Assembly: GCA_035549555.1 (NCBI GenBank)
Contig: DASZQR010000010.1
Span: 186,001 to 250,000 of the forward strand
Length of the DNA: 64,000 bases
Direction: 5' to 3'
Source: Patescibacteria group bacterium
Lineage (GTDB): Bacteria; Patescibacteriota; Microgenomatia; UBA8517
In this document: piece after piece, positions 1 through 64,000 of the stretch
How positions within the stretch are numbered: position 1 is the first letter of the stretch
How the letters are laid out: each line of letters begins with the position of its first letter
The notes under the pieces: generated by a model
Told to the model about the DNA's origin: nothing
What the model saw: the letters and a program-made list of their open reading frames with translations, nothing else
The model's database searches: none
Translations under genes and position numbers: made by a program

Positions 1-795
1 AAAAATCTTGAAGATGCCATTCTTCGCCCGCATGGAATTATTTTAATTTGCGGTCCGACTGGTTCTGGTAAAACAACCACCCTCTATTCAATTATTCAGC
101 GCATTAATACGCCGAAAATTAACATCATGACGCTTGAAGACCCGATTGAATATAAAATCGCAGGAGTCAATCAGGTGCAAATTAATCCCGATGTGGGTTT
201 GACATTTGCCTCGGGATTACGCGCGTTTTTACGTCAAGATCCAAACGTAATTCTTGTCGGAGAAATTCGCGACCGCGAAACTGCAGATCTTGCGATCCAA
301 GCATCGCTTACTGGCCATTTAGTTTTTGCAACGCTTCATACAAATGATGCCGCAGGAGCACTTCCTCGCCTTCTTGATATGGGCGCGGAGCCGTTTTTAA
401 TCACTTCTTCTATTACTGCTATTGTTGCCCAACGTGTGTTGCGTAAAATTGACGAAAACGGCAAAGTTGCTTACGATCCGGACCTAAAGGTTTTGCAGCA
501 AGTGAAAGACGGACTTGGGACGCTTTACCAGCCCAAATCAAATCCTGTTAAATTTTTTAAAGGCACGCCATCACCTGAAAACAATAATTCTGGATATTTA
601 GGCCGTGTAGGAATTTATGAAGTTTTGCCAGTCACAGAAAAAATTTCCAGATTAATTTTAGAGCGGGCTCCTGCTGGGCAAATTGCAGTTGAAGCTAAAA
701 ACGAAGGTATGATTACCCTTGAGCAAGATGGTTTTTTGAAAGTTCTTGATGGCACCACGACTGTTGAAGAGGTGTTGCGTGTCGCGCAAGAATAA
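1..795 (+). CDS. pilB: Type IV pilus extension ATPase PilB/GspE (5'-truncated by window edge)
   Basis: Hexameric cytoplasmic ATPase that powers pilus assembly through the platform protein PilC. The frame is open from base 1, so only the C-terminal ATPase domain is present. Visible motifs are Walker [11 protein letters not shown] at residues 18-27 of the fragment, the Asp box LEDPIEY, a Walker B region [13 protein letters not shown] and the His box [12 protein letters not shown]. The four-cysteine zinc site found after the AQR motif in many PilB/GspE proteins is absent: the corresponding stretch has no cysteine and reads into a Lys/Asp-rich insert. First visible gene of the pilus operon; pilT follows after 15 bp. 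Family assignment is firm; the zinc-site loss is read directly. Confidence 0.95.
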
Positions 796-810
796 TATTA
801 TGATTAAAAT

Positions 811-1866
811 ATGACAATTAGAGATTTATTGCAACTCACAGTCGACAGAAACGCTTCAGATCTTCATATAGTTGTGGGAATTGCACCGACTCTCCGCATT
901 GATGAAGAATTAATTCCGGTTCCAAACGAACAAATATTAACTCCCGAGATAATGGAAACTTATTTAAAAGAACTTTTAAATAGCAATCAATTAGAGTCTC
1001 TTGCTACAAACAAAGAAATTGATTTTTCTATTTCATTCTCAGAGAAGGCTCGTTTTCGTGTTAACGCCTATACTCAAAAGGGCACCTGGGGTGTAGCTTT
1101 TCGTAAAATTCCTCTTATTATCCCCTCTCTCGATGAATTAAAATTGCCAAAAATAATGAATGAGTTTGTAAATATGCGCCAAGGATTTGTGCTTATTACA
1201 GGCCCAACTGGTCATGGTAAATCTACCACTCTTGCATCAGTTATAAATGAAATCAATAAAACTCGCTCTGTGCATATTGTAACCATAGAAGATCCGGTTG
1301 AATTTATATTTAATTCAGTCAAATCAATTATTAGCCAGCGCGAAATGCACGAAGATACTCATTCTTGGAGTATTGCGCTTCGAAGTGTCCTTCGTGAAGA
1401 TCCAAATGTTGTTTTGATTGGTGAAATGCGCGATTATGAAACAATTGCTGCAGCGCTAACAATTGCAGAAACTGGCCATTTAGTTTTTGCAACCCTTCAT
1501 ACAAATAGTGCGGCAGAAACAGTTGACCGTATTGTTGATGTTTTTCCTGACGAACAGCAAGATCAGGTGCGTTTGCAGCTATCAAATGTCTTAGCTGCTG
1601 TTGTTTCCCAACGTCTTATGCCGGCAATTTCTGGGGGGAGAATTGTTGCAACCGAGGTTATGACTGCAAGTAACGCCATTAAAACTGCAATTCGCGAAGG
1701 CAAGACTCATCAGATAAGATCTGTAATTCAAACCTCCGGAAATCAGGGAATGTATACCTTAGAAAGTTCTCTTGCTTCAATGGTTAAAGAAGGAAAAATA
1801 ACGGCAGAAGTAGCTACAAATTATTCAACAGAACCTGAAGAGCTTGCCAGATTAATGCGATCATGA
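811..1866 (+). CDS. pilT: Type IV pilus retraction ATPase PilT
   Basis: Motor ATPase of 351 residues that depolymerises the pilus and drives twitching or DNA uptake. It has an N-terminal PAS-like domain (about 1-95), Walker A GPTGHGKSTT near residue 130, Walker B NVVLIGEMRDYET and His box [13 protein letters not shown], all in PilT order. Length is normal for PilT (about 340-370). The stop overlaps the pilC start by four bases (ATGA), indicating translational coupling. PilT next to PilB suggests a dynamic, retractable pilus rather than a static pseudopilus. Confidence 0.95.
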   Translation: MTIRDLLQLTVDRNASDLHIVVGIAPTLRIDEELIPVPNEQILTPEIMETYLKELLNSNQLESLATNKEIDFSISFSEKARFRVNAYTQKGTWGVAFRKIPLIIPSLDELKLPKIMNEFVNMRQGFVLITGPTGHGKSTTLASVINEINKTRSVHIVTIEDPVEFIFNSVKSIISQREMHEDTHSWSIALRSVLREDPNVVLIGEMRDYETIAAALTIAETGHLVFATLHTNSAAETVDRIVDVFPDEQQDQVRLQLSNVLAAVVSQRLMPAISGGRIVATEVMTASNAIKTAIREGKTHQIRSVIQTSGNQGMYTLESSLASMVKEGKITAEVATNYSTEPEELARLMRS

Positions 1867-3068
1867 AAAGATTTATCTACAAAGCAAAAGCTAAAGATGG
1901 GAAAATTATATCAGGAGAAGTTGAGGCATCAACTGCGGATGCTGCAGCAAAACTTGTTCGTGCAAAGGGATTTACAGTTTTAAGCATAACTCCAAAAGAA
2001 ACCGGAATTATTGGAATTTTTACATTATACAAAAACAGAATTACATTAAATGATGTCGCAGGTTTTACCAGACAATTTGCAACAATGATAAATGCAGGAC
2101 TTCCGGTAACAGAAAGTTTAAATATTTTAAAATTGCAGGCCCAGCCCAATTTTGAACCTGTAATCTCAAAAATTTTAAGTGATGTTGAAAACGGTGAATC
2201 TTTATCTACAGCTTTTGACAAACATCCTAAAGTTTTCTCTCCAACATATGTGGCTCTCTTGAAAGCTGGAGAAACCGGAGGAGTTTTGGATAAAGTCTTA
2301 GTTCGTATTGCCGATAATCTTGAAAAATCCCAGGAATTTAGAGGAAAAGTAATCGGCGCTCTTATTTATCCAATAATTATTATCGTTGGTATGGTAATTG
2401 TAACTTTTATTATGATGATCTTTGTTATCCCTAAGCTTCTTGATTTATATTCGCAATTTAATGCAACACTTCCTTTACCAACTCAAATCGTTATTGGCAT
2501 TTCCAATTTCTTCGTTCGTTTTTGGTTTATTATTATTGGTCTTATGGTTGGCGGTTTTCTCTTTTTTAATTCTTATTCAAAAACAAGCGAAGGTCGACAT
2601 AAAATTGATGAACTTATTTTTAAAATACCAATAATCGGAGATCTTCAGCAAAAAGTCATGCTTACAGATCTTGCAAGAACTCTAGCTTTAATGGTTGGAG
2701 CTGGAGTTCCAATCATTGAAGGTATGCAAGTCACAGCTGGAGCAATTGGAAATGTAATTATAAAAGACGCATTAACAGATGCTTCTTCTCAAGTTGAAAA
2801 AGGCTTCCCTATTGCCTATGCATTTGCAAAGCATCCCGAAGCTTTTCCCTATCTTTTTTCTCAAATGATTGCAGTTGGCGAAGAGTCTGGAAAAATCGAT
2901 GAAGTTCTTTCCAAATTAGCCCAGGTTTTTGAAACAGAATCAGATCAAAAAGTAAAAACATTAACTGCAGCGATAGAACCGATAGTAATGATTATTTTAG
3001 GAGTAGGAGTTGGTTTTTTGGTTGTTTCTATAATCTTGCCAATATACAACTTGACTAATTCGTTTTAA
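1863..3068 (+). CDS. pilC: Type IV pilus inner-membrane platform protein PilC
   Basis: Platform protein of 401 residues that couples the PilB/PilT motors to pilin insertion. It contains two GspF domains, each with the typical helical motif (FTRQFATMINAG around residue 70 and LARTLALMVGAG around 270). Membrane segments are visible near residues 165-195, 215-235 and 370-398. The N-terminal start KRFIYKAKAKDGK is the usual beginning of PilC-type proteins. It starts inside the pilT stop codon and is followed by the major prepilin candidate after a 40-bp gap carrying a strong ribosome binding site. Confidence 0.95.
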   Translation: MKRFIYKAKAKDGKIISGEVEASTADAAAKLVRAKGFTVLSITPKETGIIGIFTLYKNRITLNDVAGFTRQFATMINAGLPVTESLNILKLQAQPNFEPVISKILSDVENGESLSTAFDKHPKVFSPTYVALLKAGETGGVLDKVLVRIADNLEKSQEFRGKVIGALIYPIIIIVGMVIVTFIMMIFVIPKLLDLYSQFNATLPLPTQIVIGISNFFVRFWFIIIGLMVGGFLFFNSYSKTSEGRHKIDELIFKIPIIGDLQQKVMLTDLARTLALMVGAGVPIIEGMQVTAGAIGNVIIKDALTDASSQVEKGFPIAYAFAKHPEAFPYLFSQMIAVGEESGKIDEVLSKLAQVFETESDQKVKTLTAAIEPIVMIILGVGVGFLVVSIILPIYNLTNSF

Positions 3069-3092
3069 ATATTTCATACTGAATTATAAATG

Positions 3093-3102
3093 AAGGAGGT
3101 GA
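3093..3102 (+). promoter_or_regulatory. Perfect ribosome binding site deciding an ATT start
   Basis: AAGGAGGTGA is a full-length complement of the 16S rRNA 3' end and lies 6 bases before an ATT codon at 3109. No ATG, GTG or TTG precedes the pilin leader in that frame after the in-frame TGA at 3100. The alternative ATG at 3090 opens a frame of only seven codons, so ATT is the best supported start for the downstream prepilin. Confidence 0.7.
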
Positions 3103-3108
3103 TTAAAA

Positions 3109-3630
3109 ATTAACACGTTAATAAAAAAAGGTTTTACATTAATAGAACTTTTGGTAGTTATCGCAGTTCTTGGAGTTTTAGCAGCAGTCGTTATTGTTTC
3201 CATAAATCCTTTGCAGCAGCTTGCAAAGACACGTGATGCAGGAAGATTAGACTCTGTTACTCAAATGGGAGATGCTTTACTTACTTATGCTGAAAGCCAT
3301 AGTAATACTTTCCCAACAGTAGCCCAGTGGACAGCATCGCCAAATCAACTAGTTGCAGCTGGAGAGCTTACAGCGATTCCCTCTGCAGTTGCTTATAGCG
3401 GTGGAACTTCAGCTTGCACAACAAACGTAATTAATAGCACATGGTGTTATCAGGTAACAGCAGGAACAGGAGCTATTGTTTATGCCAAGACTGAGGCATT
3501 ATCAAACAGCAGCAATTGTGGCACTGGAACATCTGCATACTATGTATATTCCACATCGCTTGGAAGAGCAGGTGGGGTTTGTGCAGCAACAGAAGCTGCC
3601 ATTGGTTTATCGCCAACTTTCACATTCTAA
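3109..3630 (+). CDS. Type IV prepilin (probable major pilin), ATT start
   Basis: Prepilin of about 173 residues with the class III signal KKGFTLIELLVVIAVLG; prepilin peptidase should cleave between Gly and Phe, leaving N-methyl-Phe and the conserved Glu5. The globular part is rich in Ala/Ser/Thr/Gly with six to seven cysteines that could form disulfides. The start is inferred: the leader frame has no standard start codon, and ATT at 3109 sits 6 bases after a perfect Shine-Dalgarno. This strong site, in a window where many genes have none, and the position right after pilC fit a highly expressed major pilin. The prepilin peptidase gene overlaps its stop. ATT is rare outside infC, so a sequence error cannot be excluded. 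Confidence 0.85.
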   Translation: MNTLIKKGFTLIELLVVIAVLGVLAAVVIVSINPLQQLAKTRDAGRLDSVTQMGDALLTYAESHSNTFPTVAQWTASPNQLVAAGELTAIPSAVAYSGGTSACTTNVINSTWCYQVTAGTGAIVYAKTEALSNSSNCGTGTSAYYVYSTSLGRAGGVCAATEAAIGLSPTFTF

Positions 3631-4346
3631 TGATAACCATTGGTTTGTTAGTGTTTGGTTTGATAATCGGTTCTTTCTTGGGAGCGCTCACATACAGGCT
3701 CCCAAGAAGAATTAGTATAATAAAAGGAAGATCTTTTTGTCCTTCATGTAAAGCTCAAATCAATTGGTATGACAACATTCCTCTTATTTCGTATGTCCTT
3801 TTACAGGGAAAATGTAGAGATTGCAGCAGTCACATTTCTCGTCGTGAACCTTTAATTGAGCTTGCGACAGGAATTATTTTTATTTTTGTCGGCCTAAATA
3901 TTTTTAATCTAATACTTGCAAGTATTCTAATTGCTATTTTTGTAATTGATTTTGAAAATCAAATTATCCCTGATGAATTAGTTTTTGGGGGAATTTTGAT
4001 TGCGGTTTGTAAATTAATATTCACAAGCTCGTTTCTCTATCCTAATTTATTAGCCAGTTTTTTATCTGCATTAATTTTATTAATGATTAGTTTAATTACG
4101 CATGGAAAAGGTATGGGTTTGGGAGATGTTAAGCTTGCGCTTTTGATTGGTTTGCTTGTTGGTCTTAAGTTTTTCTTAGTTTGGCTTTTCTTTTCTTTTT
4201 TAATTGGGGCGGTACTTGGTCTTTTTTTGATTATTATTAAAAAAGCAAAATTACGCCAGAGAATTGCTTTTGGTCCGTTTTTAATCTTTGGAATAGCTAT
4301 GGTTTTATTTTTTGGTGATTATTTTATAAAATTAATTGGTCTATGA
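3630..4346 (+). CDS. pilD: Prepilin peptidase PilD
   Basis: Integral membrane aspartic peptidase and N-methyltransferase that matures the prepilins around it. The start is ATG at 3630, sharing one base with the pilin stop (TAATG), giving 238 residues; a longer upstream frame lies entirely within the pilin gene. The cytoplasmic loop has the zinc pair CPSC and CRDC, the first catalytic Asp is in IDFENQIIPDE, and the second is in the GMGLGDVKL motif. About seven membrane segments follow. Its stop overlaps the next gene by four bases. Confidence 0.95.
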   Translation: MITIGLLVFGLIIGSFLGALTYRLPRRISIIKGRSFCPSCKAQINWYDNIPLISYVLLQGKCRDCSSHISRREPLIELATGIIFIFVGLNIFNLILASILIAIFVIDFENQIIPDELVFGGILIAVCKLIFTSSFLYPNLLASFLSALILLMISLITHGKGMGLGDVKLALLIGLLVGLKFFLVWLFFSFLIGAVLGLFLIIIKKAKLRQRIAFGPFLIFGIAMVLFFGDYFIKLIGL

Positions 4347-4795
4347 AATTTTTTAATAAAACTGAAAGTATTGTAGTCATTATTATATTATCTGTGATTT
4401 TCGTTTTATCATATTTTAATTTTGGTGTTGCAAACGCCCGCGGTCGTGACAACGAACGCGAAAATGATTTAAGCGATATTTCTAAAATGCTTGAAAGCTA
4501 TAAAGATACAAATAGTATTTACCCTCCAAGTTTATCTGGTCTTCCCAATGCTCCCAAGGATCCGGGAACTCCCTTAGGCTATTCTTATTCATATTTTACA
4601 GACGGAAAGTTTTATCAACTCTATGCCAGTCTGGAGCGCACCGACGAGGCTGAATATAATCAGACAATTCACAACTTAAGCCTAAAATGCGGCAACTTTA
4701 TTTGCAATTATGGTATTTCAGCTTCTAATGTCCCTCTTGATAAAACTTTGCAAGAGTATGAAAATGAATTAGATGCTAAAAATAAAACACACTAA
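4343..4795 (+). CDS. Pilin-like protein without a standard prepilin leader
   Basis: Protein of 150 residues with an N-terminal hydrophobic helix (about 9-30) starting after MKFFNKTES. Downstream it has the pattern RDNERENDLSDISKML and a YPPSL segment that closely resembles the RDARRKTDLSAI and YPTS regions of the next pilin. It lacks the Gly-Phe-Thr-Leu-Ile-Glu cleavage signal, so it may be a membrane-anchored, unprocessed pilin relative. It is coupled to pilD by ATGA and to the next prepilin by overlap. The pilin relationship is inferred from this alignment by eye and from position. Confidence 0.6.
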   Translation: MKFFNKTESIVVIIILSVIFVLSYFNFGVANARGRDNERENDLSDISKMLESYKDTNSIYPPSLSGLPNAPKDPGTPLGYSYSYFTDGKFYQLYASLERTDEAEYNQTIHNLSLKCGNFICNYGISASNVPLDKTLQEYENELDAKNKTH

Positions 4796-5234
4796 AGGTT
4801 TTACTTTAATAGAACTTCTAATCGTTGTGTCAATTATTGGGATTCTTACTGCCTTTTTTGTTAATACTTCAACCATAAACATTAAACGAAGCAGAGATGC
4901 AAGGAGGAAAACAGATCTTTCAGCAATTCAAAGTGCAATCGAAACATACAAAGCAGACTGTAATGTTTATCCGACATCTATGAATTTTGGAAGCACTTTA
5001 ACCGGTGATGGTTCGACTGCAAATTGTCTTTCGACAAATAAATACATGACTCTTGTCCCTCAGGATCCAAATAGCGAAAGTTCATATGTTTATTGGTCTG
5101 ACGGCACAACATATGATATTTGCTCTACTTTAGAAGTAACTGACAATTCCATGGCTGTTACATGTGGCAGCGGAGCAGGAGCGACAACAAATTGTGGTTC
5201 AAGTACATGCTATTATGAAGTTACAAACCCATGA
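4773..5234 (+). CDS. Type IV prepilin / pseudopilin
   Basis: Prepilin of 153 residues with the signal HTKGFTLIELLIVVSIIG and then RSRDARRKTDLSAIQSAIE, the pattern typical of small GspG-like pilins. Cleavage is expected at Gly-Phe. Several cysteines in the C-terminal half may form a disulfide-bonded loop. It starts 23 bases before the end of the preceding gene and its stop overlaps the next prepilin start, so the group is translationally coupled. Probably a minor pilin. Confidence 0.9.
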   Translation: MLKIKHTKGFTLIELLIVVSIIGILTAFFVNTSTINIKRSRDARRKTDLSAIQSAIETYKADCNVYPTSMNFGSTLTGDGSTANCLSTNKYMTLVPQDPNSESSYVYWSDGTTYDICSTLEVTDNSMAVTCGSGAGATTNCGSSTCYYEVTNP

Positions 5235-5695
5235 GAGCAGGTTACACTTTAATTGAACTTCTAGTCGTCATTGTAGTGATGACCATTTTGTTTACTGTCG
5301 GCTTTACTACTTTTCAGGATTATTCCAAACAGCAGGCCTTATTACAAACAATAACTTTCATCCAAACAGATTTGCGTTCTATTCAAGAAGCAGCAATCGC
5401 TGGCAACAAACCAACAACCTGCACTGGTACTTTAAATGGTTATCAATTCAATTTTATAAGCGCTACAGAATATGAAACAGATGCTGTCTGCAGCGGCGGC
5501 ATTATACAGATAAAGGATGTTAATATGCCCAGTGATATTTCTTTAAACACACCAATTCCTAATCCTCTTATTTTTAAAACTCTTGCTCAGGGAACGAATA
5601 TTCCAGATGGAAACTCTGCTTCTATAGTTATTACACAAGCATCAACTGGAAACGCCAAAACAATTACTATTGGATCAAATGGAAGCATACAATAA
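5231..5695 (+). CDS. Minor prepilin, FimT/GspH-like
   Basis: Prepilin of 154 residues beginning MRAGYTLIELLVVIVVM, with cleavage expected after Gly4. The helix is followed by SKQQALLQTITFIQTDLRSI, which resembles the LaSqLqsdLrsArsEA region of GspH/FimT minor pilins. The C-terminal half is Ser/Thr/Gly-rich beta sequence. It overlaps neighbours on both sides. Minor pilins of this class help prime pilus assembly; the exact class is inferred from the N-terminal pattern only. Confidence 0.85.
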   Translation: MRAGYTLIELLVVIVVMTILFTVGFTTFQDYSKQQALLQTITFIQTDLRSIQEAAIAGNKPTTCTGTLNGYQFNFISATEYETDAVCSGGIIQIKDVNMPSDISLNTPIPNPLIFKTLAQGTNIPDGNSASIVITQASTGNAKTITIGSNGSIQ

Positions 5696-6845
5696 ACACA
5701 GTTTGTCCCCTCTGGATAAAGGCCAATCTTTTTTTGAGGTCGTTGTTGCTATGGCTTTAATCTCTTTGGTGCTTATTGCAATTGTTAGTTTAGCTGCTGT
5801 TTCAATTCGTGCCTCGGTCTTCTCTAGAAACCAAACAGAAGCCTCTCGCTTTACTCAACAAGCAATAGAATGGTTGCAATCAGAACGCGATGCTAATTGG
5901 ACGGCTTTTGTTGGACATACAACTTCTTCAATTTGGTGTCTTGATTCTCTATACTGGCAAAAAGCTGGAACCTGTGATTCTTCAAGTTTAATTTCTGGAA
6001 CAGTTTTTACAAGATCTGCATCCTTTACTGTAAACACCAACAGCACAATTACAGCTGAAGTTTCTACCACTTGGTCAGATGCTCAAGGAAAACACACTGT
6101 GCCTGTAACTGTTGTTTTTTCTAATAATCAAACTACTTTTGCTGCCGTTCCTACCTCCTCTCCGACTTCTTTACCGAGCCCTTCACCAACCGCAACCCCC
6201 ATTCCTGCTCCAATCGCATATTGGAAATTTAACGAAGGCTCGGGAACAACCGTAAGCGATAGCAGCGGAAACGGAAATACAGGATCATTAATAAATACTC
6301 CAACCTGGACAACTGGTATTTCAAACGGCGCGATTAATTTTAATGGAACAAATCAATATGTCTCTGTTTCCGATTCTGGAATACTTAATTTAACAGGAGA
6401 TTTAAGCATTTCCTTGTGGATTAATCCATCTTCTTCCCAGACAGTAAATAGTGATATTTTACGCAAAGAGTCTTCTGGAAACGGCTTTGGTATCGAACAA
6501 ACTGGCTCAGGTCTTAACTATAGTTTTGGCTGGAAAAATTCTTCTGGCTTTCAATGCTGGTCAAGTAATCCTTTTAGTCTGACAGCAGGTGCCTGGCAGC
6601 AATTAGTTATTGTCAAAAGCGGTGCCACAAGAAGCGTTTATATCAATGGATCTCCACAGTCAGCAGGAACTTGTACAGGAAGTAATGCTTCTATTTCTTC
6701 AACGAGCGGGGTGGCATTACAAATTGCTGGTTGGTCAAGTTTTCCGACACGTTATTTTAAAGGCACGCTTGACGATATACACATTTTTAATTATGCTCTC
6801 TCGTCAGCACAGGTCCAATACTTATATAATAATCCAGGAAACTAA
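5679..6845 (+). CDS. Minor prepilin fused to a LamG/concanavalin-like domain (candidate tip adhesin)
   Basis: 388-residue protein starting at the ATG at 5679, inside the preceding gene (an upstream TTG at 5670 is possible). Residues about 17-40 form a PilV-like prepilin helix, KGQSFFEVVVAMALIS, with a Gly-Gln cleavage site instead of Gly-Phe. A Ser/Thr/Pro linker (PTSSPTSLPSPSP) near residues 160-180 leads to a C-terminal laminin-G/pentraxin-like module: AYWKFNEGSGTTVSDSSG, later FNGTNQYV, and an ending TLDDIHIFNYALS typical of LamG_3 domains. Such modules bind sugars or peptides, so a pilus-tip adhesin is inferred. In a host-dependent lineage it could mediate attachment to the host cell. Confidence 0.85.
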   Translation: MEAYNKHSLSPLDKGQSFFEVVVAMALISLVLIAIVSLAAVSIRASVFSRNQTEASRFTQQAIEWLQSERDANWTAFVGHTTSSIWCLDSLYWQKAGTCDSSSLISGTVFTRSASFTVNTNSTITAEVSTTWSDAQGKHTVPVTVVFSNNQTTFAAVPTSSPTSLPSPSPTATPIPAPIAYWKFNEGSGTTVSDSSGNGNTGSLINTPTWTTGISNGAINFNGTNQYVSVSDSGILNLTGDLSISLWINPSSSQTVNSDILRKESSGNGFGIEQTGSGLNYSFGWKNSSGFQCWSSNPFSLTAGAWQQLVIVKSGATRSVYINGSPQSAGTCTGSNASISSTSGVALQIAGWSSFPTRYFKGTLDDIHIFNYALSSAQVQYLYNNPGN

Positions 6846-7340
6846 ATGAAAAAAAATAAAGGTTATACATTAATCGAAATGATGGTTGTGATTATTGTTT
6901 TCTCTGTTCTTGCTATTGTTGTATCAGAAACGGTAATTTCCACCTTAAAGGGCACATCAAAATCAGCGGCAATTTCTTCTGTGCGCCAGAATTTAGATTA
7001 TGCTATAGGTTCAATGGAGAGACAAATACGTGGCGCGCAATCAATAACAAGTACATGTAATGGTGCACCAGCAACACAAATAAGTTTTATAGACCAGAAT
7101 TTAAACCCTGTTACTTTTAGCTGCAATGATATTAATTCAAACGGCCAGGTTTCCAATATTGCATCATCATCTGCAAGTTTAACTTCTGGCTCTATTTCTA
7201 TAAGTTCTTGTTCTTTCACCTGCACGAACGGTACCACAAACTCCCCGCCTTCAGTCTTAATTAATATCACAGCAAGCGATATAAAAGGCCAAAACGCCCC
7301 AATTACAGAAACTACCCAAATAACTCTTAGAAGTTATTGA
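6846..7340 (+). CDS. Minor prepilin, PilW/GspJ-like
   Basis: Prepilin of 164 residues with leader KKNKGYTLIEMMVVIIVFSV and the following SVRQNLDYAIGSMERQIRGA, the pattern of PilW/GspJ pseudopilins. Five cysteines lie in the C-terminal half. It begins immediately after the LamG pilin stop. Together with the FimT-like, PilV-like and PilX-like neighbours it would form the minor-pilin priming complex; this grouping is inferred from order and leader sequences. Confidence 0.85.
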   Translation: MKKNKGYTLIEMMVVIIVFSVLAIVVSETVISTLKGTSKSAAISSVRQNLDYAIGSMERQIRGAQSITSTCNGAPATQISFIDQNLNPVTFSCNDINSNGQVSNIASSSASLTSGSISISSCSFTCTNGTTNSPPSVLINITASDIKGQNAPITETTQITLRSY

Positions 7341-7376
7341 CGTAGGTTAAATTTTATTGATAGACTAGATTTAGAT

Positions 7377-8258
7377 ATGAAGAGAGAAGCCGGCCAAGCT
7401 ATTTTAATTGTTCTTCTTAGCATGTCAGTTGTTCTTACTGTAGTTTTATCTATTATTGCCGCTTCAACTTCGGATATTAAAATTGGTACGGATGAATCAC
7501 AATCAATCCGCGCCCTTTCTGCTGCCGAATCAGGTGTCCAAGAATCCTTGGTAACAAATTCCGCAAGCACAGGTAATTTAAATGGCGGTGCATCTTTTAC
7601 TTCAAACGTGACTTCTCTTGCTGCTGGGGCCACCGCTTTTATCTATCCTACAAATATTTATCCTCAGGATTCAGCTATTTTTTGGCTTGTTTCCCACTCA
7701 GATAGCGGCATAACAGTATGCGATGCAAATAATCCTTGTTACACGGGTCGTTATTTTAATATTCTTTGGGGTAATCCTAACGATGCAACAACTGATGCAA
7801 ACTCATCTACAGCCCCCGCTTTAGAAGTTACAGTTTATTATCTGGCAACTCCAGGAGATTATTCCACAGCTAGAGTGGCTAAAAATATTTATGATCCAAA
7901 TACTACAAGACGATTAACTAATTTTTATAACGGCTCAGGAACGACCTATCCTTGCCCTTGTACAATTGGGACAACATCCTTTAAATATTTAGAAGGTTTT
8001 GATTTAAACGCAACTTTTAATTCTACTTACAGTGCAAGTAATGGCCCCCAATTTATTACAGTAAAAATGCTTTATAATAATAATGCTCAGCCTATCGCTA
8101 TTCAAACAGACACCGCACTGCCCGCACAAGGCTTTACGGTAGATTCAACAGGTACAGTTGACAGTTCAACAAGAAAAGTTCAAGTCGAAAAAGCATATGG
8201 CGGAATTCCGTCAATTTTTGACGCGGCAATTTTTTCGCCAAATTCATTAACAAAATAA
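7377..8258 (+). CDS. PilX-like minor pilin / pilus assembly protein
   Basis: Protein of 293 residues with an N-terminal helix REAGQAILIVLLSMSVVLTV followed by TDESQSIRALSAAESGVQESL. The G-Q-A-I-L start and the AAESGxQ motif are typical of PilX-type proteins encoded last in minor-pilin clusters. The remainder is Ser/Thr/Asn-rich with a CPCPC-like cluster in the middle. It lies between the PilW-like gene and pilM. Confidence 0.75.
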   Translation: MKREAGQAILIVLLSMSVVLTVVLSIIAASTSDIKIGTDESQSIRALSAAESGVQESLVTNSASTGNLNGGASFTSNVTSLAAGATAFIYPTNIYPQDSAIFWLVSHSDSGITVCDANNPCYTGRYFNILWGNPNDATTDANSSTAPALEVTVYYLATPGDYSTARVAKNIYDPNTTRRLTNFYNGSGTTYPCPCTIGTTSFKYLEGFDLNATFNSTYSASNGPQFITVKMLYNNNAQPIAIQTDTALPAQGFTVDSTGTVDSSTRKVQVEKAYGGIPSIFDAAIFSPNSLTK

Positions 8259-8262
8259 AATT

Positions 8263-9279
8263 ATGAGCGTAGGATTAGACATTGGTTCAGTAACAATAAA
8301 AGCGGTTGAAATAAAGTCGGAAGGAGGCAGGCCGGTTCTTAAGTCTGCTGGTATTATTGGTGTCAAAGATTTAAGCATCGATAGAATTCAGAGTAACTCT
8401 GAATATGTTACCGTTGCAGATACAATTAAAAGATTATTTGCAGCAAGTAAAATTTCATCCAAACAAGTAAATATTTCTCTTCCTGAATCTCTTGTTTTTA
8501 CTCGAAGCATTAAATTTCCCATTCTTACAGATCAAGAAATTGCCTCTGCTGTAAAATGGCAAGCAGAAGAGATTATTCCCATACCGATCAAAGAAGCAAT
8601 TTTCCAGCATGTTGTTTTAGAACGCAAAGAAAATGCCCAACCGCCCTTCGTTTCCGTGTTGGTAGTCGCTGCACCTCGTGCATTAGTTGAAAAATACATC
8701 AAACTTCTAGGAATGGCGGGACTTACTGTGGTGGGAGTAGAAACAGAATTACTTGCGCTTACCAGAGCACTTAGTGTTCCTGGTCAGACAATTGTTATTC
8801 TAGATCTCGGTGCAAAATCCACTAACCTTGGTATCATTAAAAATGAAAAACTTGTTTTTACCCGAACAATTCCTACAGCAGGAGATGCTTTTACAAGAGC
8901 CGTTGCTCAGAATTTTGGGGTCAATACCTCACAGGCTGATGAATATAAAAAAACTTATGGACTGAGTCCTTCTCAGCTTGAAGGAAAAGTTGCAAACGCT
9001 ATCTCTCCTGTTTTTAGAATCATTACTGAAAACATTTCTAAGGCAGTACATTTTTACCAAACAGATGAAGGAGAAGAGCAGCCAAGTTTAATAGAAATTT
9101 CAGGAGGGACAGCTGGATTGCCAGAAATTAATACAACTCTCACAAAATTAATTGGCAGCGAAGTTGTTATTGCAAATCCGTTTAGCAAACTGGTTGTCGA
9201 TGAAAATACGAAACAAAGTCTAAATCCATATGCACCTCTTTATTCTGTAGCTGTAGGGCTCGCTTTAAAGGAAGGATGA
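8263..9279 (+). CDS. pilM: Pilus assembly actin-like ATPase PilM
   Basis: Cytoplasmic actin/FtsA-fold protein of 338 residues that binds the PilN N-terminus and links the motor to the alignment complex. Phosphate-1 loop VGLDIGSVTIKAVE at residues 2-15, phosphate-2 loop IVILDLGAKSTNLG near 180, and the adenosine motif ISGGTAGLPEI near 280 are visible. Normal length. It is followed after one base by pilN, whose product keeps the PilM-binding INLLP motif, so the pair should be functional. Confidence 0.93.
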   Translation: MSVGLDIGSVTIKAVEIKSEGGRPVLKSAGIIGVKDLSIDRIQSNSEYVTVADTIKRLFAASKISSKQVNISLPESLVFTRSIKFPILTDQEIASAVKWQAEEIIPIPIKEAIFQHVVLERKENAQPPFVSVLVVAAPRALVEKYIKLLGMAGLTVVGVETELLALTRALSVPGQTIVILDLGAKSTNLGIIKNEKLVFTRTIPTAGDAFTRAVAQNFGVNTSQADEYKKTYGLSPSQLEGKVANAISPVFRIITENISKAVHFYQTDEGEEQPSLIEISGGTAGLPEINTTLTKLIGSEVVIANPFSKLVVDENTKQSLNPYAPLYSVAVGLALKEG

Positions 9280-9280
9280 T

Positions 9281-9805
9281 ATGTCGGAAATAAATCTCTT
9301 GCCACTTGACCTTTCGCCAAGCCGTGGAAGCGCAAAAGCATCAACGAATCTTAAAAAAATAATCATTATTTTTTTTAGTATTTTCCTTTTCGCTAGTTTA
9401 CTGGGAACCATAGTTCTTCTTTTTTTTACAACTAGAGTGCAAAGTACTGTAAACGAGGAAACTGTTGTTACACAAAAAATAAAAGCTTTACAAAACACAG
9501 AAAATACTCTTTTTGTATTGAAAGATCGTGCAGATAAAATCCAAATAGTTAATTCTGACTCTCAAATTTACGATAATTTTTCATCAGCAAGCATAGTCTT
9601 AGCAAGTCTGCCGACAAACGTTTCAGTTAAAAATATTACAGCAGGCGCAGTCGGAAACACCTTTTCCGTGATAAGTGCAGACTCTATAGGTATGGCAACT
9701 TTTTTAAGTTCTCTTTCTACAAACATTTCTTTAAAGGGCTTAACAATAAGTGACTTTAATTTTTTTCCGGAAAGTGGTTACACAATTAGATTTACCTTTT
9801 TATAA
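9281..9805 (+). CDS. pilN: Pilus assembly protein PilN
   Basis: Bitopic membrane protein of 174 residues. The cytoplasmic start MSEINLLPLDLSP contains the conserved INLLP peptide that docks in PilM. One transmembrane helix lies near residues 28-50 and is followed by a coiled coil and a small alpha/beta domain. It forms the inner-membrane alignment complex with PilO, encoded 3 bp downstream. Confidence 0.9.
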   Translation: MSEINLLPLDLSPSRGSAKASTNLKKIIIIFFSIFLFASLLGTIVLLFFTTRVQSTVNEETVVTQKIKALQNTENTLFVLKDRADKIQIVNSDSQIYDNFSSASIVLASLPTNVSVKNITAGAVGNTFSVISADSIGMATFLSSLSTNISLKGLTISDFNFFPESGYTIRFTFL

Positions 9806-9808
9806 ATC

Positions 9809-10483
9809 ATGAAAAACCTAGATAAAGATCTTAAACTTTTAGCAGGACCAATCCTTGTCTTAATCATTTTAGTTGTATTATTTTTAATTTCTGGAAAAAT
9901 CATTTTCGATAACATGAATCGTTTAAATAATAATTTAAATTCAGAAAATAACTCACTTAAAACCCTGCAACAAAAACTCAATTCTCTTAGCTCTGTAAAT
10001 GAAACTACTACCCATGAATCTCAAATTGCCTTGCTCGCCCTGCCTTCTTCAAATTCTATTTTTCCAGCTATCTCATTAATTCAATCGCAAGCAAATAATC
10101 TCAATTTATTGATTGTTAATATCCAGGCAACCAATCTTCCTGATTCAGCAAAACAAGGAGTAAATTCATCACAAATTGATTTTGAGGTGAGTGGAGATTA
10201 TTCTTCAATTGTTTCATTTATAAATAATATTAAAAATTCAACGCCGCTAATCCATTTTGGAGAGATAAAAATTGATAATTCTCAAAGTGTTTATAGCTTA
10301 ACTGCCACCGTTTTCTCTTTTTGGGCTCCTCTTCCTGCCACATTACCTCAAATTGATAAACCAATCGAGATGCTCACATCTGACGAGCAAAAGACCTTAG
10401 CTGCGATAACTCCTAATATTGTAAGTCCTATTACTTCAAGCTCCTCAGCTTCGCCTACAGGAAAAATTAATCCTTTTCAATAA
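9809..10483 (+). CDS. pilO: Pilus assembly protein PilO
   Basis: Bitopic membrane protein of 224 residues: short cytoplasmic tail, one transmembrane helix near residues 13-33, a heptad-like Asn/Leu/Lys segment (35-65) and a ferredoxin-like domain. The C-terminus is Ser/Pro-rich. It partners with PilN. No PilP or PilQ follows, which fits a cell without a conventional outer membrane secretin. Its 3' end overlaps the convergent khpA gene by 17 bp. Confidence 0.88.
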   Translation: MKNLDKDLKLLAGPILVLIILVVLFLISGKIIFDNMNRLNNNLNSENNSLKTLQQKLNSLSSVNETTTHESQIALLALPSSNSIFPAISLIQSQANNLNLLIVNIQATNLPDSAKQGVNSSQIDFEVSGDYSSIVSFINNIKNSTPLIHFGEIKIDNSQSVYSLTATVFSFWAPLPATLPQIDKPIEMLTSDEQKTLAAITPNIVSPITSSSSASPTGKINPFQ

Positions 10484-10700
10484 CTTTAATATTGACGCTT
10501 TTCTTATCAAAAACTCCTTTTATTGAGGCAATTCTTCTTATATTTTTAATCGTCTTTCCCTCTTTACCAATAATAAGTCCAATTATCGCTGGATCTGCTT
10601 TTACTTCAAAAACTTCTCCCCTTTCGTCTGTAGTTTCGGTTACGGTAAAATCTTCACTTCCGGTAATTTTTGAGATTAAAAATTTAAGTAAATCAATCAT
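10467..10700 (-). CDS. khpA: KH-domain RNA-binding protein KhpA
   Basis: Small RNA-binding protein of 77 residues, a single type II KH domain with the GxxG loop IIGKEGKTIKNIRRI at residues 43-57. In Firmicutes KhpA works with KhpB/Jag to control cell division and elongation. It follows rpsP by 12 bp, the conserved bacterial order (rpsP-ylqC). The gene ends inside the 3' end of convergent pilO. Confidence 0.92.
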   Translation of the reverse strand: MIDLLKFLISKITGSEDFTVTETTDERGEVFEVKADPAIIGLIIGKEGKTIKNIRRIASIKGVFDKKSVNIKVIEKD

Positions 10701-10712
10701 AATAAGTTATGC

Positions 10713-10931
10713 TTATGCTATTAATTTTTCGACTGCTGGAGTTACTTGTGCTCCTTTTTTCACCCAAGCTTCAATTGCTTTTTTGTCTATTTCTTTTTTT
10801 CCTTCTCTTTTGTTCCAAAATCCAAGGACTTCTTGAGGAGCTGCTTGAGTTGATTTTTTACTATCAACAACAACAACTCTGTAAAAAGGTTCTCCTTTTG
10901 TTTTAATTCTTGCAAGGCGTATTTGTACCAT
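10713..10931 (-). CDS. rpsP: 30S ribosomal protein S16
   Basis: 72-residue S16 with the conserved N-terminus MVQIRLARIKTKGEPFYRVV, followed by DSKKSTQA and LGFWNKREGKKE. It is slightly shorter than the usual 80-90 residues, being trimmed at the C-terminus. It lies downstream of rnc and upstream of khpA in a compact minus-strand operon of RNA-metabolism genes. Confidence 0.96.
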   Translation of the reverse strand: MVQIRLARIKTKGEPFYRVVVVDSKKSTQAAPQEVLGFWNKREGKKEIDKKAIEAWVKKGAQVTPAVEKLIA

Positions 10932-10941
10932 AAGCTGTATT

Positions 10942-11613
10942 TTAAACTTTTAATGCCTCCAAAGCAACTTGAGCTGCTTTTTGCTCTGCTTTATTTTTAT
11001 TTTTGCCAGTTCCTCTTCCCATCTCTTTGCCGTCGACAATGACTCCTACTGTGAATTCTTTTTCGTGATCTGGGCCTGTTATTTTTATTGTTTTATATTT
11101 TGGAATTGCTTTCTTTTGTGCCTGAAGTATTTCTTGCAACGTGCTTTTCGCGTCTTTTAATGGTTCTTCAAGTTTCTGATCCAGATCAAACAAAATATTG
11201 TCCAAAATAAACTTATTGGCAATTTTTAATCCCTGATCAATATAAATTGCGCCAATAATTGCTTCAATTGTATCTGCCAAGATGCTATCTTTGTCTTTTG
11301 CACTTTCCTCTTCTCCTTTTGAAAAATAAATTTTTTCTCCTATGTTTATTTTTCGTGCAAATCTAGCCAAATTCACAGTATTTACAATATTTGCTCGAAG
11401 TGCTGTCAGATACCCTTCACTTTTATCTGGAAGTTTTTTATATAAATAATCAGTGACAACATATTCCAAAATCGCATCACCTAAAAATTCCAGTCTTTCG
11501 TTTGATTCGTGGACTTCAGGGTTTTCGTTAAGGACAGATTTATGGGTCAAGGCCTGCTCAAATAAGCTTTTATTTTTAAATAAGATTTTAATTTCCTCAG
11601 AATTATTTACCAT
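10942..11613 (-). CDS. rnc: Ribonuclease III
   Basis: Double-strand-specific endoribonuclease of 223 residues that matures rRNA precursors. The signature NERLEFLGDAILEYVV, with its catalytic Glu/Asp residues, is at about 38-53; a second acidic site is in DTIEAIIGAIYID (about 114-126). The C-terminal dsRNA-binding domain runs from about residue 155 and ends GTGKNKNKAEQKAAQVALEAL. The start overlaps the end of nusB by 11 bases. Confidence 0.96.
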   Translation of the reverse strand: MVNNSEEIKILFKNKSLFEQALTHKSVLNENPEVHESNERLEFLGDAILEYVVTDYLYKKLPDKSEGYLTALRANIVNTVNLARFARKINIGEKIYFSKGEEESAKDKDSILADTIEAIIGAIYIDQGLKIANKFILDNILFDLDQKLEEPLKDAKSTLQEILQAQKKAIPKYKTIKITGPDHEKEFTVGVIVDGKEMGRGTGKNKNKAEQKAAQVALEALKV

Positions 11614-11953
11614 TTTTCAAGATTGTTCCCAGTACTCCGTTTACAAACCCGGGTGAACTTTCGGATCCGTACTCTTTTGCAAGTTCTATCGCCTCATCAA
11701 CAATTACTTTCTCAGGAGCTTTGCCGTCCATAATTTCCCAAACTGCAAGCTGCAAAACAGCTAGATCTACTCTATTTATTTTAGAAATTGGCCATTCAGG
11801 AGCAGCAACAGTAATTTTTAAATCAATTGCATCAATATTTTGTAAAATTCTTTTAGTTGTTTCCGAAGAATCCTGACTATGAAATTCATTTGCAAAAAGT
11901 TCTTTTATAACTTTTCTACGTAGTTTATGCCTCGGATCAGACGCAGTTTTCAT
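11603..11953 (-). CDS. nusB: Transcription antitermination factor NusB
   Basis: All-helical NusB protein of 116 residues that binds boxA RNA with S10 to support rRNA transcription. Diagnostic regions are DLAVLQLAVWEIM, PEKVIVDEAIELAKEYG and the end SPGFVNGVLGTILKN. It is shorter than the usual 130-150 residues because the N-terminal helices are abbreviated. It sits between rpmF and rnc and overlaps rnc. Confidence 0.93.
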   Translation of the reverse strand: MKTASDPRHKLRRKVIKELFANEFHSQDSSETTKRILQNIDAIDLKITVAAPEWPISKINRVDLAVLQLAVWEIMDGKAPEKVIVDEAIELAKEYGSESSPGFVNGVLGTILKNGK

Positions 11954-11956
11954 CTA

Positions 11957-12115
11957 TTAAGCTTTACTTCCACAATGTGGACAAACTTTATGTGGGTATT
12001 TTAATTTCCCGCAATTTTTACATTTCACCAAAGATGGTAATGTAACTTTATAAGCATTGTGTCTTCGTTGGTTGCTTCTGCTTCTTGTGTGCTTTTTCTT
12101 TGGTAACGGTGTCAT
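11957..12115 (-). CDS. rpmF: 50S ribosomal protein L32
   Basis: 52-residue L32. It starts MTPLPKKKHTRSRSNQRR, the typical basic start, and has a zinc ribbon of two CxxC pairs (CKNC and CPHC) separated by about 11 residues. It is encoded 3 bp upstream of nusB and downstream of recG. Its small size makes it easy to miss, but sequence and zinc ribbon are diagnostic. Confidence 0.95.
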   Translation of the reverse strand: MTPLPKKKHTRSRSNQRRHNAYKVTLPSLVKCKNCGKLKYPHKVCPHCGSKA

Positions 12116-12124
12116 ATAAGGCAA

Positions 12125-14107
12125 TTATAGCCTAGATTGCGTCAATTCTGCAACTTCTCTTGCATCTTTGATCATTTGTAAATTATTCCAATCTGCAATT
12201 TTAAGTTCTGGTATTCCGCTTTGTTTGTTTCCGTAAATTTCTCCAGGGCCTCGAAGCGCCAAATCAAGCTCTGCAAGTTCAAATCCTGAGGAAGTTTTTG
12301 TCATTGCATTTAGTCTAATTCCAGATTTTTCGCTTTCATTCTCGCTCATTAATAAGCAATATGATTTTAGTTGTCCTCTCCCAACACGTCCGCGAAGTTG
12401 ATGAAGGCTTGCCAGTCCAAATCTGTCAGCTGCCTCAATTACCATAATTGTTGCATTAGGGATATCTATACCAACTTCTACAACGGGAGTTGCTACCAAA
12501 ATATTTATTTTCCCAGCTTTAAAATCATTAATTGCTTCATCTTTTTCGCGATTCTTCATTCGTCCGTGAAGTAAGCCAATCCTTAAATCTGGAAACATTT
12601 TTTGTAAGTATTCATATTCTTTATTTGCAGCTTTTATCCCGAAGGGACGAGCTTTGCTCACTTCTATTAAATTTTCGCTTTCGTCAATAAGCGGGCAAAC
12701 CACAAATGCTTGTATATTTTCATTTTTAATTTGTGTTTTAATCCATTTAAATCCGCTACCTCGCTTGTTTTTTGGTACAACCCAGGTTACAATTTTTTGT
12801 CTTCCTTTTGGCAACTCATTTAAGACTGACAAAGATAAATCTCCAAAAAAAGTTAAGGCAACAGTCCTTGGGATTGGAGTTGCGGTCATTGTTAATATAT
12901 GAGCTACTTTTGTAGAAGTACTTTTGTTATTTAATTTTTCTCTCTGTTTTACTCCAAATTTATGCTGTTCATCAATAACAATAAAACTTACAGATCTCAT
13001 TTTATTTTTAGCATTAAGAAGTGCATGTGTCCCGATGAGTACGTCAAATTCTTCCGCAGTCTTTTCGCTTCCTGTCCAAAGCCCGACTTTGATTTCAGTA
13101 TTTTTAAATAAACTTTTTAAAGTATTAAAATGTTGATTAGCAAGTATTTGTGTTGGCGCCATCAAAACACTTTTTCTTTTATTAAGATAAGTTGCATAAA
13201 TTCCAATTGCAGCAACAACTGTTTTTCCGCTACCAACATCTCCTTCAAGTAAACGGTTCATTGGAATATTTTTTTGTAAATCATCTAAAATTTCATCGAT
13301 TACTGTTTGTTGTGAAGTGGTTAATTTAAAAGGTAAATTTTTAATAAACTTATTTATTTCATTTTTATTTATTTTTAATACCTTTTTAATTTTGTTTTCT
13401 TCCCATTCTTTTTTGCGTGCCATATTTACACTATGAAGCGAAAGTAATTCATTAAATGCAAGTCTATTTTTCCCTTTTTCAAACTCTTCTAAACTTTTTG
13501 GGAAATGAACGTTTGCAACTGCTATTTTAAAATCTATTAAATTATATTTTTCTAAAACATTTTGAGGTAAAAATTCTTGCAAATCATTTTCATATTTTTC
13601 CCATACATCATGAATACGTCTCCTTAGCCATTTTGAAGAAATCCCCGCCGTTTCACTATAAATTGGTATTAATCCTCCGGTATGAATTTGATTTCCCTCT
13701 TCATTTAAAATTTCATATTCTGGAGCAACAATTGCTTTGTTTCGTCCCATAAAATTTAATTCTCCGGCAATCGCTACTTTTGTTCCCTTTTTAAAAGTTC
13801 TCGCTAGATAAATTTGATTAAACCAAATTGCATTTACTTTTCCTGTATCATCAGCAATTGTAACTATCTGCATCGGCTTCCCTTTTTTTGTGTATTGATT
13901 TACAAAGCTAGTAACAGTACCTTTAATAGTTGCAGTTTCTCCAATTTGTAAATTATAAATAGCACTACTTTTTGAAAAATCAAGAAATCTAAAAGGGACA
14001 TGATGCATCAAATCCCATAAATTGTAAATTCCAAGCTTCTCGAGTTTTTTGGCATATTGAGGACCAACAAGAGGAAGTTCATCAACTTTTACAGTTCTTA
14101 AATCCAT
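12125..14107 (-). CDS. recG: ATP-dependent DNA helicase RecG
   Basis: Fork-reversal and branch-migration helicase of 660 residues. An OB-fold wedge domain lies near residues 55-125. Helicase motifs in order are GDVGSGKTVVA (I), VIDEQHKFGVKQRE (II, DEQH), MTATPIPRT (III), LLHGRMKNREKD (IV), VVEVGIDIPNA (V) and QLRGRVGRGQ (VI). The N-terminus is shorter than in E. coli. Between ESENLIE and IKAANKEY there is a short extra peptide, VSKARPFG, encoded by a copy of the dispersed hairpin repeat. A TATAAT box ends 6 bases before the ATG, suggesting a leaderless transcript. Confidence 0.96.
   Translation of the reverse strand: MDLRTVKVDELPLVGPQYAKKLEKLGIYNLWDLMHHVPFRFLDFSKSSAIYNLQIGETATIKGTVTSFVNQYTKKGKPMQIVTIADDTGKVNAIWFNQIYLARTFKKGTKVAIAGELNFMGRNKAIVAPEYEILNEEGNQIHTGGLIPIYSETAGISSKWLRRRIHDVWEKYENDLQEFLPQNVLEKYNLIDFKIAVANVHFPKSLEEFEKGKNRLAFNELLSLHSVNMARKKEWEENKIKKVLKINKNEINKFIKNLPFKLTTSQQTVIDEILDDLQKNIPMNRLLEGDVGSGKTVVAAIGIYATYLNKRKSVLMAPTQILANQHFNTLKSLFKNTEIKVGLWTGSEKTAEEFDVLIGTHALLNAKNKMRSVSFIVIDEQHKFGVKQREKLNNKSTSTKVAHILTMTATPIPRTVALTFFGDLSLSVLNELPKGRQKIVTWVVPKNKRGSGFKWIKTQIKNENIQAFVVCPLIDESENLIEVSKARPFGIKAANKEYEYLQKMFPDLRIGLLHGRMKNREKDEAINDFKAGKINILVATPVVEVGIDIPNATIMVIEAADRFGLASLHQLRGRVGRGQLKSYCLLMSENESEKSGIRLNAMTKTSSGFELAELDLALRGPGEIYGNKQSGIPELKIADWNNLQMIKDAREVAELTQSRL
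12638..12661 (-). repeat. Dual-hairpin repeat copy inside recG
   Basis: On the minus strand, GAGC-AAA-GCTC is followed by a CCC-TTC-GGG hairpin. Relative to the consensus AAGC-AAA-GCTT both sides of the first stem have changed, so pairing is kept. It is in frame and encodes SKARPFG, a peptide without an obvious counterpart in RecG at this position. Confidence 0.65.
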
Positions 14108-14121
14108 GAAGTCATTATAAC

Positions 14122-14132
14122 AAGCTTTGCCT
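14122..14132 (-). repeat. Hairpin repeat copy between recG and the next gene
   Basis: AGGC-AAA-GCTT on the minus strand, a variant of the consensus AAGC-AAA-GCTT in which a G-U pair replaces one A-U pair. It lies in the 27-bp gap between the recG start and the end of the upstream gene. Confidence 0.5.
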
Positions 14133-14134
14133 AA

Positions 14135-14482
14135 TTACTTTCTTTTCAGTTTTGCATCTATTTTGCTGAATATTATATACAAGGCATCAGTGTCATTGTG
14201 TTTCTCTCCAGTTTCTTTGGTTGTGCGAATCTGTATATATTTATAACCTTTATTTTTTTCTTTATCGATAACGACAGAAATAAAATTTCCATGAAGAAAT
14301 TGTTGACCTGGTTCCGCTAGTATTTCCATTCTTAATCCCTGATATTCTGGTTGTTGTAAAAGTTCGCCCAATGCTTCCAAATATTGACCATCAACTAATA
14401 ATCTCATAGCGCCAGTAGGAACTTCTGAATTATATGAAAATTCTTTTCTCAAAATTTCGGTTACCTTTAGAGACTCAAGCAT
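14135..14482 (-). CDS. Hypothetical protein (115 residues)
   Basis: Not recognised. Soluble alpha/beta protein without signal peptide or cysteine: an N-terminal helical half (ALGELLQQPEY region) and a C-terminal half of alternating Lys-rich strands (GNFISVVIDKEKNKGY, YIQIRTTKETGE). It is encoded upstream of recG in the same direction. A TAGAAT box 8 bases before the ATG suggests its own leaderless promoter. Confidence 0.6.
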   Translation of the reverse strand: MLESLKVTEILRKEFSYNSEVPTGAMRLLVDGQYLEALGELLQQPEYQGLRMEILAEPGQQFLHGNFISVVIDKEKNKGYKYIQIRTTKETGEKHNDTDALYIIFSKIDAKLKRK

Positions 14483-14504
14483 TTTGAGCTATTCTATAAC
14501 AGCC

Positions 14505-14639
14505 TCATCTTAAAAACAAATAAGGCAAGTATGGAAGGAATGAAGTCAATAAAAGTCCAATTCCAGCAATTAAAACTAAAATTACAACAATTTTCTTTCG
14601 TTTTTTCTTTTTTAATTTGTATTCTTTGTAATCATCCAT
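14505..14639 (-). CDS. Small membrane protein (44 residues)
   Basis: Unrecognised miniprotein starting ATG at 14639: a highly basic N-terminus (KLKKKKRKK, residues 8-16), one hydrophobic helix (about 17-34) and a Pro/Tyr/Leu tail PYLPYLFLR. The basic-inside pattern predicts a single-pass membrane protein with a cytoplasmic N-terminus. It lies directly downstream of tyrS, almost abutting its stop. Confidence 0.5.
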   Translation of the reverse strand: MDDYKEYKLKKKKRKKIVVILVLIAGIGLLLTSFLPYLPYLFLR

Positions 14640-14640
14640 A

Positions 14641-15807
14641 TTAAATTTTATCTACAACAGTTCCAAAAACTTTTTTACCAATTTTAATTTTATCTCCAAT
14701 TTTTGTTTCGTAATTTCCGTTATTAACAACTTCACCGTTTATTTCAATTGCTCCTGCGTTAATCATTCGTTTTGCCTCTGACATACTTGAAAGTGAGGTA
14801 AAAGGCGCAATTGTTTGTATAACTGTTCCTTGGTTTGGTAAAGGTGTTCCGTAGTCTGGCTCTTTTTTTTGAAAAGTCTTTTCAAATTTTTCTTGTGCTT
14901 CCTTTGCATCTTTTTCACTATGCAATTCTTTTACAATTTGAAAAGCTAATTCTTTTTTAATTACAGATGGATTTTCATTATCTGCAAGTCTTTTTTTCTT
15001 TTCTTCAATTTTCTCATCGGCTAAATTTGTAGCAAGTGTTAAATATGTAACAATTAAATCATCGCGAACACTCATAACCTTTCCGTACATTTCATATGGA
15101 TTATCATCAATCCATATCGCATTTCCCCAGGATTTGCTCATTTTGCGCCCATCAGTTCCTTCCAAATATCCTGTCACAAGAATAAAACTTTCTTTTTCTC
15201 GCAAATCTCTTTGTAAAATTCTTCCCGCCTGCATATTAAAAGTTTGGTCTGCTCCGCCAAGTTGGATATCAGTATTAAGATGCCAGCTGTCATAGCCTTG
15301 CATAACTGGATAAAGTGCTTCATGAAGTCCAACTTTTTTCCCTTCTTTAAGGCGTTTGGCAACAAGTTCCCGGCTTGCAAATTCTCCAAAAGAAAAATGC
15401 TGGCAAAGTTTAATAATATCTTCAAAGGAAAGTTTTTTAAGCCATTCGCTATTAAAAACTACGTTTACTTTTGAAAAATCCAATATCTTTTCAGCCTGCC
15501 TTTTATAATCTTTAAAATTCTGCTGTATTTGTTCATAAGTCAAAACAGGCCGTTCTGTATCTTTGTCTGATGTATCGCCAATTAACGCTGTAAAGTCTCC
15601 AATTAAAAATTTAACGTTATGCCCTAGTTCTACAAATTGCTGAAGTTTTCGCAGTCCTACAGCATTACCGATATGTAAATGTGTTGCGGTTGGATCTGCA
15701 CCAAAATAAATATTTAATTTCTTATCAGATTTTAGTAACTCCTCCAACTTTTGTTTGTTTGGAATTATATTTGTTACTCCCCTTGTTAATACTTCGTCAA
15801 TATTCAT
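14641..15807 (-). CDS. tyrS: Tyrosyl-tRNA synthetase
   Basis: Class I synthetase of 388 residues charging tRNA-Tyr. The HIGH motif is HLHIGNAVGL (about residues 43-52), KMSKS is GRKMSKSWGN near 217-226, and the C-terminal S4 RNA-binding domain (EAKRMINAGAIEINGEVV) covers about 325-385. The pattern after HIGH (FLIGDFTALIGD) fits the TyrZ-like bacterial subgroup. The -10 box TGATAAAAT ends 6 bases before the ATG. Confidence 0.95.
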   Translation of the reverse strand: MNIDEVLTRGVTNIIPNKQKLEELLKSDKKLNIYFGADPTATHLHIGNAVGLRKLQQFVELGHNVKFLIGDFTALIGDTSDKDTERPVLTYEQIQQNFKDYKRQAEKILDFSKVNVVFNSEWLKKLSFEDIIKLCQHFSFGEFASRELVAKRLKEGKKVGLHEALYPVMQGYDSWHLNTDIQLGGADQTFNMQAGRILQRDLREKESFILVTGYLEGTDGRKMSKSWGNAIWIDDNPYEMYGKVMSVRDDLIVTYLTLATNLADEKIEEKKKRLADNENPSVIKKELAFQIVKELHSEKDAKEAQEKFEKTFQKKEPDYGTPLPNQGTVIQTIAPFTSLSSMSEAKRMINAGAIEINGEVVNNGNYETKIGDKIKIGKKVFGTVVDKI

Positions 15808-15813
15808 GAATCT

Positions 15814-15822
15814 ATTTTATCA
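15814..15822 (-). promoter_or_regulatory. Extended -10 promoter of tyrS, leaderless type
   Basis: TGA-TAAAAT on the minus strand ends 6 bases before the tyrS ATG. With normal -10 to start-site spacing the transcript would begin at or within a base or two of the start codon. Confidence 0.6.
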
Positions 15823-15832
15823 AATAAAATGT

Positions 15833-16214
15833 TTATTTTAAATCAATAGAGATATTTGTATCTGGAGTTTGGAGAATTAGTTCACCATTTAATTTCCATA
15901 TACTGATTTTTAAATCTTCATGATGAGAAAGAGTGTTTTGTTCACTTCTATCGTCTATACCAAACACAATGAGCATTGAATTTCCAGGTAATTGAATTTG
16001 TTCTTTAATAACGATTTTGTTGCTATCAGGTGACCAAAATGGTTTACCATCAAAATATAAAATACTGTGTCCGTTTACCTCGCTGATGATAGCAGGTTTT
16101 GTCCCGTCGGGAGATAGTGCTAAAGTAGCTTTGTCATATTGACAGTGTAGATGCTAACAAAAATCCGACAGCAATACGACCAAATGTTTCGCCAAAAGTT
16201 CTTTCAGTCACCAC
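15833..16214 (-). pseudogene. Remnant of a secreted beta-propeller (WD40/TolB-like) protein
   Basis: Read on the minus strand, a GTG at 16214 opens a short frame with signal-peptide character (RIAVGFLLASTLS) that stops after about 28 codons. From about 16155 down to the stop at 15833 a second frame without a start codon reads LALSPDGTKPAIISE, then PFWSPDSNKIVI and WKLNGELILQTPD, the SPDG/SPDS blade pattern of TolB/WD40 propellers. The two parts look like the ends of one gene after an internal deletion with a frame change. This fills most of the 455-bp gap between tyrS and the penicillin-binding protein gene. Confidence 0.55.
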
Positions 16215-16234
16215 ATATTGTACTATAAGATTGA

Positions 16235-16264
16235 TTGTTCTCAAAAATATACATCTGATATAAT
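16235..16264 (+). promoter_or_regulatory. Promoter of the penicillin-binding protein gene, extended -10
   Basis: TTGTTC (-35), an 18-bp spacer and TGA-TATAAT (extended -10, hexamer 16259-16264). The second ATG at 16272 lies 7 bases after the hexamer, where transcription should start. This favours a leaderless mRNA and the start at 16272. Confidence 0.65.
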
Positions 16265-16271
16265 GAAATTC

Positions 16272-18881
16272 ATGTGGAATGATTATTCTCAAACCCGAAG
16301 AAGACAAATCGTCAGAAAAAGATTTCCCTTTTTACCACATCTTCCAGAAGATCCAACAGAACGCGCAAAGTTAATTGCAAAAATTGCAAAAATAAGTTTT
16401 ATAGTTGTAATAGTTGGAATTTTGGGAGTTTTAATTAGTTTTCCTTTAATTGCTCGCGAGCTTCCTTCTCCTACAAAAGTTGTTAAAGAATCTGGTTTCT
16501 CAACCAAAATTACAGACAGAAATGGAAAAGTTTTATATGATGTTTATCAAAACGAAAACAATATCCCAATCGATTTTAGCGATATGCCGCAGTATCTTCG
16601 CGAAGGTGTAATCTCGATCGAAGATAAAAATTTTTACAAAAATAACGGATTTGATTTAATCGGAATTGCCCGCGGTCTTTTTAATACCGTTTTCCGCGGC
16701 CAATTAGCTGGAGGGTCAACTCTTACACAACAATTAGTTAAAAATAGTTTATTAACACAGGATAGAACTGTAGTTCGTAAGTTTAAAGAAGTTATTTTAA
16801 CAATTGAAGTTAATGCTAATTTCTCCAAAGATCAAATTCTGCAAATGTATCTTAATCAAATTCCTTATGGAGGAACTGCTTTGGGAATTGAAGCAGCAAG
16901 CGAAATGTATTTTGGAATTCCTGCAAAAAATTTAAATCTTGTTGAATGTGCTTTCCTGGCCGGGCTTCCTCAAAGCCCAACTTATTATTCTCCATACACC
17001 GGAAGCGTTGCAGCATATACTGCCCGCACTCAAGATGTTCTTCGGCAAATGCAGGCGAATGGCTATATAACAAGCGATCAGGAAAAAGAAGCAGACAATC
17101 AAATTGCCTCTCTTCCTTTTCAAAACCCGGGAGCCAGTTTCAAAGCTCCTCATTTTGTCCAATATGTCGAAAAAGAAATTGAAGATAAATATGGCGCTGG
17201 TGCTCTTCAAGGAGGAGGCTTAACTGTAACAACAACTCTTGATTTGGATCTGCAGGATAAAGTCCAGCAAATAGTAACAGATGAAATTGCAAAAGTTGAA
17301 AGTGACCATATTACAAACGGCGCCGCTGTAGTTTTAAATCCTCAAACAGGCGAAATTCTTGCAATGGTTGGAAGTAAAGATTTCAATGCCAAAGATTATG
17401 ATGGTCAATATAATGTTGCCGTAGCTCTGCGTCAGCCTGGTTCTTCAATTAAGCCTTTTACTTATGTCACAGCGTTTAAAAAAGGCTACACTCCGGCAAC
17501 CATGGTCATGGATGTACAAACTTCATTCCCAGGCGGCGCCAATAACCCCGATTATGTGCCAGTAAATTATGACGGAAAATTTGTTGGCCCAATTCAGCTT
17601 CGTTATGCTCTTGCAAATTCCAGAAATGTTCCAGCTGTCAAAGTTCTTGCAATGGTTGGCATAAAAGATATGTTGCAGACTGCTTATGATGCGGGTATTC
17701 CAGAACTTGCGCCGACTCAGGATAATTTAAACCGTCTTGGCCTCTCAGTTACTCTTGGAGGAGGAGAAGTTACACTTCTTGATCTTGCAGACGGTTATTC
17801 TATTTTTATGAATGGCGGTTACAGAGTGAATCCTATTTCCATCCTGAAAATTACTGACGCTAAGGGAAATATTTTGGAACAAAACAATCCTCAAAAAGGA
17901 AATTCTGTTATAACTGCCGAGCAGGCTTTTTTGATTGACGATATTTTATCTGACAATGTTGCAAGAACTCCTGAATTTGGCGCTAACTCTTCTCTCTTGG
18001 TTCCAGGCCTTGATGTTGCTGTAAAAACAGGAACCACAAACGATAAAAGAGATAATTGGACAGTTGGCGGAAACAGCGAAGCTCTTGCTGGAGTTTGGGT
18101 GGGAAATAATGATAATTCGCCTATGCTTTCTGTCGCATCAGGTATTACAGGTGCAGCGCCGATTTGGAATCAAATTATTCAGCAAGCTCTAGCTGGAAAG
18201 CCAAAAGTCACATTTAATCCTCCGCCAAACATTGTTAAAGAAGATGTAGATACAGTTTCTGGCTATCAGGCCCATGATGGATTCCAAAGCCGTAGTGAAT
18301 ATTTTATAAAAGGTACACAGCCTCAAGGTCCAGACCCAGTTCATGTTAATCTTAAAGTTTGTAAAGAAGACGGAAAATTAGCAACTCCGTCAAATATTGC
18401 AGCAAACGATTACAATAATCAGGAATACTTTGTCTTTAAAGAAGAAGATCCAACAGCAGCTCCAGGAGGAGAAAATAAATGGCAGGAGGGAATCTTAAAT
18501 TGGCTTAATACTCAAAATGATAATCGCTATCATCCACCAACAACATATTGTGGTTCTGGGAACCCTGTTAATGTTGATTTTAGTTCTCCTCATGATCAGG
18601 ATGGAATGCTGGGAAATAATTTTACAATTTCAGTTAATGCGCAGTCGTCAAGTACAATTACTGAAGTTGACTTTTACATAGACGGGACGCAAGTTGGCAC
18701 TGTTAATAATTTGCCATATCAATATCAAGCAAATGGAATTTCAAATGGCATTCACACTCTTCGTGCAGTTGCCAAAGACCAAAATGGAAATCAATCTGAT
18801 CGAACTATCTCAGTTGGCGTTGGACAATCCTGGTCCCAGCCAACTCCTTCCCCTTCTCCTACTCCAGTTCCTACTCCTTAA
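16272..18881 (+). CDS. Class A penicillin-binding protein (transglycosylase/transpeptidase)
   Basis: Bifunctional peptidoglycan synthase of 869 residues. Order: basic cytoplasmic tail, membrane anchor (about 50-72), GT51 glycosyltransferase with EDKNFYKNNGFD and GGSTLTQQLVKN, then transpeptidase with SSIK in RQPGSSIKPFTYV, SRN in LANSRNVPAV, and KTGTTNDKRDNW. The C-terminal 100 residues form an Ig-like module (FSSPHDQDGMLGNNFTI through GIHTLRAVAKDQNGNQ) and end in a Pro/Ser/Thr tail PTPSPSPTPVPTP. The start at 16272 is chosen from promoter position; ATG 16263, three codons upstream, overlaps the -10 box. It shows that this cell makes its own peptidoglycan. Confidence 0.95.
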   Translation: MWNDYSQTRRRQIVRKRFPFLPHLPEDPTERAKLIAKIAKISFIVVIVGILGVLISFPLIARELPSPTKVVKESGFSTKITDRNGKVLYDVYQNENNIPIDFSDMPQYLREGVISIEDKNFYKNNGFDLIGIARGLFNTVFRGQLAGGSTLTQQLVKNSLLTQDRTVVRKFKEVILTIEVNANFSKDQILQMYLNQIPYGGTALGIEAASEMYFGIPAKNLNLVECAFLAGLPQSPTYYSPYTGSVAAYTARTQDVLRQMQANGYITSDQEKEADNQIASLPFQNPGASFKAPHFVQYVEKEIEDKYGAGALQGGGLTVTTTLDLDLQDKVQQIVTDEIAKVESDHITNGAAVVLNPQTGEILAMVGSKDFNAKDYDGQYNVAVALRQPGSSIKPFTYVTAFKKGYTPATMVMDVQTSFPGGANNPDYVPVNYDGKFVGPIQLRYALANSRNVPAVKVLAMVGIKDMLQTAYDAGIPELAPTQDNLNRLGLSVTLGGGEVTLLDLADGYSIFMNGGYRVNPISILKITDAKGNILEQNNPQKGNSVITAEQAFLIDDILSDNVARTPEFGANSSLLVPGLDVAVKTGTTNDKRDNWTVGGNSEALAGVWVGNNDNSPMLSVASGITGAAPIWNQIIQQALAGKPKVTFNPPPNIVKEDVDTVSGYQAHDGFQSRSEYFIKGTQPQGPDPVHVNLKVCKEDGKLATPSNIAANDYNNQEYFVFKEEDPTAAPGGENKWQEGILNWLNTQNDNRYHPPTTYCGSGNPVNVDFSSPHDQDGMLGNNFTISVNAQSSSTITEVDFYIDGTQVGTVNNLPYQYQANGISNGIHTLRAVAKDQNGNQSDRTISVGVGQSWSQPTPSPSPTPVPTP

Positions 18882-18892
18882 TCTTGACAAAG

Positions 18893-18901
18893 TGATATAA
18901 T
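18893..18901 (+). promoter_or_regulatory. Extended -10 element before the 140-residue hypothetical gene
   Basis: TGA-TATAAT ends 10 bases before ATG 18912. A TTGACA at 18884 is only 6 bases upstream and cannot be its -35 box, so the extended -10 probably acts without it. Confidence 0.5.
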
Positions 18902-18911
18902 ACATCAGTTA

Positions 18912-19334
18912 ATGACGCCAGATACACAAATCGGCAATTCAGATTTTGACGAACTTCTTACCCAGAAAAGTGATAGGCTTCCAGAGAAAATTAGACGTTA
19001 TTTTCAGAATATGCAAAACTCCAGTGGTCTATCTGCTGGATTAAAATTATCAAAAGAAAAACCTTATACTAAGTTAGAAATAGCAAGATTAAAATTGGCC
19101 CAAACCTTATCAGAATTATTATCTACCAACGACAAAAAAATAGAGGTAGTTGATATAGCGAAGACATTTTGGCTTTTAAACGCAGTCGGAGATATTACTT
19201 CCGAGGAAAGGAGAGATGAACTTAGTACTTATTTAGATAGCTTAAGTGAAGATATGTCTGCGTCTGTAAGTTTATCGTTACCTAACATACGAGACGAAAT
19301 ATCGCCTCTTATACAAACAGATTTTAAAAATTAA
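18912..19334 (+). CDS. Hypothetical protein (140 residues)
   Basis: Unrecognised, mostly helical acidic protein without signal peptide, membrane segment or cysteine. Sequence such as YTKLEIARLKLAQTLSELLS and SEERRDELSTYLDSLSED suggests packed amphipathic helices. It is convergent with pheT, overlapping its end by 4 bases. It has its own extended -10 promoter. Confidence 0.6.
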   Translation: MTPDTQIGNSDFDELLTQKSDRLPEKIRRYFQNMQNSSGLSAGLKLSKEKPYTKLEIARLKLAQTLSELLSTNDKKIEVVDIAKTFWLLNAVGDITSEERRDELSTYLDSLSEDMSASVSLSLPNIRDEISPLIQTDFKN

Positions 19335-21256
19335 TTCTTAACACTCCCACCAAATTTACTATTCACTTCCCAAATAATTTTCTCTCTTATTTTATTTACA
19401 TCCGCGTCGCTCAAAGTTTTTTCGTTATCATGATACCAAATTCGAAATGTAAAATTATTTTTGTAAATTTCTTTCAATTCTACATTTTCAACATTCTCCA
19501 CTTTTTTAATTTCGCCAATTATTTCTCCAACCTTCACATTACTTAAAAATTCAAAAGTAACGTCTTCAATTTGGCTTGGATATTTTGAAATCGGTACAAA
19601 CTTTGCAAAATCTTTATAGTTTTTCTTCAAAGTTTCAATATCTATTTCAAAATAAAACTCTGTATCATTTAAAATTTCTAGATTAAATTTTTCGTTAATA
19701 TGAAGTTCTTTATATAATGCTTCAACTATTCCTTTTGCTTTTCGATATTCATAATTTGCAAAAATGGCAGCGAGAGTCATGTTCTCTTTTGGCAAAGCTG
19801 TCACCCTGAGCGCAGCCGAAGGGTCTTTTCTTAAGTAAACGTTTGCAACTTCAAATAAATAAGCCGAATTTGTCGTTTCGTGATAAAATTTTTTGTTTTC
19901 TTTGACAGCGTTTATTAAAGAAGGTTTTAAACTGGTTCTTAAATATTCTGCATCTCCTCCAAGCGGATTTTTTAATTTAAGTGCAGTTTCTCCTGCCATC
20001 TCTTTTGAAACCAAAGAATTTGTATAAATTTCAAATCCTCCGTGAGATTTTAAAATCTCCTTAATTTTATTCACAAAATCAAAATCTGTATTAGTTATTG
20101 GTGCAGGGAGTTTTCCGCTCATTATTTCGCTTGGCAAATTATAATATCCATAAATTCTGGCAACTTCTTCAACAATATCCTCAGGAATTGTTACATCATT
20201 TGCTCGCCATGAAGGGACTTTTATGACGTAATCGTCACAAGCTTTGCTTACTTCGTTTCCCTTAACTTTAACTTCAAATCCAAGCTTTTCTAAAATTTCT
20301 ACAACCTTTTTGTTTGGAATTTTAATACCAATTTTCTTTTCTATGAAGCTGTGGTTAAGCTTCACAAGTTTCTGTTTATAAATTCTTGGGTATATGTCAT
20401 AAATCCTACTAATTGTTTTTGCATCAGCTATCTTTTTATAAAGCTCGATTCCTTTTTCAAATGCAATTGCTGCAAGCTCAGGATCGACTCCTTTTTCGTT
20501 TAATATCGCAGCATTTGTTCGAATTCCAAGTCTTGTGGATGTTTTTCGTAATTTTTGCTTATCAATATTATCAATAAAAAATATAATTCTTTTTGTATTA
20601 TTATTTACAACAGAATTTTTTGTTCCCATTATTCCTGGTAAATCAATAATATTTCTATTTATATCTTCGATGACAATATCATCTCCTAAAAGCTCATAAG
20701 TTCTATCGTCAAGAGTTATTATTGTTTCTCCTTTTTGAGATAATCTGAAATTCAGAATTCCATCTGGAATTAAATCAAAATCAAAAACATGAGTTGGATG
20801 TCCTATTTCTTGCATTACATAATTTGTTACATCAACTAAATTGTTTAAAGATCGCATATCAGCACTTTCTAATCTGTCTTTAATAATTTGTGGTGACTTC
20901 CCTATTTTTACCTCCATCACTACAGCCATTACTCTATTTACAAATTTAGGGTCTATTTTAATTTTTAATAAATCTTTCGTATTTTTACCGGCGTAGCCGT
21001 GCAAGCTTTGCTTATTTTTTTCTCTTTTTAATTTTGCATTAGGCAAAATTGCTGATGCTTCTCTTGCAATTCCAAGAATAGACATACAATCAACTCTGTT
21101 TGCAGTTACTTCAGTATCATAAATATAGTCGTTTTTTACTTTCTCTATTTTTTCTACAGAAGGCCCTGATAAAGCAAGTTTATCTCCAATTTCTTTTACA
21201 CTTGCATTAGTCTGTAAATATTCTTTTAACCAGTTGTGTGATATTTTAATATCCAT
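19331..21256 (-). CDS. pheT: Phenylalanyl-tRNA synthetase beta subunit lacking the OB-fold insert
   Basis: Beta subunit of the heterotetrameric PheRS, 641 residues against about 790 in E. coli. The N-terminal B1 half (HNWLKEYLQ) runs straight into TEVTANRVDCMSILGIARE, so the EMAP/OB tRNA-binding insert (B2) that normally separates these is missing. B3/B4, B5 (KKVVEILEKLGFEV, PSWRANDVTIPEDIVEEVARIYGY) and the C-terminal FDX-ACB anticodon domain (FVPISKYPSQIEDVTF) are present. Three foreign short peptides are encoded by repeats: NEVSKACDD, NKQSLHGYAG and RKDPSAALRVTA. It is directly downstream of pheS. Confidence 0.95.
   Translation of the reverse strand: MDIKISHNWLKEYLQTNASVKEIGDKLALSGPSVEKIEKVKNDYIYDTEVTANRVDCMSILGIAREASAILPNAKLKREKNKQSLHGYAGKNTKDLLKIKIDPKFVNRVMAVVMEVKIGKSPQIIKDRLESADMRSLNNLVDVTNYVMQEIGHPTHVFDFDLIPDGILNFRLSQKGETIITLDDRTYELLGDDIVIEDINRNIIDLPGIMGTKNSVVNNNTKRIIFFIDNIDKQKLRKTSTRLGIRTNAAILNEKGVDPELAAIAFEKGIELYKKIADAKTISRIYDIYPRIYKQKLVKLNHSFIEKKIGIKIPNKKVVEILEKLGFEVKVKGNEVSKACDDYVIKVPSWRANDVTIPEDIVEEVARIYGYYNLPSEIMSGKLPAPITNTDFDFVNKIKEILKSHGGFEIYTNSLVSKEMAGETALKLKNPLGGDAEYLRTSLKPSLINAVKENKKFYHETTNSAYLFEVANVYLRKDPSAALRVTALPKENMTLAAIFANYEYRKAKGIVEALYKELHINEKFNLEILNDTEFYFEIDIETLKKNYKDFAKFVPISKYPSQIEDVTFEFLSNVKVGEIIGEIKKVENVENVELKEIYKNNFTFRIWYHDNEKTLSDADVNKIREKIIWEVNSKFGGSVKN
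19800..19825 (-). repeat. Palindromic coding repeat (DPSxxLRVT type) in pheT
   Basis: The plus strand reads CACCCTGAGCGCAGCCGAAGGGT, with CCCT/AGGG ends able to pair. It is in frame in pheT and gives KDPSAALRVTA between VANVYLR and LPKENMTL. Near-identical copies occur twice in the hydrolase gene at 42970-43998. Confidence 0.7.
20237..20252 (-). repeat. Hairpin repeat copy inside pheT (first)
   Basis: AAGC-AAA-GCTT on the minus strand preceded by GAAGT, in frame, coding EVSKACDD. The same EVSKA peptide is produced by the copy in recG. Confidence 0.65.
20990..21013 (-). repeat. Dual-hairpin repeat copy inside pheT (second)
   Basis: AAGC-AAA-GCTT followed by a GGC-TAC-GCC hairpin on the minus strand. 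It is in frame but in a different phase from the other pheT copy, giving NKQSLHGYAG. Reading the same DNA in two phases argues for insertion of DNA rather than a conserved peptide. Confidence 0.65.
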
Positions 21257-21259
21257 AAA

Positions 21260-22282
21260 TTAAAATTGTTGTAAAACTCTCACATCACTGCTATATAAAG
21301 TTCTTATATCGTCAAAATTCATATTTTCTTTCATCATAAAAGTTCTCTCCACTCCCCACCCAAATGCAAACCCAGAATATTTTTTGCTATCAATTCCTCC
21401 AGCTCTTAAAACGTTTGGATGAACCATTCCAGCTCCTCCAAGTTCAAGCCATCCTTCTTTACAAAATTTACAACCTTTGCCGTTACAAATTCCACAAGTA
21501 ATATCTACTTCAAAACTTGGCTCTGTAAACTGAAAATGATAAGGTCTTAAACGAGTTCGTCGTTTTTCTCCGAAAAACGCGGTTGCAAAGTAATCAAGTG
21601 TTCCTTTTAAATTTACTAAAGTTATATTTTCATCAACGACTAATCCTTCAAACTGATGAAACATTGTTAAATGTCTATTATCCAGTTGTCTTCTGTAGCA
21701 TTTTGCAATATTAATCATTCTTATCGGCGGTTTAGTTCTTTCCATTTCTCGTATTTGCCCGCTTGAAGTATGTGGCGTTAAAATCATCGGTCCAAATTTT
21801 ACATCAGGATTTGTATCCATAAAAAAAGTTTCCCAATCGTCGCGCGCAGGATGATTCTCGGGAAAATTTAATGCACCAAATCCATACCAGTCCCATTCTA
21901 CTTCTGGGTATCTTTGTCGAATGAAACCTATCTTTTCAAATACATTACTTATTTCATTAATCGCCTGAGTTACTAGATGAATGTGGCCTATTGGCGGCAA
22001 CTCTCCTGGAATTGTTTCATCAAATATTTTTTTTGTAGATTCTTTAAAATGCGCTTTTTTCTCGTTTATAAATTCTTCAACAGTTCTTTTCGATTCGTTA
22101 ATTACAAATCCAACTTCTTTCTTTTGGTTTTCATCAAGATTTGCAATCTCTTTAAAAAATTTATTTAATTGTCCATTTCTTCCTAAAAAATCTATTCTTA
22201 TTTCTTCCAAGTCTTCCAAATTTGAAGCATCTGTAATTCTCCCTAATGCCTGATTTTTTAAATTAATAATTTCGTCTTTCAT
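21260..22282 (-). CDS. pheS: Phenylalanyl-tRNA synthetase alpha subunit
   Basis: Catalytic alpha subunit of 340 residues. After a shortened N-terminal coiled coil (1-85) come the class II motifs: HPARDDWETFF, the motif 2 region RMINIAKCYRRQLDNRHLTMFHQFEGLVVDE and motif 3 SGFAFGWGVERTFMM. A CGICNGKGCKFCKEG insert with four cysteines may bind zinc. It precedes pheT by 3 bp, so both subunits are coexpressed. The -10 box TGATAGAAT ends 6 bases before the ATG. Confidence 0.95.
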   Translation of the reverse strand: MKDEIINLKNQALGRITDASNLEDLEEIRIDFLGRNGQLNKFFKEIANLDENQKKEVGFVINESKRTVEEFINEKKAHFKESTKKIFDETIPGELPPIGHIHLVTQAINEISNVFEKIGFIRQRYPEVEWDWYGFGALNFPENHPARDDWETFFMDTNPDVKFGPMILTPHTSSGQIREMERTKPPIRMINIAKCYRRQLDNRHLTMFHQFEGLVVDENITLVNLKGTLDYFATAFFGEKRRTRLRPYHFQFTEPSFEVDITCGICNGKGCKFCKEGWLELGGAGMVHPNVLRAGGIDSKKYSGFAFGWGVERTFMMKENMNFDDIRTLYSSDVRVLQQF

Positions 22283-22288
22283 GAGTTT

Positions 22289-22297
22289 ATTCTATCA
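22289..22297 (-). promoter_or_regulatory. Extended -10 promoter of pheST, leaderless type
   Basis: TGA-TAGAAT on the minus strand ends 6 bases before the pheS ATG. It overlaps the 3' end of the upstream pheA-like remnant. Confidence 0.6.
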
Positions 22298-22806
22298 AAC
22301 TTTTGACACTAATAAAAAAGTTGTCCAATTGTTTGTAATATCTTGTAAATTTCTTTGCAAAATTTGCAAATTATAAATTTCAGCCAGTCTTCTGTTCCCA
22401 ATTATTGCAATATATTTATTTAATTTATTCTCTGATAGTTCTTTCGCTAAATATGCCGGATCAATTTCTTTATTTTTCCCAACAATCTTTTTAATACTTA
22501 AAAACTTTTTATTTAAACTATTTTTGCATTGTTCAAATCCTTGTGGATGAGACATAATAAATTTTATATCTTCTAATTTAACATCAACTTTTCCAAGTAA
22601 ACACTGCTCAATATTTATAGAATATTTATCAATTATTTTAAAATTATGTTTAGAAACTGAATCAATGCTTTCATCAACAATTCCTCCGTTATTATTCATA
22701 ATTGCAATTGTCCATAATCTATTTTGTGATTTTCAAGTTCATCAAAAACTTTTTTAGTTGTATATAAATATTTAGTTTTATAATTTTTTAATTTATCATT
22801 TTTCCA
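22295..22806 (-). pseudogene. Decayed prephenate dehydratase (pheA-like)
   Basis: The open 134-codon frame starting at 22699 matches the C-terminal half of prephenate dehydratase: NNNGGIVDES corresponds to the ENSxxGxVxE site, SHPQGFEQC to SHPQALaQC, and the end YIAIIGNRRLAEIYNL followed by NLQDITNNWTTF to the AAELYGL and NxTRF region. The catalytic Thr-Arg-Phe is TTF here. Immediately upstream, in another frame and without a start codon, lies KVFDELENHKIDYGQLQ, which is the preceding part of the same domain; one frame step would join them. The first about 60 residues are absent. Truncation, frameshift and the lost Arg indicate a nonfunctional gene. Confidence 0.6.
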
Positions 22807-22832
22807 TTAAAAAACCCGCTTGTTTGCGGGTT
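22807..22832 (-). terminator. Intrinsic terminator of the infC-rpmI-rplT operon
   Basis: On the minus strand AACCCGC and GCGGGTT form a 7-bp stem with a 6-base loop, followed by a run of six T. It lies 28 bases after the rplT stop codon. Confidence 0.85.
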
Positions 22833-22860
22833 ATCGTTGTCGCGAAAGTCAAACTTCTGT

Positions 22861-23199
22861 TTACTTTACTGCGGCAACTATTTGTTTAAAGCTTTCTGGA
22901 TCTTTAATTGCAATATCAGATAATATTTTTCGATCAACTTCAACTTTGTTTTTATGAAGTCCTGCTATAAATTTAGAATATGAAAGTCCATGTTCTCTGA
23001 CTGCTGCATTGAGCCTTATTATCCAAAGAGCTCTTAAATCTCTTTTTCGAAGTTTGCGTCCTGCAAATGCATATTGTCCTGCATGCAAAACTGCTGCATT
23101 CATTGCTGCAATTCTTTTATGTCTTACAGTTCCATAACCTTTCGTTAATTTTCGAAGTTTCCTGTGTTTTACTTGTGCTTTTGATTTAATACGTGCCAT
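22861..23199 (-). CDS. rplT: 50S ribosomal protein L20
   Basis: L20 of 112 residues, needed for early 50S assembly. Conserved segments: KHRKLRKLTKGYGT at the N-terminus, GRKLRKRDLRALWIIRLNAAVR in the middle and YSKFIAGLHKNKVEVDRKILSDIA at the end. It is the last gene of infC-rpmI-rplT and is followed by a terminator. No obvious L20-binding leader can be judged by eye. Confidence 0.96.
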   Translation of the reverse strand: MARIKSKAQVKHRKLRKLTKGYGTVRHKRIAAMNAAVLHAGQYAFAGRKLRKRDLRALWIIRLNAAVREHGLSYSKFIAGLHKNKVEVDRKILSDIAIKDPESFKQIVAAVK

Positions 23200-23200
23200 A

Positions 23201-23407
23201 TTATTTTGTTAAAGTTACTCCAAGCGACTTTCTTATTTTCTTTGCATAATAACTTGTCATTACAGCTGGTCTTTTTGCTGCTCGTTTCTTTGCACGAGAT
23301 TTTTTGATACGCAAATGTCTGGAAAAGTTATGACGGAACATTACTTTCCCGTTTTTTGTAATTTTAAATCTCTTTGTTACTGATTTCCTTGTTTTCTGTT
23401 TCGGCAT
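23201..23407 (-). CDS. rpmI: 50S ribosomal protein L35
   Basis: L35 of 68 residues starting MPKQKTRKSVTKRF; this ATG (23407) is preferred over an upstream in-frame start because L35 always begins MPK. The body is very basic (SRAKKRAAKRP). The gene begins inside infC, overlapping its 3' end by 44 bases, and ends one base before the rplT start. Confidence 0.93.
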   Translation of the reverse strand: MPKQKTRKSVTKRFKITKNGKVMFRHNFSRHLRIKKSRAKKRAAKRPAVMTSYYAKKIRKSLGVTLTK

Positions 23408-23963
23408 GCGATTCCTTTCTGTTAATATTATCGACAAATTCCTTACTCTTTTTTCCTGTCGGCGATATTATCATTGATAAATATCTTCCCAAAAATTTCG
23501 GCTCGCTATCAATATGTATCGTATCCCCAAGTTCCTTTACAATCTTATCTAATAGTCCGTATCCAAAACTTTTGCTGTTCATCTGGCGCCCCAAAAAAAC
23601 AACGGTTAGTTTTACCTTATCTCTATCCTCCAAAAACTCTTTAACTCTTTTGACTCTTGTCGTATAATCAGCTTCTCCAATAAATGGCGAAAATCTGATT
23701 TCTTTCAAGTCGCTTACTTTTGCTTTGCTTTTTTTAAGCTTTTTCTCTTCTTGATAAATAAATTTACCAAGATCGGCAATTTTAGCAACTGGCGGATTTG
23801 CGCTTTCCGCAATAAGAATCAAATCTAAATTCTCTTCCCTTGCTTTTTTCAAAGCTTCGTCCCGGCTTATTACTCCAATCTGTTTGTTATCAACTGTAAG
23901 TACACGAAGCTCGGCAGCGTGTATTTGCTCGTTTGATTTAAAATACAGATTAGTTTTCTTCAA
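23364..23963 (-). CDS. infC: Translation initiation factor IF-3, TTG start
   Basis: IF-3 of 199 residues. The N-terminal domain is recognised by the start-proximal NEQIHAAELRV and IGVISRDEALKKARE segments, then the linker helix (LGKFIYQEEKKLKKSKAK) and C-terminal domain KEIRFSPFIGEADYTTRVKRVKEFLE with the F.GR motif VVFLGRQM. The start is TTG, 11 bases after a TGATATAAT box; infC genes characteristically use non-ATG starts, which IF-3 itself discriminates against. The tail after about residue 180 overlaps rpmI. Confidence 0.93.
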   Translation of the reverse strand: MKKTNLYFKSNEQIHAAELRVLTVDNKQIGVISRDEALKKAREENLDLILIAESANPPVAKIADLGKFIYQEEKKLKKSKAKVSDLKEIRFSPFIGEADYTTRVKRVKEFLEDRDKVKLTVVFLGRQMNSKSFGYGLLDKIVKELGDTIHIDSEPKFLGRYLSMIISPTGKKSKEFVDNINRKESHAETENKEISNKEI

Positions 23964-23980
23964 ATCTATAGAGAATTATA

Positions 23981-25246
23981 TCAGTTTAGGCTCTTAGTTT
24001 CAATTTCTTGTCTTATTTTACTCAAAAATTCGTCTAATTTCATTTGTCCAAGGTCTTTTTCGCCGCGTGTACGCACGGAAATTACTTTTACTTTCTCGTC
24101 TCGGTCGCCAACAATTACCATATAATTTACCTTTTCTTTCTGCGCATCGCGAATTTTCGCTCCAAGAGTTTCATTTCTATCATCAATTTCCACTCTAATT
24201 TTATTCTCCATCAGTTCCTCATAAATTTTCTTAGCATAATCTACATTTCGCTCTGTAAGTGGCAAGATTTTAACTTGTACAGGGCTAAGCCAAAGAGGAA
24301 ATGCACCCTTGTATTTCTCAATCAAGAACGCAATTGTTCTCTCAATTGCTCCAATACTTGATCGGTGCACCACCACTGCTTCCTCCTTTTCGCCTTTTTC
24401 GTTTATAAAAGTTAAGTCAAATCGCTTTGGCATTACAAAATCATATTGCACTGTAATTGCTGTATCTTCTTTTCCGTTTGCATTAACCATTTGAATATCA
24501 ATTTTTGGTCCATAAAACGCGGCTTCTTTTTCTGCTTCTGTAAATTCTATTTTGCGAGATTTTAATGCCTTTCTTAATATTTCTTCTGCATCATCCCATG
24601 CTTTATCGTCTTTAAAATATTTTTGTGAATCATTTCTATCCCCTAAAGAAAGTCTATATTTATAGTCTTTATATTTAACCAGACCAAGTATATTAGTTAC
24701 ATAATCAATTAAATCCAATACTTTTTCAATTTCATCCATCGCATTTTCTTTTTGAGTAATTATATGTGCATCAGACAAACAAAAACTTCGCACTCGCTGA
24801 AGTCCCATTAATTCTCCTGACTGCTCATATCTATAAAGTTTTGAAATCTCTGCAATTCTCATTGGCAACTCTCGATAGCTTCTTGGTCTGCTTAAATAAA
24901 GCTCAAAATGATGTGGGCAAGTCATAGGGCGAAGCATATATTCTTCATCATCAATTACAATTGGCGCATACATTGAATCTTTATAATACGGATAATGCCC
25001 GCTCTTTTTATAAAGCCCTAAGTTTGCAATATCTGGAGTATAAACGTGCTGGTACCCTCGTTTTATTTCTTCATCAACAATAAATCTCTCAAGTTCACGC
25101 CTTATTGAAGCTCCTTTTGGAGTCCAAAGAGGCAATCCTTTGCCAACAACTTCAGAAAAAGTAAATAAATCTAATTCTTTTCCTAAAACTTTATGATCAA
25201 AAGATTGCTCTTGTTTTGGTTCAATTATTTTTTTCGTCTTATTCAT
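23981..25246 (-). CDS. thrS: Threonyl-tRNA synthetase, catalytic and anticodon domains only
   Basis: Class II synthetase of 421 residues against about 640 in E. coli. It begins directly with DHKVLGKELDLFTFSEVVG, so the N-terminal TGS and HxxxH editing domains are missing. Motif 1 is SIRRELERFIVDEE, the zinc site includes MTCPHHF, motif 2 covers EISKLYRYEQSGELMGLQRVRSF, motif 3 is HRSSIGAIERTIAFLIE, and the anticodon domain (PVQVKILPLTERN) ends the protein. Loss of in-cis editing would allow Ser-tRNA(Thr) formation unless corrected elsewhere. TATAAT ends 6 bases before the ATG; a T-box-like structure lies further upstream. Confidence 0.95.
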   Translation of the reverse strand: MNKTKKIIEPKQEQSFDHKVLGKELDLFTFSEVVGKGLPLWTPKGASIRRELERFIVDEEIKRGYQHVYTPDIANLGLYKKSGHYPYYKDSMYAPIVIDDEEYMLRPMTCPHHFELYLSRPRSYRELPMRIAEISKLYRYEQSGELMGLQRVRSFCLSDAHIITQKENAMDEIEKVLDLIDYVTNILGLVKYKDYKYRLSLGDRNDSQKYFKDDKAWDDAEEILRKALKSRKIEFTEAEKEAAFYGPKIDIQMVNANGKEDTAITVQYDFVMPKRFDLTFINEKGEKEEAVVVHRSSIGAIERTIAFLIEKYKGAFPLWLSPVQVKILPLTERNVDYAKKIYEELMENKIRVEIDDRNETLGAKIRDAQKEKVNYMVIVGDRDEKVKVISVRTRGEKDLGQMKLDEFLSKIRQEIETKSLN

Positions 25247-25252
25247 ACAAAT

Positions 25253-25258
25253 ATTATA
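25253..25258 (-). promoter_or_regulatory. -10 box immediately before thrS, leaderless type
   Basis: TATAAT on the minus strand ends 6 bases before the thrS ATG. It would give a leaderless transcript, separate from any transcript starting at the upstream TTGACA promoter. Confidence 0.5.
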
Positions 25259-25279
25259 TATTTTATGAAGACGAATCTA

Positions 25280-25401
25280 AAGAAGATATCGTGGTTCCAC
25301 TTCACTTGCTGCTCTTTTGCTATCCTAAAACTCATTGGTTGGTGAGTCCAAATCGCTGCTCTAAGATAATTTATTATCCAACTCTTATGAGTAATTGTCA
25401 A
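25280..25401 (-). promoter_or_regulatory. Possible T-box-like leader of thrS with its own promoter
   Basis: Minus strand: TTGACA (25396-25401), a 17-bp spacer and GATAAT (25373-25378). A hairpin ACTCA-CCAACCAA-TGAGT (25330-25347) follows, with a Thr codon ACC in its apical loop, enclosed by a possible UAUCUUA/UAGGAUA stem. Then comes GTGGAACCACG (25290-25300), which resembles the T-box consensus GTGGNACCGCG, and further on TTCGTC. This arrangement recalls T-boxes with an ultrashort Stem I. Against it: the predicted start site cuts into the lower stem, one T-box base differs, and no clear terminator or sequestered ribosome site follows. Confidence 0.35.
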
Positions 25402-25404
25402 CAG

Positions 25405-25680
25405 TTATGCGAGATTTCTTAATCCTTTTTGTTGTTCAAAATCAATTGACCAAATTTTTCTTTGATTCCTAAATTGTAAATCATAAGATTCTCTATAAGA
25501 CATTGCATTGGTTAAGTTTCTGTTTGCTTTTCTGCTTTCAAAACCAAGCGCTAGTAATTTCTGATGTCTTTCTCTTGCTTCTTTTACTTCAGCAATAAAA
25601 TTTTCATTGTTTAAATTCCGCGAACTCTTAAATTGTTCAAACTCAAGTGCATTTGTAAATAGTTTTGTTTCACAAGACAT
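25405..25680 (-). CDS. Hypothetical protein (91 residues)
   Basis: Unrecognised, soluble, charged and probably helical protein (NFIAEVKEARERHQKLLALGF and an Arg/Gln-rich C-terminus). It has a single Cys near the N-terminus and no signal or membrane segment. It is encoded upstream of thrS and has a TATAAT box ending 6 bases before its ATG. Confidence 0.5.
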   Translation of the reverse strand: MSCETKLFTNALEFEQFKSSRNLNNENFIAEVKEARERHQKLLALGFESRKANRNLTNAMSYRESYDLQFRNQRKIWSIDFEQQKGLRNLA

Positions 25681-25717
25681 AAATGAATTATATAAAAAAT
25701 ATTTTATATTACAAGTG

Positions 25718-25788
25718 TGGACCCATGGGGAATCGAACCCCAGTTCCCTGACTGCCAGCCAGGTGTCCTACCATTGAACGACAGGCCC
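25718..25788 (-). tRNA. tRNA-Ala(GGC)
   Basis: Cloverleaf of 71 nt on the minus strand. The acceptor GGGCCTG pairs with TGGGTCC including G3-U70, the alanine identity pair; discriminator A73. Anticodon stem CCTGG/TCAGG with loop CTGGCAG gives anticodon GGC. T arm TGGGG-TTCGATT-CCCCA. CCA is not encoded. Its first 20 bases are repeated immediately upstream. Confidence 0.92.
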
Positions 25789-25840
25789 TAAAGGACTGTT
25801 GGCAATGCGCAAGCTTTGCTTACCATTGAACGACAGGCCC
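25789..25840 (-). repeat. Hairpin repeat flanked by a duplicated 20-bp 5' end of tRNA-Ala
   Basis: The first 20 bases of the tRNA-Ala gene (25769-25788) occur again, identically, at 25821-25840. Between them lie 32 bp beginning on the minus strand with AGC-AAA-GCTTGCG, the dispersed hairpin repeat. The tRNA 5' end, the repeat and a second tRNA 5' end therefore follow each other. The tRNA-Lys gene shows the same arrangement. Confidence 0.75.
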
Positions 25841-25968
25841 ATTGACAAGCTATTGTATCATGAGCTATACTGTTTTAGTTAAATAAATTAAAGGTTTCTG
25901 GCATGAAACCAACCGGATACTACATTTAGAACCGGAAATAATTAACTACAAGTTATATTTAAGAATTT
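25841..25968 (+). other. Intergenic leader of the NUDIX gene with small inverted repeats
   Basis: Contains a plausible -10 (TATACT near 25866) and then GGTTTC-TGGCAT-GAAACC (6-bp stem) followed by a spaced ACCGG / ACCGG pair before the ATG at 25969. I do not recognise a known riboswitch. The hairpin could be a leader element or chance. Confidence 0.25.
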
Positions 25969-26493
25969 ATGATAAATAATCAAGAATTATTGTATGTTGT
26001 TGATGAGTTTGATACTCCTCAAAAACCACAACCAAGGAAAAAAGTTTTTAAAGACGGGCTTTGGCGTCGTACTGTTCATGTCTGGATTTTAAATAATAAA
26101 AATCAAATCCTTTGCCAAAAACGCTCTATGAAAAAAGACATCTCCCCAGGAATGTGGGAATCCTATGCTGGCGGCCACGTCGGCCATGAAGATGAAAATT
26201 ATTTTATTGGAGCTGCAAGAGAATTGTCAGAAGAAACAGGTCTTTCAGTTTTGCCAAAAGATCTGGATCTTGTAAAAATTTATAAAGCGGACAAATTTAA
26301 AGAATATCGCGGTATTTTCACTTTTAAATGGGACGGAAATATTGATGATCTTAAAAGTGAGGAAGACGAAGTTGATGAAGTAAAATTTATAAATATCAAT
26401 AAAGTCAAAAAATATTTACAGGAAAAAGATTCAAATTGGTGTTTACCAGGTTACGAAGAAGACATTTTTTCCCATATAGACAATTTAAATTAA
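25969..26493 (+). CDS. NUDIX hydrolase, isopentenyl-diphosphate-isomerase-like
   Basis: 174-residue NUDIX protein with a complete box: GGHVGHEDENYFIGAARELSEETGL (about residues 67-91), matching Gx5Ex7REuxEExGu. The N-terminal RRTVHVWILNNKNQILCQKRS and MWESYAGGHVG resemble the IPP isomerase/YfcD branch of NUDIX proteins. Substrate unknown; typical roles are cleavage of nucleoside diphosphate derivatives. It is convergent with the next gene with no gap. Confidence 0.9.
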   Translation: MINNQELLYVVDEFDTPQKPQPRKKVFKDGLWRRTVHVWILNNKNQILCQKRSMKKDISPGMWESYAGGHVGHEDENYFIGAARELSEETGLSVLPKDLDLVKIYKADKFKEYRGIFTFKWDGNIDDLKSEEDEVDEVKFININKVKKYLQEKDSNWCLPGYEEDIFSHIDNLN

Positions 26494-27030
26494 TCATCTT
26501 CCAAAACTTTTTTGTCCGCCGGTATTGGGAGCAGTTGTTGGAGACGGTTGATTAATATTGCAGCTTTCAATAATTTGCCCGTTACAATTTAAATCATTAA
26601 ATAAATTAAACTGATAAGAAGTATTTAACGAAATCCAGTTTGCATTATAAATATCGCTTCCGTTTAAATTTTGATTATTAATAAGTAAATTATTACTTCC
26701 GCCGTTTACACTATCGCATAAACTGGTTTTAGAATTAACCCAGCTATAATTTATTTTTGCAGTACCCTGCATATCAGGACCTGCCGGAGTTACATAATTA
26801 CAACTGATTGAATTTGAATTATCTTGAATTTTATTTTCACTATTTGTCGTAATATTAATTGGTTCTGGAGTTGAAACGATATTTGTTTCTGCCGGAAAAC
26901 TTGGTAAAGGGGTATGTTTTTGATTAGTATGAATTACGTTGTATGAAGAATCATTTTGGTTTTTAAAAAATAAATACCCACCAAATAAAACTAATAAAAT
27001 AATTATTATATAAATAATATTTCTATTCAC
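26494..27030 (-). CDS. Secreted or membrane-anchored hypothetical protein (178 residues), GTG start
   Basis: One N-terminal membrane segment (IIYIIIILLVLFGGYLF, residues 5-21), then an Asn/Ser/Thr/Pro-rich extracytoplasmic domain with four cysteines (SCNYV, LCDSV, NCNGQ, SCNIN) that may form two disulfides. The C-terminus is TTAPNTGGQKSFGR. Function unknown. TAAAAT ends 6 bases before the GTG start. It is encoded downstream of the adenylate cyclase gene in the same direction. Confidence 0.6.
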   Translation of the reverse strand: MNRNIIYIIIILLVLFGGYLFFKNQNDSSYNVIHTNQKHTPLPSFPAETNIVSTPEPINITTNSENKIQDNSNSISCNYVTPAGPDMQGTAKINYSWVNSKTSLCDSVNGGSNNLLINNQNLNGSDIYNANWISLNTSYQFNLFNDLNCNGQIIESCNINQPSPTTAPNTGGQKSFGR

Positions 27031-27069
27031 GAGAAAATTTTAAATAATGAATCTGAAAATATTCTTAAA

Positions 27070-28926
27070 TCACTTTGCGGTTGCATGATATACTCCATCC
27101 CATTCGCTTGGGGGATTTGCAATCAATTCTTTAATTCGTTCTATATACATTAAAATTGGCCCGTCTTCTGAATATTTTTTAACCAAAACCTTAAATGCAG
27201 TCAACGCTTTTTTAAAGTCACCTTTTTCATAAATTTTTCTTGCTTCTTCAAATTCTTCTAAGAATATTTTCTCTTTTTCCTTTGGTTCTCCAAGTGCCCG
27301 TAGTTCGTAAATACTTACTCCTTTTGACTTTCCTTTTACTGCAACATCATCGAGTTTTCTTGCTACTACTCTTCCCTCAACTTTTTTGTAAGTATTCTCA
27401 CTAATACAAATTTTAGTTCCATAATATTTATTTATTCCTTCAAGTCTACTTCCTAAATTTACATTATCTCCCAAAAGCGAATAATCAAATCTTTGCTCGC
27501 TTCCCATATTCCCCACAACCATTTCTCCGGTATTGATTCCGACTCGAGCACTAAAATCAAAATTTTTCTTTATTTCTTCCTGCATTGCAAGTGCCGTAAC
27601 ACAGGCCAAATATGCATGGTCTTTCTCAATTTCTGGAGCTCCCCAAAACGCCATAATGGCATCCCCGATATATTTATCCAAGACTCCCCTGTTTTCAAAA
27701 ATCACATTTGTCATTTTGGTTAAATAGCTATTTAATAATTTTGCCAAATCAGTTGGCGTTAATTTTTCACTAATACTAGTAAATGAAGCAATATCAGAAA
27801 ATAAAACTGTAAGTTCCTTGCTTTCTCCTCCAAGTTTTATTTTATGTGGATTTTGAATAAGATGTTCCAAAACTGATTTTGATAAATAAAATCCAAAAGT
27901 TTGTTTAAGAAATTTTCGCTGACGGCTTTCTGTTAAATATTTATAAATCGTATCAGCAATACATGAAATAATTATTGCAAAAATTGGAAAAACAATATTA
28001 CGAATCGTCCCGTTATCAAAAGAAAATATTACATAAACTGCATATATTACTATCATTAAAATTCCTGATATAAAAACAACAACTGGAGATAAATTAATAA
28101 AAATAATTGATGCAACAAGGCAAATAATTAGTAATGTAAATAAAGTTATTAATTTTGATTCATTATTCTTAGCGCCATTTGTTAGAATTGTATTTATAAT
28201 ATTTGCCTGAATTTCGACCCCGTTCATAGCTGGAGATGTTGGGACAATTTGGTCGTCATGAAGATCAACTGCAGTAGAACCAATCAAAACTATCTTGTTG
28301 TTTAAGTTTTTATCGCTAATTTTTCCATCCAAAATATCATTAAAAGAATAAGTTGTGAAACTATTATTGTTTCCTATAAAATTAATATTTCCATTTTCAC
28401 TTTTACCTGAAATTTCTGTTGCAAAACTTTTTATCCCATCAATTTCGCTTTCTGGAATTTTTCTGACAACGCCGTCGGAGTCAGCAATTGTATTTGCATA
28501 GCCTGTCGCACTTACATTTTTTAATTCATTGATTGGAGATAAAATATTGACGCCGTTTGTTTCGCTTGATAAAACAATTTTTGTATTACTGTAATTTTTC
28601 AAAGCAGTTGCAAAATCGCCATCAGATTTTGGGTTTGAAGTTTCTGAAAAAGTTATGTCAATTCCAATTACTTGAGGTTTTACTGCGTCTTTATTTAATT
28701 TATTAAGTAAATTTGCATAAACGCTTCTGTCCCATGGAAATCTCCCAATTTGATTAATTGACGCATCATCAATTGCAACAATTACAATATTGTTTGGTGC
28801 AGATTTTTGTGTAAATAAAGTATCGCTTAATTTATTTTGCCAGGTACCAAAAAAACCAAAAACGAAAAGGAAAGATAATAAAATAAAAATAACTAAACCA
28901 ATTATTAATCCTCTAAAATTTTTCAT
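27070..28926 (-). CDS. CHASE2-domain adenylate/guanylate cyclase
   Basis: Membrane class III nucleotide cyclase of 618 residues. Order: N-terminal anchor (about 7-27); extracytoplasmic CHASE2 sensor (about 30-255, with IVIVAIDDASINQIGRFPWDR and VIGIDITFSE); three membrane helices (about 260-340); cyclase domain (about 370-550) with metal-binding Asp in LFSDIASFTSISE and KYIGDAIMAFWG and the segment LLGDNVNLGSRLE; then a helical C-terminal tail that may be a TPR-like repeat. It makes cAMP or cGMP in response to an external signal. It lies 3 bp downstream of a FecR-like gene, a frequent partner. TGATAAAAT ends 5 bases before the ATG. Confidence 0.93.
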   Translation of the reverse strand: MKNFRGLIIGLVIFILLSFLFVFGFFGTWQNKLSDTLFTQKSAPNNIVIVAIDDASINQIGRFPWDRSVYANLLNKLNKDAVKPQVIGIDITFSETSNPKSDGDFATALKNYSNTKIVLSSETNGVNILSPINELKNVSATGYANTIADSDGVVRKIPESEIDGIKSFATEISGKSENGNINFIGNNNSFTTYSFNDILDGKISDKNLNNKIVLIGSTAVDLHDDQIVPTSPAMNGVEIQANIINTILTNGAKNNESKLITLFTLLIICLVASIIFINLSPVVVFISGILMIVIYAVYVIFSFDNGTIRNIVFPIFAIIISCIADTIYKYLTESRQRKFLKQTFGFYLSKSVLEHLIQNPHKIKLGGESKELTVLFSDIASFTSISEKLTPTDLAKLLNSYLTKMTNVIFENRGVLDKYIGDAIMAFWGAPEIEKDHAYLACVTALAMQEEIKKNFDFSARVGINTGEMVVGNMGSEQRFDYSLLGDNVNLGSRLEGINKYYGTKICISENTYKKVEGRVVARKLDDVAVKGKSKGVSIYELRALGEPKEKEKIFLEEFEEARKIYEKGDFKKALTAFKVLVKKYSEDGPILMYIERIKELIANPPSEWDGVYHATAK

Positions 28927-28929
28927 AAC

Positions 28930-29907
28930 TTATTTTATCACCGGTGGTGTTGGCGAGGGAGTATAGATAGGATAATAAATTGGGTAATCAATAAAGTAAG
29001 TTGGTGTTGGAGTAGGAATCGGTGTAGATGTTTTTCTTGGAGTGTAAGTCGGTGTTGGCGTTGGAGTCGGAGTATTTGTTGGTGAGCTAGTTGGCGCTTG
29101 TGTTGTAATAGGAGTTGGAGAAGCAGTAGGCTTAGCTGTTGGTTTTAAAGTTGGCTTAGGTGTTGGAGTTGGGCTTGGTTCATCATCAAAACTTTCTGGA
29201 AATCGTTGATCCAAAATTTTATCTTGATCTTCATTAAATTTTACCCAGTCACTATTTAAATCGCTGTTTGTCAATTTTACAGAAGAAAGTTTACTAAGAC
29301 AGTTTGTAATCAATTTATTATTTGTTTGTAGATCAATATTTTTGCTTGCATCAGCATTGCACTCCACATAAACGTGAGATTTAATAATTTCAACAATTGT
29401 ATTTCCGTTTGTATCGCTTCCAAGTCCATAAGAAGTTCCGCGCACTGATGCAACTAAAGTATCATTTTCTGTATCGTTTGAGTCACTACTTCCAAAAAGT
29501 TTAGCAACTCTGCTCCAGATATTTCCTTGATCAACCTTTACTTTTGTAACGCTAGGAGTTGTAGTGTAATTTTCAATAGTCATTTCACTATTAAAATCAA
29601 TACGAGTTACGCTGTGCGTTGGATAAAGTACTTGTGCTCTCCCTGTTGCATCTGTTTTTATAACATCTCCAACATTTACTTTTTCCTGATCTGTAGCACT
29701 GACAAAATCGCTTGCACCATTTTGTTTGATGAAAACATTTCCTGAGAAAATTTCAAGAATTGGCATTTGGTTTGGGTCGGTAGTTGTAGAAGTTTGAGCA
29801 GATAAAACGTTTTGGTTATTAATCTTTTTAGATTTCACTAAAAAAACTCCACCAATAGCAAGAGCGATAACAATAATTACACCAATAATAAGGGACTTTC
29901 TATCCAT
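28930..29907 (-). CDS. FecR-domain protein with Pro/Thr-rich tail
   Basis: 325 residues: N-terminal signal anchor (about 5-25), then a FecR domain (about 45-170) recognised from SGNVFIKQNGASDFVSATDQ, VGDVIKTDATGRAQVLYP and VASVRGTSYGL. Two cysteines near residues 183 and 204 may be bridged. The last about 85 residues are PTPTP-type low-complexity repeats, probably a cell-wall-spanning or glycosylated stalk. It is coupled to the CHASE2 cyclase gene; FecR proteins pass periplasmic or surface signals, so a joint sensing pathway is inferred. Confidence 0.85.
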   Translation of the reverse strand: MDRKSLIIGVIIVIALAIGGVFLVKSKKINNQNVLSAQTSTTTDPNQMPILEIFSGNVFIKQNGASDFVSATDQEKVNVGDVIKTDATGRAQVLYPTHSVTRIDFNSEMTIENYTTTPSVTKVKVDQGNIWSRVAKLFGSSDSNDTENDTLVASVRGTSYGLGSDTNGNTIVEIIKSHVYVECNADASKNIDLQTNNKLITNCLSKLSSVKLTNSDLNSDWVKFNEDQDKILDQRFPESFDDEPSPTPTPKPTLKPTAKPTASPTPITTQAPTSSPTNTPTPTPTPTYTPRKTSTPIPTPTPTYFIDYPIYYPIYTPSPTPPVIK

Positions 29908-29946
29908 GAGATGAATTTTACCTTAAAACAGAAGAAAAAGTAAGAT

Positions 29947-32109
29947 CTAAGTTTTCAAAATTTTCCTCAAATATTTATATGTTTTCCATAAAATTCCTGA
30001 ACTGTTTTGAGAACCTTTTGTGGTAAGCCAGTTTGACCATTCCCCAAATGCGCAGCCGTTTATTGGTATAATTTTAAACGAATAAGATGTATTACGGTCT
30101 AAATGGTCTATTTTTATATTTTGTACACCTTCGTTATTATTTTGTGAATAAATACCAATTCCTCCGAATCGTTCGTCATTTTCCTTAAAACCAAATATTA
30201 CATTATATCGCCTTGTGTTCTTGTCGCTTGGAGTAAAATATAAAATAGCTGTTGATCCAGCTCGATCTATTTCAAAAAGATCCACCTTTTTTGCAGGCTT
30301 TGTGTCGCTGCAATAATTACTATTAGCACTACTAGTAATTGAGGAAGTTGAACTATTATTTTGCGTAGGATTATCATTGCCACTTGGTTGATCTGCAGGA
30401 TAAATAGTGATCGTCCCATATTCGTATACTCCAATATCAGGAGCACTTCCTGCATATAACAAGTTAACAGCATCTCCGCTTTGCCAACTGAGCGATCTAT
30501 CAACGTTAATAATATTATTAACTAAATCAACTGAAGAAATAATAGCAGCAGAGTTGCCCACACGAATACTGTCTGCTGTTATCATACCCAGATATCCATC
30601 TTGAAAATAACTTGCATCTGCAACAGAAATTGCAGTTCCGTTCCCTGAGGCCGTAGTCTGTGTTAAGTTGGCTCCTTGATCTATGCCAGCGCTCCCTGAT
30701 CTCAAATGCAAATCATAAGTTTCTGGAATTGTAGCAGGAGCATAAGTGATAAAAGTCGGAGCTGTTGCTAAATTTCCTGAAAAATTACCGGACAAATTAT
30801 TATTTGCTTCTATTGCAGTTCCGCTAATAACCCCTTGGACATGTATAGTATGGTCAGATGCATTCTGATGAAAGAATATATTCCCTTGAAAAAGATTAGA
30901 ATCAAGAGAGATCTTGGAATCCAAGATCCAAATTTGATCATCCCCAGGATCAATACCTGTGTTAGGTTGGTTATCATAAAAAATATTATTTTTAAAAACA
31001 TTCCCCGTAATCGGATACATACCATAGCCAAAATTATCAATATAGAGCCCCCCAGGTATCCAGTTTTGGTTTGAACCGCCTGCTCCATTTGGATACCCTC
31101 CCGGATCAATCATTGTATGGACAATAGTATTGTTATAAACCCGGTTGTTGGCGCAATCATAAACAATATCTCCTGAATCGCTCCAAACTTCACAATTCAT
31201 CGCTTCTCCGCTTGAATCTGTAAATATGTTATTTCGTATAATATTTCGCGAAGACGCCATTTGAATATGCATTCCTCCGTGATTTTCGTTGTTCCAGCCA
31301 GCTTGTCTAAAAGTGTTTAATTCTATTAAATTATGGTAAGTTGTGTTTTGTACTCTATCGGTAATCTCCAAATCTTTTTCAATATCGTTTGTAAAAGTAT
31401 TTTGACGAATTATATTATCATGCCCGGATTGAATTTGTACTTCTGCATGCATCGCACTGCCAAAAGTATTTCCCTGTATTAAATTATTATAGGCTCCACC
31501 TTTCATATTTATAGCATCACCTCCGCAGTTATAAACATCTTGTGGACAGCCCCATTTCTCGATTGTTGAATTTAAGATCTTATTAAAGCTTGATCCGTCC
31601 ATTAATATTCCCTGCCAATTCCCCGTTCCGTATTGAGTTGAAAAAGTAAATGTCATGTTCTGAAGTGTATTATTGTTTGCATTAGTTAAATCTGCCCAAT
31701 GGTCATAAACATCTCGTACAATTAATCCATCAACAACAATATAGCTTTTGTTTGCAAGATTAATCCCTGTTGCAAGCCCGGTTACGTTTGGCGGACTGCC
31801 TCCGGAATTTACACCGCTAATAATTGGTGTCTCACCTTGATATGCTTTAAAAGTAATAGGTGAAGATTGGGCTCCGCTTACTATCGGCGCTAATACCTCA
31901 TGATAAGTCCCCGTCCTTATATAAACAATATCTCCAGAAACTGCAATGTTTGCAGCATGGGTTAATGTTTTCCACGGACTTGCCAAGGATCCGCCGTACG
32001 AATCGTTTCCACTTGGAGAAACATAATAAGTTGCCGCAAAGCTACTCTTAACGCCAATAATAAAAAATAACAATACTAATATAAAGATCCCTACCAGTTT
32101 ATATTTCAT
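29947..32109 (-). CDS. Secreted right-handed beta-helix protein
   Basis: About 720 residues. The preferred start at ATG 32109 gives a clear signal peptide (MKYKLVGIFILVLLFFIIG ... SFA); upstream ATGs at 32121 and 32166 are possible. The mature start TYYVSPSGNDSYGGSLASPW is the DUF1565/pectate-lyase-like motif. Repeated strands such as NNTLQNMTF, NKILNSTIE, NLIQGNTF, NIIRQNTF and NIIRNNIF form a parallel beta-helix. After about residue 620 an Ig/Fn3-like module follows (AGSTAILYFTPSD through NRTSYSFKIIPINGCAFGEW). Such proteins bind or cleave polysaccharides; no catalytic residues can be assigned. Confidence 0.85.
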   Translation of the reverse strand: MKYKLVGIFILVLLFFIIGVKSSFAATYYVSPSGNDSYGGSLASPWKTLTHAANIAVSGDIVYIRTGTYHEVLAPIVSGAQSSPITFKAYQGETPIISGVNSGGSPPNVTGLATGINLANKSYIVVDGLIVRDVYDHWADLTNANNNTLQNMTFTFSTQYGTGNWQGILMDGSSFNKILNSTIEKWGCPQDVYNCGGDAINMKGGAYNNLIQGNTFGSAMHAEVQIQSGHDNIIRQNTFTNDIEKDLEITDRVQNTTYHNLIELNTFRQAGWNNENHGGMHIQMASSRNIIRNNIFTDSSGEAMNCEVWSDSGDIVYDCANNRVYNNTIVHTMIDPGGYPNGAGGSNQNWIPGGLYIDNFGYGMYPITGNVFKNNIFYDNQPNTGIDPGDDQIWILDSKISLDSNLFQGNIFFHQNASDHTIHVQGVISGTAIEANNNLSGNFSGNLATAPTFITYAPATIPETYDLHLRSGSAGIDQGANLTQTTASGNGTAISVADASYFQDGYLGMITADSIRVGNSAAIISSVDLVNNIINVDRSLSWQSGDAVNLLYAGSAPDIGVYEYGTITIYPADQPSGNDNPTQNNSSTSSITSSANSNYCSDTKPAKKVDLFEIDRAGSTAILYFTPSDKNTRRYNVIFGFKENDERFGGIGIYSQNNNEGVQNIKIDHLDRNTSYSFKIIPINGCAFGEWSNWLTTKGSQNSSGILWKTYKYLRKILKT

Positions 32110-32170
32110 AGTTTCGAACATAAGAAACCATAATTCATTATCAACATTTCCTTCTAAAAAAATCAAGAGG

Positions 32171-32476
32171 CTATTTATTCCAGAGTTTCATCAATATGGC
32201 ACACGGAGCGATAAGTTCTGGGTTTACTAGCTTGTAATAAGAATTTTTTCCTTCCTTCCTGACGTTTACTATTCTCAAATGTCTTAAGATAGAAAGATGT
32301 TGAGAAGTATTTGCTTTTCGTATACCAATTATTTCAGAAAGCTGATCAACGCTAGCTTCGGTGTTTTTTATAATATTTAAAATTTCAAGTCTTTTGGGGT
32401 TCGCCATTAATTTATAAATTTCCGAGTTCCTTTCGTAGACATATTTCGGAAAAGGAGATTTTAGTTTATTTGCCAT
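32171..32476 (-). CDS. ArsR-family winged-helix transcriptional regulator
   Basis: 101 residues from ATG 32476; a longer frame runs back into the truncated tRNA copy and is rejected. The winged helix is evident: MANPKRLEILNIIKNTEASVDQLSEIIGIRKANTSQHLSILRHLRIVNVRKEGKNSYYKL. No metal-binding CxC motif is seen in the recognition region; a single Cys near the C-terminus. It lies just outside the integrative element, next to its distal att site, so insertion may have replaced its original promoter. Confidence 0.88.
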   Translation of the reverse strand: MANKLKSPFPKYVYERNSEIYKLMANPKRLEILNIIKNTEASVDQLSEIIGIRKANTSQHLSILRHLRIVNVRKEGKNSYYKLVNPELIAPCAILMKLWNK

Positions 32477-32489
32477 TTTAAAGCTATTT

Positions 32490-32539
32490 GTGGGCGATGA
32501 GGGGCTCGAACCCCCGACCTCTTTCACGTCAAGAAAGCG
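32490..32539 (-). repeat. Distal attachment site (3' fragment of tRNA-Val)
   Basis: 50 bp identical to bases 39675-39724: anticodon stem, T arm and acceptor 3' strand of tRNA-Val(GAC). Sequence diverges immediately at both ends. This is the expected att repeat left when an element integrates into the 3' part of a tRNA gene. Confidence 0.9.
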
Positions 32540-32639
32540 TTAAAGTGGACCTCTAAATTTAGAGCAATTCCCAAAAACATTATATTATTAAAAATATATT
32601 TTTCAAAATTATAAATAAATCCTCTTATTTGATATGCAT

Positions 32640-32648
32640 TGATATAAT
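32640..32648 (+). promoter_or_regulatory. Extended -10 promoter of the APH-like kinase gene
   Basis: TGA-TATAAT ends 7 bases before ATG 32656. This supports the start at 32656 rather than the upstream in-frame ATG at 32629, which lies before the promoter. Confidence 0.6.
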
Positions 32649-32655
32649 CATTTGT

Positions 32656-33573
32656 ATGTCTACAGAACATTTTGCAACTGTCCAAAGCTCACTTGAAAAA
32701 TATGCAAGTTCAATTGATCTTGAAATTACTGAAAAAAATAAAATACCGTTTACTGGCGGTGAAATTATCTATGCTAGAACACAATCTGGTATGGATGTTG
32801 TAATTAAAAAGACTGCACGTAAGAATCAAGCTGAACATGAGTGGAGAGGTTTAAATACGGCACATTCTACAGGTATTGCAACACCTTCACCTATTGCACT
32901 TGTTAATTACAATCAAGATCATCTAGCACTGGTATCAACACGTATTCATGGAAAAAGTTTGTATTTTAATCCAAATCCAGGGATTAAGGATAAATTAGGC
33001 AATCAAATCAGAATAATGCATAATACAGCGCAGGTTACTGGTGATAGTTGGAAAGCAACAGGTAGAAATTCATTTGCTTACTATGATAAATATATTTTTA
33101 ATTGGTCACGAGTTGGTCTTGAAGAAATTAATATTGACAGTAAATCTTATGCACTAATTAAAAGCTTTAGAGATTTAATGGAGCAGTTTTGCAACGAAAC
33201 ACAGCCAACTTTTAACCACAATGATTTACATGATGGCCAGGTTATTGTTACCGAGGAAAATATTCCAGTATTAATAGATTTTGGAGAGTGGACAGAGGAA
33301 ACATGGTTAAATGATATTGGATACTATTTATTTCACCAGATTCGAACTGATAGACCAAAAGATGACTTTTCAACTTTCTTAAACGGGTACCTCTCAGGAG
33401 AAAGATTATCTGAATCTGAAAGGTCGAACCTCGCCTTCTATTTGCTTTTCATATCTTCAAGAGCTTTAACTTATTTTTACAGGAACAGTAGTCCTTATTT
33501 ATCAACAGCAAAGGAGACACACGGCAAAGTTTTAAAATATGTTGATAATGAAGAAGTTTGGAAAAATTATTGA
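32656..33573 (+). CDS. Aminoglycoside-phosphotransferase-family kinase (APH/choline kinase fold)
   Basis: 305-residue protein kinase-like enzyme. The N-lobe has VVIKKTARKNQAEHEW (Lys and Glu of the beta3-alphaC pair). The catalytic loop is FNHNDLHDGQVIV near residues 186-198, with Asp190 as base and Gln in place of the usual Asn. The metal motif is LIDFGEW, where DFG is kept. APH-fold kinases phosphorylate small molecules, sugars or peptides; within a RiPP island it could modify the product, confer self-immunity or be unrelated. It is convergent with the cluster, overlapping the phosphatase gene by 7 bp. Confidence 0.8.
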   Translation: MSTEHFATVQSSLEKYASSIDLEITEKNKIPFTGGEIIYARTQSGMDVVIKKTARKNQAEHEWRGLNTAHSTGIATPSPIALVNYNQDHLALVSTRIHGKSLYFNPNPGIKDKLGNQIRIMHNTAQVTGDSWKATGRNSFAYYDKYIFNWSRVGLEEINIDSKSYALIKSFRDLMEQFCNETQPTFNHNDLHDGQVIVTEENIPVLIDFGEWTEETWLNDIGYYLFHQIRTDRPKDDFSTFLNGYLSGERLSESERSNLAFYLLFISSRALTYFYRNSSPYLSTAKETHGKVLKYVDNEEVWKNY

Positions 33574-34220
33574 CGGTTATTTATTCTTATGTCTTTAAAG
33601 TGCGAATAATTATTGATGTAATTAATTTTCCACATTTGGAACTGACTACTATGGATTAATAACGACAAACCAGTATTGTCTATGGTTAATGTGTTAATGC
33701 TCCTAGCCATTTGTGTGTCAGAATAATCCTTACCTAACAAAATTCTACTGATTAAACATCTAATAAATAAATCATGCGAAACAATTGCTACTCTTTTACC
33801 TTGGAAGTTTTTCGTTAAAAATGAGGTTAATTCCATAGTGCGATTTATAACCTCACGTACAGATTCTTCCTTATCTTCAAATTTCCAATCAAGATTATTG
33901 AAATTATGGCGAGATTCTTCAATATATTTTTTTGATATATTACTTTCTCTTTGTGCTCCATACATTTCATCTAACTGCTGTCTTTCACAAATATAATCTA
34001 AGATGCTAGTTTCTACTCCGATTTTTTTGGAAATAATATCTGCTGTTTGAGTAGATCTTTCTAAATCACTAGAGAATATTTGATCTATCTTGAATGACTT
34101 AAGCTGATTAGCCAAAGCTCCTGCCTGTTGTTCACCTAATTTACTTAACTTTGAATTTGGAGCTTGCCAACGATCCTTTACACCGTCAGCTTCTGCATGT
34201 CTAACAAGAAATAAAAACAT
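33567..34220 (-). CDS. Histidine phosphatase-family protein
   Basis: 217 residues with the phosphohistidine motif LVRHAEAD at residues 5-12, SSDLERSTQTADII (second Arg, about 55-68), the acidic loop near 85-95 and the second catalytic His in VAIVSHDLFIRC. This branch includes phosphoglycerate mutase-like and sugar-phosphate or nucleotide phosphatases. It is the last gene of the cluster; it starts 14 bp after the SagB-like gene, with a TATAAT box 7 bases before its ATG. Paired with a kinase on the opposite strand, it may act on a phosphorylated intermediate; that is speculation. Confidence 0.85.
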   Translation of the reverse strand: MFLFLVRHAEADGVKDRWQAPNSKLSKLGEQQAGALANQLKSFKIDQIFSSDLERSTQTADIISKKIGVETSILDYICERQQLDEMYGAQRESNISKKYIEESRHNFNNLDWKFEDKEESVREVINRTMELTSFLTKNFQGKRVAIVSHDLFIRCLISRILLGKDYSDTQMARSINTLTIDNTGLSLLIHSSQFQMWKINYINNYSHFKDIRINNRQ

Positions 34221-34233
34221 CTAAAGAATTATA

Positions 34234-35004
34234 CTATAAAGTTCCTATTGCAATAACACCAATTACACTTTCATCTATTGGGTCAAAATCCAATAATTTG
34301 TTCAATCCATCGTCAATAAATCCGCCTATAGAACATGAACCAAGGCCTAGCTCTTGTGAAATCAGGTAAATATTTTGAGCATAATGACCATATTCGGTAA
34401 ATATATGTCTTAGCCCCCTATCTCCGTATTTGTTATCAGTCCTTTCAAAAACAGCTGAAACAACAATTAACATTGAAGACTTACGTATCCATGGTTGATT
34501 AAACTGCTTAATTATTTGCGCTACAAAACTATTGCTATATATTTCTTCTAAAGAATGACTTTTAACATGATAATGATAAATTGCAGGTTTAATGCTTTCC
34601 GCATTAAAAATGACTGGATAAATTTCTAAAGGATACCTAGCTCCTGCAGAAGGATAAAACCTTCTTTCTCCAGATCCTTTAAACAAAAGTTCTTTTAAAC
34701 CGCTTGAAAAATACAGCAAAGTAGAGAGATCTTGGATTTTTATATCTTTTTTTGTAAATTCTCTTTGAGATTTTCGTTTAATCAATGCATCATCTAAGCT
34801 CCAGCGTGCTCTTGCTGGATCAGGTAACAAAACTTGAGGAAATTTAGGATATGCTTTGTAATAAACCTTCTTCCACTGCTCAGGCCAAGCACTATATGAA
34901 GTTTTTGTTTTACTAAAATTCTTTATCTTAATACTATTATTAAATTTTATTGAAGATGAAAGCTCTAGCTTTTTAAGTATGTTTATTGTTTTATCGTTTT
35001 TCAT
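34234..35004 (-). CDS. SagB-type FMN-dependent dehydrogenase of a RiPP (azole) pathway
   Basis: 256-residue nitroreductase-fold protein of the SagB/ThcOx family, which oxidises thiazolines/oxazolines to thiazoles/oxazoles. FMN-binding RKSQREF is at residues 77-83; the family signature RFYPSAGARYPLEIYPV is at 115-131; GLGSCSIGGFIDD near residue 225 also fits. It overlaps the YcaO gene by 4 bases (ATGA), so the two enzymes are translationally coupled, as in streptolysin S-type clusters. The N-terminal 50 residues contain a Trp/Lys-rich segment (AWPEQWKKVYYKAYPKFPQ) typical of SagB proteins. Confidence 0.9.
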   Translation of the reverse strand: MKNDKTINILKKLELSSSIKFNNSIKIKNFSKTKTSYSAWPEQWKKVYYKAYPKFPQVLLPDPARARWSLDDALIKRKSQREFTKKDIKIQDLSTLLYFSSGLKELLFKGSGERRFYPSAGARYPLEIYPVIFNAESIKPAIYHYHVKSHSLEEIYSNSFVAQIIKQFNQPWIRKSSMLIVVSAVFERTDNKYGDRGLRHIFTEYGHYAQNIYLISQELGLGSCSIGGFIDDGLNKLLDFDPIDESVIGVIAIGTL

Positions 35005-36308
35005 AAAAACGGATGTGGGTAGGTGTTTAATCTAATATTTTTATACCCCAACTTAACGGGAACAGCGTGCAATCTATTACCTCCACGAAGTGCGAATTTT
35101 TCTTCTAAGTATAATGGTTGCATGCCAGGTATTATTACTTTTACTGCTTTGAAATGGATATTTTTGAAATATTCAGGAGTAATATCTTTATAATAAATTT
35201 TATAACCAGCTTTATTTAAACTGTCATTTAAATATCTGATTTGTTCCTTTACAGATAAATTATTATTTTTTAAGGTAATAACTTCAGATCTCAACGCTTT
35301 AATTAAAAAGTTAATATGAGAAATTGATTCAGGTTTATACCAAAGCAATCCTCTATTTTTCATACTAGAACTTTCAAGCAACTCTTTTTCTGTAATATTT
35401 GTTGGATTTTGAATATATGCTTCTCTTATCCAACTTCTTGTATGGTAGGCCTCGTTAATTGAACCAATGATAGCTTTTTCAACATTTAAATTTGATTTTA
35501 ACCCTACAGAAACTGCCTTACTTAATCCCGATCGATCGATTAAAATGGAAGCCACAGTCGGTATTCCTAAATCTGTAGTTATATCAAGACAATATAATTC
35601 CATATGATATCTTTCGGTAATTTCCGCCAGAGAGCGAATTTTTTTGTTCTTAGAAGATTTTAAATTGTATTTTTTTGGTTTTAATTTATTTAAATAATAA
35701 ATCATAAAAGAATCTCTCTCTATTACCTCATAAATACCTCCTAAAATTGCAGAGTCCAAATCAGAATGAGCAGCTACGCCTGTACTAATCGAAGGATAAA
35801 ATGTAGGCTCTCCCTTAATTAATTTGTAGGAAAGATATATTGTCTGGCAGGGTACAAGATATTCCTTACCGTCGGTTAATAATTTAACCTTTGTCCAATC
35901 AAATCTAGATTTATCGTTTATTTTAAATTTTTTATATTCTGGATTATTTAATTGTTTTTCCGAAAAATACGAGAAGGATTCGGGATTAATTGCATTAGTT
36001 TTGATATCAACAAATCTTCCAACGAAATCTATATCTTTTTTAAAGAAAGCAAAGTTGCTATATCTTTCCAACGCTTCAAATAGTGATTTAAGTACGGCTT
36101 TATTTTGAGAAAAAAAAGATACTCCAGAAGAATTAGAACTAAAATGCTGCCCTTGGTGCTTTAAATATTTATCGTTTATGATTGTAGAATAAAACCAAAA
36201 CTTAGGCTCGTCATAATGCAAACGAGTTCTTTGAAAAGATTCAACTAATTTAATATCCTGTAAAGCAGATGCTATTTCTTTGATGGTATTGACGGTATTA
36301 TTTTTCAT
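35001..36308 (-). CDS. YcaO-domain cyclodehydratase
   Basis: 435-residue YcaO protein. These enzymes use ATP to cyclise Cys/Ser/Thr onto the preceding carbonyl, giving azolines. ATP/Mg motifs are visible: EALERYSNF (78-86), STGVAAHSDLDSAILGG (175-191), EVIERDSF (194-201) and INEAYHTRSW. The C-terminus is NTYPHPFL, a near match to the PxPxP tail of azoline-forming YcaOs with the last Pro changed to Leu. No E1-like or RRE (precursor-binding) domain is fused to it. It lies 48 bp after the Cys-rich precursor gene and is coupled to the SagB-like gene. Confidence 0.93.
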   Translation of the reverse strand: MKNNTVNTIKEIASALQDIKLVESFQRTRLHYDEPKFWFYSTIINDKYLKHQGQHFSSNSSGVSFFSQNKAVLKSLFEALERYSNFAFFKKDIDFVGRFVDIKTNAINPESFSYFSEKQLNNPEYKKFKINDKSRFDWTKVKLLTDGKEYLVPCQTIYLSYKLIKGEPTFYPSISTGVAAHSDLDSAILGGIYEVIERDSFMIYYLNKLKPKKYNLKSSKNKKIRSLAEITERYHMELYCLDITTDLGIPTVASILIDRSGLSKAVSVGLKSNLNVEKAIIGSINEAYHTRSWIREAYIQNPTNITEKELLESSSMKNRGLLWYKPESISHINFLIKALRSEVITLKNNNLSVKEQIRYLNDSLNKAGYKIYYKDITPEYFKNIHFKAVKVIIPGMQPLYLEEKFALRGGNRLHAVPVKLGYKNIRLNTYPHPFL

Positions 36309-36356
36309 TTACACGCTTAAAAACCACCAAAGTATAGCAAACTGCTTGAAAAATAA

Positions 36357-36554
36357 CTATTTAGTTATATTGCCTTCTCTATTTGAACAATTGCATCCAC
36401 AATCAGCACACGATGAACAACTTCCACAGCTATTGTCTCCACAGGCACAGCTATTACAACTTCCACAGCTTTGTTCACAATCCTGGCCTTTAATGGCAAC
36501 GCCAATATTTTGTTGTGGTAATGCATCTATTAGATTTCTTTCTTCTCTACTCAT
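36357..36554 (-). CDS. Cys/Ser/Gly-rich RiPP precursor peptide (candidate)
   Basis: 65 residues. The first 25 look like a leader: charged start MSREERNLIDALPQQ, then a hydrophobic NIGVAIKG. The core (26-65) has 11 Cys at positions 26, 30, 33, 36, 38, 43, 46, 49, 52, 54 and 56, with six Ser-Cys pairs and Gly/Ala/Asn spacers, ending CSNREGNITK. This resembles the cores of streptolysin S and other azole peptides. It is the first gene of an operon with YcaO and SagB homologues, has an AAGGTGA ribosome site 5 bases before ATG and a consensus promoter. A small metal-binding protein is the alternative, but the context favours a modified peptide. Confidence 0.8.
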   Translation of the reverse strand: MSREERNLIDALPQQNIGVAIKGQDCEQSCGSCNSCACGDNSCGSCSSCADCGCNCSNREGNITK

Positions 36555-36585
36555 TTAAATCACCTTCTCTCATATTAATATGTAA

Positions 36586-36618
36586 AAAGAATATATTCTT
36601 TACTACAGGCTTTGTCAA
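36586..36618 (-). promoter_or_regulatory. Consensus promoter of the RiPP operon with a 16-bp operator-like palindrome
   Basis: Minus strand: TTGACA (36613-36618), a 17-bp spacer and TATATT (36590-36595). The perfect palindrome AAAGAATATATTCTTT (36586-36601) covers the -10 box and is well placed for a repressor. A 5' untranslated region of about 28 nt carries a Shine-Dalgarno, unlike most genes in this window. Confidence 0.75.
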
Positions 36619-36630
36619 ACAACAATTTTA

Positions 36631-36858
36631 ATGAACAATCCAATTGATCCAGAAGCAGTATTGAATCTTTTTGCTAAGAACGTGGACGTAGGTGGCTTTG
36701 CAGGTCCTATTCCTAATTCTTTATTGGCACGTCAAGACTTGGAAGCTGAGATCGTCAAGTTGACAGATCGTAAGACTCCTCTTCGTGACATCATGCCTAG
36801 AGTAAAAGGTGAAGGTCGTGCTCATTTGTGGAAACAGTCAGGGGATTATTCATCCTAA
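36631..36858 (+). CDS. Short protein resembling the N-terminus of a phage capsid protein
   Basis: 75 residues: DPEAVLNLFAKNVDVGG, then ARQDLEAEIVKLTDRKTPLRDIMPRVKGEGRAHLWKQ. The TPL-R-x-x-PR-x-KG-x-x-x-x-W pattern resembles the N-terminal region of SU10/HK97-type major capsid proteins, which normally continue for 250 or more residues. The frame ends after Trp-Lys-Gln-Ser and no continuation is found. It is divergent from the precursor gene and could be a phage remnant or a small protein in its own right. The assignment is weak. Confidence 0.4.
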   Translation: MNNPIDPEAVLNLFAKNVDVGGFAGPIPNSLLARQDLEAEIVKLTDRKTPLRDIMPRVKGEGRAHLWKQSGDYSS

Positions 36859-36893
36859 GAGATGTCTTTTTTAAAATATCTTTACACAACGAA

Positions 36894-36899
36894 TATAAT
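36894..36899 (+). promoter_or_regulatory. -10 box of the HEPN-like gene, leaderless type
   Basis: TATAAT ends 6 bases before ATG 36906. It fixes the likely start and excludes the longer in-frame extension that begins inside the preceding 75-codon gene. Confidence 0.55.
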
Positions 36900-36905
36900 C
36901 ATGTT

Positions 36906-38573
36906 ATGAAGTCGGAAACTAGAGTTAGGGAACTAGACCAGTTGGATATTCGCTATCTGGAAGGTGTTTATAAGAGTTTGCCATATGCTGGTAGTTTCTG
37001 GTTGAGCGTAGAGAAAGCTCTTAGTGATGATTCTTCGAGTATACAACTGCACAGGTGTACGTGTGGTGCGCTTGTGATGTTAACTAGACAGTATGTGAAG
37101 AGATCAAAACTTTTGCATCTAAAAAGACCTCTTGCTGAATGCTGGCATAAAGAAGGTTTTGTAAACTCAATATCTTCGATTAATTCTCAAATTAGAAATA
37201 GAACCAACATGATTAGTAAGTTGTTAATTGAAAATCCAGCTCAGGCTTATAAGTTAGGTGCTGGATTATTGCCTACAGATAGTTTTTATAGTTTTGACTA
37301 CGGACTGTGGCGACTGCAATATATGCTATTTCTTAATGAGTATCGTTCATCTACTTCTGTAAATAAAAGAAAGAAATATAAAGTACCTTATGTAAGTGCA
37401 TTTAACAATTTATTTGAGCGGGCTGAGAAAGTTAATCCTTCTGAATACAAGAAAGCACTCAAAATGTTTTTCGAAGATAAAACTTACACTACTTTATTCG
37501 AATCGGTAGAAATAGGACTAAATAAAATACAAGAATCAGATAATTTACGATCAGAGGAGGCTTATAGGCGAATTACCGGTGGTTTCGTACCTGTGGAAAG
37601 GTTGAGGATGAATGATGTTAAGGAAGTTGAAAAGAGAAGTTACCAAATAGCCTTAGATGCTTACCAAGCTTATTTTGAGATTAGCGAGGTTCTTAATATA
37701 ATTTACAACATTATAAATATTTGTAACGGTGGATCTTTTATGTTAAATCCTTTTGCTGGCAAAAAATACAATGGTTTAAAAATTGGAAACAAGAAAGGTT
37801 TAATGATCAAAAAGATAATTGATGATTGCCCTGATCTTATTCTTAAGCGAAAAATAAGAATGGCTTATGATGCAGGGTTGAGAAATAGTACTTCTGGCCA
37901 TAATGATTATTTGATTGACATGAAAAGGGAAGTAATCAAAATAAAATCTTCAGGGAAAATTTATAAAGTGGACTACTTAATTGATAAGATTGATAGAATA
38001 AAGGCAGTCGTTGATTCGATTTATATTTTAATCAACCTTGAAAATTATGCAGATAAGAAAGTAGCTCTCGGTTTAACAGGAATACATAGCATTGTTATAA
38101 ATTTTGAGAAAGGAAGTGGCAAACCTCTTCCAGCACTTACTATTTTTCAGTTTTGGACTAACGCTGAAAACGATTCCAAAGGAAAAAGATTCAAGATGTT
38201 ACATTTTCGTATATCTAAAGATCGTAAGGCTGTACTTTTTTCTCCTTCGAACGTCATGATTGTTCCAGGTGCTGCTGCATTGCCAGTGCATCAACACTTA
38301 TTAGATTGGTTAGAAAATGCATATAAATCTGATAAGGTGTTTATGGAAAGAATAGTTATTGTTCCGAGAATTGAACTTTTTTTAAAACTAGCTAGAAAGG
38401 AAGTGACATTAGATAGTCATGATTTTTTTGCAATTTCTAAAACCAATCATGAATTAATTGTTGAGAAGAAATATCTAAAACATGCCCTTAAATTGCTTAG
38501 GAAGAAGAAGTTACCTGTCGGCCCAGATTTAGATAACGATCCGATGAGAGACTTACAAAAATACTATTCCTAA
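36906..38573 (+). CDS. Large protein with a HEPN-like RNxxxxxH motif (possible ribonuclease/defence protein)
   Basis: 555 residues. The N-terminal third has HRCTCGALVMLTRQ and a later Cys-Trp-His, possibly metal-linked, but no known fold that I recognise. Between residues 310 and 400, ILKRKIRMAYDAGLRNSTSGHNDY (Arg326, His332) and then YKVDYLIDKIDRIKAVVDSIY resemble the conserved part of HEPN ribonucleases, where an RNxxxxxH motif sits in a helix followed by a polar beta-hairpin. HEPN proteins are common abortive-infection effectors and toxins. It is transcribed from its own leaderless promoter next to the integrase. Function is inferred from one motif and its context. Confidence 0.5.
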   Translation: MKSETRVRELDQLDIRYLEGVYKSLPYAGSFWLSVEKALSDDSSSIQLHRCTCGALVMLTRQYVKRSKLLHLKRPLAECWHKEGFVNSISSINSQIRNRTNMISKLLIENPAQAYKLGAGLLPTDSFYSFDYGLWRLQYMLFLNEYRSSTSVNKRKKYKVPYVSAFNNLFERAEKVNPSEYKKALKMFFEDKTYTTLFESVEIGLNKIQESDNLRSEEAYRRITGGFVPVERLRMNDVKEVEKRSYQIALDAYQAYFEISEVLNIIYNIINICNGGSFMLNPFAGKKYNGLKIGNKKGLMIKKIIDDCPDLILKRKIRMAYDAGLRNSTSGHNDYLIDMKREVIKIKSSGKIYKVDYLIDKIDRIKAVVDSIYILINLENYADKKVALGLTGIHSIVINFEKGSGKPLPALTIFQFWTNAENDSKGKRFKMLHFRISKDRKAVLFSPSNVMIVPGAAALPVHQHLLDWLENAYKSDKVFMERIVIVPRIELFLKLARKEVTLDSHDFFAISKTNHELIVEKKYLKHALKLLRKKKLPVGPDLDNDPMRDLQKYYS

Positions 38574-39569
38574 TTATATTTTGATATTAATTGTTAGTTT
38601 TTCACCTTTTCTTGTGTATTTGATAATACCAAAGTCTTTTTGTAGTTTTTCTATAACTATTTTTGCCCTTTCCTCTGTGGATAGAGACTTTCTTACTGTA
38701 GGAATTGAATTAATAACCCTGGCTTTGTCTTGCACGGAATAATGGCTATAAATGTCTGCGGTGATGCCAATACTGCTATGACCCAGGATTTTGCTTACCA
38801 TACTAATATCTGTCCCGTTATTTAATAAACTTGTGGCAAAACTGTGCCGCATGGTATGGAAATGGAAATCATTTGATATTCCCAACTTCTCGCAACCTCT
38901 TCTTATATAGTGATTAAGACTGCCGCCATAAACATTGAAAACTTTTCCAGGGCCAACACATCTTCTTTTCATCATTTCAATTAAGTCGGGAGGAACTATG
39001 CCAGTATGAAATTTACCTTTACTGTAAACATTAAAAGTTGCTGGGATAGAGTTGAGATTGACATCTTCTTTCTTGAGTCCAATAATTGCCCCGATTCTTA
39101 AACCTGTTCTGGCTTCGAAGAGTAAGGCTTCCCTGTTTTCCAGCCTTCGTTCTTTAGCAAGCTTACAGTCCTTTTCTGTGAATGAGGTTCCAGCGAAGAT
39201 GGTTTTATCTAGCTCTTCGAAACTTACTACTGGATATTGTTTTGGTTGTGCTTTGGGAACCTTAATCTTTTTGGACCAATCAATCTTTATATATTTTGTT
39301 TCAAAAAGCCAATGAATAAATGGTTTAACTTTTGAATTAAAGTCACTTCTGATTCCATTTGCCGACCAACCCAAATCGGAACTTAAATGATACATATAAT
39401 CTTTGGAAGTCTTCAACGTCAATTTTTCGCCGTCAAGATATTTCAAAAAATGGCCAAGAGTCTGTTTTTTCCCAGCAACTGTTTGCTTTGCAAGACCACG
39501 TTCAATTTTGCACCATTGAAGATACTTAGTTAATATGATTTCTAAATGTTTACCTTGTAAGTTAGCCAT
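38574..39569 (-). CDS. Tyrosine recombinase (integrase) of the tRNA-Val element
   Basis: 331 residues from ATG 39569; the frame extends to a GTG at 39650 but the extra 27 residues are unlike integrase N-termini. A SAM-like core-binding domain is followed by the catalytic domain with RTGLRIGAIIGL (Arg I), HTMRHSFAT (HxxR), LGHSSIGITADIYSHY (His and nucleophile Tyr). The gene points away from the intact tRNA and lies about 105 bp from the att repeat, the usual place for an integrase of a tRNA-targeting element. Confidence 0.93.
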   Translation of the reverse strand: MANLQGKHLEIILTKYLQWCKIERGLAKQTVAGKKQTLGHFLKYLDGEKLTLKTSKDYMYHLSSDLGWSANGIRSDFNSKVKPFIHWLFETKYIKIDWSKKIKVPKAQPKQYPVVSFEELDKTIFAGTSFTEKDCKLAKERRLENREALLFEARTGLRIGAIIGLKKEDVNLNSIPATFNVYSKGKFHTGIVPPDLIEMMKRRCVGPGKVFNVYGGSLNHYIRRGCEKLGISNDFHFHTMRHSFATSLLNNGTDISMVSKILGHSSIGITADIYSHYSVQDKARVINSIPTVRKSLSTEERAKIVIEKLQKDFGIIKYTRKGEKLTINIKI

Positions 39570-39674
39570 AGCAACCCAAGGGATTGCTTCTAACTTCCCG
39601 AGAGTTACCACCTGAGCGTTATGCCGTCTGTAGCGGACTGCCGTTGTCACAGCAACGACTTTTCATAAATACAA

Positions 39675-39724
39675 GTGGGCGATGAGGGGCTCGAACCCCC
39701 GACCTCTTTCACGTCAAGAAAGCG
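39675..39724 (-). repeat. Proximal attachment site within tRNA-Val
   Basis: 50 bp identical to 32490-32539, spanning the anticodon stem to the 3' end of the tRNA plus one flanking base. Integration here keeps the tRNA intact. Confidence 0.9.
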
Positions 39725-39749
39725 CTCTAGCCAACTGAGCTAACCGCCC
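39676..39749 (-). tRNA. tRNA-Val(GAC), attachment site of the integrative element
   Basis: 74 nt on the minus strand. Acceptor GGGCGGT pairs with ATCGCCC (one G-U); discriminator A. Anticodon stem CTTTC/GAAAG with loop TTGACGT gives anticodon GAC. T arm GGGGG-TTCGAGC-CCCT-type. CCA is not encoded. The 3' 49 nt plus one flanking base form the att repeat also found at 32490-32539. Confidence 0.95.
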
Positions 39750-39781
39750 GGATAGGTGTATTATATATCACCCACCTATCC
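39750..39781 (-). promoter_or_regulatory. Inverted repeat around the tRNA-Val -10 box
   Basis: GGATAGGTG and CACCTATCC form a perfect 9-bp inverted repeat ending exactly at the tRNA 5' end. On the minus strand the loop holds TGATATATAAT, the likely -10 box of the tRNA gene. It could be an operator, a cruciform or a terminator for the gene at 39790. Confidence 0.45.
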
Positions 39782-39789
39782 ATATCTAC

Positions 39790-39981
39790 TTATTCTCCAT
39801 TAACCATTTCTCCCAAACCTTTTGCTGTTGGCATTAATGGTCTTGGATATTGTACTTGTACTGTTGCAACTGGGTTTTGTACATTTTCACTATATGGCTC
39901 ACAACCTTTATCTGGTCCAAATACCTCTTCCATTATCTTATCGCAATTAAAACCTTTTGTTCTTATTTCTCTTTCTGTCAT
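39790..39981 (-). CDS. Hypothetical 63-residue protein
   Basis: Unrecognised. It begins MTEREIRTKGFNCDKIMEEVFG, with two cysteines (13 and 27), and has a Val/Gln/Pro-rich second half ending AKGLGEMVNGE. AGGTGA lies 6 bases before the ATG and overlaps the stop region of the preceding YkgJ-like gene, so the two are translationally coupled. No membrane segment. Confidence 0.6.
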   Translation of the reverse strand: MTEREIRTKGFNCDKIMEEVFGPDKGCEPYSENVQNPVATVQVQYPRPLMPTAKGLGEMVNGE

Positions 39982-39985
39982 ATTA

Positions 39986-40390
39986 TCACCTCACAATCTT
40001 TAATGTTTCATCTGGTATAAATTCTTCTAACTTTTTATCTACGCATGCTTTAGAATCTTTTTTAAACAAAGTGCATGCATCAGGTCTTCTTTTATAAATT
40101 CCACACCAGCCGTTATCTTTCAAGTTTGGACAGTCTCCATTAATTACAATTTCATCAAATGTATCAAAACCTGTATGACTGGATTCATTTGTTTCGATAT
40201 AATAAACACCTTCATCGCAACTTTCGGATAAATATTGAGTGCCGTAAAAAGAAGATCTTATTGCATTTGGATAGGCTTTTCTTCTCTGTAAACTTTCTAT
40301 CTTCATAATCATGTTCTTGCAACAAGCATGGCAGTTCTCGCATTTATTTATAGTATTATCTTCTGGTTTGTATTTATTAAAACTTTCCAT
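39986..40390 (-). CDS. YkgJ-family cysteine-cluster (iron/zinc-chelating) protein
   Basis: 134 residues with the family pattern: N-terminal CENCHACC (17-24, CxxCxxCC), later CPNLKDNGWCGIYKRRPDACTLF. The eight-cysteine cluster is thought to bind Zn or Fe-S. Members are often found beside oxidative-modification or metal-transfer genes, but the role is unknown. It is coupled to the 63-residue gene downstream. Confidence 0.8.
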   Translation of the reverse strand: MESFNKYKPEDNTINKCENCHACCKNMIMKIESLQRRKAYPNAIRSSFYGTQYLSESCDEGVYYIETNESSHTGFDTFDEIVINGDCPNLKDNGWCGIYKRRPDACTLFKKDSKACVDKKLEEFIPDETLKIVR

Positions 40391-40392
40391 AA

Positions 40393-40420
40393 AATAAAAA
40401 ACCTCTCGTGTGAAAGGTTT
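40393..40420 (-). terminator. Probable intrinsic terminator
   Basis: Minus strand AAACCT...AGGTTT stem (6 bp) with a 10-base loop and a following T-rich run. It would end transcription from the 40558-41196 gene, just before the YkgJ-like gene starts. Confidence 0.5.
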
Positions 40421-40424
40421 GCTT

Positions 40425-40545
40425 TTTGATTTTTATTTTACTTTTACATCCCTCTCACATTAACTTAGGCCCTTGTAATAAGGGCGACCAAATTAATAAT
40501 AAGCAAAGCTTGCGGCTCTGCCGTGAGAAGTTTCTTAAACATTAG
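40425..40545 (-). other. Intergenic segment with clustered hairpins, including a dual-hairpin repeat
   Basis: A 6-bp outer pairing TCTCAC/GTGAGA (40453-40458 with 40523-40528) encloses a GCCCTT-GTAAT-AAGGGC hairpin (40469-40485), the repeat hairpin AAGC-AAA-GCTT (40501-40511) and CGGC-TCT-GCCG (40513-40523; the last base is shared with the outer stem). No coding frame is seen. It could be a structured 3' region, an sRNA or only adjacent repeats. Confidence 0.35.
40501..40523 (+). repeat. Dual-hairpin repeat copy (intergenic)
   Basis: AAGC-AAA-GCTT followed by CGGC-TCT-GCCG: the clearest example of the two-hairpin element in the window. Confidence 0.7.
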
Positions 40546-40557
40546 GAATATTATACA

Positions 40558-41196
40558 TTAACCAGCACTTCTTTGCGAATAAGTTTCAGGGTTTAATAAA
40601 GCTGAGCCTTTTTGCACTTTATATTGGTTCCAGAAATTTCGTTTATTTGCACGCTTATTTTGTGCAGCAAACCAGATTGAAGCATTCTCTATGTTCTTCT
40701 TGAAATCTTTTAAAAACTGTAAAATTTTATTTAAAAACAAAAGATGATATATATCTGGTTTGTTTCCTGAAATTATTTGGGCGATTTGTATTTCTTTTGC
40801 CAATTTTGGAGTTGTCTCAACGACAGATTGCATTTCTCTAGTTATTGCATGAAGCTGTAATTGCAACTCACTATTTTTTCTCTCGACTTCGGCTTTTTGC
40901 TCTTCAAGAAGTCTTCTTTCAAATCTTATTTGTTTTTGGGCTTTTTGTTCCTGTTGATATTCTCCAGTCATTGCTTTGCCTGGCTGAAAAGATTGTCCTC
41001 GCTCCAAATCTCCAGAAACTTTTGCCTTTTTGATTCCAAGAAGTTGTCTGAAAAATTCTTCGCTCATTGCTCCCGATTCGCGTGCTAATGCTTTTCCAGT
41101 ATTTCCGCCAAGATCCTTTAGGCTTTCTAAAATGTTAGCCTGCCTTATCTGTTTTATTTTTTGCTGCTTTGAAGTTTTGTCAGCCATTTGCCCCAT
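40558..41196 (-). CDS. Hypothetical coiled-coil protein, possibly DUF5660-like
   Basis: 212 residues from ATG 41196 (ATG 41187 also possible), two bases after the trigger factor stop. The N-terminal half is Lys/Gln-rich with GALARESGAMSEEFFRQLLGI; residues about 90-140 form a coiled coil (FERRLLEEQKAEVERKNSEL). The C-terminal NIENASIWFAAQNKRANKRNFWNQYK is distinctive. I recall similar proteins annotated as DUF5660 in Microgenomates, but this is from memory. It may be ribosome- or chaperone-related given its position after tig. Confidence 0.6.
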   Translation of the reverse strand: MGQMADKTSKQQKIKQIRQANILESLKDLGGNTGKALARESGAMSEEFFRQLLGIKKAKVSGDLERGQSFQPGKAMTGEYQQEQKAQKQIRFERRLLEEQKAEVERKNSELQLQLHAITREMQSVVETTPKLAKEIQIAQIISGNKPDIYHLLFLNKILQFLKDFKKNIENASIWFAAQNKRANKRNFWNQYKVQKGSALLNPETYSQRSAG

Positions 41197-41197
41197 A

Positions 41198-42022
41198 TTA
41201 AGATAGACTTGCAAGTCGGTCAAGAACTATTCTGCGCTTAAGTACGCTTCGTACAATTTGTTTTTGCTCGTCAACATGTCCTTGGTGAGTTTCTGTAACC
41301 CCAGCGCTTTTTATTGCAGTTTCTACTTCAGATTCTGGTGCTTCAATTTTTTCAACTTCTGCCATTTTATTTAAAATAAGTTCTAAGGAAATTCCATCAA
41401 CGACCTGTTTTTCATATTCCTCTCGAAGACTTTGTTCAGTTTTCCCGATACTTGCTAAATATTGTTCAAGTTTAAGTCCAAGCTTTTCTGTTCTTTCAAG
41501 TAATTGTGAGAGCCTAGCATTTACTTCTTCATCAATAATAATCTTAGGAACTTTCACTTTTATTGAATCAATTAAAGTTTTTATTACAACATCTTCTTTT
41601 TCTTGTTTGCTTAATTCTTTCTTTAAAGATGCAGCTCGAATCGCTCCTGCAACCATGTCGTTATAATCTGGCAAATCAACTATCGGTAATTCTGCAACTT
41701 TTGCCTGAATTTCCCAGATATCTCCTTGTTTCATAATTTCAAACTTTGGATAAATTATTGGTTTGATTTTGTTTTCATCAATTGCTTTTGTGTAAGCGGC
41801 AGGTAATATTTGCCCCAAAGTTTTTTCAAGAAGCATTCCAGGGTCAATTCTCTCTTTAGCTTTATCAACTGGAGCTTTGCCTTTTCTAAATCCTTTTACA
41901 GTTATGTCTTTTGATAATTCCTCGACTGCTTTTTCCTGTGCTTTATCAATATCAGCTTTAGGAATAGAAAAGTTTATTTGAATAGTCCCGTCATCAGTCC
42001 TTGCAATATTTGTGCTTGTCAT
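41198..42022 (-). CDS. tig: Trigger factor lacking the PPIase domain
   Basis: Ribosome-associated chaperone of 274 residues against about 430 in most bacteria. The ribosome-binding tail has the signature FRKGKAP (about residues 45-51), and the strand IWEIQAKVAELPIVDLPDY leads directly to the C-terminal arm domain (KVKVPKIIIDEEVNARLSQL, EYLASIGKTEQSLREEYEKQV). The FKBP-type PPIase domain that normally lies between them is missing. TGATATAAT ends 6 bases before the ATG. PPIase-less trigger factors retain chaperone activity in tested bacteria. Confidence 0.88.
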   Translation of the reverse strand: MTSTNIARTDDGTIQINFSIPKADIDKAQEKAVEELSKDITVKGFRKGKAPVDKAKERIDPGMLLEKTLGQILPAAYTKAIDENKIKPIIYPKFEIMKQGDIWEIQAKVAELPIVDLPDYNDMVAGAIRAASLKKELSKQEKEDVVIKTLIDSIKVKVPKIIIDEEVNARLSQLLERTEKLGLKLEQYLASIGKTEQSLREEYEKQVVDGISLELILNKMAEVEKIEAPESEVETAIKSAGVTETHQGHVDEQKQIVRSVLKRRIVLDRLASLS

Positions 42023-42028
42023 GCGTGA

Positions 42029-42037
42029 ATTATATCA
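42029..42037 (-). promoter_or_regulatory. Extended -10 promoter of tig, leaderless type
   Basis: TGA-TATAAT on the minus strand, 6 bases before the tig ATG. A divergent TATAAT (42047-42052) for the plus-strand gene lies 9 bases before ATG 42062. Confidence 0.6.
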
Positions 42038-42061
42038 TAAAATATATATAATACTTAAGTT

Positions 42062-42490
42062 ATGCCAATCAAAGACCAACTAGTGTACTGCTCCTACGGA
42101 AAACCAGATTCAGAAGCTATTGTTTTACAGGAAAGAGAATTAACTGCCGGAGAAAAGTTAGAAAATATTGTTTATATGGTTCTAGATTCAGGATATCAAC
42201 CGCAGACCTTATTTGGAGATATAGAAGTCATAGATCCTGACACAATTAATTTACATTTAAACGAACAAAGATGGTTCAGAGAATCATACGACAAGCTTTC
42301 AAAAAATCAAATTAATGACATAGATCCGCTTTATGAAGTAATTGCAGGAGAACAGATCGCAAAAATAAAAATTCAAGAAAAAAGAAGTTTCTGGCAAAGA
42401 AATTTATTAAAATTAAAAAGAAAAGATATAAATTTTAATGACGGCGAAGTGTATAGAAGAGTTCACTGGACTCCTTCAAAAGAAAGATAA
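42062..42490 (+). CDS. Hypothetical protein (142 residues)
   Basis: Unrecognised soluble protein. Compact alpha/beta N-terminal part (ELTAGEKLENIVYMVLDSGYQPQTLFGDIEVID) resembling a small sensor or ribosome-associated fold, and a basic C-terminus (FWQRNLLKLKRKDINF). No cysteine motif or membrane segment. Divergent from tig with closely spaced promoters. Confidence 0.55.
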   Translation: MPIKDQLVYCSYGKPDSEAIVLQERELTAGEKLENIVYMVLDSGYQPQTLFGDIEVIDPDTINLHLNEQRWFRESYDKLSKNQINDIDPLYEVIAGEQIAKIKIQEKRSFWQRNLLKLKRKDINFNDGEVYRRVHWTPSKER

Positions 42491-42491
42491 T

Positions 42492-42644
42492 TTATCCCTT
42501 GTGTTGTGTCTTAAATCTTGCAGGGTCAAATCCTCCAACTTGTTTTGCGTTTTTATTATCTTCTTTTTTTGGCCCAGTAAAGAGAGAACCCCCTAAAGGT
42601 TTCCCGAATTTGGACGCGAATTTTGGTGCTTTTTGATTAGTCAT
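42492..42644 (-). CDS. Small basic protein (50 residues)
   Basis: Unrecognised: starts MTNQKAPKFASKFGKPLGGSLF and ends GGFDPARFKTQHKG; rich in Lys, Gly and Phe, without predicted membrane segment. TATAAT ends 7 bases before the ATG. The basic, low-complexity composition suggests nucleic-acid or ribosome association; that is a guess. Confidence 0.5.
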   Translation of the reverse strand: MTNQKAPKFASKFGKPLGGSLFTGPKKEDNKNAKQVGGFDPARFKTQHKG

Positions 42645-42712
42645 AACATTTATTATACAATATTCATGCCAGATGTTCGAAAAGAGTCAGGTTTAGAAAG
42701 GAGCAAGGAAAA

Positions 42713-42973
42713 ATGTCAACAAAATTATTTATTGGAAATTTGGATTACACAGTAACAAGTGATGATTTAAAATCAGCTTTTGCAGCTTACGGAAACGTTA
42801 CAGATGCAGTTGTTATCACAGATCGTGAAACAAGAAGAAGCAGAGGTTTTGGATTTGTTGAGTTTGCGACTGCTGAAGAAGCTCAAAAAGCTATGGAGGC
42901 TATGAATCAACAGCCATTAAAAGGCCGCAATATCAACGTTAACGAAGCCAAACCACAAGAAAACAGAAATTAA
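42713..42973 (+). CDS. RNA recognition motif (RRM) protein
   Basis: 86 residues forming one RRM: RNP2 LFIGNL at 5-10 and RNP1 RGFGFVEF at 44-51, with a short Gln/Asn tail. Bacterial single-RRM proteins of this type (Rbp-like) bind RNA and are often cold- or stress-related. An AAAGGAG Shine-Dalgarno precedes the ATG, so this gene has a conventional leader, unlike most neighbours. Confidence 0.93.
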   Translation: MSTKLFIGNLDYTVTSDDLKSAFAAYGNVTDAVVITDRETRRSRGFGFVEFATAEEAQKAMEAMNQQPLKGRNINVNEAKPQENRN

Positions 42974-43998
42974 TTTTTCAAATTTTTTGTGAAGTACTCA
43001 AGGTCTTTCTGTATAACGGTATTCCAAAGCGGAGTCATCATATGATCAGCACCAGGATATTTGTTATAAACAACAGGAAGACCTTGTTTTTTGAGATTAT
43101 CAGCTAGATTATCGCTCCAATCTACTGGTACGCTATCATCAGCTGTTCCTTGGTCAAGTTGTATTGGAGCTTTTATTTTGTCTAAATAATTATTTAAAGA
43201 ATATAAATCAGTATTATATACATCTTCAAAAGTGGAAAGCTCCTTCCTTAAAGATTTTCCCTGATCATCAGCTTCGTCGCTATAATAAAGAATATCAAAA
43301 GGAAAACTGGAAGAAACAGGAGCCCACAAAACAGTTGGATAATTTACTCCTGTGATTTCAAGAGTAGTTAGAGCAATCTGACCGCCATTGCTATGTGCCC
43401 AAATGAAAATATTTTTCCCATCCCAGTTTGGAATTTGACCAACTGATTTTAGAACTGCCATAACAGTTGTATAAGTTTGAAATCGCGATTCAAAGACATT
43501 GCTTGATTCTTTATCAGAATCTCCATATCCTAAAAAGTCTGGTGCGACAGTTATAAATCCGTTCTTGGCAAAAAAATATGATCCGTTTATTGTCCCGTTG
43601 CCTGTAAAATATTGTTCTGTAGGAACATATCCTCGAATCATAATTACAAGCGGATATTTTCCCTCACCTTTTGGAATATTAATAAGCCCTGAAGTTTTTT
43701 TCGTTTGCACTACAGTCCCGAGCGAAGTCGAGGGGTTAAAGTTCATAATAAATTCACTGGAAGTAAATTCTGGAAAATCTTTAAGTTGACTTGTCACCCT
43801 GAGCGTAGTCGAAGGATCTGTTTTTGTATTCCAATAATTACTTAAATTATCTATCGTATATTTATCAAGCGATCTATCTACAACCTGGCTGACAATTTGT
43901 GTTGGTTTTTGGGTTTTGATAAGAATTAGTTGACCAACCATAAATCCAATTCCAAAACTAAGTAAAAACCCGGAAATAATTAAAAGTTTAACTTTCAT
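42970..43998 (-). CDS. Exported alpha/beta hydrolase (prolyl-oligopeptidase-like) with repeat-encoded peptides
   Basis: 342 residues: N-terminal signal anchor (about 3-25), then an alpha/beta hydrolase. The nucleophile elbow is WAHSNGGQIAL, the acid is probably in GTADDSVPVD and the His in YPGADHMM. Upstream of the fold two inserted segments, TDPSTTLRVTSQ and FNPSTSLGTVVQ, come from palindromic repeats in the DNA. They fall in the linker before the catalytic domain (GLINIPKGEGKYPLVIMIRG), where they are probably tolerated. TGCTAAAAT ends 6 bases before the ATG. Confidence 0.85.
   Translation of the reverse strand: MKVKLLIISGFLLSFGIGFMVGQLILIKTQKPTQIVSQVVDRSLDKYTIDNLSNYWNTKTDPSTTLRVTSQLKDFPEFTSSEFIMNFNPSTSLGTVVQTKKTSGLINIPKGEGKYPLVIMIRGYVPTEQYFTGNGTINGSYFFAKNGFITVAPDFLGYGDSDKESSNVFESRFQTYTTVMAVLKSVGQIPNWDGKNIFIWAHSNGGQIALTTLEITGVNYPTVLWAPVSSSFPFDILYYSDEADDQGKSLRKELSTFEDVYNTDLYSLNNYLDKIKAPIQLDQGTADDSVPVDWSDNLADNLKKQGLPVVYNKYPGADHMMTPLWNTVIQKDLEYFTKNLKN
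43713..43737 (-). repeat. Palindromic coding repeat in the hydrolase gene, divergent copy
   Basis: Plus strand CAGTCCCGAGCGAAGTCGAG followed by GGG: a shorter variant of the CCCTGAGCG-AG-CGAAGGG element, translated as NPSTSLGTV. Confidence 0.55.
43794..43818 (-). repeat. Palindromic coding repeat in the hydrolase gene
   Basis: Plus strand TCACCCTGAGCGTAGTCGAA followed by GGATC; differs from the pheT copy at a few positions and encodes DPSTTLRVTS in frame. Confidence 0.7.
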
Positions 43999-44035
43999 AA
44001 TTAAATTTTAGCACTTATGTTAAAATACTTTTCCC

Positions 44036-44350
44036 ATGGAAATTGATTTAGCAGGAGCCAAAAATAAGTTGTTAATTGCATCTTGGGAAATAGAAAATGC
44101 TTCAGACAAAATGACTGCTAAAAACTTAGAAGATTTTATCTTTATTGGAAATTATTTACAAGAAAACAAATGGCATCCATCAAGACAAGAATTAATTAAA
44201 GAATTTGATGTTAGTTCAGGCAATGTTGTTGAAAGATTAAATAGTTTACAGAGTATAAAATTAATAGAAATCGATGAAAAGAATCAACGAATTAAATTAA
44301 CTCCGTTTGGAGAACATGCGTTTTCTTTATTTACACAAACTTCCTCTTGA
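44036..44350 (+). CDS. Winged-helix regulator of a Y-family polymerase cassette
   Basis: 104 residues. After a short helical start, residues 30-95 form an HTH (FIFIGNYLQENKWHPSRQELIKEFDVSSGNVVERLNSLQSIKLIEI) like the LexA DNA-binding domain, but without a LexA peptidase domain. TGTTAAAAT ends 9 bases before the ATG. It is upstream of a small protein and a Y-family DNA polymerase, so control of DNA-damage mutagenesis is inferred. Confidence 0.65.
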   Translation: MEIDLAGAKNKLLIASWEIENASDKMTAKNLEDFIFIGNYLQENKWHPSRQELIKEFDVSSGNVVERLNSLQSIKLIEIDEKNQRIKLTPFGEHAFSLFTQTSS

Positions 44351-44376
44351 CTTCGGTATTTCTTCGGAATATAAAT

Positions 44377-44387
44377 AAGCATAGCTT
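44377..44387 (+). repeat. Hairpin repeat copy, AAGC-ATA-GCTT
   Basis: Variant with a changed loop (ATA) but an unchanged stem, in the 52-bp gap between the regulator and the 84-residue gene. Confidence 0.5.
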
Positions 44388-44402
44388 GTCATTCTAATAA
44401 TT

Positions 44403-44657
44403 ATGAATCAAAAACTTGATGCTCCAGTTTCAGTGGTTTCTTATTTTGATAAAAACACTTTAAATTTTCTTCCCAAAACAGTTATTTGGAACAATAGATT
44501 TTATAAGATAAACCAAATTGGTCTTCATCATGAATATAAAAAAGGAGATATCCTCTATCACATTTTTTCAGTCACTACAGATAATTTATTTTTGCGCCTT
44601 AAATTTAACACTAAAAGTTTGAACTGGTTTTTAGAAGAAATCTCAAATGGATTTTAA
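44403..44657 (+). CDS. Small protein preceding the Y-family polymerase
   Basis: 84 residues, compact beta-rich (FLPKTVIWNNRFYKINQIG, DILYHIFSVTTDNLFLRLKF) ending with an amphipathic helix. Similar small proteins often precede dinB-like genes, but I cannot name a family with certainty. It overlaps the polymerase gene by 11 bases. Confidence 0.55.
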   Translation: MNQKLDAPVSVVSYFDKNTLNFLPKTVIWNNRFYKINQIGLHHEYKKGDILYHIFSVTTDNLFLRLKFNTKSLNWFLEEISNGF

Positions 44658-45867
44658 TTCCTCGCCATCTAGTGTCATGCATATAGATATCAATTCCTGC
44701 TTTGCAACAATTGAACAACAAGCAAATCCATTTTTGAGAGGCAAGTCAGTTGCTGTCGCAGCTTATGCAACTAAAAACGGCTGCATTCTTGCAGCTTCCT
44801 ATCCTGCCAAAGCATTTGGAGTAAAGACTGGGATGAGAGTCAAAGACGGTCTGGCCTTATGCCCTAATATGATTATTCTTCCCCCAGATCCTCCCAAATA
44901 TCGTTTCATCCATAAAAAAATGCACGCACTTCTTAATAAATATTCTTTATCAGTACATCCCAAATCAATCGACGAATTTGTTGTTGACTTTAAAAGTAAA
45001 AACTCACAAAGCTCAAATAGAAACTTATTAAATGTAGGTTTGGAAATCAAAGAAAGAATTAAAAAAGAAATCGGCAGTGCAATCACTGTCTCCATAGGAA
45101 TTTCCACCAATGGATTTTTAGCCAAAACTGCAGCAAGTTACAAAAAACCAGATGGTTTATTTGAAATAAATAAAGGCAATTTTTATCAAGTTTATGAAAG
45201 TTTAAAGTTGACAAATCTCTGCGGCATTAAAAATGCCAACGCAGCCAGGTTATCATCTGCTGGAATTTATGACGTTCTAGGTTTTTATAATGCAGATTTG
45301 CAGAAATTAAAAATCGCCTTCCGTTCTATTAATAGCTACTATTGGCTTATGCGCCTTCACGGTTTTGAAATTGATGATTATCTTTTTGAAAGAAAATCAT
45401 TTGGCAGTCAGTATGCACTAACTTATCCGTACGAAACTTTCGAAGAACTTCGTCCAATTTTAACAAAGCTCACGGAAAAAACTGCAAGACGTTTGCGAAA
45501 TAAAAATTATTTTGCGGGAGGAATTCATTTAAGTATTCTTTTTCGCGATCATACATACTGGCATCACGGCATGAAGCTTGCCTATCCTGTTTTTTCTTCA
45601 AACGATTTTACAAAATTAGTTTATAAATTATTCTTTATGTGCCCGGTAAAAAAACCTGTAAGACTTTTATCTGTTACTGTTTTTAATCTACAAAAAAACA
45701 AAAATCTTCAGCTTGATCTAACAACTGACGTAATTAAAAAACAGAATTTAACTAAAGCACTGGATAAAATAAATAATTTGTTTGGAGATTACACAATAAC
45801 GCCGGCAAGAATTATAAATAATGAAGGATATGTTTTAGATCGGATTGCCTTTGGCGTAATAAGCTAA
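44647..45867 (+). CDS. Y-family DNA polymerase (DinB/Pol IV-like)
   Basis: 406-residue translesion polymerase. Palm motifs: MHIDINSCFATIEQQ (first metal Asp), SIDEFVVDF (Asp-Glu pair), and fingers residues in ILAASYPAKAFGVKTGM. Helix-hairpin-helix region near LCGIKNANAARLSSAGIYDV; little-finger domain from about residue 240. The second position after SIDE is Phe rather than the common Ala, and the acidic D-F spacing is kept. No clear beta-clamp motif at the C-terminus. Last gene of the wHTH-small protein-polymerase cassette. Confidence 0.9.
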   Translation: MDFNSSPSSVMHIDINSCFATIEQQANPFLRGKSVAVAAYATKNGCILAASYPAKAFGVKTGMRVKDGLALCPNMIILPPDPPKYRFIHKKMHALLNKYSLSVHPKSIDEFVVDFKSKNSQSSNRNLLNVGLEIKERIKKEIGSAITVSIGISTNGFLAKTAASYKKPDGLFEINKGNFYQVYESLKLTNLCGIKNANAARLSSAGIYDVLGFYNADLQKLKIAFRSINSYYWLMRLHGFEIDDYLFERKSFGSQYALTYPYETFEELRPILTKLTEKTARRLRNKNYFAGGIHLSILFRDHTYWHHGMKLAYPVFSSNDFTKLVYKLFFMCPVKKPVRLLSVTVFNLQKNKNLQLDLTTDVIKKQNLTKALDKINNLFGDYTITPARIINNEGYVLDRIAFGVIS

Positions 45868-45871
45868 GCTT
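45861..45871 (+). repeat. Hairpin repeat copy overlapping the polymerase stop codon
   Basis: AAGC-TAA-GCTT: the loop TAA serves as the stop codon of the polymerase gene, so the repeat may have set the present C-terminus. Confidence 0.5.
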
Positions 45872-45880
45872 GTAATTTCG

Positions 45881-46402
45881 TCATAGACCCGTAACATTAT
45901 CGCCTACTTTTATAAGATTATTCATTGCAAAACCTGCGTTTACTTCCAAAACAAAATCTATATTTTCAGAAGGTTGATAAATCAAAAGTTGGTTGTCAGG
46001 AGTATTTGCGGCTGGAGCTGGAACATTTGGCGTAATTTCCACAACTTTATTATTAGTTATCCAGATAAAGTCCAGCGGAATAAGCATTCCTTTCATCCAG
46101 AATCTTGCATTAAGCGGCGTAATATTTTTTGTCCCAAAATCAAAGATCATTCCCTGGTCTGATGGTAAACTATTAATTCCGCTTAGCCCTTTTTCCCGAA
46201 GAGCTTCAGTATTTGCAATTTCAACCATAATATTTGTTTTGTTAATAGTTATTGGTTTTAAATTTGTAAGCCCTGTGGCAACAGGTGTGGAGCTTGCCAG
46301 TGGATTAGTATGTAAGAAATTACCAAGTAAATTAAATCGAAGCACAAGAAGAATAACAATTACTGCTCCAAGCATTAAAAATATTTCGCGTGCTTCCTTC
46401 AT
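45881..46402 (-). CDS. DUF192-family exported protein
   Basis: 173 residues with an N-terminal membrane anchor (about 8-26) and a DUF192 domain: IMVEIANTEALREKGLSG, SDQGMIFDF, FWMKGMLIPLDFIWI and VLEVNAGF. The family forms small beta-barrels of unknown function, commonly secreted. The gene starts one base upstream of the stop of the 40-residue gene before it, so the two are coupled. Confidence 0.9.
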   Translation of the reverse strand: MKEAREIFLMLGAVIVILLVLRFNLLGNFLHTNPLASSTPVATGLTNLKPITINKTNIMVEIANTEALREKGLSGINSLPSDQGMIFDFGTKNITPLNARFWMKGMLIPLDFIWITNNKVVEITPNVPAPAANTPDNQLLIYQPSENIDFVLEVNAGFAMNNLIKVGDNVTGL

Positions 46403-46525
46403 TTAAAATTTAATTGCTATCAATATTGCAAGTGTAACTGCAAAAACTATTGCAGGAATCAAAAGCAAAATTACCTTAAAACTCCCAGTTATTTTGGTTG
46501 GATAACTATGAATCATTTCCGACAT
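46403..46525 (-). CDS. Small single-pass membrane protein (40 residues)
   Basis: Starts MSEMIHSYPTKITGSFKV and then has one hydrophobic helix (about 18-38, ILLLIPAIVFAVTLAILIA). TATAAT ends 5 bases before the ATG. It abuts the DUF192 gene and resembles SecE-like or other short inner-membrane proteins in layout only; no family is assigned. Confidence 0.5.
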   Translation of the reverse strand: MSEMIHSYPTKITGSFKVILLLIPAIVFAVTLAILIAIKF

Positions 46526-46538
46526 AATCAATTATACA

Positions 46539-46937
46539 TCACTCAATCTTTTTATATTGAAGGCCAGTTTCATTATCCCAGGTAAAATGTTTTCTTACTA
46601 ACTCTGAAACTTCAAAATAATCTTCAGGATCATCCTTTAAAATCTTCTCAACTTTTTGGTTGATATATTCGTTGATTTGATTCACATCGTTAGGAGAAAA
46701 ATTCCTCTGAAGTAACAATTTTTCTCGTCTTTCCCTCTCTTTTTCTTTTGTCTGAGTTGCTGAAAAAATATTTGGACTTAGAGATTCAACAAACCCCACT
46801 TTATTATCAAAGAAGATTTTTATTCCAAGTATTACTCCCCTTGTTCCAATAAACATGTTTACACTTTGCTGAAAATCGAACAAATTTTTAGGGTAATTTA
46901 ATCTAGAATTGGCTTCTATAAAATTTGGTTCTGTCAT
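46539..46937 (-). CDS. Hypothetical protein (132 residues)
   Basis: Unrecognised. Mixed N-terminal half (NMFIGTRGVILGIKIFFDNKVGF) and a charged helical C-terminal half (TKEKERERREKLLLQR, INEYINQKVEKILKDDPEDYFEVSELV). No membrane segment or cysteine. Confidence 0.55.
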   Translation of the reverse strand: MTEPNFIEANSRLNYPKNLFDFQQSVNMFIGTRGVILGIKIFFDNKVGFVESLSPNIFSATQTKEKERERREKLLLQRNFSPNDVNQINEYINQKVEKILKDDPEDYFEVSELVRKHFTWDNETGLQYKKIE

Positions 46938-46960
46938 ATATCTACTTTCACAGGTGAATG

Positions 46961-47044
46961 TGCCGAAGACAGGACTTGAACCTGCACGCTCTTACCGAGC
47001 ATACGGCCCTAAACCGTACGTGTCTGCCATTTCACCACTTCGGC
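46961..47044 (-). tRNA. tRNA-Leu(TAG)
   Basis: 84-nt class II tRNA. Acceptor GCCGAAG/CTTCGGC, discriminator A, anticodon stem TACGG/CCGTA with loop TTTAGGG (anticodon TAG), a long variable arm and T arm with GGTTCAAGT. CCA is not encoded. A TATAAT box is about 20 bases upstream. Confidence 0.95.
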
Positions 47045-47079
47045 TTGCAAACGTTTAAATTATACCATTCTGATGTTAC

Positions 47080-47090
47080 AAGCTTTGCTT
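47080..47090 (-). repeat. Hairpin repeat copy upstream of tRNA-Leu(TAG)
   Basis: Perfect AAGC-AAA-GCTT, between the terminator of the small RNA and the tRNA-Leu promoter. Confidence 0.6.
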
Positions 47091-47104
47091 ATATCATTTT
47101 AGCC

Positions 47105-47181
47105 ACAAAAAAGGCCCTTCACGAGGAAGGGCCAAGAAATCCTAACGCTTTCTCGATATTATCGAGATTGCCTCAGAACGT
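47105..47181 (-). ncRNA. Predicted standalone small RNA with its own promoter and terminator
   Basis: About 77 nt. A consensus promoter TTGACA-N17-TATATT (47211-47216 and 47188-47193) predicts a start near 47181. The transcript contains the hairpin CTCGAT-AAT-ATCGAG and ends in a strong terminator GGCCCTTC-CTCGT-GAAGGGCC followed by six T. No open reading frame is in the segment. The next gene downstream, tRNA-Leu(TAG), has its own promoter, so this looks like an independent sRNA rather than a leader. It does not match an RNA family that I know. Confidence 0.65.
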
Positions 47182-47285
47182 GAGTGTAATATAACACAAA
47201 GTTATAGGCTTGTCAAGTTATCCACAATAGATCAGATATTCAAATCTACATGCCTGTTCTATAAGATAGAACAATATTAAAATAC

Positions 47286-48044
47286 TCAACCCTTTTTTTT
47301 GGCTAACACAAAAATCGAAGGTCCAAAATAAAAATAAGAAAAAGGAATTTGTAATAATTTCTCTATTTCAAGCAAAAAAGTCCTTGGCAAATGTGTTTTT
47401 GCCCAGCTACTTCGAATATTTGAAACAGATCGTATTTCAATAATTTCAAAATTATTTTCCTTTAATTTTTCTTTGATCACATTGGGGTGGTAATTCAAAA
47501 AAGCAATCGTTTTGTTTCTTTTTGATTTCTTGCTTCTAACATCAATTGTTGTTGTATCACCCCAAAATGTAAAATCCTTTTTGATTACATGCTCTACAAC
47601 ATTTTTAAAATGAATTTTATTTGCAAATTCTAATATTAGATATCCATCACTGGAAATTAAATTTGAAATCTCTGCAAAAGTTTTATCAGGATTGCCCATG
47701 TGGTGCATAACACGAATCATTAATACTAAATCAAAACTGTTTTTCCTGACCCGTTTTCCCAAATTATCCAAAGTGGATTGCAAATACTTTACATTTTTAA
47801 AATTTTTATTATTTTTTTTAGCCAGCGCCAGTAACTTTGAAGATGGTTCTGTTAAAAAACTTGTTTTAGTTCTGTAAACATAAAACGGCAAAAGTCTTCC
47901 AAATCCTCCGCCGATTTCAATTGCGCGGTTAATGTGTTTAATTTTTTTTAAAAATTCGCTAATCGCAATTATTTCAGCTTGATGTTCATATTCTCGCCCT
48001 TGCCAATATGCAGAATAATCGTAGGAATCATAAAAAGCTGACAT
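47286..48044 (-). CDS. SAM-dependent methyltransferase
   Basis: 252-residue class I methyltransferase. Motif I AIEIGGGFGRLLPFY (about 38-52), motif II acidic residue in SFLTEPSSKLLALAK, motif IV region FDLVLMIRVMHHMGNPDKTFAEI, then a SAM-fold C-terminal part ending with a probable membrane-associated FYFGPSIFVLAKKKG. Substrate unknown; the MHHM(G)NP pattern is common in lipid and small-molecule methyltransferases. TGTTAAAAT ends 8 bases before the ATG. Confidence 0.85.
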   Translation of the reverse strand: MSAFYDSYDYSAYWQGREYEHQAEIIAISEFLKKIKHINRAIEIGGGFGRLLPFYVYRTKTSFLTEPSSKLLALAKKNNKNFKNVKYLQSTLDNLGKRVRKNSFDLVLMIRVMHHMGNPDKTFAEISNLISSDGYLILEFANKIHFKNVVEHVIKKDFTFWGDTTTIDVRSKKSKRNKTIAFLNYHPNVIKEKLKENNFEIIEIRSVSNIRSSWAKTHLPRTFLLEIEKLLQIPFSYFYFGPSIFVLAKKKG

Positions 48045-48062
48045 ATTATGCTATTTTAACAC

Positions 48063-48073
48063 AAGCTTTGTTT
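48063..48073 (-). repeat. Hairpin repeat copy near a gene 3' end
   Basis: AAAC-AAA-GCTT, a degraded copy with one mismatch in the stem; it covers the last codon boundary of the gene at 48072. Confidence 0.35.
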
Positions 48074-48689
48074 ATTGCATTTCGCCCATAAATTCATTGA
48101 CGCCGTGCGCCCACGAACCGTTTGAAGAAGGTGTATATTTTGTCATAATTTCATCTGGAGTTGTAAGTCCGTCGTCAATATAATTTTCTTTTAATCCTTT
48201 GCTTACAGTTTCTATTCCGTCTTGATATGAATCAAATCCTAAACTACTAACGCTTGTAATTCCCCAGCCCCAGCAATTAAAACTCCCAGGCGGAATTACA
48301 TGGCATAAATTTGATTCTTGTTGTGCAATTGCAGGAATAAATCTAAAATCTATTCCATATTTATCAGCCATTTGTACAATTTCGTTGGCATATGGCAAAA
48401 GCGGCGATCCATATTCAGCTAAATATTCTTTCACTATTTCAGGTCTGGCATCCCCTGCCGTTATATGGCCAGTAACGCTTGGAATGCTTGAAGGAAGCGA
48501 TGCATAAACAGAAACTCCAACGTCGCTTGTTAAACGGGCCTGCACATCAAGCGTATTTGCAGTAATCTTTTTTATTGTTTTAGGAGTTGGAATTGAGGAA
48601 GTTGAAATAGATATCAAAGAAACAAGACAGGCAACTAATACTAGTGGCGTCAAAACCAAAAAAGAAACAACTAATAAAACTCTTCCCAT
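48072..48689 (-). CDS. Exported lysozyme-like / lytic transglycosylase-like protein
   Basis: 205 residues with an N-terminal signal anchor (about 4-30), a Ser/Thr/Pro linker and a C-terminal domain from residue 95: YANEIVQMADKYGIDFRFIPAIAQQESNLC contains the Glu of SLT/lysozyme-like folds, followed by NCWGWGITS and a repeated helix (YQDGIETVSKGLKENYI). Probable peptidoglycan hydrolase. The exact family (SLT or glucosaminidase) is uncertain. Confidence 0.7.
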   Translation of the reverse strand: MGRVLLVVSFLVLTPLVLVACLVSLISISTSSIPTPKTIKKITANTLDVQARLTSDVGVSVYASLPSSIPSVTGHITAGDARPEIVKEYLAEYGSPLLPYANEIVQMADKYGIDFRFIPAIAQQESNLCHVIPPGSFNCWGWGITSVSSLGFDSYQDGIETVSKGLKENYIDDGLTTPDEIMTKYTPSSNGSWAHGVNEFMGEMQ

Positions 48690-48757
48690 GGAAAGTCTTA
48701 AGGTAGTTTTGCAATTTTAGAGCTTAAAGTCAAGTTTGCTGTATAATATATCGGCTT

Positions 48758-48797
48758 GGGTTCGTAAGCAAAGCTTGCGGCACCCTTCGGGTTCGTA
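48758..48797 (+). repeat. Hairpin repeat flanked by a duplicated 9-bp 5' end of tRNA-Lys
   Basis: GGGTTCGTA, the first nine bases of tRNA-Lys, occurs at 48758-48766 and again at the true tRNA start (48789-48797). The 22 bp between them begin AGC-AAA-GCTTGCG and continue with a GGC/CCC-TTC-GGG type hairpin, the dispersed repeat. TATAAT (48742-48747) is placed to start transcription near the first copy, so the extra copy lies in the tRNA leader. Confidence 0.75.
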
Positions 48798-48864
48798 GCT
48801 CAGTCGGTAGAGCAGCTCCCTCTTAAGGAGACGGTCGAGGGTTCGATCCCCTCCGAACCCACCA
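48789..48864 (+). tRNA. tRNA-Lys(CTT)
   Basis: Acceptor GGGTTCG/CGAACCC, discriminator A, encoded CCA (48862-48864). D arm GCTC/GAGC, anticodon loop CTCTTAA giving anticodon CTT, T arm GAGGG-TTCGATC-CCCTC. Pair 27-43 is a G-A mismatch. It is the only tRNA in this window with an encoded CCA. Confidence 0.93.
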
Positions 48865-48887
48865 AAAATAGGAAATAATGCCCATTT

Positions 48888-50288
48888 TCAAATTTTTGCC
48901 AGTTTTTCTGCGACTGACAGCTTCAAGTAATTTAAAATATCGCTCAAATTTGGTAATCCTGGAATCAAATTAACCTGCGTTGTGTAATCAGCAATTACAT
49001 TCCCATTATCCAAAAAGTTAATTCCAATATTAAAATTCCCGCTTACATTTGCAAATTGTCCATTAATCAAAAACACTCCAATTTGCCCCGGTTCGAGTGT
49101 GTTGGGATAGACAGAAATAATATTTAATTTATTTGCTCTGCTGTCAATTGCTTCTAAATTATTTTCTTCCCAGATAGATTGTCCAGTGTTTTTAATAAAA
49201 AACACTCCTCTGTATTTTGTCCCGGCAACTGCAATTTTAGGAAGGATTCCTGTTATAATGTCGGCACTTTCAATTTGAATTGGTTTCCCCGCATTTTTTT
49301 TGAGGTTTAAAACGTTATTATAAAAATCATAAAATTGTCCAGCAGAATTTACCCAGGAAAAATTATCAAATGGAGAGCCAACATATTTATATATAAAAGG
49401 AGTAATTGCAACAATTCTTGGATCATTCCATACATTATTAAAAGCAGTTTCGTATTTTGTCCCGAGGTTTGTTGTCAAATTATTTGGATCGTGTGTCCAT
49501 CCGGTTTCCGTGATAAAAACGGGAAGAGTTTTGGTAATTCCCAGGAATTTTAATTCGTTTAATTCCCAGTCAAAAGTTGCTACAGTTCCCTTTCCTGTTG
49601 CAGTTGCATCTCCCGAAAAATTTGGATTTGGATAAGAATGCGAAGCAAGACCGTCAATATTATCAAAAATATCAGGATCTTTATTTATCATTTGCATCAA
49701 AAATAAATCCTCAGACATACTTGTTTTTGTGTTTGTTGCAGAAGCATCCATTCCCGCAGCCATAATAAAAAAATCTGGATTACTTTCCTTTAATTTGCTT
49801 GCAAATTCTTTTAGATAATCAGCATACCCTGCCGGGTCAATTTGCCCACCCCACTCTTCTGCATGATTTGGCTCGTTACCAACAATTACATAACGGTTTT
49901 TAACTACCCAATTTAATGAATTAAGAAAAGTTACCCATCCACCAATCTCATCAACGCTAGGGCGTTCCCATGTGTTATTTCCAATACCAACTGGTTGTGT
50001 TGCAATTCTAACAATTGGAATAAGATGAAGCCTCCTCATTTGATCAAAAACATTTTGCCATCTTTGCGGATCACGCTCTCCTTTTTGAATTACAAAAGTT
50101 ACGTATCCCCAATCTCCCCCGTTTGAATTAACGAGTTTTGCTACATCTTGCAAATCGCTTGTATCAGCTACATGGATGCCAAAATGGTTATTGGCAACCG
50201 CAGTTGGATTATAGATTGCAAAAGCTCTTGCAGGAACTATTAAACCATATACAATTAAGCTCAAGAGTAAGATTAATACTTTTTTCAT
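48888..50288 (-). CDS. Secreted glycoside hydrolase-like protein (TIM barrel)
   Basis: 466 residues with a signal peptide (about 1-24). A clan GH-A-type barrel: VGNEPNHAEEWGG near residue 137-149 supplies the acid/base Glu (NEP) and VFITETGWTHD near 255 the nucleophile Glu. The C-terminal 120 residues form an Ig-like domain (KYRGVFFIKNTGQSIWEE, GQFANVSGNFNIGINFLDNG). It probably acts on cell-surface or extracellular polysaccharide. It is divergent from an acyltransferase gene with only 16 bp between starts. Confidence 0.85.
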   Translation of the reverse strand: MKKVLILLLSLIVYGLIVPARAFAIYNPTAVANNHFGIHVADTSDLQDVAKLVNSNGGDWGYVTFVIQKGERDPQRWQNVFDQMRRLHLIPIVRIATQPVGIGNNTWERPSVDEIGGWVTFLNSLNWVVKNRYVIVGNEPNHAEEWGGQIDPAGYADYLKEFASKLKESNPDFFIMAAGMDASATNTKTSMSEDLFLMQMINKDPDIFDNIDGLASHSYPNPNFSGDATATGKGTVATFDWELNELKFLGITKTLPVFITETGWTHDPNNLTTNLGTKYETAFNNVWNDPRIVAITPFIYKYVGSPFDNFSWVNSAGQFYDFYNNVLNLKKNAGKPIQIESADIITGILPKIAVAGTKYRGVFFIKNTGQSIWEENNLEAIDSRANKLNIISVYPNTLEPGQIGVFLINGQFANVSGNFNIGINFLDNGNVIADYTTQVNLIPGLPNLSDILNYLKLSVAEKLAKI

Positions 50289-50304
50289 TATCTAATTATT
50301 ATAT

Positions 50305-51390
50305 ATGACAAAGAAGATAACTAACTATGAACTTTGGCCAGATATAGTCAGAGTTGTTGCTATTCTTGCGGTTGTTGCAATACATACTTTTAATTCTGTC
50401 TATCAGCGCCCTGATTTCTTTGGCGGAATTTCTTGGTGGTTTTCAATTCTAGTTGATTCATTTTCGCGAATCTGTATTCCTCTTTTTATAATGCTAAGTG
50501 GCTATTTCATGCTCAAACGTGATGAAAGGTTTAGCCGTTTATTAAAAAGGATTTTTAATCGTCTTTTTGTTCCGCTTGTTTTCTGGACAATTCTTGTTTA
50601 TGCCCTAAGTACTCCAAACGCTATAAAAGATATTTTACAGCCATCTTTTTATTTAAGATTCTTCTCAGGAAATGTTTATTATTTTTATTTTCTAGTTATT
50701 TTAATTGGATTATATTTTATCGTCCCTCTTTTTAGAAATTTTATAAAAACAAATGAAACAAAAACCTTAACTCTTATGTCTGTAAGTTTTCTTACTGTTG
50801 GTGTTGTAGAAACAGCAGAAGAATATTTCATAAGAAACTGTGCTGTCGAAAATTCTTTTACAAAGTGGGTTCCATACGCAGGTTTATTTTTATTTGGATA
50901 TCTGATTGGTACAAATAAAATTAAGTTTAAAAATTTTAAAGCAGCTAATATTGTTTACGTTATTGGTTTATTATTAACCTTGGTTTTAAATTTTTTTTAT
51001 TTTAAAGCAAACGCTGCAAATCCTTCATCAAACGAATTTTATCAAGGATGTCTATCTCAATATTCAGATTATTATCTGAGTTTTAATGTTGTATTAATGT
51101 CAATCCCTGCTTTTTATCTACTTTCTAAATTTAATTATTCATTCATAAAAAACAATTTCGTTAAAAAAATTATTTATCAAATTGCAAGATGCTCGTTTGG
51201 AATTTATTTAACTCACCTTTTTATAGTGACAATTTGGGATTATGAGCTTGGATTGACAGTTGATAATATTCATATTCCTTTATGGAGTTATGTGATTGTA
51301 AAATGGCTTGTAGTCTTTATTGTTTCTTTTGCCTTTACTTATTTTATAGACAAAATCCCGTACGTTAAAAAATTAATTGGAAGTGAATAA
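50305..51390 (+). CDS. Acyltransferase 3-family membrane protein
   Basis: 361 residues with about ten membrane helices. The family motif near the N-terminus is ELWPDIVRVVAILAVVAIHTFNS (catalytic His24 region), then RICIPLFIMLSGYFMLKRDE and FSRLLKRIFNRLFVPLVFW. These enzymes O-acylate exported polysaccharides or lipids. Adjacent to the glycosidase gene; probably modifies surface glycans. Confidence 0.88.
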   Translation: MTKKITNYELWPDIVRVVAILAVVAIHTFNSVYQRPDFFGGISWWFSILVDSFSRICIPLFIMLSGYFMLKRDERFSRLLKRIFNRLFVPLVFWTILVYALSTPNAIKDILQPSFYLRFFSGNVYYFYFLVILIGLYFIVPLFRNFIKTNETKTLTLMSVSFLTVGVVETAEEYFIRNCAVENSFTKWVPYAGLFLFGYLIGTNKIKFKNFKAANIVYVIGLLLTLVLNFFYFKANAANPSSNEFYQGCLSQYSDYYLSFNVVLMSIPAFYLLSKFNYSFIKNNFVKKIIYQIARCSFGIYLTHLFIVTIWDYELGLTVDNIHIPLWSYVIVKWLVVFIVSFAFTYFIDKIPYVKKLIGSE

Positions 51391-51395
51391 GTTAG

Positions 51396-51478
51396 TGCCG
51401 AAGAGAGGATTTGAACCTCCACTCCCTTACGGGAACACGGCTCTGAACCGTGCGCGTCTGCCATTTCGCCACTTCGGC
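51396..51478 (-). tRNA. tRNA-Leu(CAG)
   Basis: 83-nt class II tRNA. Acceptor GCCGAAG/CTTCGGC with discriminator A, anticodon stem CACGG/CCGTG, loop TTCAGAG (anticodon CAG), variable arm with CCCGTAAGGG. CCA not encoded. Its 3' end is 5 bases past the acyltransferase stop. Confidence 0.95.
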
Positions 51479-51492
51479 TTATGTGAGCTTAA

Positions 51493-51513
51493 GTATATCA
51501 AATTTGATATAAT
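51493..51513. promoter_or_regulatory. Shared palindromic promoter of divergent tRNA-Leu and tRNA-Arg genes
   Basis: TATATCAAATTTGATATA is an 18-bp palindrome. To the right it creates TGA-TATAAT for tRNA-Arg (hexamer 51508-51513), to the left TGA-TATACT for tRNA-Leu(CAG). One symmetric core thus gives extended -10 boxes in both directions. Confidence 0.6.
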
Positions 51514-51530
51514 ATCAATGTCTATTGTAA

Positions 51531-51602
51531 GCTCCCATAGCTCAATGGATAGAGCAACTCCCTTCTAAGGAGAAGATGACAGTCCGATTCCGTCTGGGAG
51601 CA
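51531..51602 (+). tRNA. tRNA-Arg(TCT)
   Basis: 72 nt. Acceptor GCTCCCA/TGGGAGC, discriminator A, anticodon loop CTTCTAA (anticodon TCT). Position 27-43 is an A-A mismatch. CCA not encoded. First of a plus-strand tRNA series. Confidence 0.93.
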
Positions 51603-51615
51603 CAGGAAAATATAT

Positions 51616-51697
51616 GCGGGAGTGCTGAAATTGGTATACAGGCACGCCTAAGGAGCGTGTGGAGCAATCCATGCAGGTTCAAGTCCTGTCTCCCGCA
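51616..51697 (+). tRNA. tRNA-Leu(AAG)
   Basis: 82-nt class II tRNA. Acceptor GCGGGAG/CTCCCGC, discriminator A, anticodon stem CACGC/GCGTG with loop CTAAGGA, so the anticodon is AAG. Most bacteria decode CUU/CUC with GAG; an A34 here would need conversion to inosine or unmodified reading. T arm GCAGG-TTCAAGT-CCTGT. CCA not encoded. Confidence 0.93.
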
Positions 51698-51701
51698 CAA
51701 A

Positions 51702-51746
51702 GGGCGGTTAGCTCAGTTGGTAGAGCGCTCGGTTTACATCCTCGAA
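51702..51746 (+). pseudogene. 5' half of a tRNA-Val(TAC) gene, broken just after the anticodon
   Basis: GGGCGGTTAGCTCAGTTGGT and the following bases to about 51740 match a tRNA-Val 5' half (D arm, anticodon loop TTTACAT). After CATCC the sequence no longer forms the anticodon stem, T arm or acceptor. The 8-bp inverted repeat TTTACATC/GATGTAAA joins the anticodon region to bases 51765-51772. It probably marks a recombination point in a former tRNA-Val(TAC) gene. Confidence 0.75.
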
Positions 51747-51805
51747 GTGTTGTGCTAGTATAGAGATGTAAAGGGGGCTCTTGAAGCTAAAAGCGGCCAA
51801 AATAA

Positions 51806-51878
51806 GCTCGTTTAGCTCAGTTGGTAGAGCATTCGCTTTACATGCGAAGGGTCCAAGGTTCGAGTCCTTGAACGAGCA
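51806..51878 (+). tRNA. tRNA-Val(TAC)
   Basis: 73 nt. Acceptor GCTCGTT/AACGAGC, discriminator A, anticodon stem TTCGC/GCGAA with loop TTTACAT (anticodon TAC), T arm CAAGG-TTCGAGT-CCTTG. CCA not encoded. Its acceptor differs from the broken tRNA-Val at 51702, so it is a different gene with the same anticodon. Confidence 0.95.
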
Positions 51879-51953
51879 CACTTCGGAGATTAGCTGCTTC
51901 AAATATTAATATTAAAAAACACATGAGTATTAGGATTAACGTCTTGTACTCAT

Positions 51954-52988
51954 ATGCTAAAAAAAGAATTAGAAGAAAATATAAACAAATATTTTAAGTA
52001 TAAAGATAGAAGTTGGAAACCAAAAACCCATAAAAATAATCAAGATTGGGCAAAAAACTTGCTAGATTTTATTGAAGATAAACCCTTTAATCGCGATACG
52101 GCAGAAGATTATTTCTTGAATTTAAGACAAAAAGGCAAAGCGGAATCATCGCGTCGTCAGGCCGAAACATTTGTCAAAAAGATTGTCAGATGGATGTTCA
52201 ATGAAGGGATTTTAGAAAAAGACTGGGCAGCAGGAATGGCAAGAACTCCCGTAAATAGAAAACTTCGCATACTTCCCTCTCAAGCTGAGATGCTTAAATT
52301 AATAGATAAGGTTACAGAACCAGGACTTTACGACAATCGCCAGCACAGGTTTTCTAAGAAAGAACATCGTGCTTGTCTCAAATTCATTCTCGTTGCCTGC
52401 GGTGGCAGAAATTACGAAACACGAAATATCCTATTAAGCGATGTTTCCTTGAGCGGTAGACAAGTGCAAATTCGACAAGGTAAAACAGGCCCGAGAATGG
52501 TAAGTATTCCTGAAGTCCCCTGGTTAATTAAAGATCTAGAAGAAAGACTGCAAGGAAAAAATCCAGAAGAACTAGAAATATTAAATGATAAAGGTCATTA
52601 CAAAGAAGATTATTCTCAACGACTGTTTGTAGTTGGTGAAAAGAGACTAGAAGCTATTATGCGTCAGGCGGGAAAGCTTTGGGGTCACCCATTGCAAGTC
52701 CACGATTTACGTAGAATTTTTGCAAGGGATTTAAAAAATAATGGAGCTGAAGATTCAGATATTAAAGATGCAATGGGCCACGCCAATCTTGAAACGACTC
52801 TGAAATATTTGGAGTTCAATACTGCAACTCAACAAAGAACCTTAAGACGATATAGCAGTGAGTCTAGAAAATATAGAGACAGGGGTCTAAAAATAAAAGA
52901 GATTTACGAGCGAATTAGCGATATTGGAAAAATAATCGCTAGCGAAGATGATGGTAAAAAATTAATAAAATTAACAATTGAAGTGTAA
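51954..52988 (+). CDS. Tyrosine recombinase (integrase) beside tRNA-Val(TAC)
   Basis: 344 residues. N-terminal core-binding domain (KPKTHKNNQDWAKNLLDFIE), catalytic domain with GGRNYETRNILLSDV (Arg I), VHDLRRIFARDL (HxLR) and MGHANLETTLKYLEF (His and Tyr). It is not closely similar by eye to the integrase at 38574-39569. The start is ATG 51954, 75 bp after the tRNA. It is the likely integrase of a second tRNA-associated element. Confidence 0.92.
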   Translation: MLKKELEENINKYFKYKDRSWKPKTHKNNQDWAKNLLDFIEDKPFNRDTAEDYFLNLRQKGKAESSRRQAETFVKKIVRWMFNEGILEKDWAAGMARTPVNRKLRILPSQAEMLKLIDKVTEPGLYDNRQHRFSKKEHRACLKFILVACGGRNYETRNILLSDVSLSGRQVQIRQGKTGPRMVSIPEVPWLIKDLEERLQGKNPEELEILNDKGHYKEDYSQRLFVVGEKRLEAIMRQAGKLWGHPLQVHDLRRIFARDLKNNGAEDSDIKDAMGHANLETTLKYLEFNTATQQRTLRRYSSESRKYRDRGLKIKEIYERISDIGKIIASEDDGKKLIKLTIEV

Positions 52989-53007
52989 ATGCACAACCAA
53001 CTCAAGC

Positions 53008-53235
53008 CTATTTTTCTTCTCTTGTTAAATTCCACACAAAAAAAGAAACAAAAGAAACAATAAAACAAATGATACCAAAGGTATCTTCTCTGATCCATGG
53101 AGTAAGATGTGTCAATTGCCAACTTAGTGTTTGAGGGTGTACCCATGCATTAATAGCTATATAAATCCAGCCAGTAAAACCAAAGACGAATAAGGTAAAA
53201 GAAATTGCTTTTACAATCTTTGTTATTTTATTCAT
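53008..53235 (-). CDS. Small membrane protein with two helices (75 residues)
   Basis: Start ATG 53235 (MNKITKIVKAIS) rather than an upstream TTG. Two hydrophobic segments (about 9-28 and 47-67) flank a loop with WVHPQTLSWQLTHLTPWIRED. Ends WNLTREEK. Function unknown. It follows the polysaccharide operon in the same direction. Confidence 0.6.
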   Translation of the reverse strand: MNKITKIVKAISFTLFVFGFTGWIYIAINAWVHPQTLSWQLTHLTPWIREDTFGIICFIVSFVSFFVWNLTREEK

Positions 53236-53253
53236 AAGTATCAATTTCTTATT

Positions 53254-55905
53254 TCAACTAGAAAAACTAAAGTTGTTAAAGATTAACTTAAATCTCCGGA
53301 AAGGTCTTTTGAAGACACCCTCTCTATTTACATGTTTGGAGCTGGTAATATACTCTTTATATTGTTTGTCTACAATTGCTATAGCATTTTTCGCTCGAGA
53401 GCGATATGTAGGAATTACCTTTATAAGTTTTTCCCTATATATAACGCGTTCTTCGACAAGTTTATCTACCATAGATGATAATTTTGCTAAATTAACATCT
53501 TCTATTTTTATCACCCATTTACTTAATCCTAAATCTTTCATAATTCCTCTTGTTTTATGCTCGTATTCAATAGCAATAGCTGGAACATAAGATGTAAGTG
53601 AAAAAATAACTGAATGGAATCTCGTTCCGATGACCAAGTCTAACTGCCCATATATGGTTTTTATATCGTAGTGGTTAAGCTTGTCGTTAATTACGTATAC
53701 ATCCTTTTTATTTCTGATATACGAAAAAATTCGATTATGGACAATTCGATCATCGTCTCCGTTATATTCAGCAGTTACTTGTGGAATAAGAATAACAGCC
53801 GCTCTATATTTAGTAAAAATATACTCAATAGTTCTGGCAAGAGCCAGTTCATATTTCTCTTGCAGTTCGGATTTAAAATATTTTTTAGCTGTTACACCAA
53901 TGATAAATTGATATCTTTTTTGATTTAGTACTTTATCTAAATTATAAAAATTTCCTTTACCTTCAAAGGCAAATCCAGAATCTACCGAACGGTATAGTTT
54001 TTTAACTCTACCCCTCAATATATTATGAGAAATATTTTCACGAACAATGACTGCTTGAGAGAATGAATTCAATACTTTTGATACAAGATAACTTTCAAAT
54101 CTATTAGAAAAAGGTCCAACTGACTGAGTATATAAGACATTAGGTTTTCTTAAAACATTTCCTATGATCAAAGGATGTAAAATTAAACAGATATACAGTA
54201 AGCTGCCGATCCCTTTATTTTGGCCACGTAAATATCCACCTCCCACTGGAATAATCAAATCTGCCTTTGAGTAATATAAACACAGACGCTGGATTCCTTT
54301 AGGTATTGGTATAGAAAATTTGGTGTATCTATAAACCACTGCCCATAAAAACGTGACCATCATAACATATACTGAATACAAAAAAGTTAAATGACGACTT
54401 TTAAAACGATTCATCGCGTAAAACATAAACGAACTATAAACATTAATACCATCAAACCTTTCATTTTGTTTCACAACATCAGAGGCAACTATGGAAATTG
54501 CAGGATTTCCAAATTTTCGCTTAAGATCATTTATTAATACACTTAGTAACGCAGCATCCCCATTATTATTTTTCGAATAGAAGTGTGTTATTAAGATATT
54601 TTTAGGAGAAGCAGCTGGTTGACGAACAATATTTATTCGTAACACCATAAATATAATACCGATAAAAATAGAAATTAACGTTCCCAAGAACCACGCAAAA
54701 CCCACACCAATAAGCCCGTACACACTTATCAAGAAGTAACTTAACGATAAAATGGAAACAACATATGTAGCAGACATAAATAATAAGGCCTTTAGATTTT
54801 TAGTATGTTTAAAGATAAAACCAAGGAAAGAATAGATTGCCACAATAAAACCGGCTAAACACATAATTCGTAAAAGAGTACTAGCTTCTCTAGAATAATT
54901 TCCTCCAAAAAGTAATAATAATGCAGGACAAAACAAAACAACAAGAGCTATAACTGGAGTCATGATTCCAGTTATTATTTTTATTCCTCGTGTTGCAATT
55001 GACAGAAATAACTCTTCGCTACCGGAAGATTCCGCAAGAAGTACTTGATTTGTTGTATAAGCAATCGTATATAACAGATTTGCAATCGAAAAGGAGACAT
55101 AATAGTATGCTGCTGAGGTTGCACCAAGAGTATTAACAACGATTAACGGCAACAGAGAAGCAGGTAATAAATTCAACAACTGTGATATATAAGCTACTAA
55201 TCCGAATCGATAATTTTTCTTTAAGGATTGAATATCAAATTGTAGCGAAGGTTTGTAGTGCAATACACGTATAATCAAAAATACACTTAAAACAACGTTG
55301 AAAATTTGACTAAGACCAACAATTGAAAAGATAGTAATAGTTCCTGATGTGTTAAAAAACATCGCAAGTATCAGCTTAAATATCCCTGATAGTAATTCAA
55401 TTAATAAGATTAACGAAGTATGATGGTGTGAAATGAGTATCGAATTAGTTAAGATATTCCATGACATAAAAATAGTAAAGAGTACGAATAACAAAGGATA
55501 CCAGTTCCCCTGAAATATGATTTGGAGAGTAGGAGATAGAATCGGCAAAAAAATTAAAAAAATACTTGAAACAATAAATGAAACAATGCCTGTCACAATA
55601 ACACCATTATTAATTTGTATATTTTTATCTTCAGTTTTTGATAAAAAACGTAAAAAAATTGTATCGAAACCTGCGAGTCCTATTAAAGATAAAATTGTTG
55701 CAACCGAAAGCAGCGTTGTTGCAAAACCTACAGATTGTGTAGAATAAGATCTAGCAATAATAGTCCAAAATATAAATCCGAATCCAGCCGTTACTCCTGA
55801 TGCAACCATTAGACTCAAAGAATTAAACAAAAGTTTGTTTTTTACGATAGACAGACAAAAGGAGCTAACCCTTTGGATATATTTGATGTTAATTATTTTT
55901 TTCAT
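53254..55905 (-). CDS. Flippase (Wzx/MATE-like) fused to polysaccharide pyruvyl transferase
   Basis: 883 residues. Residues about 10-440 form a 12-14 helix lipid-linked oligosaccharide flippase (MVASGVTAGFGFIFWTIIAR, later AYYYVSFSIANLLYTIAY). From about 445 a soluble polysaccharide pyruvyl transferase domain follows: ITHFYSKNNNGDAALLSVL, LIPVGGGYLRGQNKG, TQSVGPF, LIPQVTAEYNGDDD and VIGTRFHSVIFSLT. Separate genes are usual; the fusion would place ketal pyruvylation of glycans next to their export. Last gene of the six-gene operon, overlapping the gene before it by 4 bases. Confidence 0.88.
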   Translation of the reverse strand: MKKIINIKYIQRVSSFCLSIVKNKLLFNSLSLMVASGVTAGFGFIFWTIIARSYSTQSVGFATTLLSVATILSLIGLAGFDTIFLRFLSKTEDKNIQINNGVIVTGIVSFIVSSIFLIFLPILSPTLQIIFQGNWYPLLFVLFTIFMSWNILTNSILISHHHTSLILLIELLSGIFKLILAMFFNTSGTITIFSIVGLSQIFNVVLSVFLIIRVLHYKPSLQFDIQSLKKNYRFGLVAYISQLLNLLPASLLPLIVVNTLGATSAAYYYVSFSIANLLYTIAYTTNQVLLAESSGSEELFLSIATRGIKIITGIMTPVIALVVLFCPALLLLFGGNYSREASTLLRIMCLAGFIVAIYSFLGFIFKHTKNLKALLFMSATYVVSILSLSYFLISVYGLIGVGFAWFLGTLISIFIGIIFMVLRINIVRQPAASPKNILITHFYSKNNNGDAALLSVLINDLKRKFGNPAISIVASDVVKQNERFDGINVYSSFMFYAMNRFKSRHLTFLYSVYVMMVTFLWAVVYRYTKFSIPIPKGIQRLCLYYSKADLIIPVGGGYLRGQNKGIGSLLYICLILHPLIIGNVLRKPNVLYTQSVGPFSNRFESYLVSKVLNSFSQAVIVRENISHNILRGRVKKLYRSVDSGFAFEGKGNFYNLDKVLNQKRYQFIIGVTAKKYFKSELQEKYELALARTIEYIFTKYRAAVILIPQVTAEYNGDDDRIVHNRIFSYIRNKKDVYVINDKLNHYDIKTIYGQLDLVIGTRFHSVIFSLTSYVPAIAIEYEHKTRGIMKDLGLSKWVIKIEDVNLAKLSSMVDKLVEERVIYREKLIKVIPTYRSRAKNAIAIVDKQYKEYITSSKHVNREGVFKRPFRRFKLIFNNFSFSS

Positions 55906-58127
55906 AATCCTAAATAAATACGACTTTTACCATTGTTATAAATAAGATTGCGATTTAATGTTATTGAAGTATCTATATATTCAGTAAAATCACCAATCTG
56001 AAAGGTTCTAAATATACCCTTAGTTGTATTTGTATAGCCCAAATAAATATATGCTAGTGACATTTGTTGTCTTGTCTCGTTATCAGAATAGAGTAACCCA
56101 GTTTTGCGGGGATAATTTATAATTGATAAGTCAGAAATAACATCATGGAAAACTGGTAAACTTTTATCCATATTCTCTGCAAGCCAGTTAGTGCTTAACA
56201 GATCACTTTCGTGGGTATAAAAATAATCATAATAGACTCCAGCGTTGTTAAGTGCTAACAAAGGTTTATAGCCACCTGTTAGTTGTGGAACAAAGCCTGA
56301 AGAATGTAAAAATAAAACGACAAACAAAACCGCAACTACTATTTGCTTATATCGTCTAAACAGACCAAAAAGAAATTCTGTTGCAAAAATAATAGGCAAA
56401 GCAGTCAACACTAATGTTTGTTGGATCAGCCTTATAACGCTATAATCACTAGCCAACCGTGGAAATAATGTAAAAGTTACTAATAAGATAAGACCTGCAA
56501 AAATGATTGAAATATAATAACTACCCTCTTTATTTGCTGTTCTTCTCTGTTTAAAGAAATAAATAACAGTTCCAAGTATTATCAAAACTTGATATATCTT
56601 TGCTATAGCAGTATGTATACCGTAATTGAAAGATTTTACGTCAATTATTGAAGAAAGCTTTTGTCCTAAATATGTTAATGGCATATCAGATGGAGATGTA
56701 TATTGGGCTGAAATACTTCGTGTTTTTACAAACTCTTCAAATTGACTCTTTAAATCGGTTACTGATCGTTCAATTAATCCATAACTAAGGAATCTGTCTT
56801 CTACAGACCTTTTGTATCTAAAATCATCTATGGTCTGAATAACCGCCGTTTCTAAATTTGATGCCGAAGCTGTGATTTGGGAGTTCCAAAGAAAAGTCAA
56901 TATAATAGCGCCTACGATAATCCAAAGTCTTAATATTGGTATTTCAAAGGAGTTATTTTTTATAGTCTGTGTTCTTTTTAGCAAATTAAAAATAAACCAA
57001 GCACCAAGTAGAATACAAAGCGTAACATAGTTACTGGAATAATGAGAAAACATGATGCCAAGCAAGATGGCTACACTAAGTAACATCTTTGTACCCTTTT
57101 TAATCTTAGAGAAAGTAAGCATTACAAGAAGCCCAAAGAATATGAAACCTATCTCTTGCCTATTGAGAAATGGCATGTCATCGAGAAATGTCGGAAAAGT
57201 GATGAAAATAAACGCAGCAATTAGTCCATAAATTGAGTTCGTAAATTTTCTTACAAACAAATAAACCGGCATCAATCCGAATGCAAAAATAATCTGAAAG
57301 AAGAATTTATAAACATACACAGAAGGTATTGTGGTAATTTTAGCAATTATTGTAGGAAGTATAGTGATACTCAGGCATGCATTATATGGATCGCCCATCG
57401 CAACCCTCACATGCCAAAGGTTATCTTGGTAAGTATGTTGAAATACTGAAAATTCATGTTGAATATCATGTCCTGTTATATACCAGCCACGCAATGAAGT
57501 ACTAAACAAAATCGCCAAAGCCATTGTAAAAATTGCATACGGATACAAAGATTGCAAGTTCTTACGTGCGACAAGGATTATAAAGACGATTGGTATTAAT
57601 GCAAAAAGAATCATTGTAAGAGTGTTTGAACCACCATTATTTAAAGTCGTAGCTCCGCCTGCTGCCAAGAAAGGCAAAAACGTTAATAAGCCAGCGATTA
57701 CCAATTGTTCCTTAGATGCTTTTATTTGTAGTTTTGGTATCTTGATTTTTTTCTTACGATTGACCCACAACAGCGATATTACAAATAAATTCAGCATAAG
57801 AAAAATATTAAGACTCGTAAGCGGTTGCGAAAGACCAAATATATTTAATGTATTAAGACACAATCCTCCGAGCATTATAGAAAGTAGACTTATGCCCATA
57901 GAGAAACTACCAATTTCCCATTTGGACTTTAGTTCATGCTTTAATAGATTCAAAAATAAATATCCAGGAGCAAACAGAAAAAAGGAAAGCGTAATAATTG
58001 ATCCAACTATTCCTCCAATTAAATAAGAAATATTAGCTACAACCAATAAAGGCAATATAATTTGCCAAATCATCAGTTCTTTTGATCTCTTTAGCCACAG
58101 CTTTTTAATTTTAAATAGTGTTTTCAT
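55902..58127 (-). CDS. Large polytopic membrane protein, glycosyltransferase/DUF2206-like
   Basis: 741 residues from ATG 58127 (a longer frame to 58157 exists), with about 14 membrane helices. The extracytoplasmic loop with GWYITGHDIQHEFSVFQHTY and WHVRVAMGDPYNACLSITILP resembles the DUF2206/GT-C-type membrane proteins of archaeal and bacterial glycan operons. GT-C enzymes use lipid-linked sugars; this role is inferred. The C-terminal soluble part (LIYNNGKSRIYLGL) is short. Part of the operon by overlap on both sides. Confidence 0.7.
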   Translation of the reverse strand: MKTLFKIKKLWLKRSKELMIWQIILPLLVVANISYLIGGIVGSIITLSFFLFAPGYLFLNLLKHELKSKWEIGSFSMGISLLSIMLGGLCLNTLNIFGLSQPLTSLNIFLMLNLFVISLLWVNRKKKIKIPKLQIKASKEQLVIAGLLTFLPFLAAGGATTLNNGGSNTLTMILFALIPIVFIILVARKNLQSLYPYAIFTMALAILFSTSLRGWYITGHDIQHEFSVFQHTYQDNLWHVRVAMGDPYNACLSITILPTIIAKITTIPSVYVYKFFFQIIFAFGLMPVYLFVRKFTNSIYGLIAAFIFITFPTFLDDMPFLNRQEIGFIFFGLLVMLTFSKIKKGTKMLLSVAILLGIMFSHYSSNYVTLCILLGAWFIFNLLKRTQTIKNNSFEIPILRLWIIVGAIILTFLWNSQITASASNLETAVIQTIDDFRYKRSVEDRFLSYGLIERSVTDLKSQFEEFVKTRSISAQYTSPSDMPLTYLGQKLSSIIDVKSFNYGIHTAIAKIYQVLIILGTVIYFFKQRRTANKEGSYYISIIFAGLILLVTFTLFPRLASDYSVIRLIQQTLVLTALPIIFATEFLFGLFRRYKQIVVAVLFVVLFLHSSGFVPQLTGGYKPLLALNNAGVYYDYFYTHESDLLSTNWLAENMDKSLPVFHDVISDLSIINYPRKTGLLYSDNETRQQMSLAYIYLGYTNTTKGIFRTFQIGDFTEYIDTSITLNRNLIYNNGKSRIYLGL

Positions 58128-60378
58128 ATAATTTTTCAAACTGGTTGGATATAACATTCCACGAATACTTATGAGCCGTTTGATAAGCAGACATACTCAT
58201 GTTTGTATATAATCTTCTACTATTGCTTAAACTTTTAATTGCATTCTTAAGTGCAAGCGGATCTCCTAATGGAACGAGTTTCCCATTTTGTCCATCTATA
58301 ATCACATCGTGGTTTCCAGATACATCTGTTACCACAGAAGGCAGACCCATTGCCATCGCTTCTAGTAGTGCAAGCGGCATCCCTTCACGCTCGGAAGGCA
58401 ATATAAAAATGTCGGAAGATTTGTAATATCTAATTAAATTTGTCCCGTCCTTACGTCCGACAAAAGATATCCTCTTTAGTTTCAACTCTTTTGCCAATTT
58501 TTTAAGATCATGCTTTAACGCTCCATCCCCGACAATGATAGTCTCAAAATGATCAGAGATCCCATCAAGCCCGTATAAAAACTGAGGCAAATTTTTCTGT
58601 ACGTCAAGCCTACCTACAAAAAGCAATCGAGGTTTTTTATGTTGTTTCCTAGGTTTATCAAAATAGAACTTATCTTCTACTCCATTAGGGATTACTTTAA
58701 TTTTTGATTTATCGACACCATATTCTTTGAATACAGAGTTTTTTTGTTCTTGAGTAAACACAACTATATAACTTGCTCCCGTCAATACACGTTTTAATAT
58801 ATAAGGCTTATAAAGTTTCAAAAGCCACCCTGCGCGTGTCGTAGCCTCTATATTTAGATGTAAATGAACAATATATTTAAAGCCCTTTATTTTAGAAGCT
58901 AACCACACTATTTCTGGCATATAAGCAGAAATTATATGTAGGTGAACTATGTCATTTGGCTTAATTGCAAGTATCTTGGTTAGTAATCCTGGCATTATCT
59001 TAGTACTTGCAAATTTAAAACTCCTCAGTCGAGTAACCTGCACTACATCTTTTTCGAGTCTTTGTTTTCTATCTGGTTGCGAAGTTATCACAGATACATT
59101 CAAACCCTTATCTTTTTGAACTCGTGCTAGAAGCTGTACAACTTTTTCCAGCCCACCTAGATTAGGGGGATAAGATGGAGTAACATGCACGATTTTACCT
59201 ACTTCGACACTTTTACTATTTTTCATATCTCTAACAATCTTTATGATCCTTTTGGCCTCTGTATCCCAGTTATATGTCTTTAAAACATGTGAGCTTATGT
59301 TTTTAAAATCCTTTATATCGCGCGAATCTTGTAGAGCTAGTCGTAGAGTATTTTCAAGAGATTTTCCGCCTTTTCTGTCAGAGAATAAAAAGATGTTAGG
59401 AAACCGTAGTGCCTTTACCTCATATAAATCAGTAGAAACAACTCTCTTCCCTAATGCAGAATATTCGAGAACTTTAATAGGATGTGCAGCATCTCTCCAC
59501 TTGTTTTTATCAGAAATATTCAATCCGATACTGTGCGTATTTATTCTTCTGAATAGTTGTTCGCGATTACCAACAAAACCTAGGTAGTGGATATAACTTT
59601 CAGCTTTATTCTCTTTAATAAACTCCAACATATCATTAACCTGATTACCTTTTCCCACAAGAGTAAGACTGAGTTCAGGAAATTCTTGGTGTAGTTTTAC
59701 GGTTGTTTTCAGTGTCTCTATCGCACGACTCCATGGGCCGAAGCCTGTTACGTAAATCATTGAAAAATTATTTTTGGAATATGTTGATTTATCTTTTAAT
59801 ACTTTTCTAATGATTTTATTATCAACACCATTTGGCGATTTATAGACATTCTTATTAAATCTTTTTGCATATTTACGAAGTGCTTCCGAAACAGCAGTAA
59901 CAGCCAAAGCATTTTTGCTCTGTCTCTCCATAACACCACTAACGTTAAGAAGTTTGAAGGCAAATTTATAAACAAGCGATCCGTAAACATCAGCAGGGGC
60001 AGCATAGTCATCAGCCAAATCATATATAAAAGGAAGATCACAAGGGACTTCTGTTTCATTTGTGTAACCTTCAGTAAATATAAAATCCGCCTCTAATTTC
60101 TTGTAAAGATTTGTTATTTGATATTTAAAAAGAAAACCGTTTATTAAAGGCCAAAAATAAGGAAGCCGGATTGCTTTATGAACAGTAAACTCTTCATATC
60201 TAGACTTATTCGGTATTAAAGATGTAAAGCAATGTCTTAACAATCCTTTGGCATTCATTCCGTAGGGCAAAGCCCACATCATATAGTGGACCTCGTGCCC
60301 GTGCTCAACAAAGCTTTTCGCAATGCAATAATGCCTACCAGACATTGTAGGCATGTTGGGAATAACAATTATCTTCAT
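58111..60378 (-). CDS. Two fused GT4-type glycosyltransferases
   Basis: 755 residues. The N-terminal unit (1-385) has GT-B features (MPTMSGRHYCIAKSFVEHGHEVHY; later YLGFVGNREQLF and HPIKVLEYSALGKRVVSTD). A second GT4 unit begins at about 393 with IVHVTPSYPPNLGGLEKVVQ and contains RLLFVGRLDVQKNLPQFL-type sequence, SDIFILPSEREGMPLALLEAMAMG (E-x7-E motif) and GNHDVIIDGQNGKLVP. The fusion could add two sugars in succession to the same acceptor. The first unit has weaker motifs and might be less active. Confidence 0.88.
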   Translation of the reverse strand: MKIIVIPNMPTMSGRHYCIAKSFVEHGHEVHYMMWALPYGMNAKGLLRHCFTSLIPNKSRYEEFTVHKAIRLPYFWPLINGFLFKYQITNLYKKLEADFIFTEGYTNETEVPCDLPFIYDLADDYAAPADVYGSLVYKFAFKLLNVSGVMERQSKNALAVTAVSEALRKYAKRFNKNVYKSPNGVDNKIIRKVLKDKSTYSKNNFSMIYVTGFGPWSRAIETLKTTVKLHQEFPELSLTLVGKGNQVNDMLEFIKENKAESYIHYLGFVGNREQLFRRINTHSIGLNISDKNKWRDAAHPIKVLEYSALGKRVVSTDLYEVKALRFPNIFLFSDRKGGKSLENTLRLALQDSRDIKDFKNISSHVLKTYNWDTEAKRIIKIVRDMKNSKSVEVGKIVHVTPSYPPNLGGLEKVVQLLARVQKDKGLNVSVITSQPDRKQRLEKDVVQVTRLRSFKFASTKIMPGLLTKILAIKPNDIVHLHIISAYMPEIVWLASKIKGFKYIVHLHLNIEATTRAGWLLKLYKPYILKRVLTGASYIVVFTQEQKNSVFKEYGVDKSKIKVIPNGVEDKFYFDKPRKQHKKPRLLFVGRLDVQKNLPQFLYGLDGISDHFETIIVGDGALKHDLKKLAKELKLKRISFVGRKDGTNLIRYYKSSDIFILPSEREGMPLALLEAMAMGLPSVVTDVSGNHDVIIDGQNGKLVPLGDPLALKNAIKSLSNSRRLYTNMSMSAYQTAHKYSWNVISNQFEKLYENTI

Positions 60379-61538
60379 GCCAAGACCTCCTCGTATTCAA
60401 ATCTTTTTGCTGTCATATAAATTTTTTCCAGCTTATTTATAATGTTTTCCCACTGGTAAACACGTGCAAAAGATTCATATTTAACCTTCTCTTCCTTATT
60501 GGCCGATCTTCTAAATATGATACTTATTTTTTCAGCAAGAACGTTTGGATCAAGATCACACGTAATACCGTTTTGATTATTCATAATAAGAGATTTCGAA
60601 GCATTATCTTTATGATTTATTGTTATTACTGGTATCCCACAGGCATTTGCTTCGATAACTACTATCCCAAATCCTTCTCGCGTAGATGGAAGCACAAATA
60701 CTCTTGATGATTTAATAAGTGAATACACCTTAGAGTGATTTTCGATAAAACCTGAAAACAGTACGTTCTGTTTAAGCTTAAGATCGCTAACTAATTTTTC
60801 TAATCTTTTTTTCTCTGGCCCATCACCAATTATTAGACATTTTATCCGAGGAAATTGCCTCTTTAAATTAAATACTGATTTAATTAAAACATCTACGTTT
60901 TTATGGCTAAGAAGTCTACCTGCAAAAACAACGTCAAATTTTTTAGAAGACATTCTGATTGCCTTTATATACTCAAAATCTATTCCAACGGGTATCGTAT
61001 AAATCTTCTTATTCGATTTAAGTCTACCCTTTAGTTTTGTGGTTGTAAGATTTGAAACTGAAATTATTTCATCTGGAAGCAAAACACTAAATCTTTCAAT
61101 AAATGCAGAAACCAAACCTTTAATACCCATGTACTTCATCCAATAGTTACTACCCCATACCTCGTGCCATGTAGCATACATCTTCTTACTCTTAAGAACG
61201 CATATGAATTTCACAGAGAATAATGGGAAAAACGGCATGTGGTCCACGTCCACAATATCCCAGTCTTCGTTTATTAGTTTTAAGCATGCCAAACCAAACA
61301 TCACGCCCTGTTTAATAGATCTTCGATTACCAGAATAAAGAGAATAATAAGGTGAAATTGCATGCAGAGTGACTCCTTTTTCAGTTCTTACATTTTTTCC
61401 TCTCCACCACTTCATTGTATATATATGAACATCGTGACCCTTTTGTGAGAGTCGAGTCGAAATGTCAAAGAGTCTTTTTTCTTTTCCACCTTTGTTGTAA
61501 GGATAAATTGAGTCTGATACAAATGCGATTTTCTTCAT
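60375..61538 (-). CDS. GT4-family glycosyltransferase
   Basis: 387-residue GT-B enzyme. N-terminal donor/acceptor cleft SDSIYPYNKGGKEKRLFDISTRLSQKGHDVHIYT; C-terminal VVFAGRLLSHKNVDVLIKS, LIIGDGPEKKRLEKLVSDL, SSRVFVLPSTREGFGIVVIEANACGIPVI with the E-x7-E motif. Retaining transfer from a nucleotide sugar is expected. It overlaps genes on both sides by four bases. Confidence 0.93.
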   Translation of the reverse strand: MKKIAFVSDSIYPYNKGGKEKRLFDISTRLSQKGHDVHIYTMKWWRGKNVRTEKGVTLHAISPYYSLYSGNRRSIKQGVMFGLACLKLINEDWDIVDVDHMPFFPLFSVKFICVLKSKKMYATWHEVWGSNYWMKYMGIKGLVSAFIERFSVLLPDEIISVSNLTTTKLKGRLKSNKKIYTIPVGIDFEYIKAIRMSSKKFDVVFAGRLLSHKNVDVLIKSVFNLKRQFPRIKCLIIGDGPEKKRLEKLVSDLKLKQNVLFSGFIENHSKVYSLIKSSRVFVLPSTREGFGIVVIEANACGIPVITINHKDNASKSLIMNNQNGITCDLDPNVLAEKISIIFRRSANKEEKVKYESFARVYQWENIINKLEKIYMTAKRFEYEEVLA

Positions 61539-62284
61539 ATTGCTTGTTCAATATCTATTTCAATCTTTTGCTTTTCAGGTTGAGTTGGCTTCCAGGTAAA
61601 ATTTCTAAGAAACATTTTTGAGATTCTAAAACCGTCCGCGAATGAACTGATCTTAGATTCCCCTTCACGGACATCGTAAGTAATAGGAACAGAATAAACA
61701 GAGTGGCCCATCTTAACCATTTTTGTAATCATCTCCATCTCGATAGCGAAACCGTCAGAATTTAAATGTATTTTTAAATCATCAAGCGCTTCCTTTCGCC
61801 AGGCAAAGAAACCGCTTAAAACATCTGTAACATTAGCACGATAAAAATGCCTAACCATAAAAGCATATCCCCAATTGACGATTCTATTGCTAAACTTAAA
61901 GGCACCTTTGTTTATTTTTCCTAATAGCCTTGAGCCGACCACAACATCGCAAAATCCACTGTCAAGCGGCTCAACGAGCCGGGGAATTTCATAACCCTTA
62001 TATGTATCGTCCCCATCGAGCATGATGATGTAGTCTGTGTCAAGGTTTATATAAGAAAAACCAAGCTTCATCGCGTTACCTTTTCCTTTTTTGGGTTCAA
62101 ATAAAACAGTCGCACCCAGCTTCTTTGCCACGCTAGATGTTTTATCCGTAGAATTGTTATCAATCACAACAACCTCAGTCTTGAAACCTAATCTGCGAAG
62201 TTTCTCGACAGGGATACCTCTAATTACCTTTTGAACACCTTTTTCTTCGTTGTAGCATGGTATCAATACGGTAATTTTTTTCAT
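61535..62284 (-). CDS. GT2-family glycosyltransferase, polyprenyl-phosphate-sugar synthase-like
   Basis: 249-residue GT-A enzyme: VLIPCYNEEKGVQKVIRGIP, VVVIDNNSTDKTSSVAKKLGA, DYIIMLDGDDTYKGYEIPRL (DxD as DGD) and GSRLLGKINKGAFK. The layout resembles DPM1/dolichyl-phosphate glucose synthases. No C-terminal membrane helices. It probably makes a lipid-linked sugar donor for the polytopic GT-C-like protein in the same operon; this link is inferred. Confidence 0.92.
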   Translation of the reverse strand: MKKITVLIPCYNEEKGVQKVIRGIPVEKLRRLGFKTEVVVIDNNSTDKTSSVAKKLGATVLFEPKKGKGNAMKLGFSYINLDTDYIIMLDGDDTYKGYEIPRLVEPLDSGFCDVVVGSRLLGKINKGAFKFSNRIVNWGYAFMVRHFYRANVTDVLSGFFAWRKEALDDLKIHLNSDGFAIEMEMITKMVKMGHSVYSVPITYDVREGESKISSFADGFRISKMFLRNFTWKPTQPEKQKIEIDIEQAI

Positions 62285-63069
62285 TGAGCACCTTTCATTT
62301 GGAAATAAATATATTGATTTTCTCCGGTTAATCGAACGTATACCTTGGCATTTCTGATTAAAGTTGCTAATTGATAGGAGACAGAAATTGTCGTGCTAGA
62401 ATTTTGTTTTACATACGCTTCACCCTGCATAATCTGCGTATCTCTACCATTTTCTTCTATATAGACTGTATATGGATAAATATGATCTGAATATTTTAAA
62501 TTTTGTACACCGAATGAAAAATTTATGGGTTGGCCTTGTAAAACTCTTAAAGGTAATTCGCTCGTAAAATACAGTCCTGTTGATTGAAGGTTCTCTTTCT
62601 GTTCTTGAGGAATGCTGGTTTTTGTGTTTGTGGGTGTTGTCCAAAACGATATTTTCTGGTCTTTATTAACAAGATTTACTATTACGTCTGCCTTCTGTCC
62701 AATAAAACTATAGCCAGGTACGAAAGATTCGCTAATAGTTTTATAGTCTCCTTGTTTTAAGATAAATTCTCCTTTATCAATCATTTGCTGTTGCTTAGCA
62801 TCAGAGCTTTGTACATAAACTTCGTATGGGTATGTCATTTCCCTATCCTCCAAATTGTGGACAGTAAACTCAAAACTGTTAATGGAAAGTGATGTATGAT
62901 TTTCGAAATAAAGTTCTGTAAACCTCTCTGGCTGATGAGTTGTAGCCATTACTAGGGCATTCTTTATTGCAGGAACGGAATTAATAACCCTTACAAACCC
63001 AACAAGAAGAATTATGAGGGCGATAAATGTATTTTCGATAATTAATGCTTTCCTATAATTTATATTCAT
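62281..63069 (-). CDS. Membrane-anchored protein with two DUF1616-like beta domains
   Basis: 262 residues with an N-terminal membrane helix (about 11-30) and two similar beta modules: FTELYFENHTSLSINSFEFTVHN with YPYEVYVQSSD, and TGLYFTSELPLRVLQGQPINF with YPYTVYIEENGRD. Each contains an F/Y-rich strand, then Y-P-Y-(E/T)-V-Y. This internal duplication resembles DUF1616, which is found in polysaccharide operons. It is the first gene of the operon. Confidence 0.7.
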   Translation of the reverse strand: MNINYRKALIIENTFIALIILLVGFVRVINSVPAIKNALVMATTHQPERFTELYFENHTSLSINSFEFTVHNLEDREMTYPYEVYVQSSDAKQQQMIDKGEFILKQGDYKTISESFVPGYSFIGQKADVIVNLVNKDQKISFWTTPTNTKTSIPQEQKENLQSTGLYFTSELPLRVLQGQPINFSFGVQNLKYSDHIYPYTVYIEENGRDTQIMQGEAYVKQNSSTTISVSYQLATLIRNAKVYVRLTGENQYIYFQMKGAQ

Positions 63070-63087
63070 AATTTTTTAATAGAATGA

Positions 63088-63267
63088 CTAAACTGTTTTG
63101 TTAGCGTTTACAAACTTTTCCAAATCTACTCTTTTTATTCGGTAGTTTCGACCAAGTTTGATAGCAGTTATTTTTCTCTGTCTAATGTATTTGTAAATGG
63201 TTAGAAGATTAAGCTGTAACTCACGTGCAACGTCAGAGGGTGTCAAAAATGGCTTAATAATACTCAT
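63088..63267 (-). CDS. Excisionase-family helix-turn-helix protein (59 residues)
   Basis: A MerR-like HTH: FLTPSDVARELQLNLLTIYKYIRQRKITAIKLGRNYRIKRVDLEKFV. This is the excisionase/Xis-like small DNA-binding domain often found in mobile elements and phages. ATG at 63267. It is directly upstream of the polysaccharide operon and may regulate it or the element. Confidence 0.85.
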   Translation of the reverse strand: MSIIKPFLTPSDVARELQLNLLTIYKYIRQRKITAIKLGRNYRIKRVDLEKFVNANKTV

Positions 63268-63393
63268 AGTAATTTATTATGAGGCAGAGTTTAGTATATT
63301 TATTTATATCTGTCAATATTCTGATCAATTCTTCTGTTTTTAATAGAATCTCGTTATATAGTAGTTACTTTAGGTTTAATTTTGTGGAGGCGA

Positions 63394-63399
63394 TATAAT
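63394..63399 (+). promoter_or_regulatory. -10 box of the DUF5681-like gene, leaderless type
   Basis: TATAAT ends 6 bases before ATG 63406, deciding against the in-frame TTG upstream at 63382. Confidence 0.55.
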
Positions 63400-63405
63400 A
63401 CATTA

Positions 63406-63786
63406 ATGAGTCAGACTACAGAACAAGTCAATTTCAATCGTAATCGTTTGGGTCGCGGGGGTTTCAAAGATCACCCGGAGCACAGAAATCCAGGCGGAAG
63501 ACCCAAAAATTTAGAGTCATTCAAGTATTGGCTTGATTATTTTAAGACTCTAACAGTATCTGAATTTTTAAGCTGGCAAAAAAATACACCAACAAATAAA
63601 AGAACTGTTGCTGGTGATTTAGCATTTGCGATGATCCTTAAGGCCAGACACGATTTAGCAAGTTTCAGGGCTGTTGCAGACATTACAGAAGGTAAACCAC
63701 GACAGCTAATCGAAAATGCAAAGGAAGCGATCTCAAAAGTACAAGTTGAAATAGTGGAAAATAGCAAAAATAAGGTACAGGCGTAG
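63406..63786 (+). CDS. Phage-like protein with DUF5681-type start
   Basis: 126 residues beginning MSQTTEQVNFNRNRLGRGGF. It has KDHPEHRNPGGRPKN (about 23-37), the G-NPxGRP motif of DUF5681, which is associated with phage terminase small subunits or DNA-packaging genes. The C-terminal half is helical (DLAFAMILKARHDLASFRAV) and ends in a charged coil. Its neighbours to the right are outside the window. Confidence 0.7.
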   Translation: MSQTTEQVNFNRNRLGRGGFKDHPEHRNPGGRPKNLESFKYWLDYFKTLTVSEFLSWQKNTPTNKRTVAGDLAFAMILKARHDLASFRAVADITEGKPRQLIENAKEAISKVQVEIVENSKNKVQA

Positions 63787-63809
63787 ACTAAGTACAAATT
63801 AAAATTAAA

Positions 63810-64000
63810 ATGGGTATAAACAAAACAAGTTTGTTGCCAGATATTTTGTTAGGTAATCTTCTATCAATATATCTAAAAATATCTGCTTTTGAAAAAGATG
63901 AATATCTTGCACAAGTAACTGGCAAGTCGTTATCAGGAAAATACTTTGAAGATATGGAAAAAAGTAATGTATTTAGTAATATGTTTTCACTTACTAAAAA
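63810..64000 (+). CDS. Unidentified gene, cut by the window end
   Basis: ATG at 63810, open to base 64000 (63 codons): MGINKTSLLPDILLGNLLSI and onward, mostly helical, with LSGKYFEDMEKSNVFSNMF. No family is recognisable from this fragment. It is encoded 23 bp after the DUF5681-like gene, so it may belong to the same phage-like module. Confidence 0.5.
   Translation, partial: MGINKTSLLPDILLGNLLSIYLKISAFEKDEYLAQVTGKSLSGKYFEDMEKSNVFSNMFSLTK

Follow-up and report, generated by a model that had tools for sequence, protein, structure and literature searches.

What does a bacterium of the CPR (Patescibacteria) gain from a pathway for an azole-type peptide, and where does this pathway begin and end? 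The question is raised by the window, that is, the whole 64-kb stretch of DNA analysed here, whose genome falls in the same family as that of a Woesebacteria relative, G040, and therefore within the CPR; the YcaO protein of G040 is identical in 446 of 447 residues to a Candidatus Woesebacteria protein. The first-pass annotation had described four co-directional frames, for a precursor, a YcaO protein, a SagB-type dehydrogenase and a histidine phosphatase, and all four were recovered, tightly packed on the minus strand between positions 33567 and 36554. Precursor and YcaO are separated by 48 nt, YcaO and SagB overlap by 4 nt, and 13 nt lie between SagB and the phosphatase. There is good support for reading them as an azole-type RiPP (LAP) cluster of a CPR bacterium, with YcaO and SagB above their curated cut-offs and a conserved precursor core. 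The limit at four genes has to be abandoned, since two things had been overlooked: a kinase of the APH family, encoded on the opposite strand at 32656-33573, which brings the cluster to five genes, and an integrative element, which carries the cluster as its cargo. Nor is the pathway as unexpected for a reduced cell as had been claimed, because a 2020 paper (PMC7298704) reported 110 LAP clusters from a further 93 CPR genomes. What goes beyond these published clusters is the kinase as fifth gene, the lack of a recognisable C/F partner and the position of the cluster as element cargo.

The stand-alone YcaO cyclodehydratase (D protein, 435 aa, 35001-36308, minus strand) reaches 259.5 bits against TIGR03604 (SagD), whose cut-off is 219.25, and both profile and fold identify it as a cyclodehydratase of the SagD kind. 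Its ATP motifs and near-PxPxP tail, already noticed in the first reading, take the form of ExxER (78-82), ExxERD (194-199) and a C-terminal PHPFL, none of which varies among 32 aligned sequences, one of them from the window. The structure model (pLDDT 93.1) has LynD, MusD, MJ1094 and TruD as its best PDB matches; the profile match to LynD starts only at residue 350, and the protein has no C domain. The SagB-type FMN-dependent dehydrogenase (B protein, 256 aa, 34234-35004, minus strand) scores 141.7 bits against the TIGR03605 cut-off of 78.4. It carries KYGDRG at residue 192, and the KY motif, which has a role in SagB-type B proteins, was found in 16 of the 18 relatives compared, the pattern having missed the other two. 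Both enzymes belong to families that act on peptides, and not to families with non-peptide substrates.

The proposed precursor of 65 residues with 11 Cys is present at 36357-36554 (minus strand), its assignment being based on the frame, the conservation of the core and the Cys count. The leader contains an ERxLxDALPQQN-like motif, and the core, CEQSCGSCNSCACGDNSCGSCSSCADCGCNCS, is acidic, rich in Cys and devoid of Lys and Arg. The frame recurs in related clusters, as four other database proteins have it together with a near-invariant core (58-66% identity). This richness in Cys is beyond chance, the runner-up among the window's 96 ATG-started frames of 40-120 codons having 7 Cys in 78. A small frame with at least four Cys lies directly 5' of YcaO in 13 of 28 loci, the window's among them, and the Cys/Ser/Thr-rich precursor that characterises LAP/TOMM clusters is accordingly found beside YcaO here. 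Four Ser are invariant across the five window-type precursors, each immediately before a Cys. Ser accounts for 19-25% of six kinase-type cores and for 0-19% of nine others, a comparison that rests on one clade and omits three kinase-less candidates with Ser contents of 17%, 25% (a four-residue core) and 0%. These three are also free of Lys and Arg, just as the kinase type is, so that basic residues were no longer used to set kinase-type cores apart from the others. Upstream of the precursor, a promoter-like site (TTGACA-17-TATATT, 36590-36618, minus strand) matches the consensus at 11 of 12 positions, and it is to be read as a consensus match only, since 25 such sites were found against 23.9 expected by chance.

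None of the cluster and neighbouring proteins scanned is a C/E1 or F leader-binding partner of the LAP/TOMM type, and no match to the leader-binding PqqD was obtained in the genome. This excludes the canonical LAP form but not the kind, because stand-alone D (YcaO) clusters exist (PMC4603692). The sole ThiF match of the genome, on contig C3, was considered as the absent E1 partner and rejected, C3 being foreign in tetranucleotide make-up: its correlation with the mean of seven 20-kb main-contig pieces is 0.78, against 0.90-0.97 for those pieces, which themselves built the mean. In pairwise comparison, two far pieces of the main contig correlate at 0.84 with each other and at 0.70 and 0.67 with C3, the values of C3 with C4, C7 and C14 being 0.88-0.90; C3 also harbors CsrA and a PilB-type gene. 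Neither an exporter nor a dedicated leader peptidase was detected among the 19 cluster and neighbouring proteins scanned. The one M16 match in the genome (C10:48555) may process the leader, but with no more than 27-33% identity to eight M16 proteins encoded at other YcaO loci it is not clearly of the cluster type. An S9-like hydrolase is encoded beyond the element, at 42970-43998.

The kinase (PF01636, 6.9e-11) has 305 aa when counted from the ATG at 32656, within a TTG frame that opens at 32629. It lies on the plus strand, tail-to-tail with the phosphatase and overlapping it by 7 nt, and its orientation opposite to the cluster would place it in a transcription unit of its own. K50, E61, H187-N188-D189 and D207-F208 (alignment numbering) are invariant in 22 aligned sequences, its own included, and a Gln occupies the position where APH kinases usually carry a metal-binding Asn. 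The structure model adopts a kinase fold, with TM scores of 0.51-0.63 among the 50 matches listed; AmiN is among the closest, and homoserine, choline and ethanolamine kinases also figure among these matches, which say little on the substrate because the PDB is rich in antibiotic kinases. Its distribution is narrow. The kinase is present in 3 of 142 genomes, its own included, always beside YcaO, and two wider draws, of 373 and 379 genomes, contained it twice each, in genomes that belong to these three. When YcaO and kinase matches in the protein database were paired by equal contig size, a partner was found for 15 of 25 YcaOs at no less than 59% identity (the window's own included), for 2 of 31 at 44-58% and for 0 of 64 below, the control with shifted sizes giving 0 or 1. 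All 18 YcaOs labelled with a kinase in this way fall in one clade of 64 rows (SH-aLRT 100) and none in the other 75 rows, and most other LAP loci lack the kinase.

The histidine phosphatase (branch 1, 217 aa, 33567-34220, minus strand; PF00300 2.3e-30) scores 106.2 bits against a cut-off of 21.7. Its family is common, occurring in 91 of 142 genomes, and a member is also present in the G040 element. The frame opens on the catalytic RHAE at residue 7, with SHD at 148, and this is too early for a signal peptide to precede the motif; the phosphatase would therefore work in the cytoplasm, together with the kinase.

The five genes are enclosed in a 7.2-kb stretch bounded by 50-bp exact copies of the 3' end of tRNA-Val, one at the far end of the element (32490-32539) and the other (39675-39724) within the intact tRNA-Val(GAC) gene recognised by ARAGORN (39675-39749, minus strand). 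No other exact direct repeat in the window exceeds 23 bp. A tyrosine integrase (38574-39650, minus strand; PF00589 5.9e-21, phrog_1 integrase 3.9e-36) starts 24 nt from the tRNA 3' end and has the R, HxxR, H and Y motifs of such integrases. An integrase beside a tRNA, with the tRNA's 3' end repeated at the opposite boundary, is the arrangement of a tRNA-targeted element, and this sequence organisation makes it likely that the element is mobile. It also contains a 581-aa frame (36828-38573, plus strand, start uncertain), for which no match was found in Pfam, NCBIfam, PHROG or PADLOC and no relative in phages or viral contigs. An ArsR regulator at 32171-32527 was rejected as a cluster member, because it sits beyond the repeat and the surroundings of the G040 kinase showed no relative of it. 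A search for anti-phage defence left six proteins without a PADLOC match, and no relative of YcaO, of the kinase or of the 581-aa frame was confirmed in viral contigs.

In G040, imperfect direct repeats surround exactly the same five genes, and 3941 of the 4054 nt of this element are coding. Several other CPR LAP operons are flanked by repeats of their own. In all 11 cases the repeat pairs enclose the cluster; in mock controls held to the same tight-bracket limits, this was so in 3 of 10. Since a direct-repeat pair also occurs in 5 of 24 control regions and none was seen in 11 of 19 cluster loci at the threshold used, it is not the repeats as such but their placement that is cluster-specific. 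Two genomes of one genus (G113 and G248) share the cluster but not the flanks compared by blastn. It could be argued that the locus is an ordinary LAP operon in a conserved chromosomal position, to which kinase and tRNA repeat are incidental, given that LAP clusters are widespread in CPR (PMC7298704), that most other loci do without the kinase and that 11 of 19 show no bracketing repeats. This is very unlikely in view of the exact repeat at the tRNA with its adjoining integrase, of the bracketing frequencies and of the differing flanks within one genus.

What the sequence itself establishes is that the genes and repeats are present, that the tRNA is intact and that one relative has the same set of five genes. 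The model that we tentatively prefer, while holding it to be somewhat short of probable, proposes that the element makes a thiazole peptide and that a Ser switch operated by kinase and phosphatase keeps it harmless in its maker. The integrase would have put the element at tRNA-Val. YcaO, using ATP, would close core Cys, and perhaps also the Ser of Ser-Cys pairs, into azolines, which SagB would oxidise to azoles, and a protease encoded outside the cluster would cut the leader. Phosphorylation of core Ser by the kinase would confer immunity, and the phosphatase would reverse it, freeing the peptide.

The same pair of enzymes can be accommodated in other ways. The azole peptide might be made as described while kinase and phosphatase serve the element on another substrate, such as a cofactor, a nucleotide or a host metabolite; APH-fold kinases do act on many small substrates, as the homoserine, choline and ethanolamine kinases among the listed matches illustrate, and histidine phosphatases are common in the genomes examined, but the confinement of this kinase to the neighbourhood of YcaO, to one YcaO clade and to the five-gene G040 element makes this unlikely. 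Ser phosphorylation could also be biosynthetic, a step to a stable phosphopeptide or to dehydroalanine, with the phosphatase clearing excess phosphate and with no role in immunity. APH-like CaoK phosphorylates Ser/Thr of a RiPP precursor in this manner in class V lanthipeptide biosynthesis (PMC9486802), TsaC has been proposed to do so for a thioamitide (PMC8153245), the four invariant Ser precede Cys, and the kinase is accompanied by Ser-rich cores in the rows compared. This reading is nonetheless quite unlikely: a phosphotransferase gene adjoins that of HopA1 in 96% of cases (PMC8153245), and of this APH and HopA1 pair of class V lanthipeptides and thioamitides only the APH part was found among the 19 cluster and neighbouring proteins scanned; moreover, the G040 element has no room for HopA1 and the kinase stands outside the operon. 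That the product is no weapon at all, but a metal binder or signal tuned by phosphorylation, would suit an acidic, Cys-rich core without Lys or Arg and the lack of an exporter in the proteins scanned; YcaO and SagB would, for their part, convert its thiols to azoles, needless for a metal-thiolate peptide, and the idea is highly improbable.

If the Ser switch on the azole peptide is true, it would extend kinase/phosphatase self-resistance to a RiPP and supply a YcaO/SagB system for which no leader-binding partner is known. CPR have small genomes and are predicted symbionts, as described in PMC7298704, and what they carry for attack or signalling matters for this reason. A likely mobile five-gene unit with candidate immunity could explain the spread of modified peptides among them, and it is small enough for laboratory rebuilding. 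More broadly, and with considerable doubt, it may be conjectured that CPR exchange RiPP operons in the form of minimal integrative cassettes, 3.6-7.2 kb in size, whose insertion sites are the 3' ends of resident genes, one lineage carrying a self-contained azole-peptide weapon with kinase/phosphatase immunity and no leader-binding partner. A literature search on such elements listed mostly papers on resistance elements, with none on CPR among those listed.

Several known systems resemble the locus in part. With the CPR LAP clusters it shares YcaO, a neighbouring nitroreductase-type dehydrogenase, a small precursor and a CPR host, whereas a peptidase is missing here and an APH kinase and a histidine phosphatase are present instead; the words kinase, phosphatase, mobile and integrase are absent from the main text of PMC7298704. 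Heterocycloanthracin (TIGR03601; PMC4603692) has a similar core of repeated Cys, Ser and Gly, but the locus has neither a fused C-D protein nor an F protein and does not belong to that family: the precursor relative P0122 reaches 22.6 bits against a cut-off of 35, and the window's precursor gives no match. A known system with two YcaO proteins likewise lacks a recognisable C protein; here there are one YcaO, a SagB dehydrogenase and a multi-Cys core, with no methyltransferase in the five genes. CaoK and TsaC are, as here, PF01636 kinases in RiPP clusters, in their case of class V lanthipeptides and thioamitides, in contrast to the present azole cluster, where no HopA1 was found among the proteins scanned. 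Amicoumacin producers protect themselves by means of AmiN, a kinase of APH fold, and AmiO, a phosphatase (PMC7235827, PMC8835302), both encoded next to the antibiotic cluster and, in most Bacillus clusters, on opposite strands; amicoumacin is non-ribosomal, it is the kinase and not the phosphatase that runs antiparallel to the cluster here, and the likeness is one of gene pairing and kinase fold only. AmiN/AmiO and CaoK are, by analogy, precedents for the proposed Ser-phosphorylation switch on a peptide. Finally, the tRNA-integrated genomic islands likewise have a tyrosine integrase adjoining an intact tRNA whose 3' end is duplicated at the far end, while the element described here packs this organisation into only 7.2 kb, with a RiPP cargo and in a CPR host.

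Four co-directional frames on the minus strand of the window (33567-36554), present as the first-pass annotation described them, encode a Cys-rich precursor (36357-36554), a YcaO protein (35001-36308), a SagB-type dehydrogenase (34234-35004) and a histidine phosphatase (33567-34220). The YcaO (SagD family) and SagB exceed cut-offs curated by NCBI, and the phosphatase is assigned to PF00300. Of the 96 frames in the window that start with ATG and span 40-120 codons, the 65-aa precursor is the richest in Cys. All five candidates from a database search for its family are the precursor itself and four relatives, and their alignment holds 27 invariant positions, 22 of them within the core, including four Ser residues that each directly precede a Cys. 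Two of the four relatives share contig size with a YcaO match (7188 and 4410 bases), and in one of these two cases a kinase match has the same size as well; the remaining two sit on contigs of 574 and 1714 bases. The azole-peptide reading is correct as to the kind of cluster, but this kind is not new, as CPR clusters have already been published, and the reading was incomplete: an APH-family kinase (32656-33573, plus strand), lying tail-to-tail with the operon and overlooked, is a further member. The point deserving attention is this five-gene form, which is likely mobile, with a candidate phosphate switch and lacking a recognisable leader-binding partner.

The kinase is present in three of 142 genomes, namely the window's, a Woesebacteria relative of the same family (G040), where the whole cluster lies beside it in the same gene order, and G087, where it is adjoined by an interrupted YcaO and a phosphatase, with no SagB seen at that locus. 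Wider searches with a 22-sequence alignment (E 1e-10) found it in 2/373 and 2/379 genomes of two overlapping sets, the same two both times. Among database kinases, 17 of 38 (own included) share contig size with one of 120 listed YcaOs, an indirect pairing that falls, by YcaO identity class, as 15/25, 2/31 and 0/64, with 0 or 1 in a shifted-length control. In the YcaO tree, all 18 kinase-labelled rows lie inside one 64-row clade, where they do not form one unbroken group (13 changes), which may partly stem from short contigs unable to carry the label. Since the phosphatase family is widespread (91/142 genomes), its assignment to the cluster depends on its adjacent location in both the window and G040.

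Relatives of the YcaO occur in 14 of 142 genomes, own included, and in 26 of 373 class-wide, as searched with an alignment of 32 proteins out of the 120 listed; the genome to which the window belongs (16 contigs, 1.01 Mb) has one match, and the YcaO of G040 is identical at 446/447 residues to a Candidatus Woesebacteria record. Azole-peptide clusters have been reported from one soil genome and from 93 more CPR genomes, the latter holding 110 clusters in total, with a nitroreductase gene adjoining YcaO in 89 of the 110 (PMC7298704). Five CPR YcaOs have been interpreted as thioamidation proteins (PMC12153355), and another study detected no biosynthetic cluster among its Patescibacteria (PMC11613949). 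Another type of YcaO/SagB locus in CPR genomes carries KKKYxxP-like peptides (L033, L034, L081, L083, L086, L089), several with an NTP_transf_5 (PF14907) protein (by Pfam in L033, by BLAST likeness in L083 and L089). Separately, a CPR YcaO/SagB pair in L084 (5995-9842) has an IucA/IucC-FhuF siderophore-synthetase-like gene immediately after it. Related pairs in L018 (Aenigmatarchaeota, DPANN) and on the haloarchaeal plasmids NZ_CP054586 and NZ_CP098516 (YcaO identity 37%, 30.8% and 28.0%) suggest exchange across domains. The window, part of a CPR genome measuring roughly 1 Mb, also encodes a CHASE2 and adenylate/guanylate cyclase protein (27070-28926; PF05226, PF00211).

The predicted YcaO model (pLDDT 93.1) best matches the structures of LynD, MusD, MJ1094 and TruD. 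The family profile aligns to LynD only from residue 350 onward, which means that this YcaO lacks the C domain. Since the MusD entry title names peptidase activity, the fold leaves room for a different reaction. In canonical clusters a C protein accompanies the D protein, although D is believed to act alone for bottromycin and trifolitoxin (PMC4603692). In tests for an azole-peptide cluster, D, B and the precursor passed and the leader-binding partner failed: no PqqD match was found in the window's genome, and the five-gene form has no recognisable leader-binding partner. The sole ThiF match of that genome was rejected as a partner, because the make-up and genes of its contig, C3, point to another organism. 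C3 (pieces L076 and L109) carries CsrA, PilB-like and oligopeptidase A-like genes besides the ThiF protein and, like C4, C7 and C14, has a tetranucleotide make-up unlike that of the 810-kb contig, while the genome is listed at 0.13% contamination.

Mobility is suggested by the last 50 nt of tRNA-Val (39675-39724), which have a second, exact copy at 32490-32539; the next longest exact direct repeat of the window measures 23. The 7.2-kb interval holds the five cluster genes, a tyrosine integrase with its frame 24 nt away from the intact tRNA, and a 581-aa frame of unassigned function; on the integrase side, bracketing is not tight. A 91-bp repeat with 86 identical positions surrounds the five genes and nothing else in G040, where 3941 of the 4054 nt are coding; one copy of this repeat lies where a resident frame has its 3' end. 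Some other CPR clusters, which have an M16 peptidase, follow the same plan: those of G113 (71/74), G092 (45/47 nested in 51/56), G303 (26/26, plus a third copy) and G315 (22/22). Except in G315, a resident frame terminates in one of the copies; for the inner G092 pair this frame is a short one of 74 codons. Exact repeat pairs of at least 18 bp with a spacing of 2.5-10 kb enclose the cluster in 11 of 11 cases, spread over 8 of 19 loci (1e-12 under uniform placement, pairs within one locus not being independent). Of the 24 regions used as controls (400 kb; 20 from YcaO-locus genomes, four from the window's contig), five hold 10 such pairs, and three of these pairs enclose a mock block (Fisher p = 0.001). 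Tight bracketing occurs at 5/19 loci versus 0/24 controls within 1.1 kb (p = 0.012) and at 4/19 versus 0/24 within 1.0 kb (p = 0.03). The clusters of the same-genus genomes G113 and G248 are 80% identical in DNA, and their available flanks show no blastn similarity past the cluster and its methyltransferase gene. Against mobility count the 11 of 19 loci without such a repeat pair, and the tblastn result for the window's integrase, which showed no relative of it at the other loci. Near CPR YcaO loci, direct repeats also flank a PIN gene (L033, 8476-9368), an AbiEii gene (L031, 8716-10000) and further frames (L034, 4056-5050); small modules may insert in the same way as RiPP operons.

Kinase and phosphatase would together provide reversible phosphorylation as immunity. 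Core Ser content is 19-25% in six kinase-type cores and 0-19% in nine others, a trend that counts as a lead and not as a test, because the six form one clade; three further kinase-less candidates outside that comparison have 17%, 25% (a four-residue core) and 0%. Among the open-licence papers listed for YcaO with a kinase or phosphatase, none describes such a cluster in its title or abstract start; one cluster containing a Ser/Thr-kinase homologue appears in the dehydrazole paper (PMC10676384). The APH-like kinase CaoK is reported to phosphorylate Ser/Thr of a RiPP precursor (PMC9486802), and TsaC has been proposed to do likewise (PMC8153245). Both act with a HopA1 protein (PMC9486802, PMC8153245), whereas none was found among the 19 cluster and neighbouring proteins scanned. 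Among the listed matches, the predicted kinase model (pLDDT 93.5) is closest to ytaA, an amicoumacin kinase and a spectinomycin kinase, and the AmiN/AmiO pair is described as inactivating and reactivating amicoumacin (PMC7235827, PMC8835302). On these precedents and the kinase fold, reversible phosphorylation as immunity is favoured, at modest odds. The arrangement differs in that the phosphatase AmiO is mostly the reversed gene (PMC7235827, PMC8835302), whereas in the window the kinase is the gene oriented opposite to the cluster.
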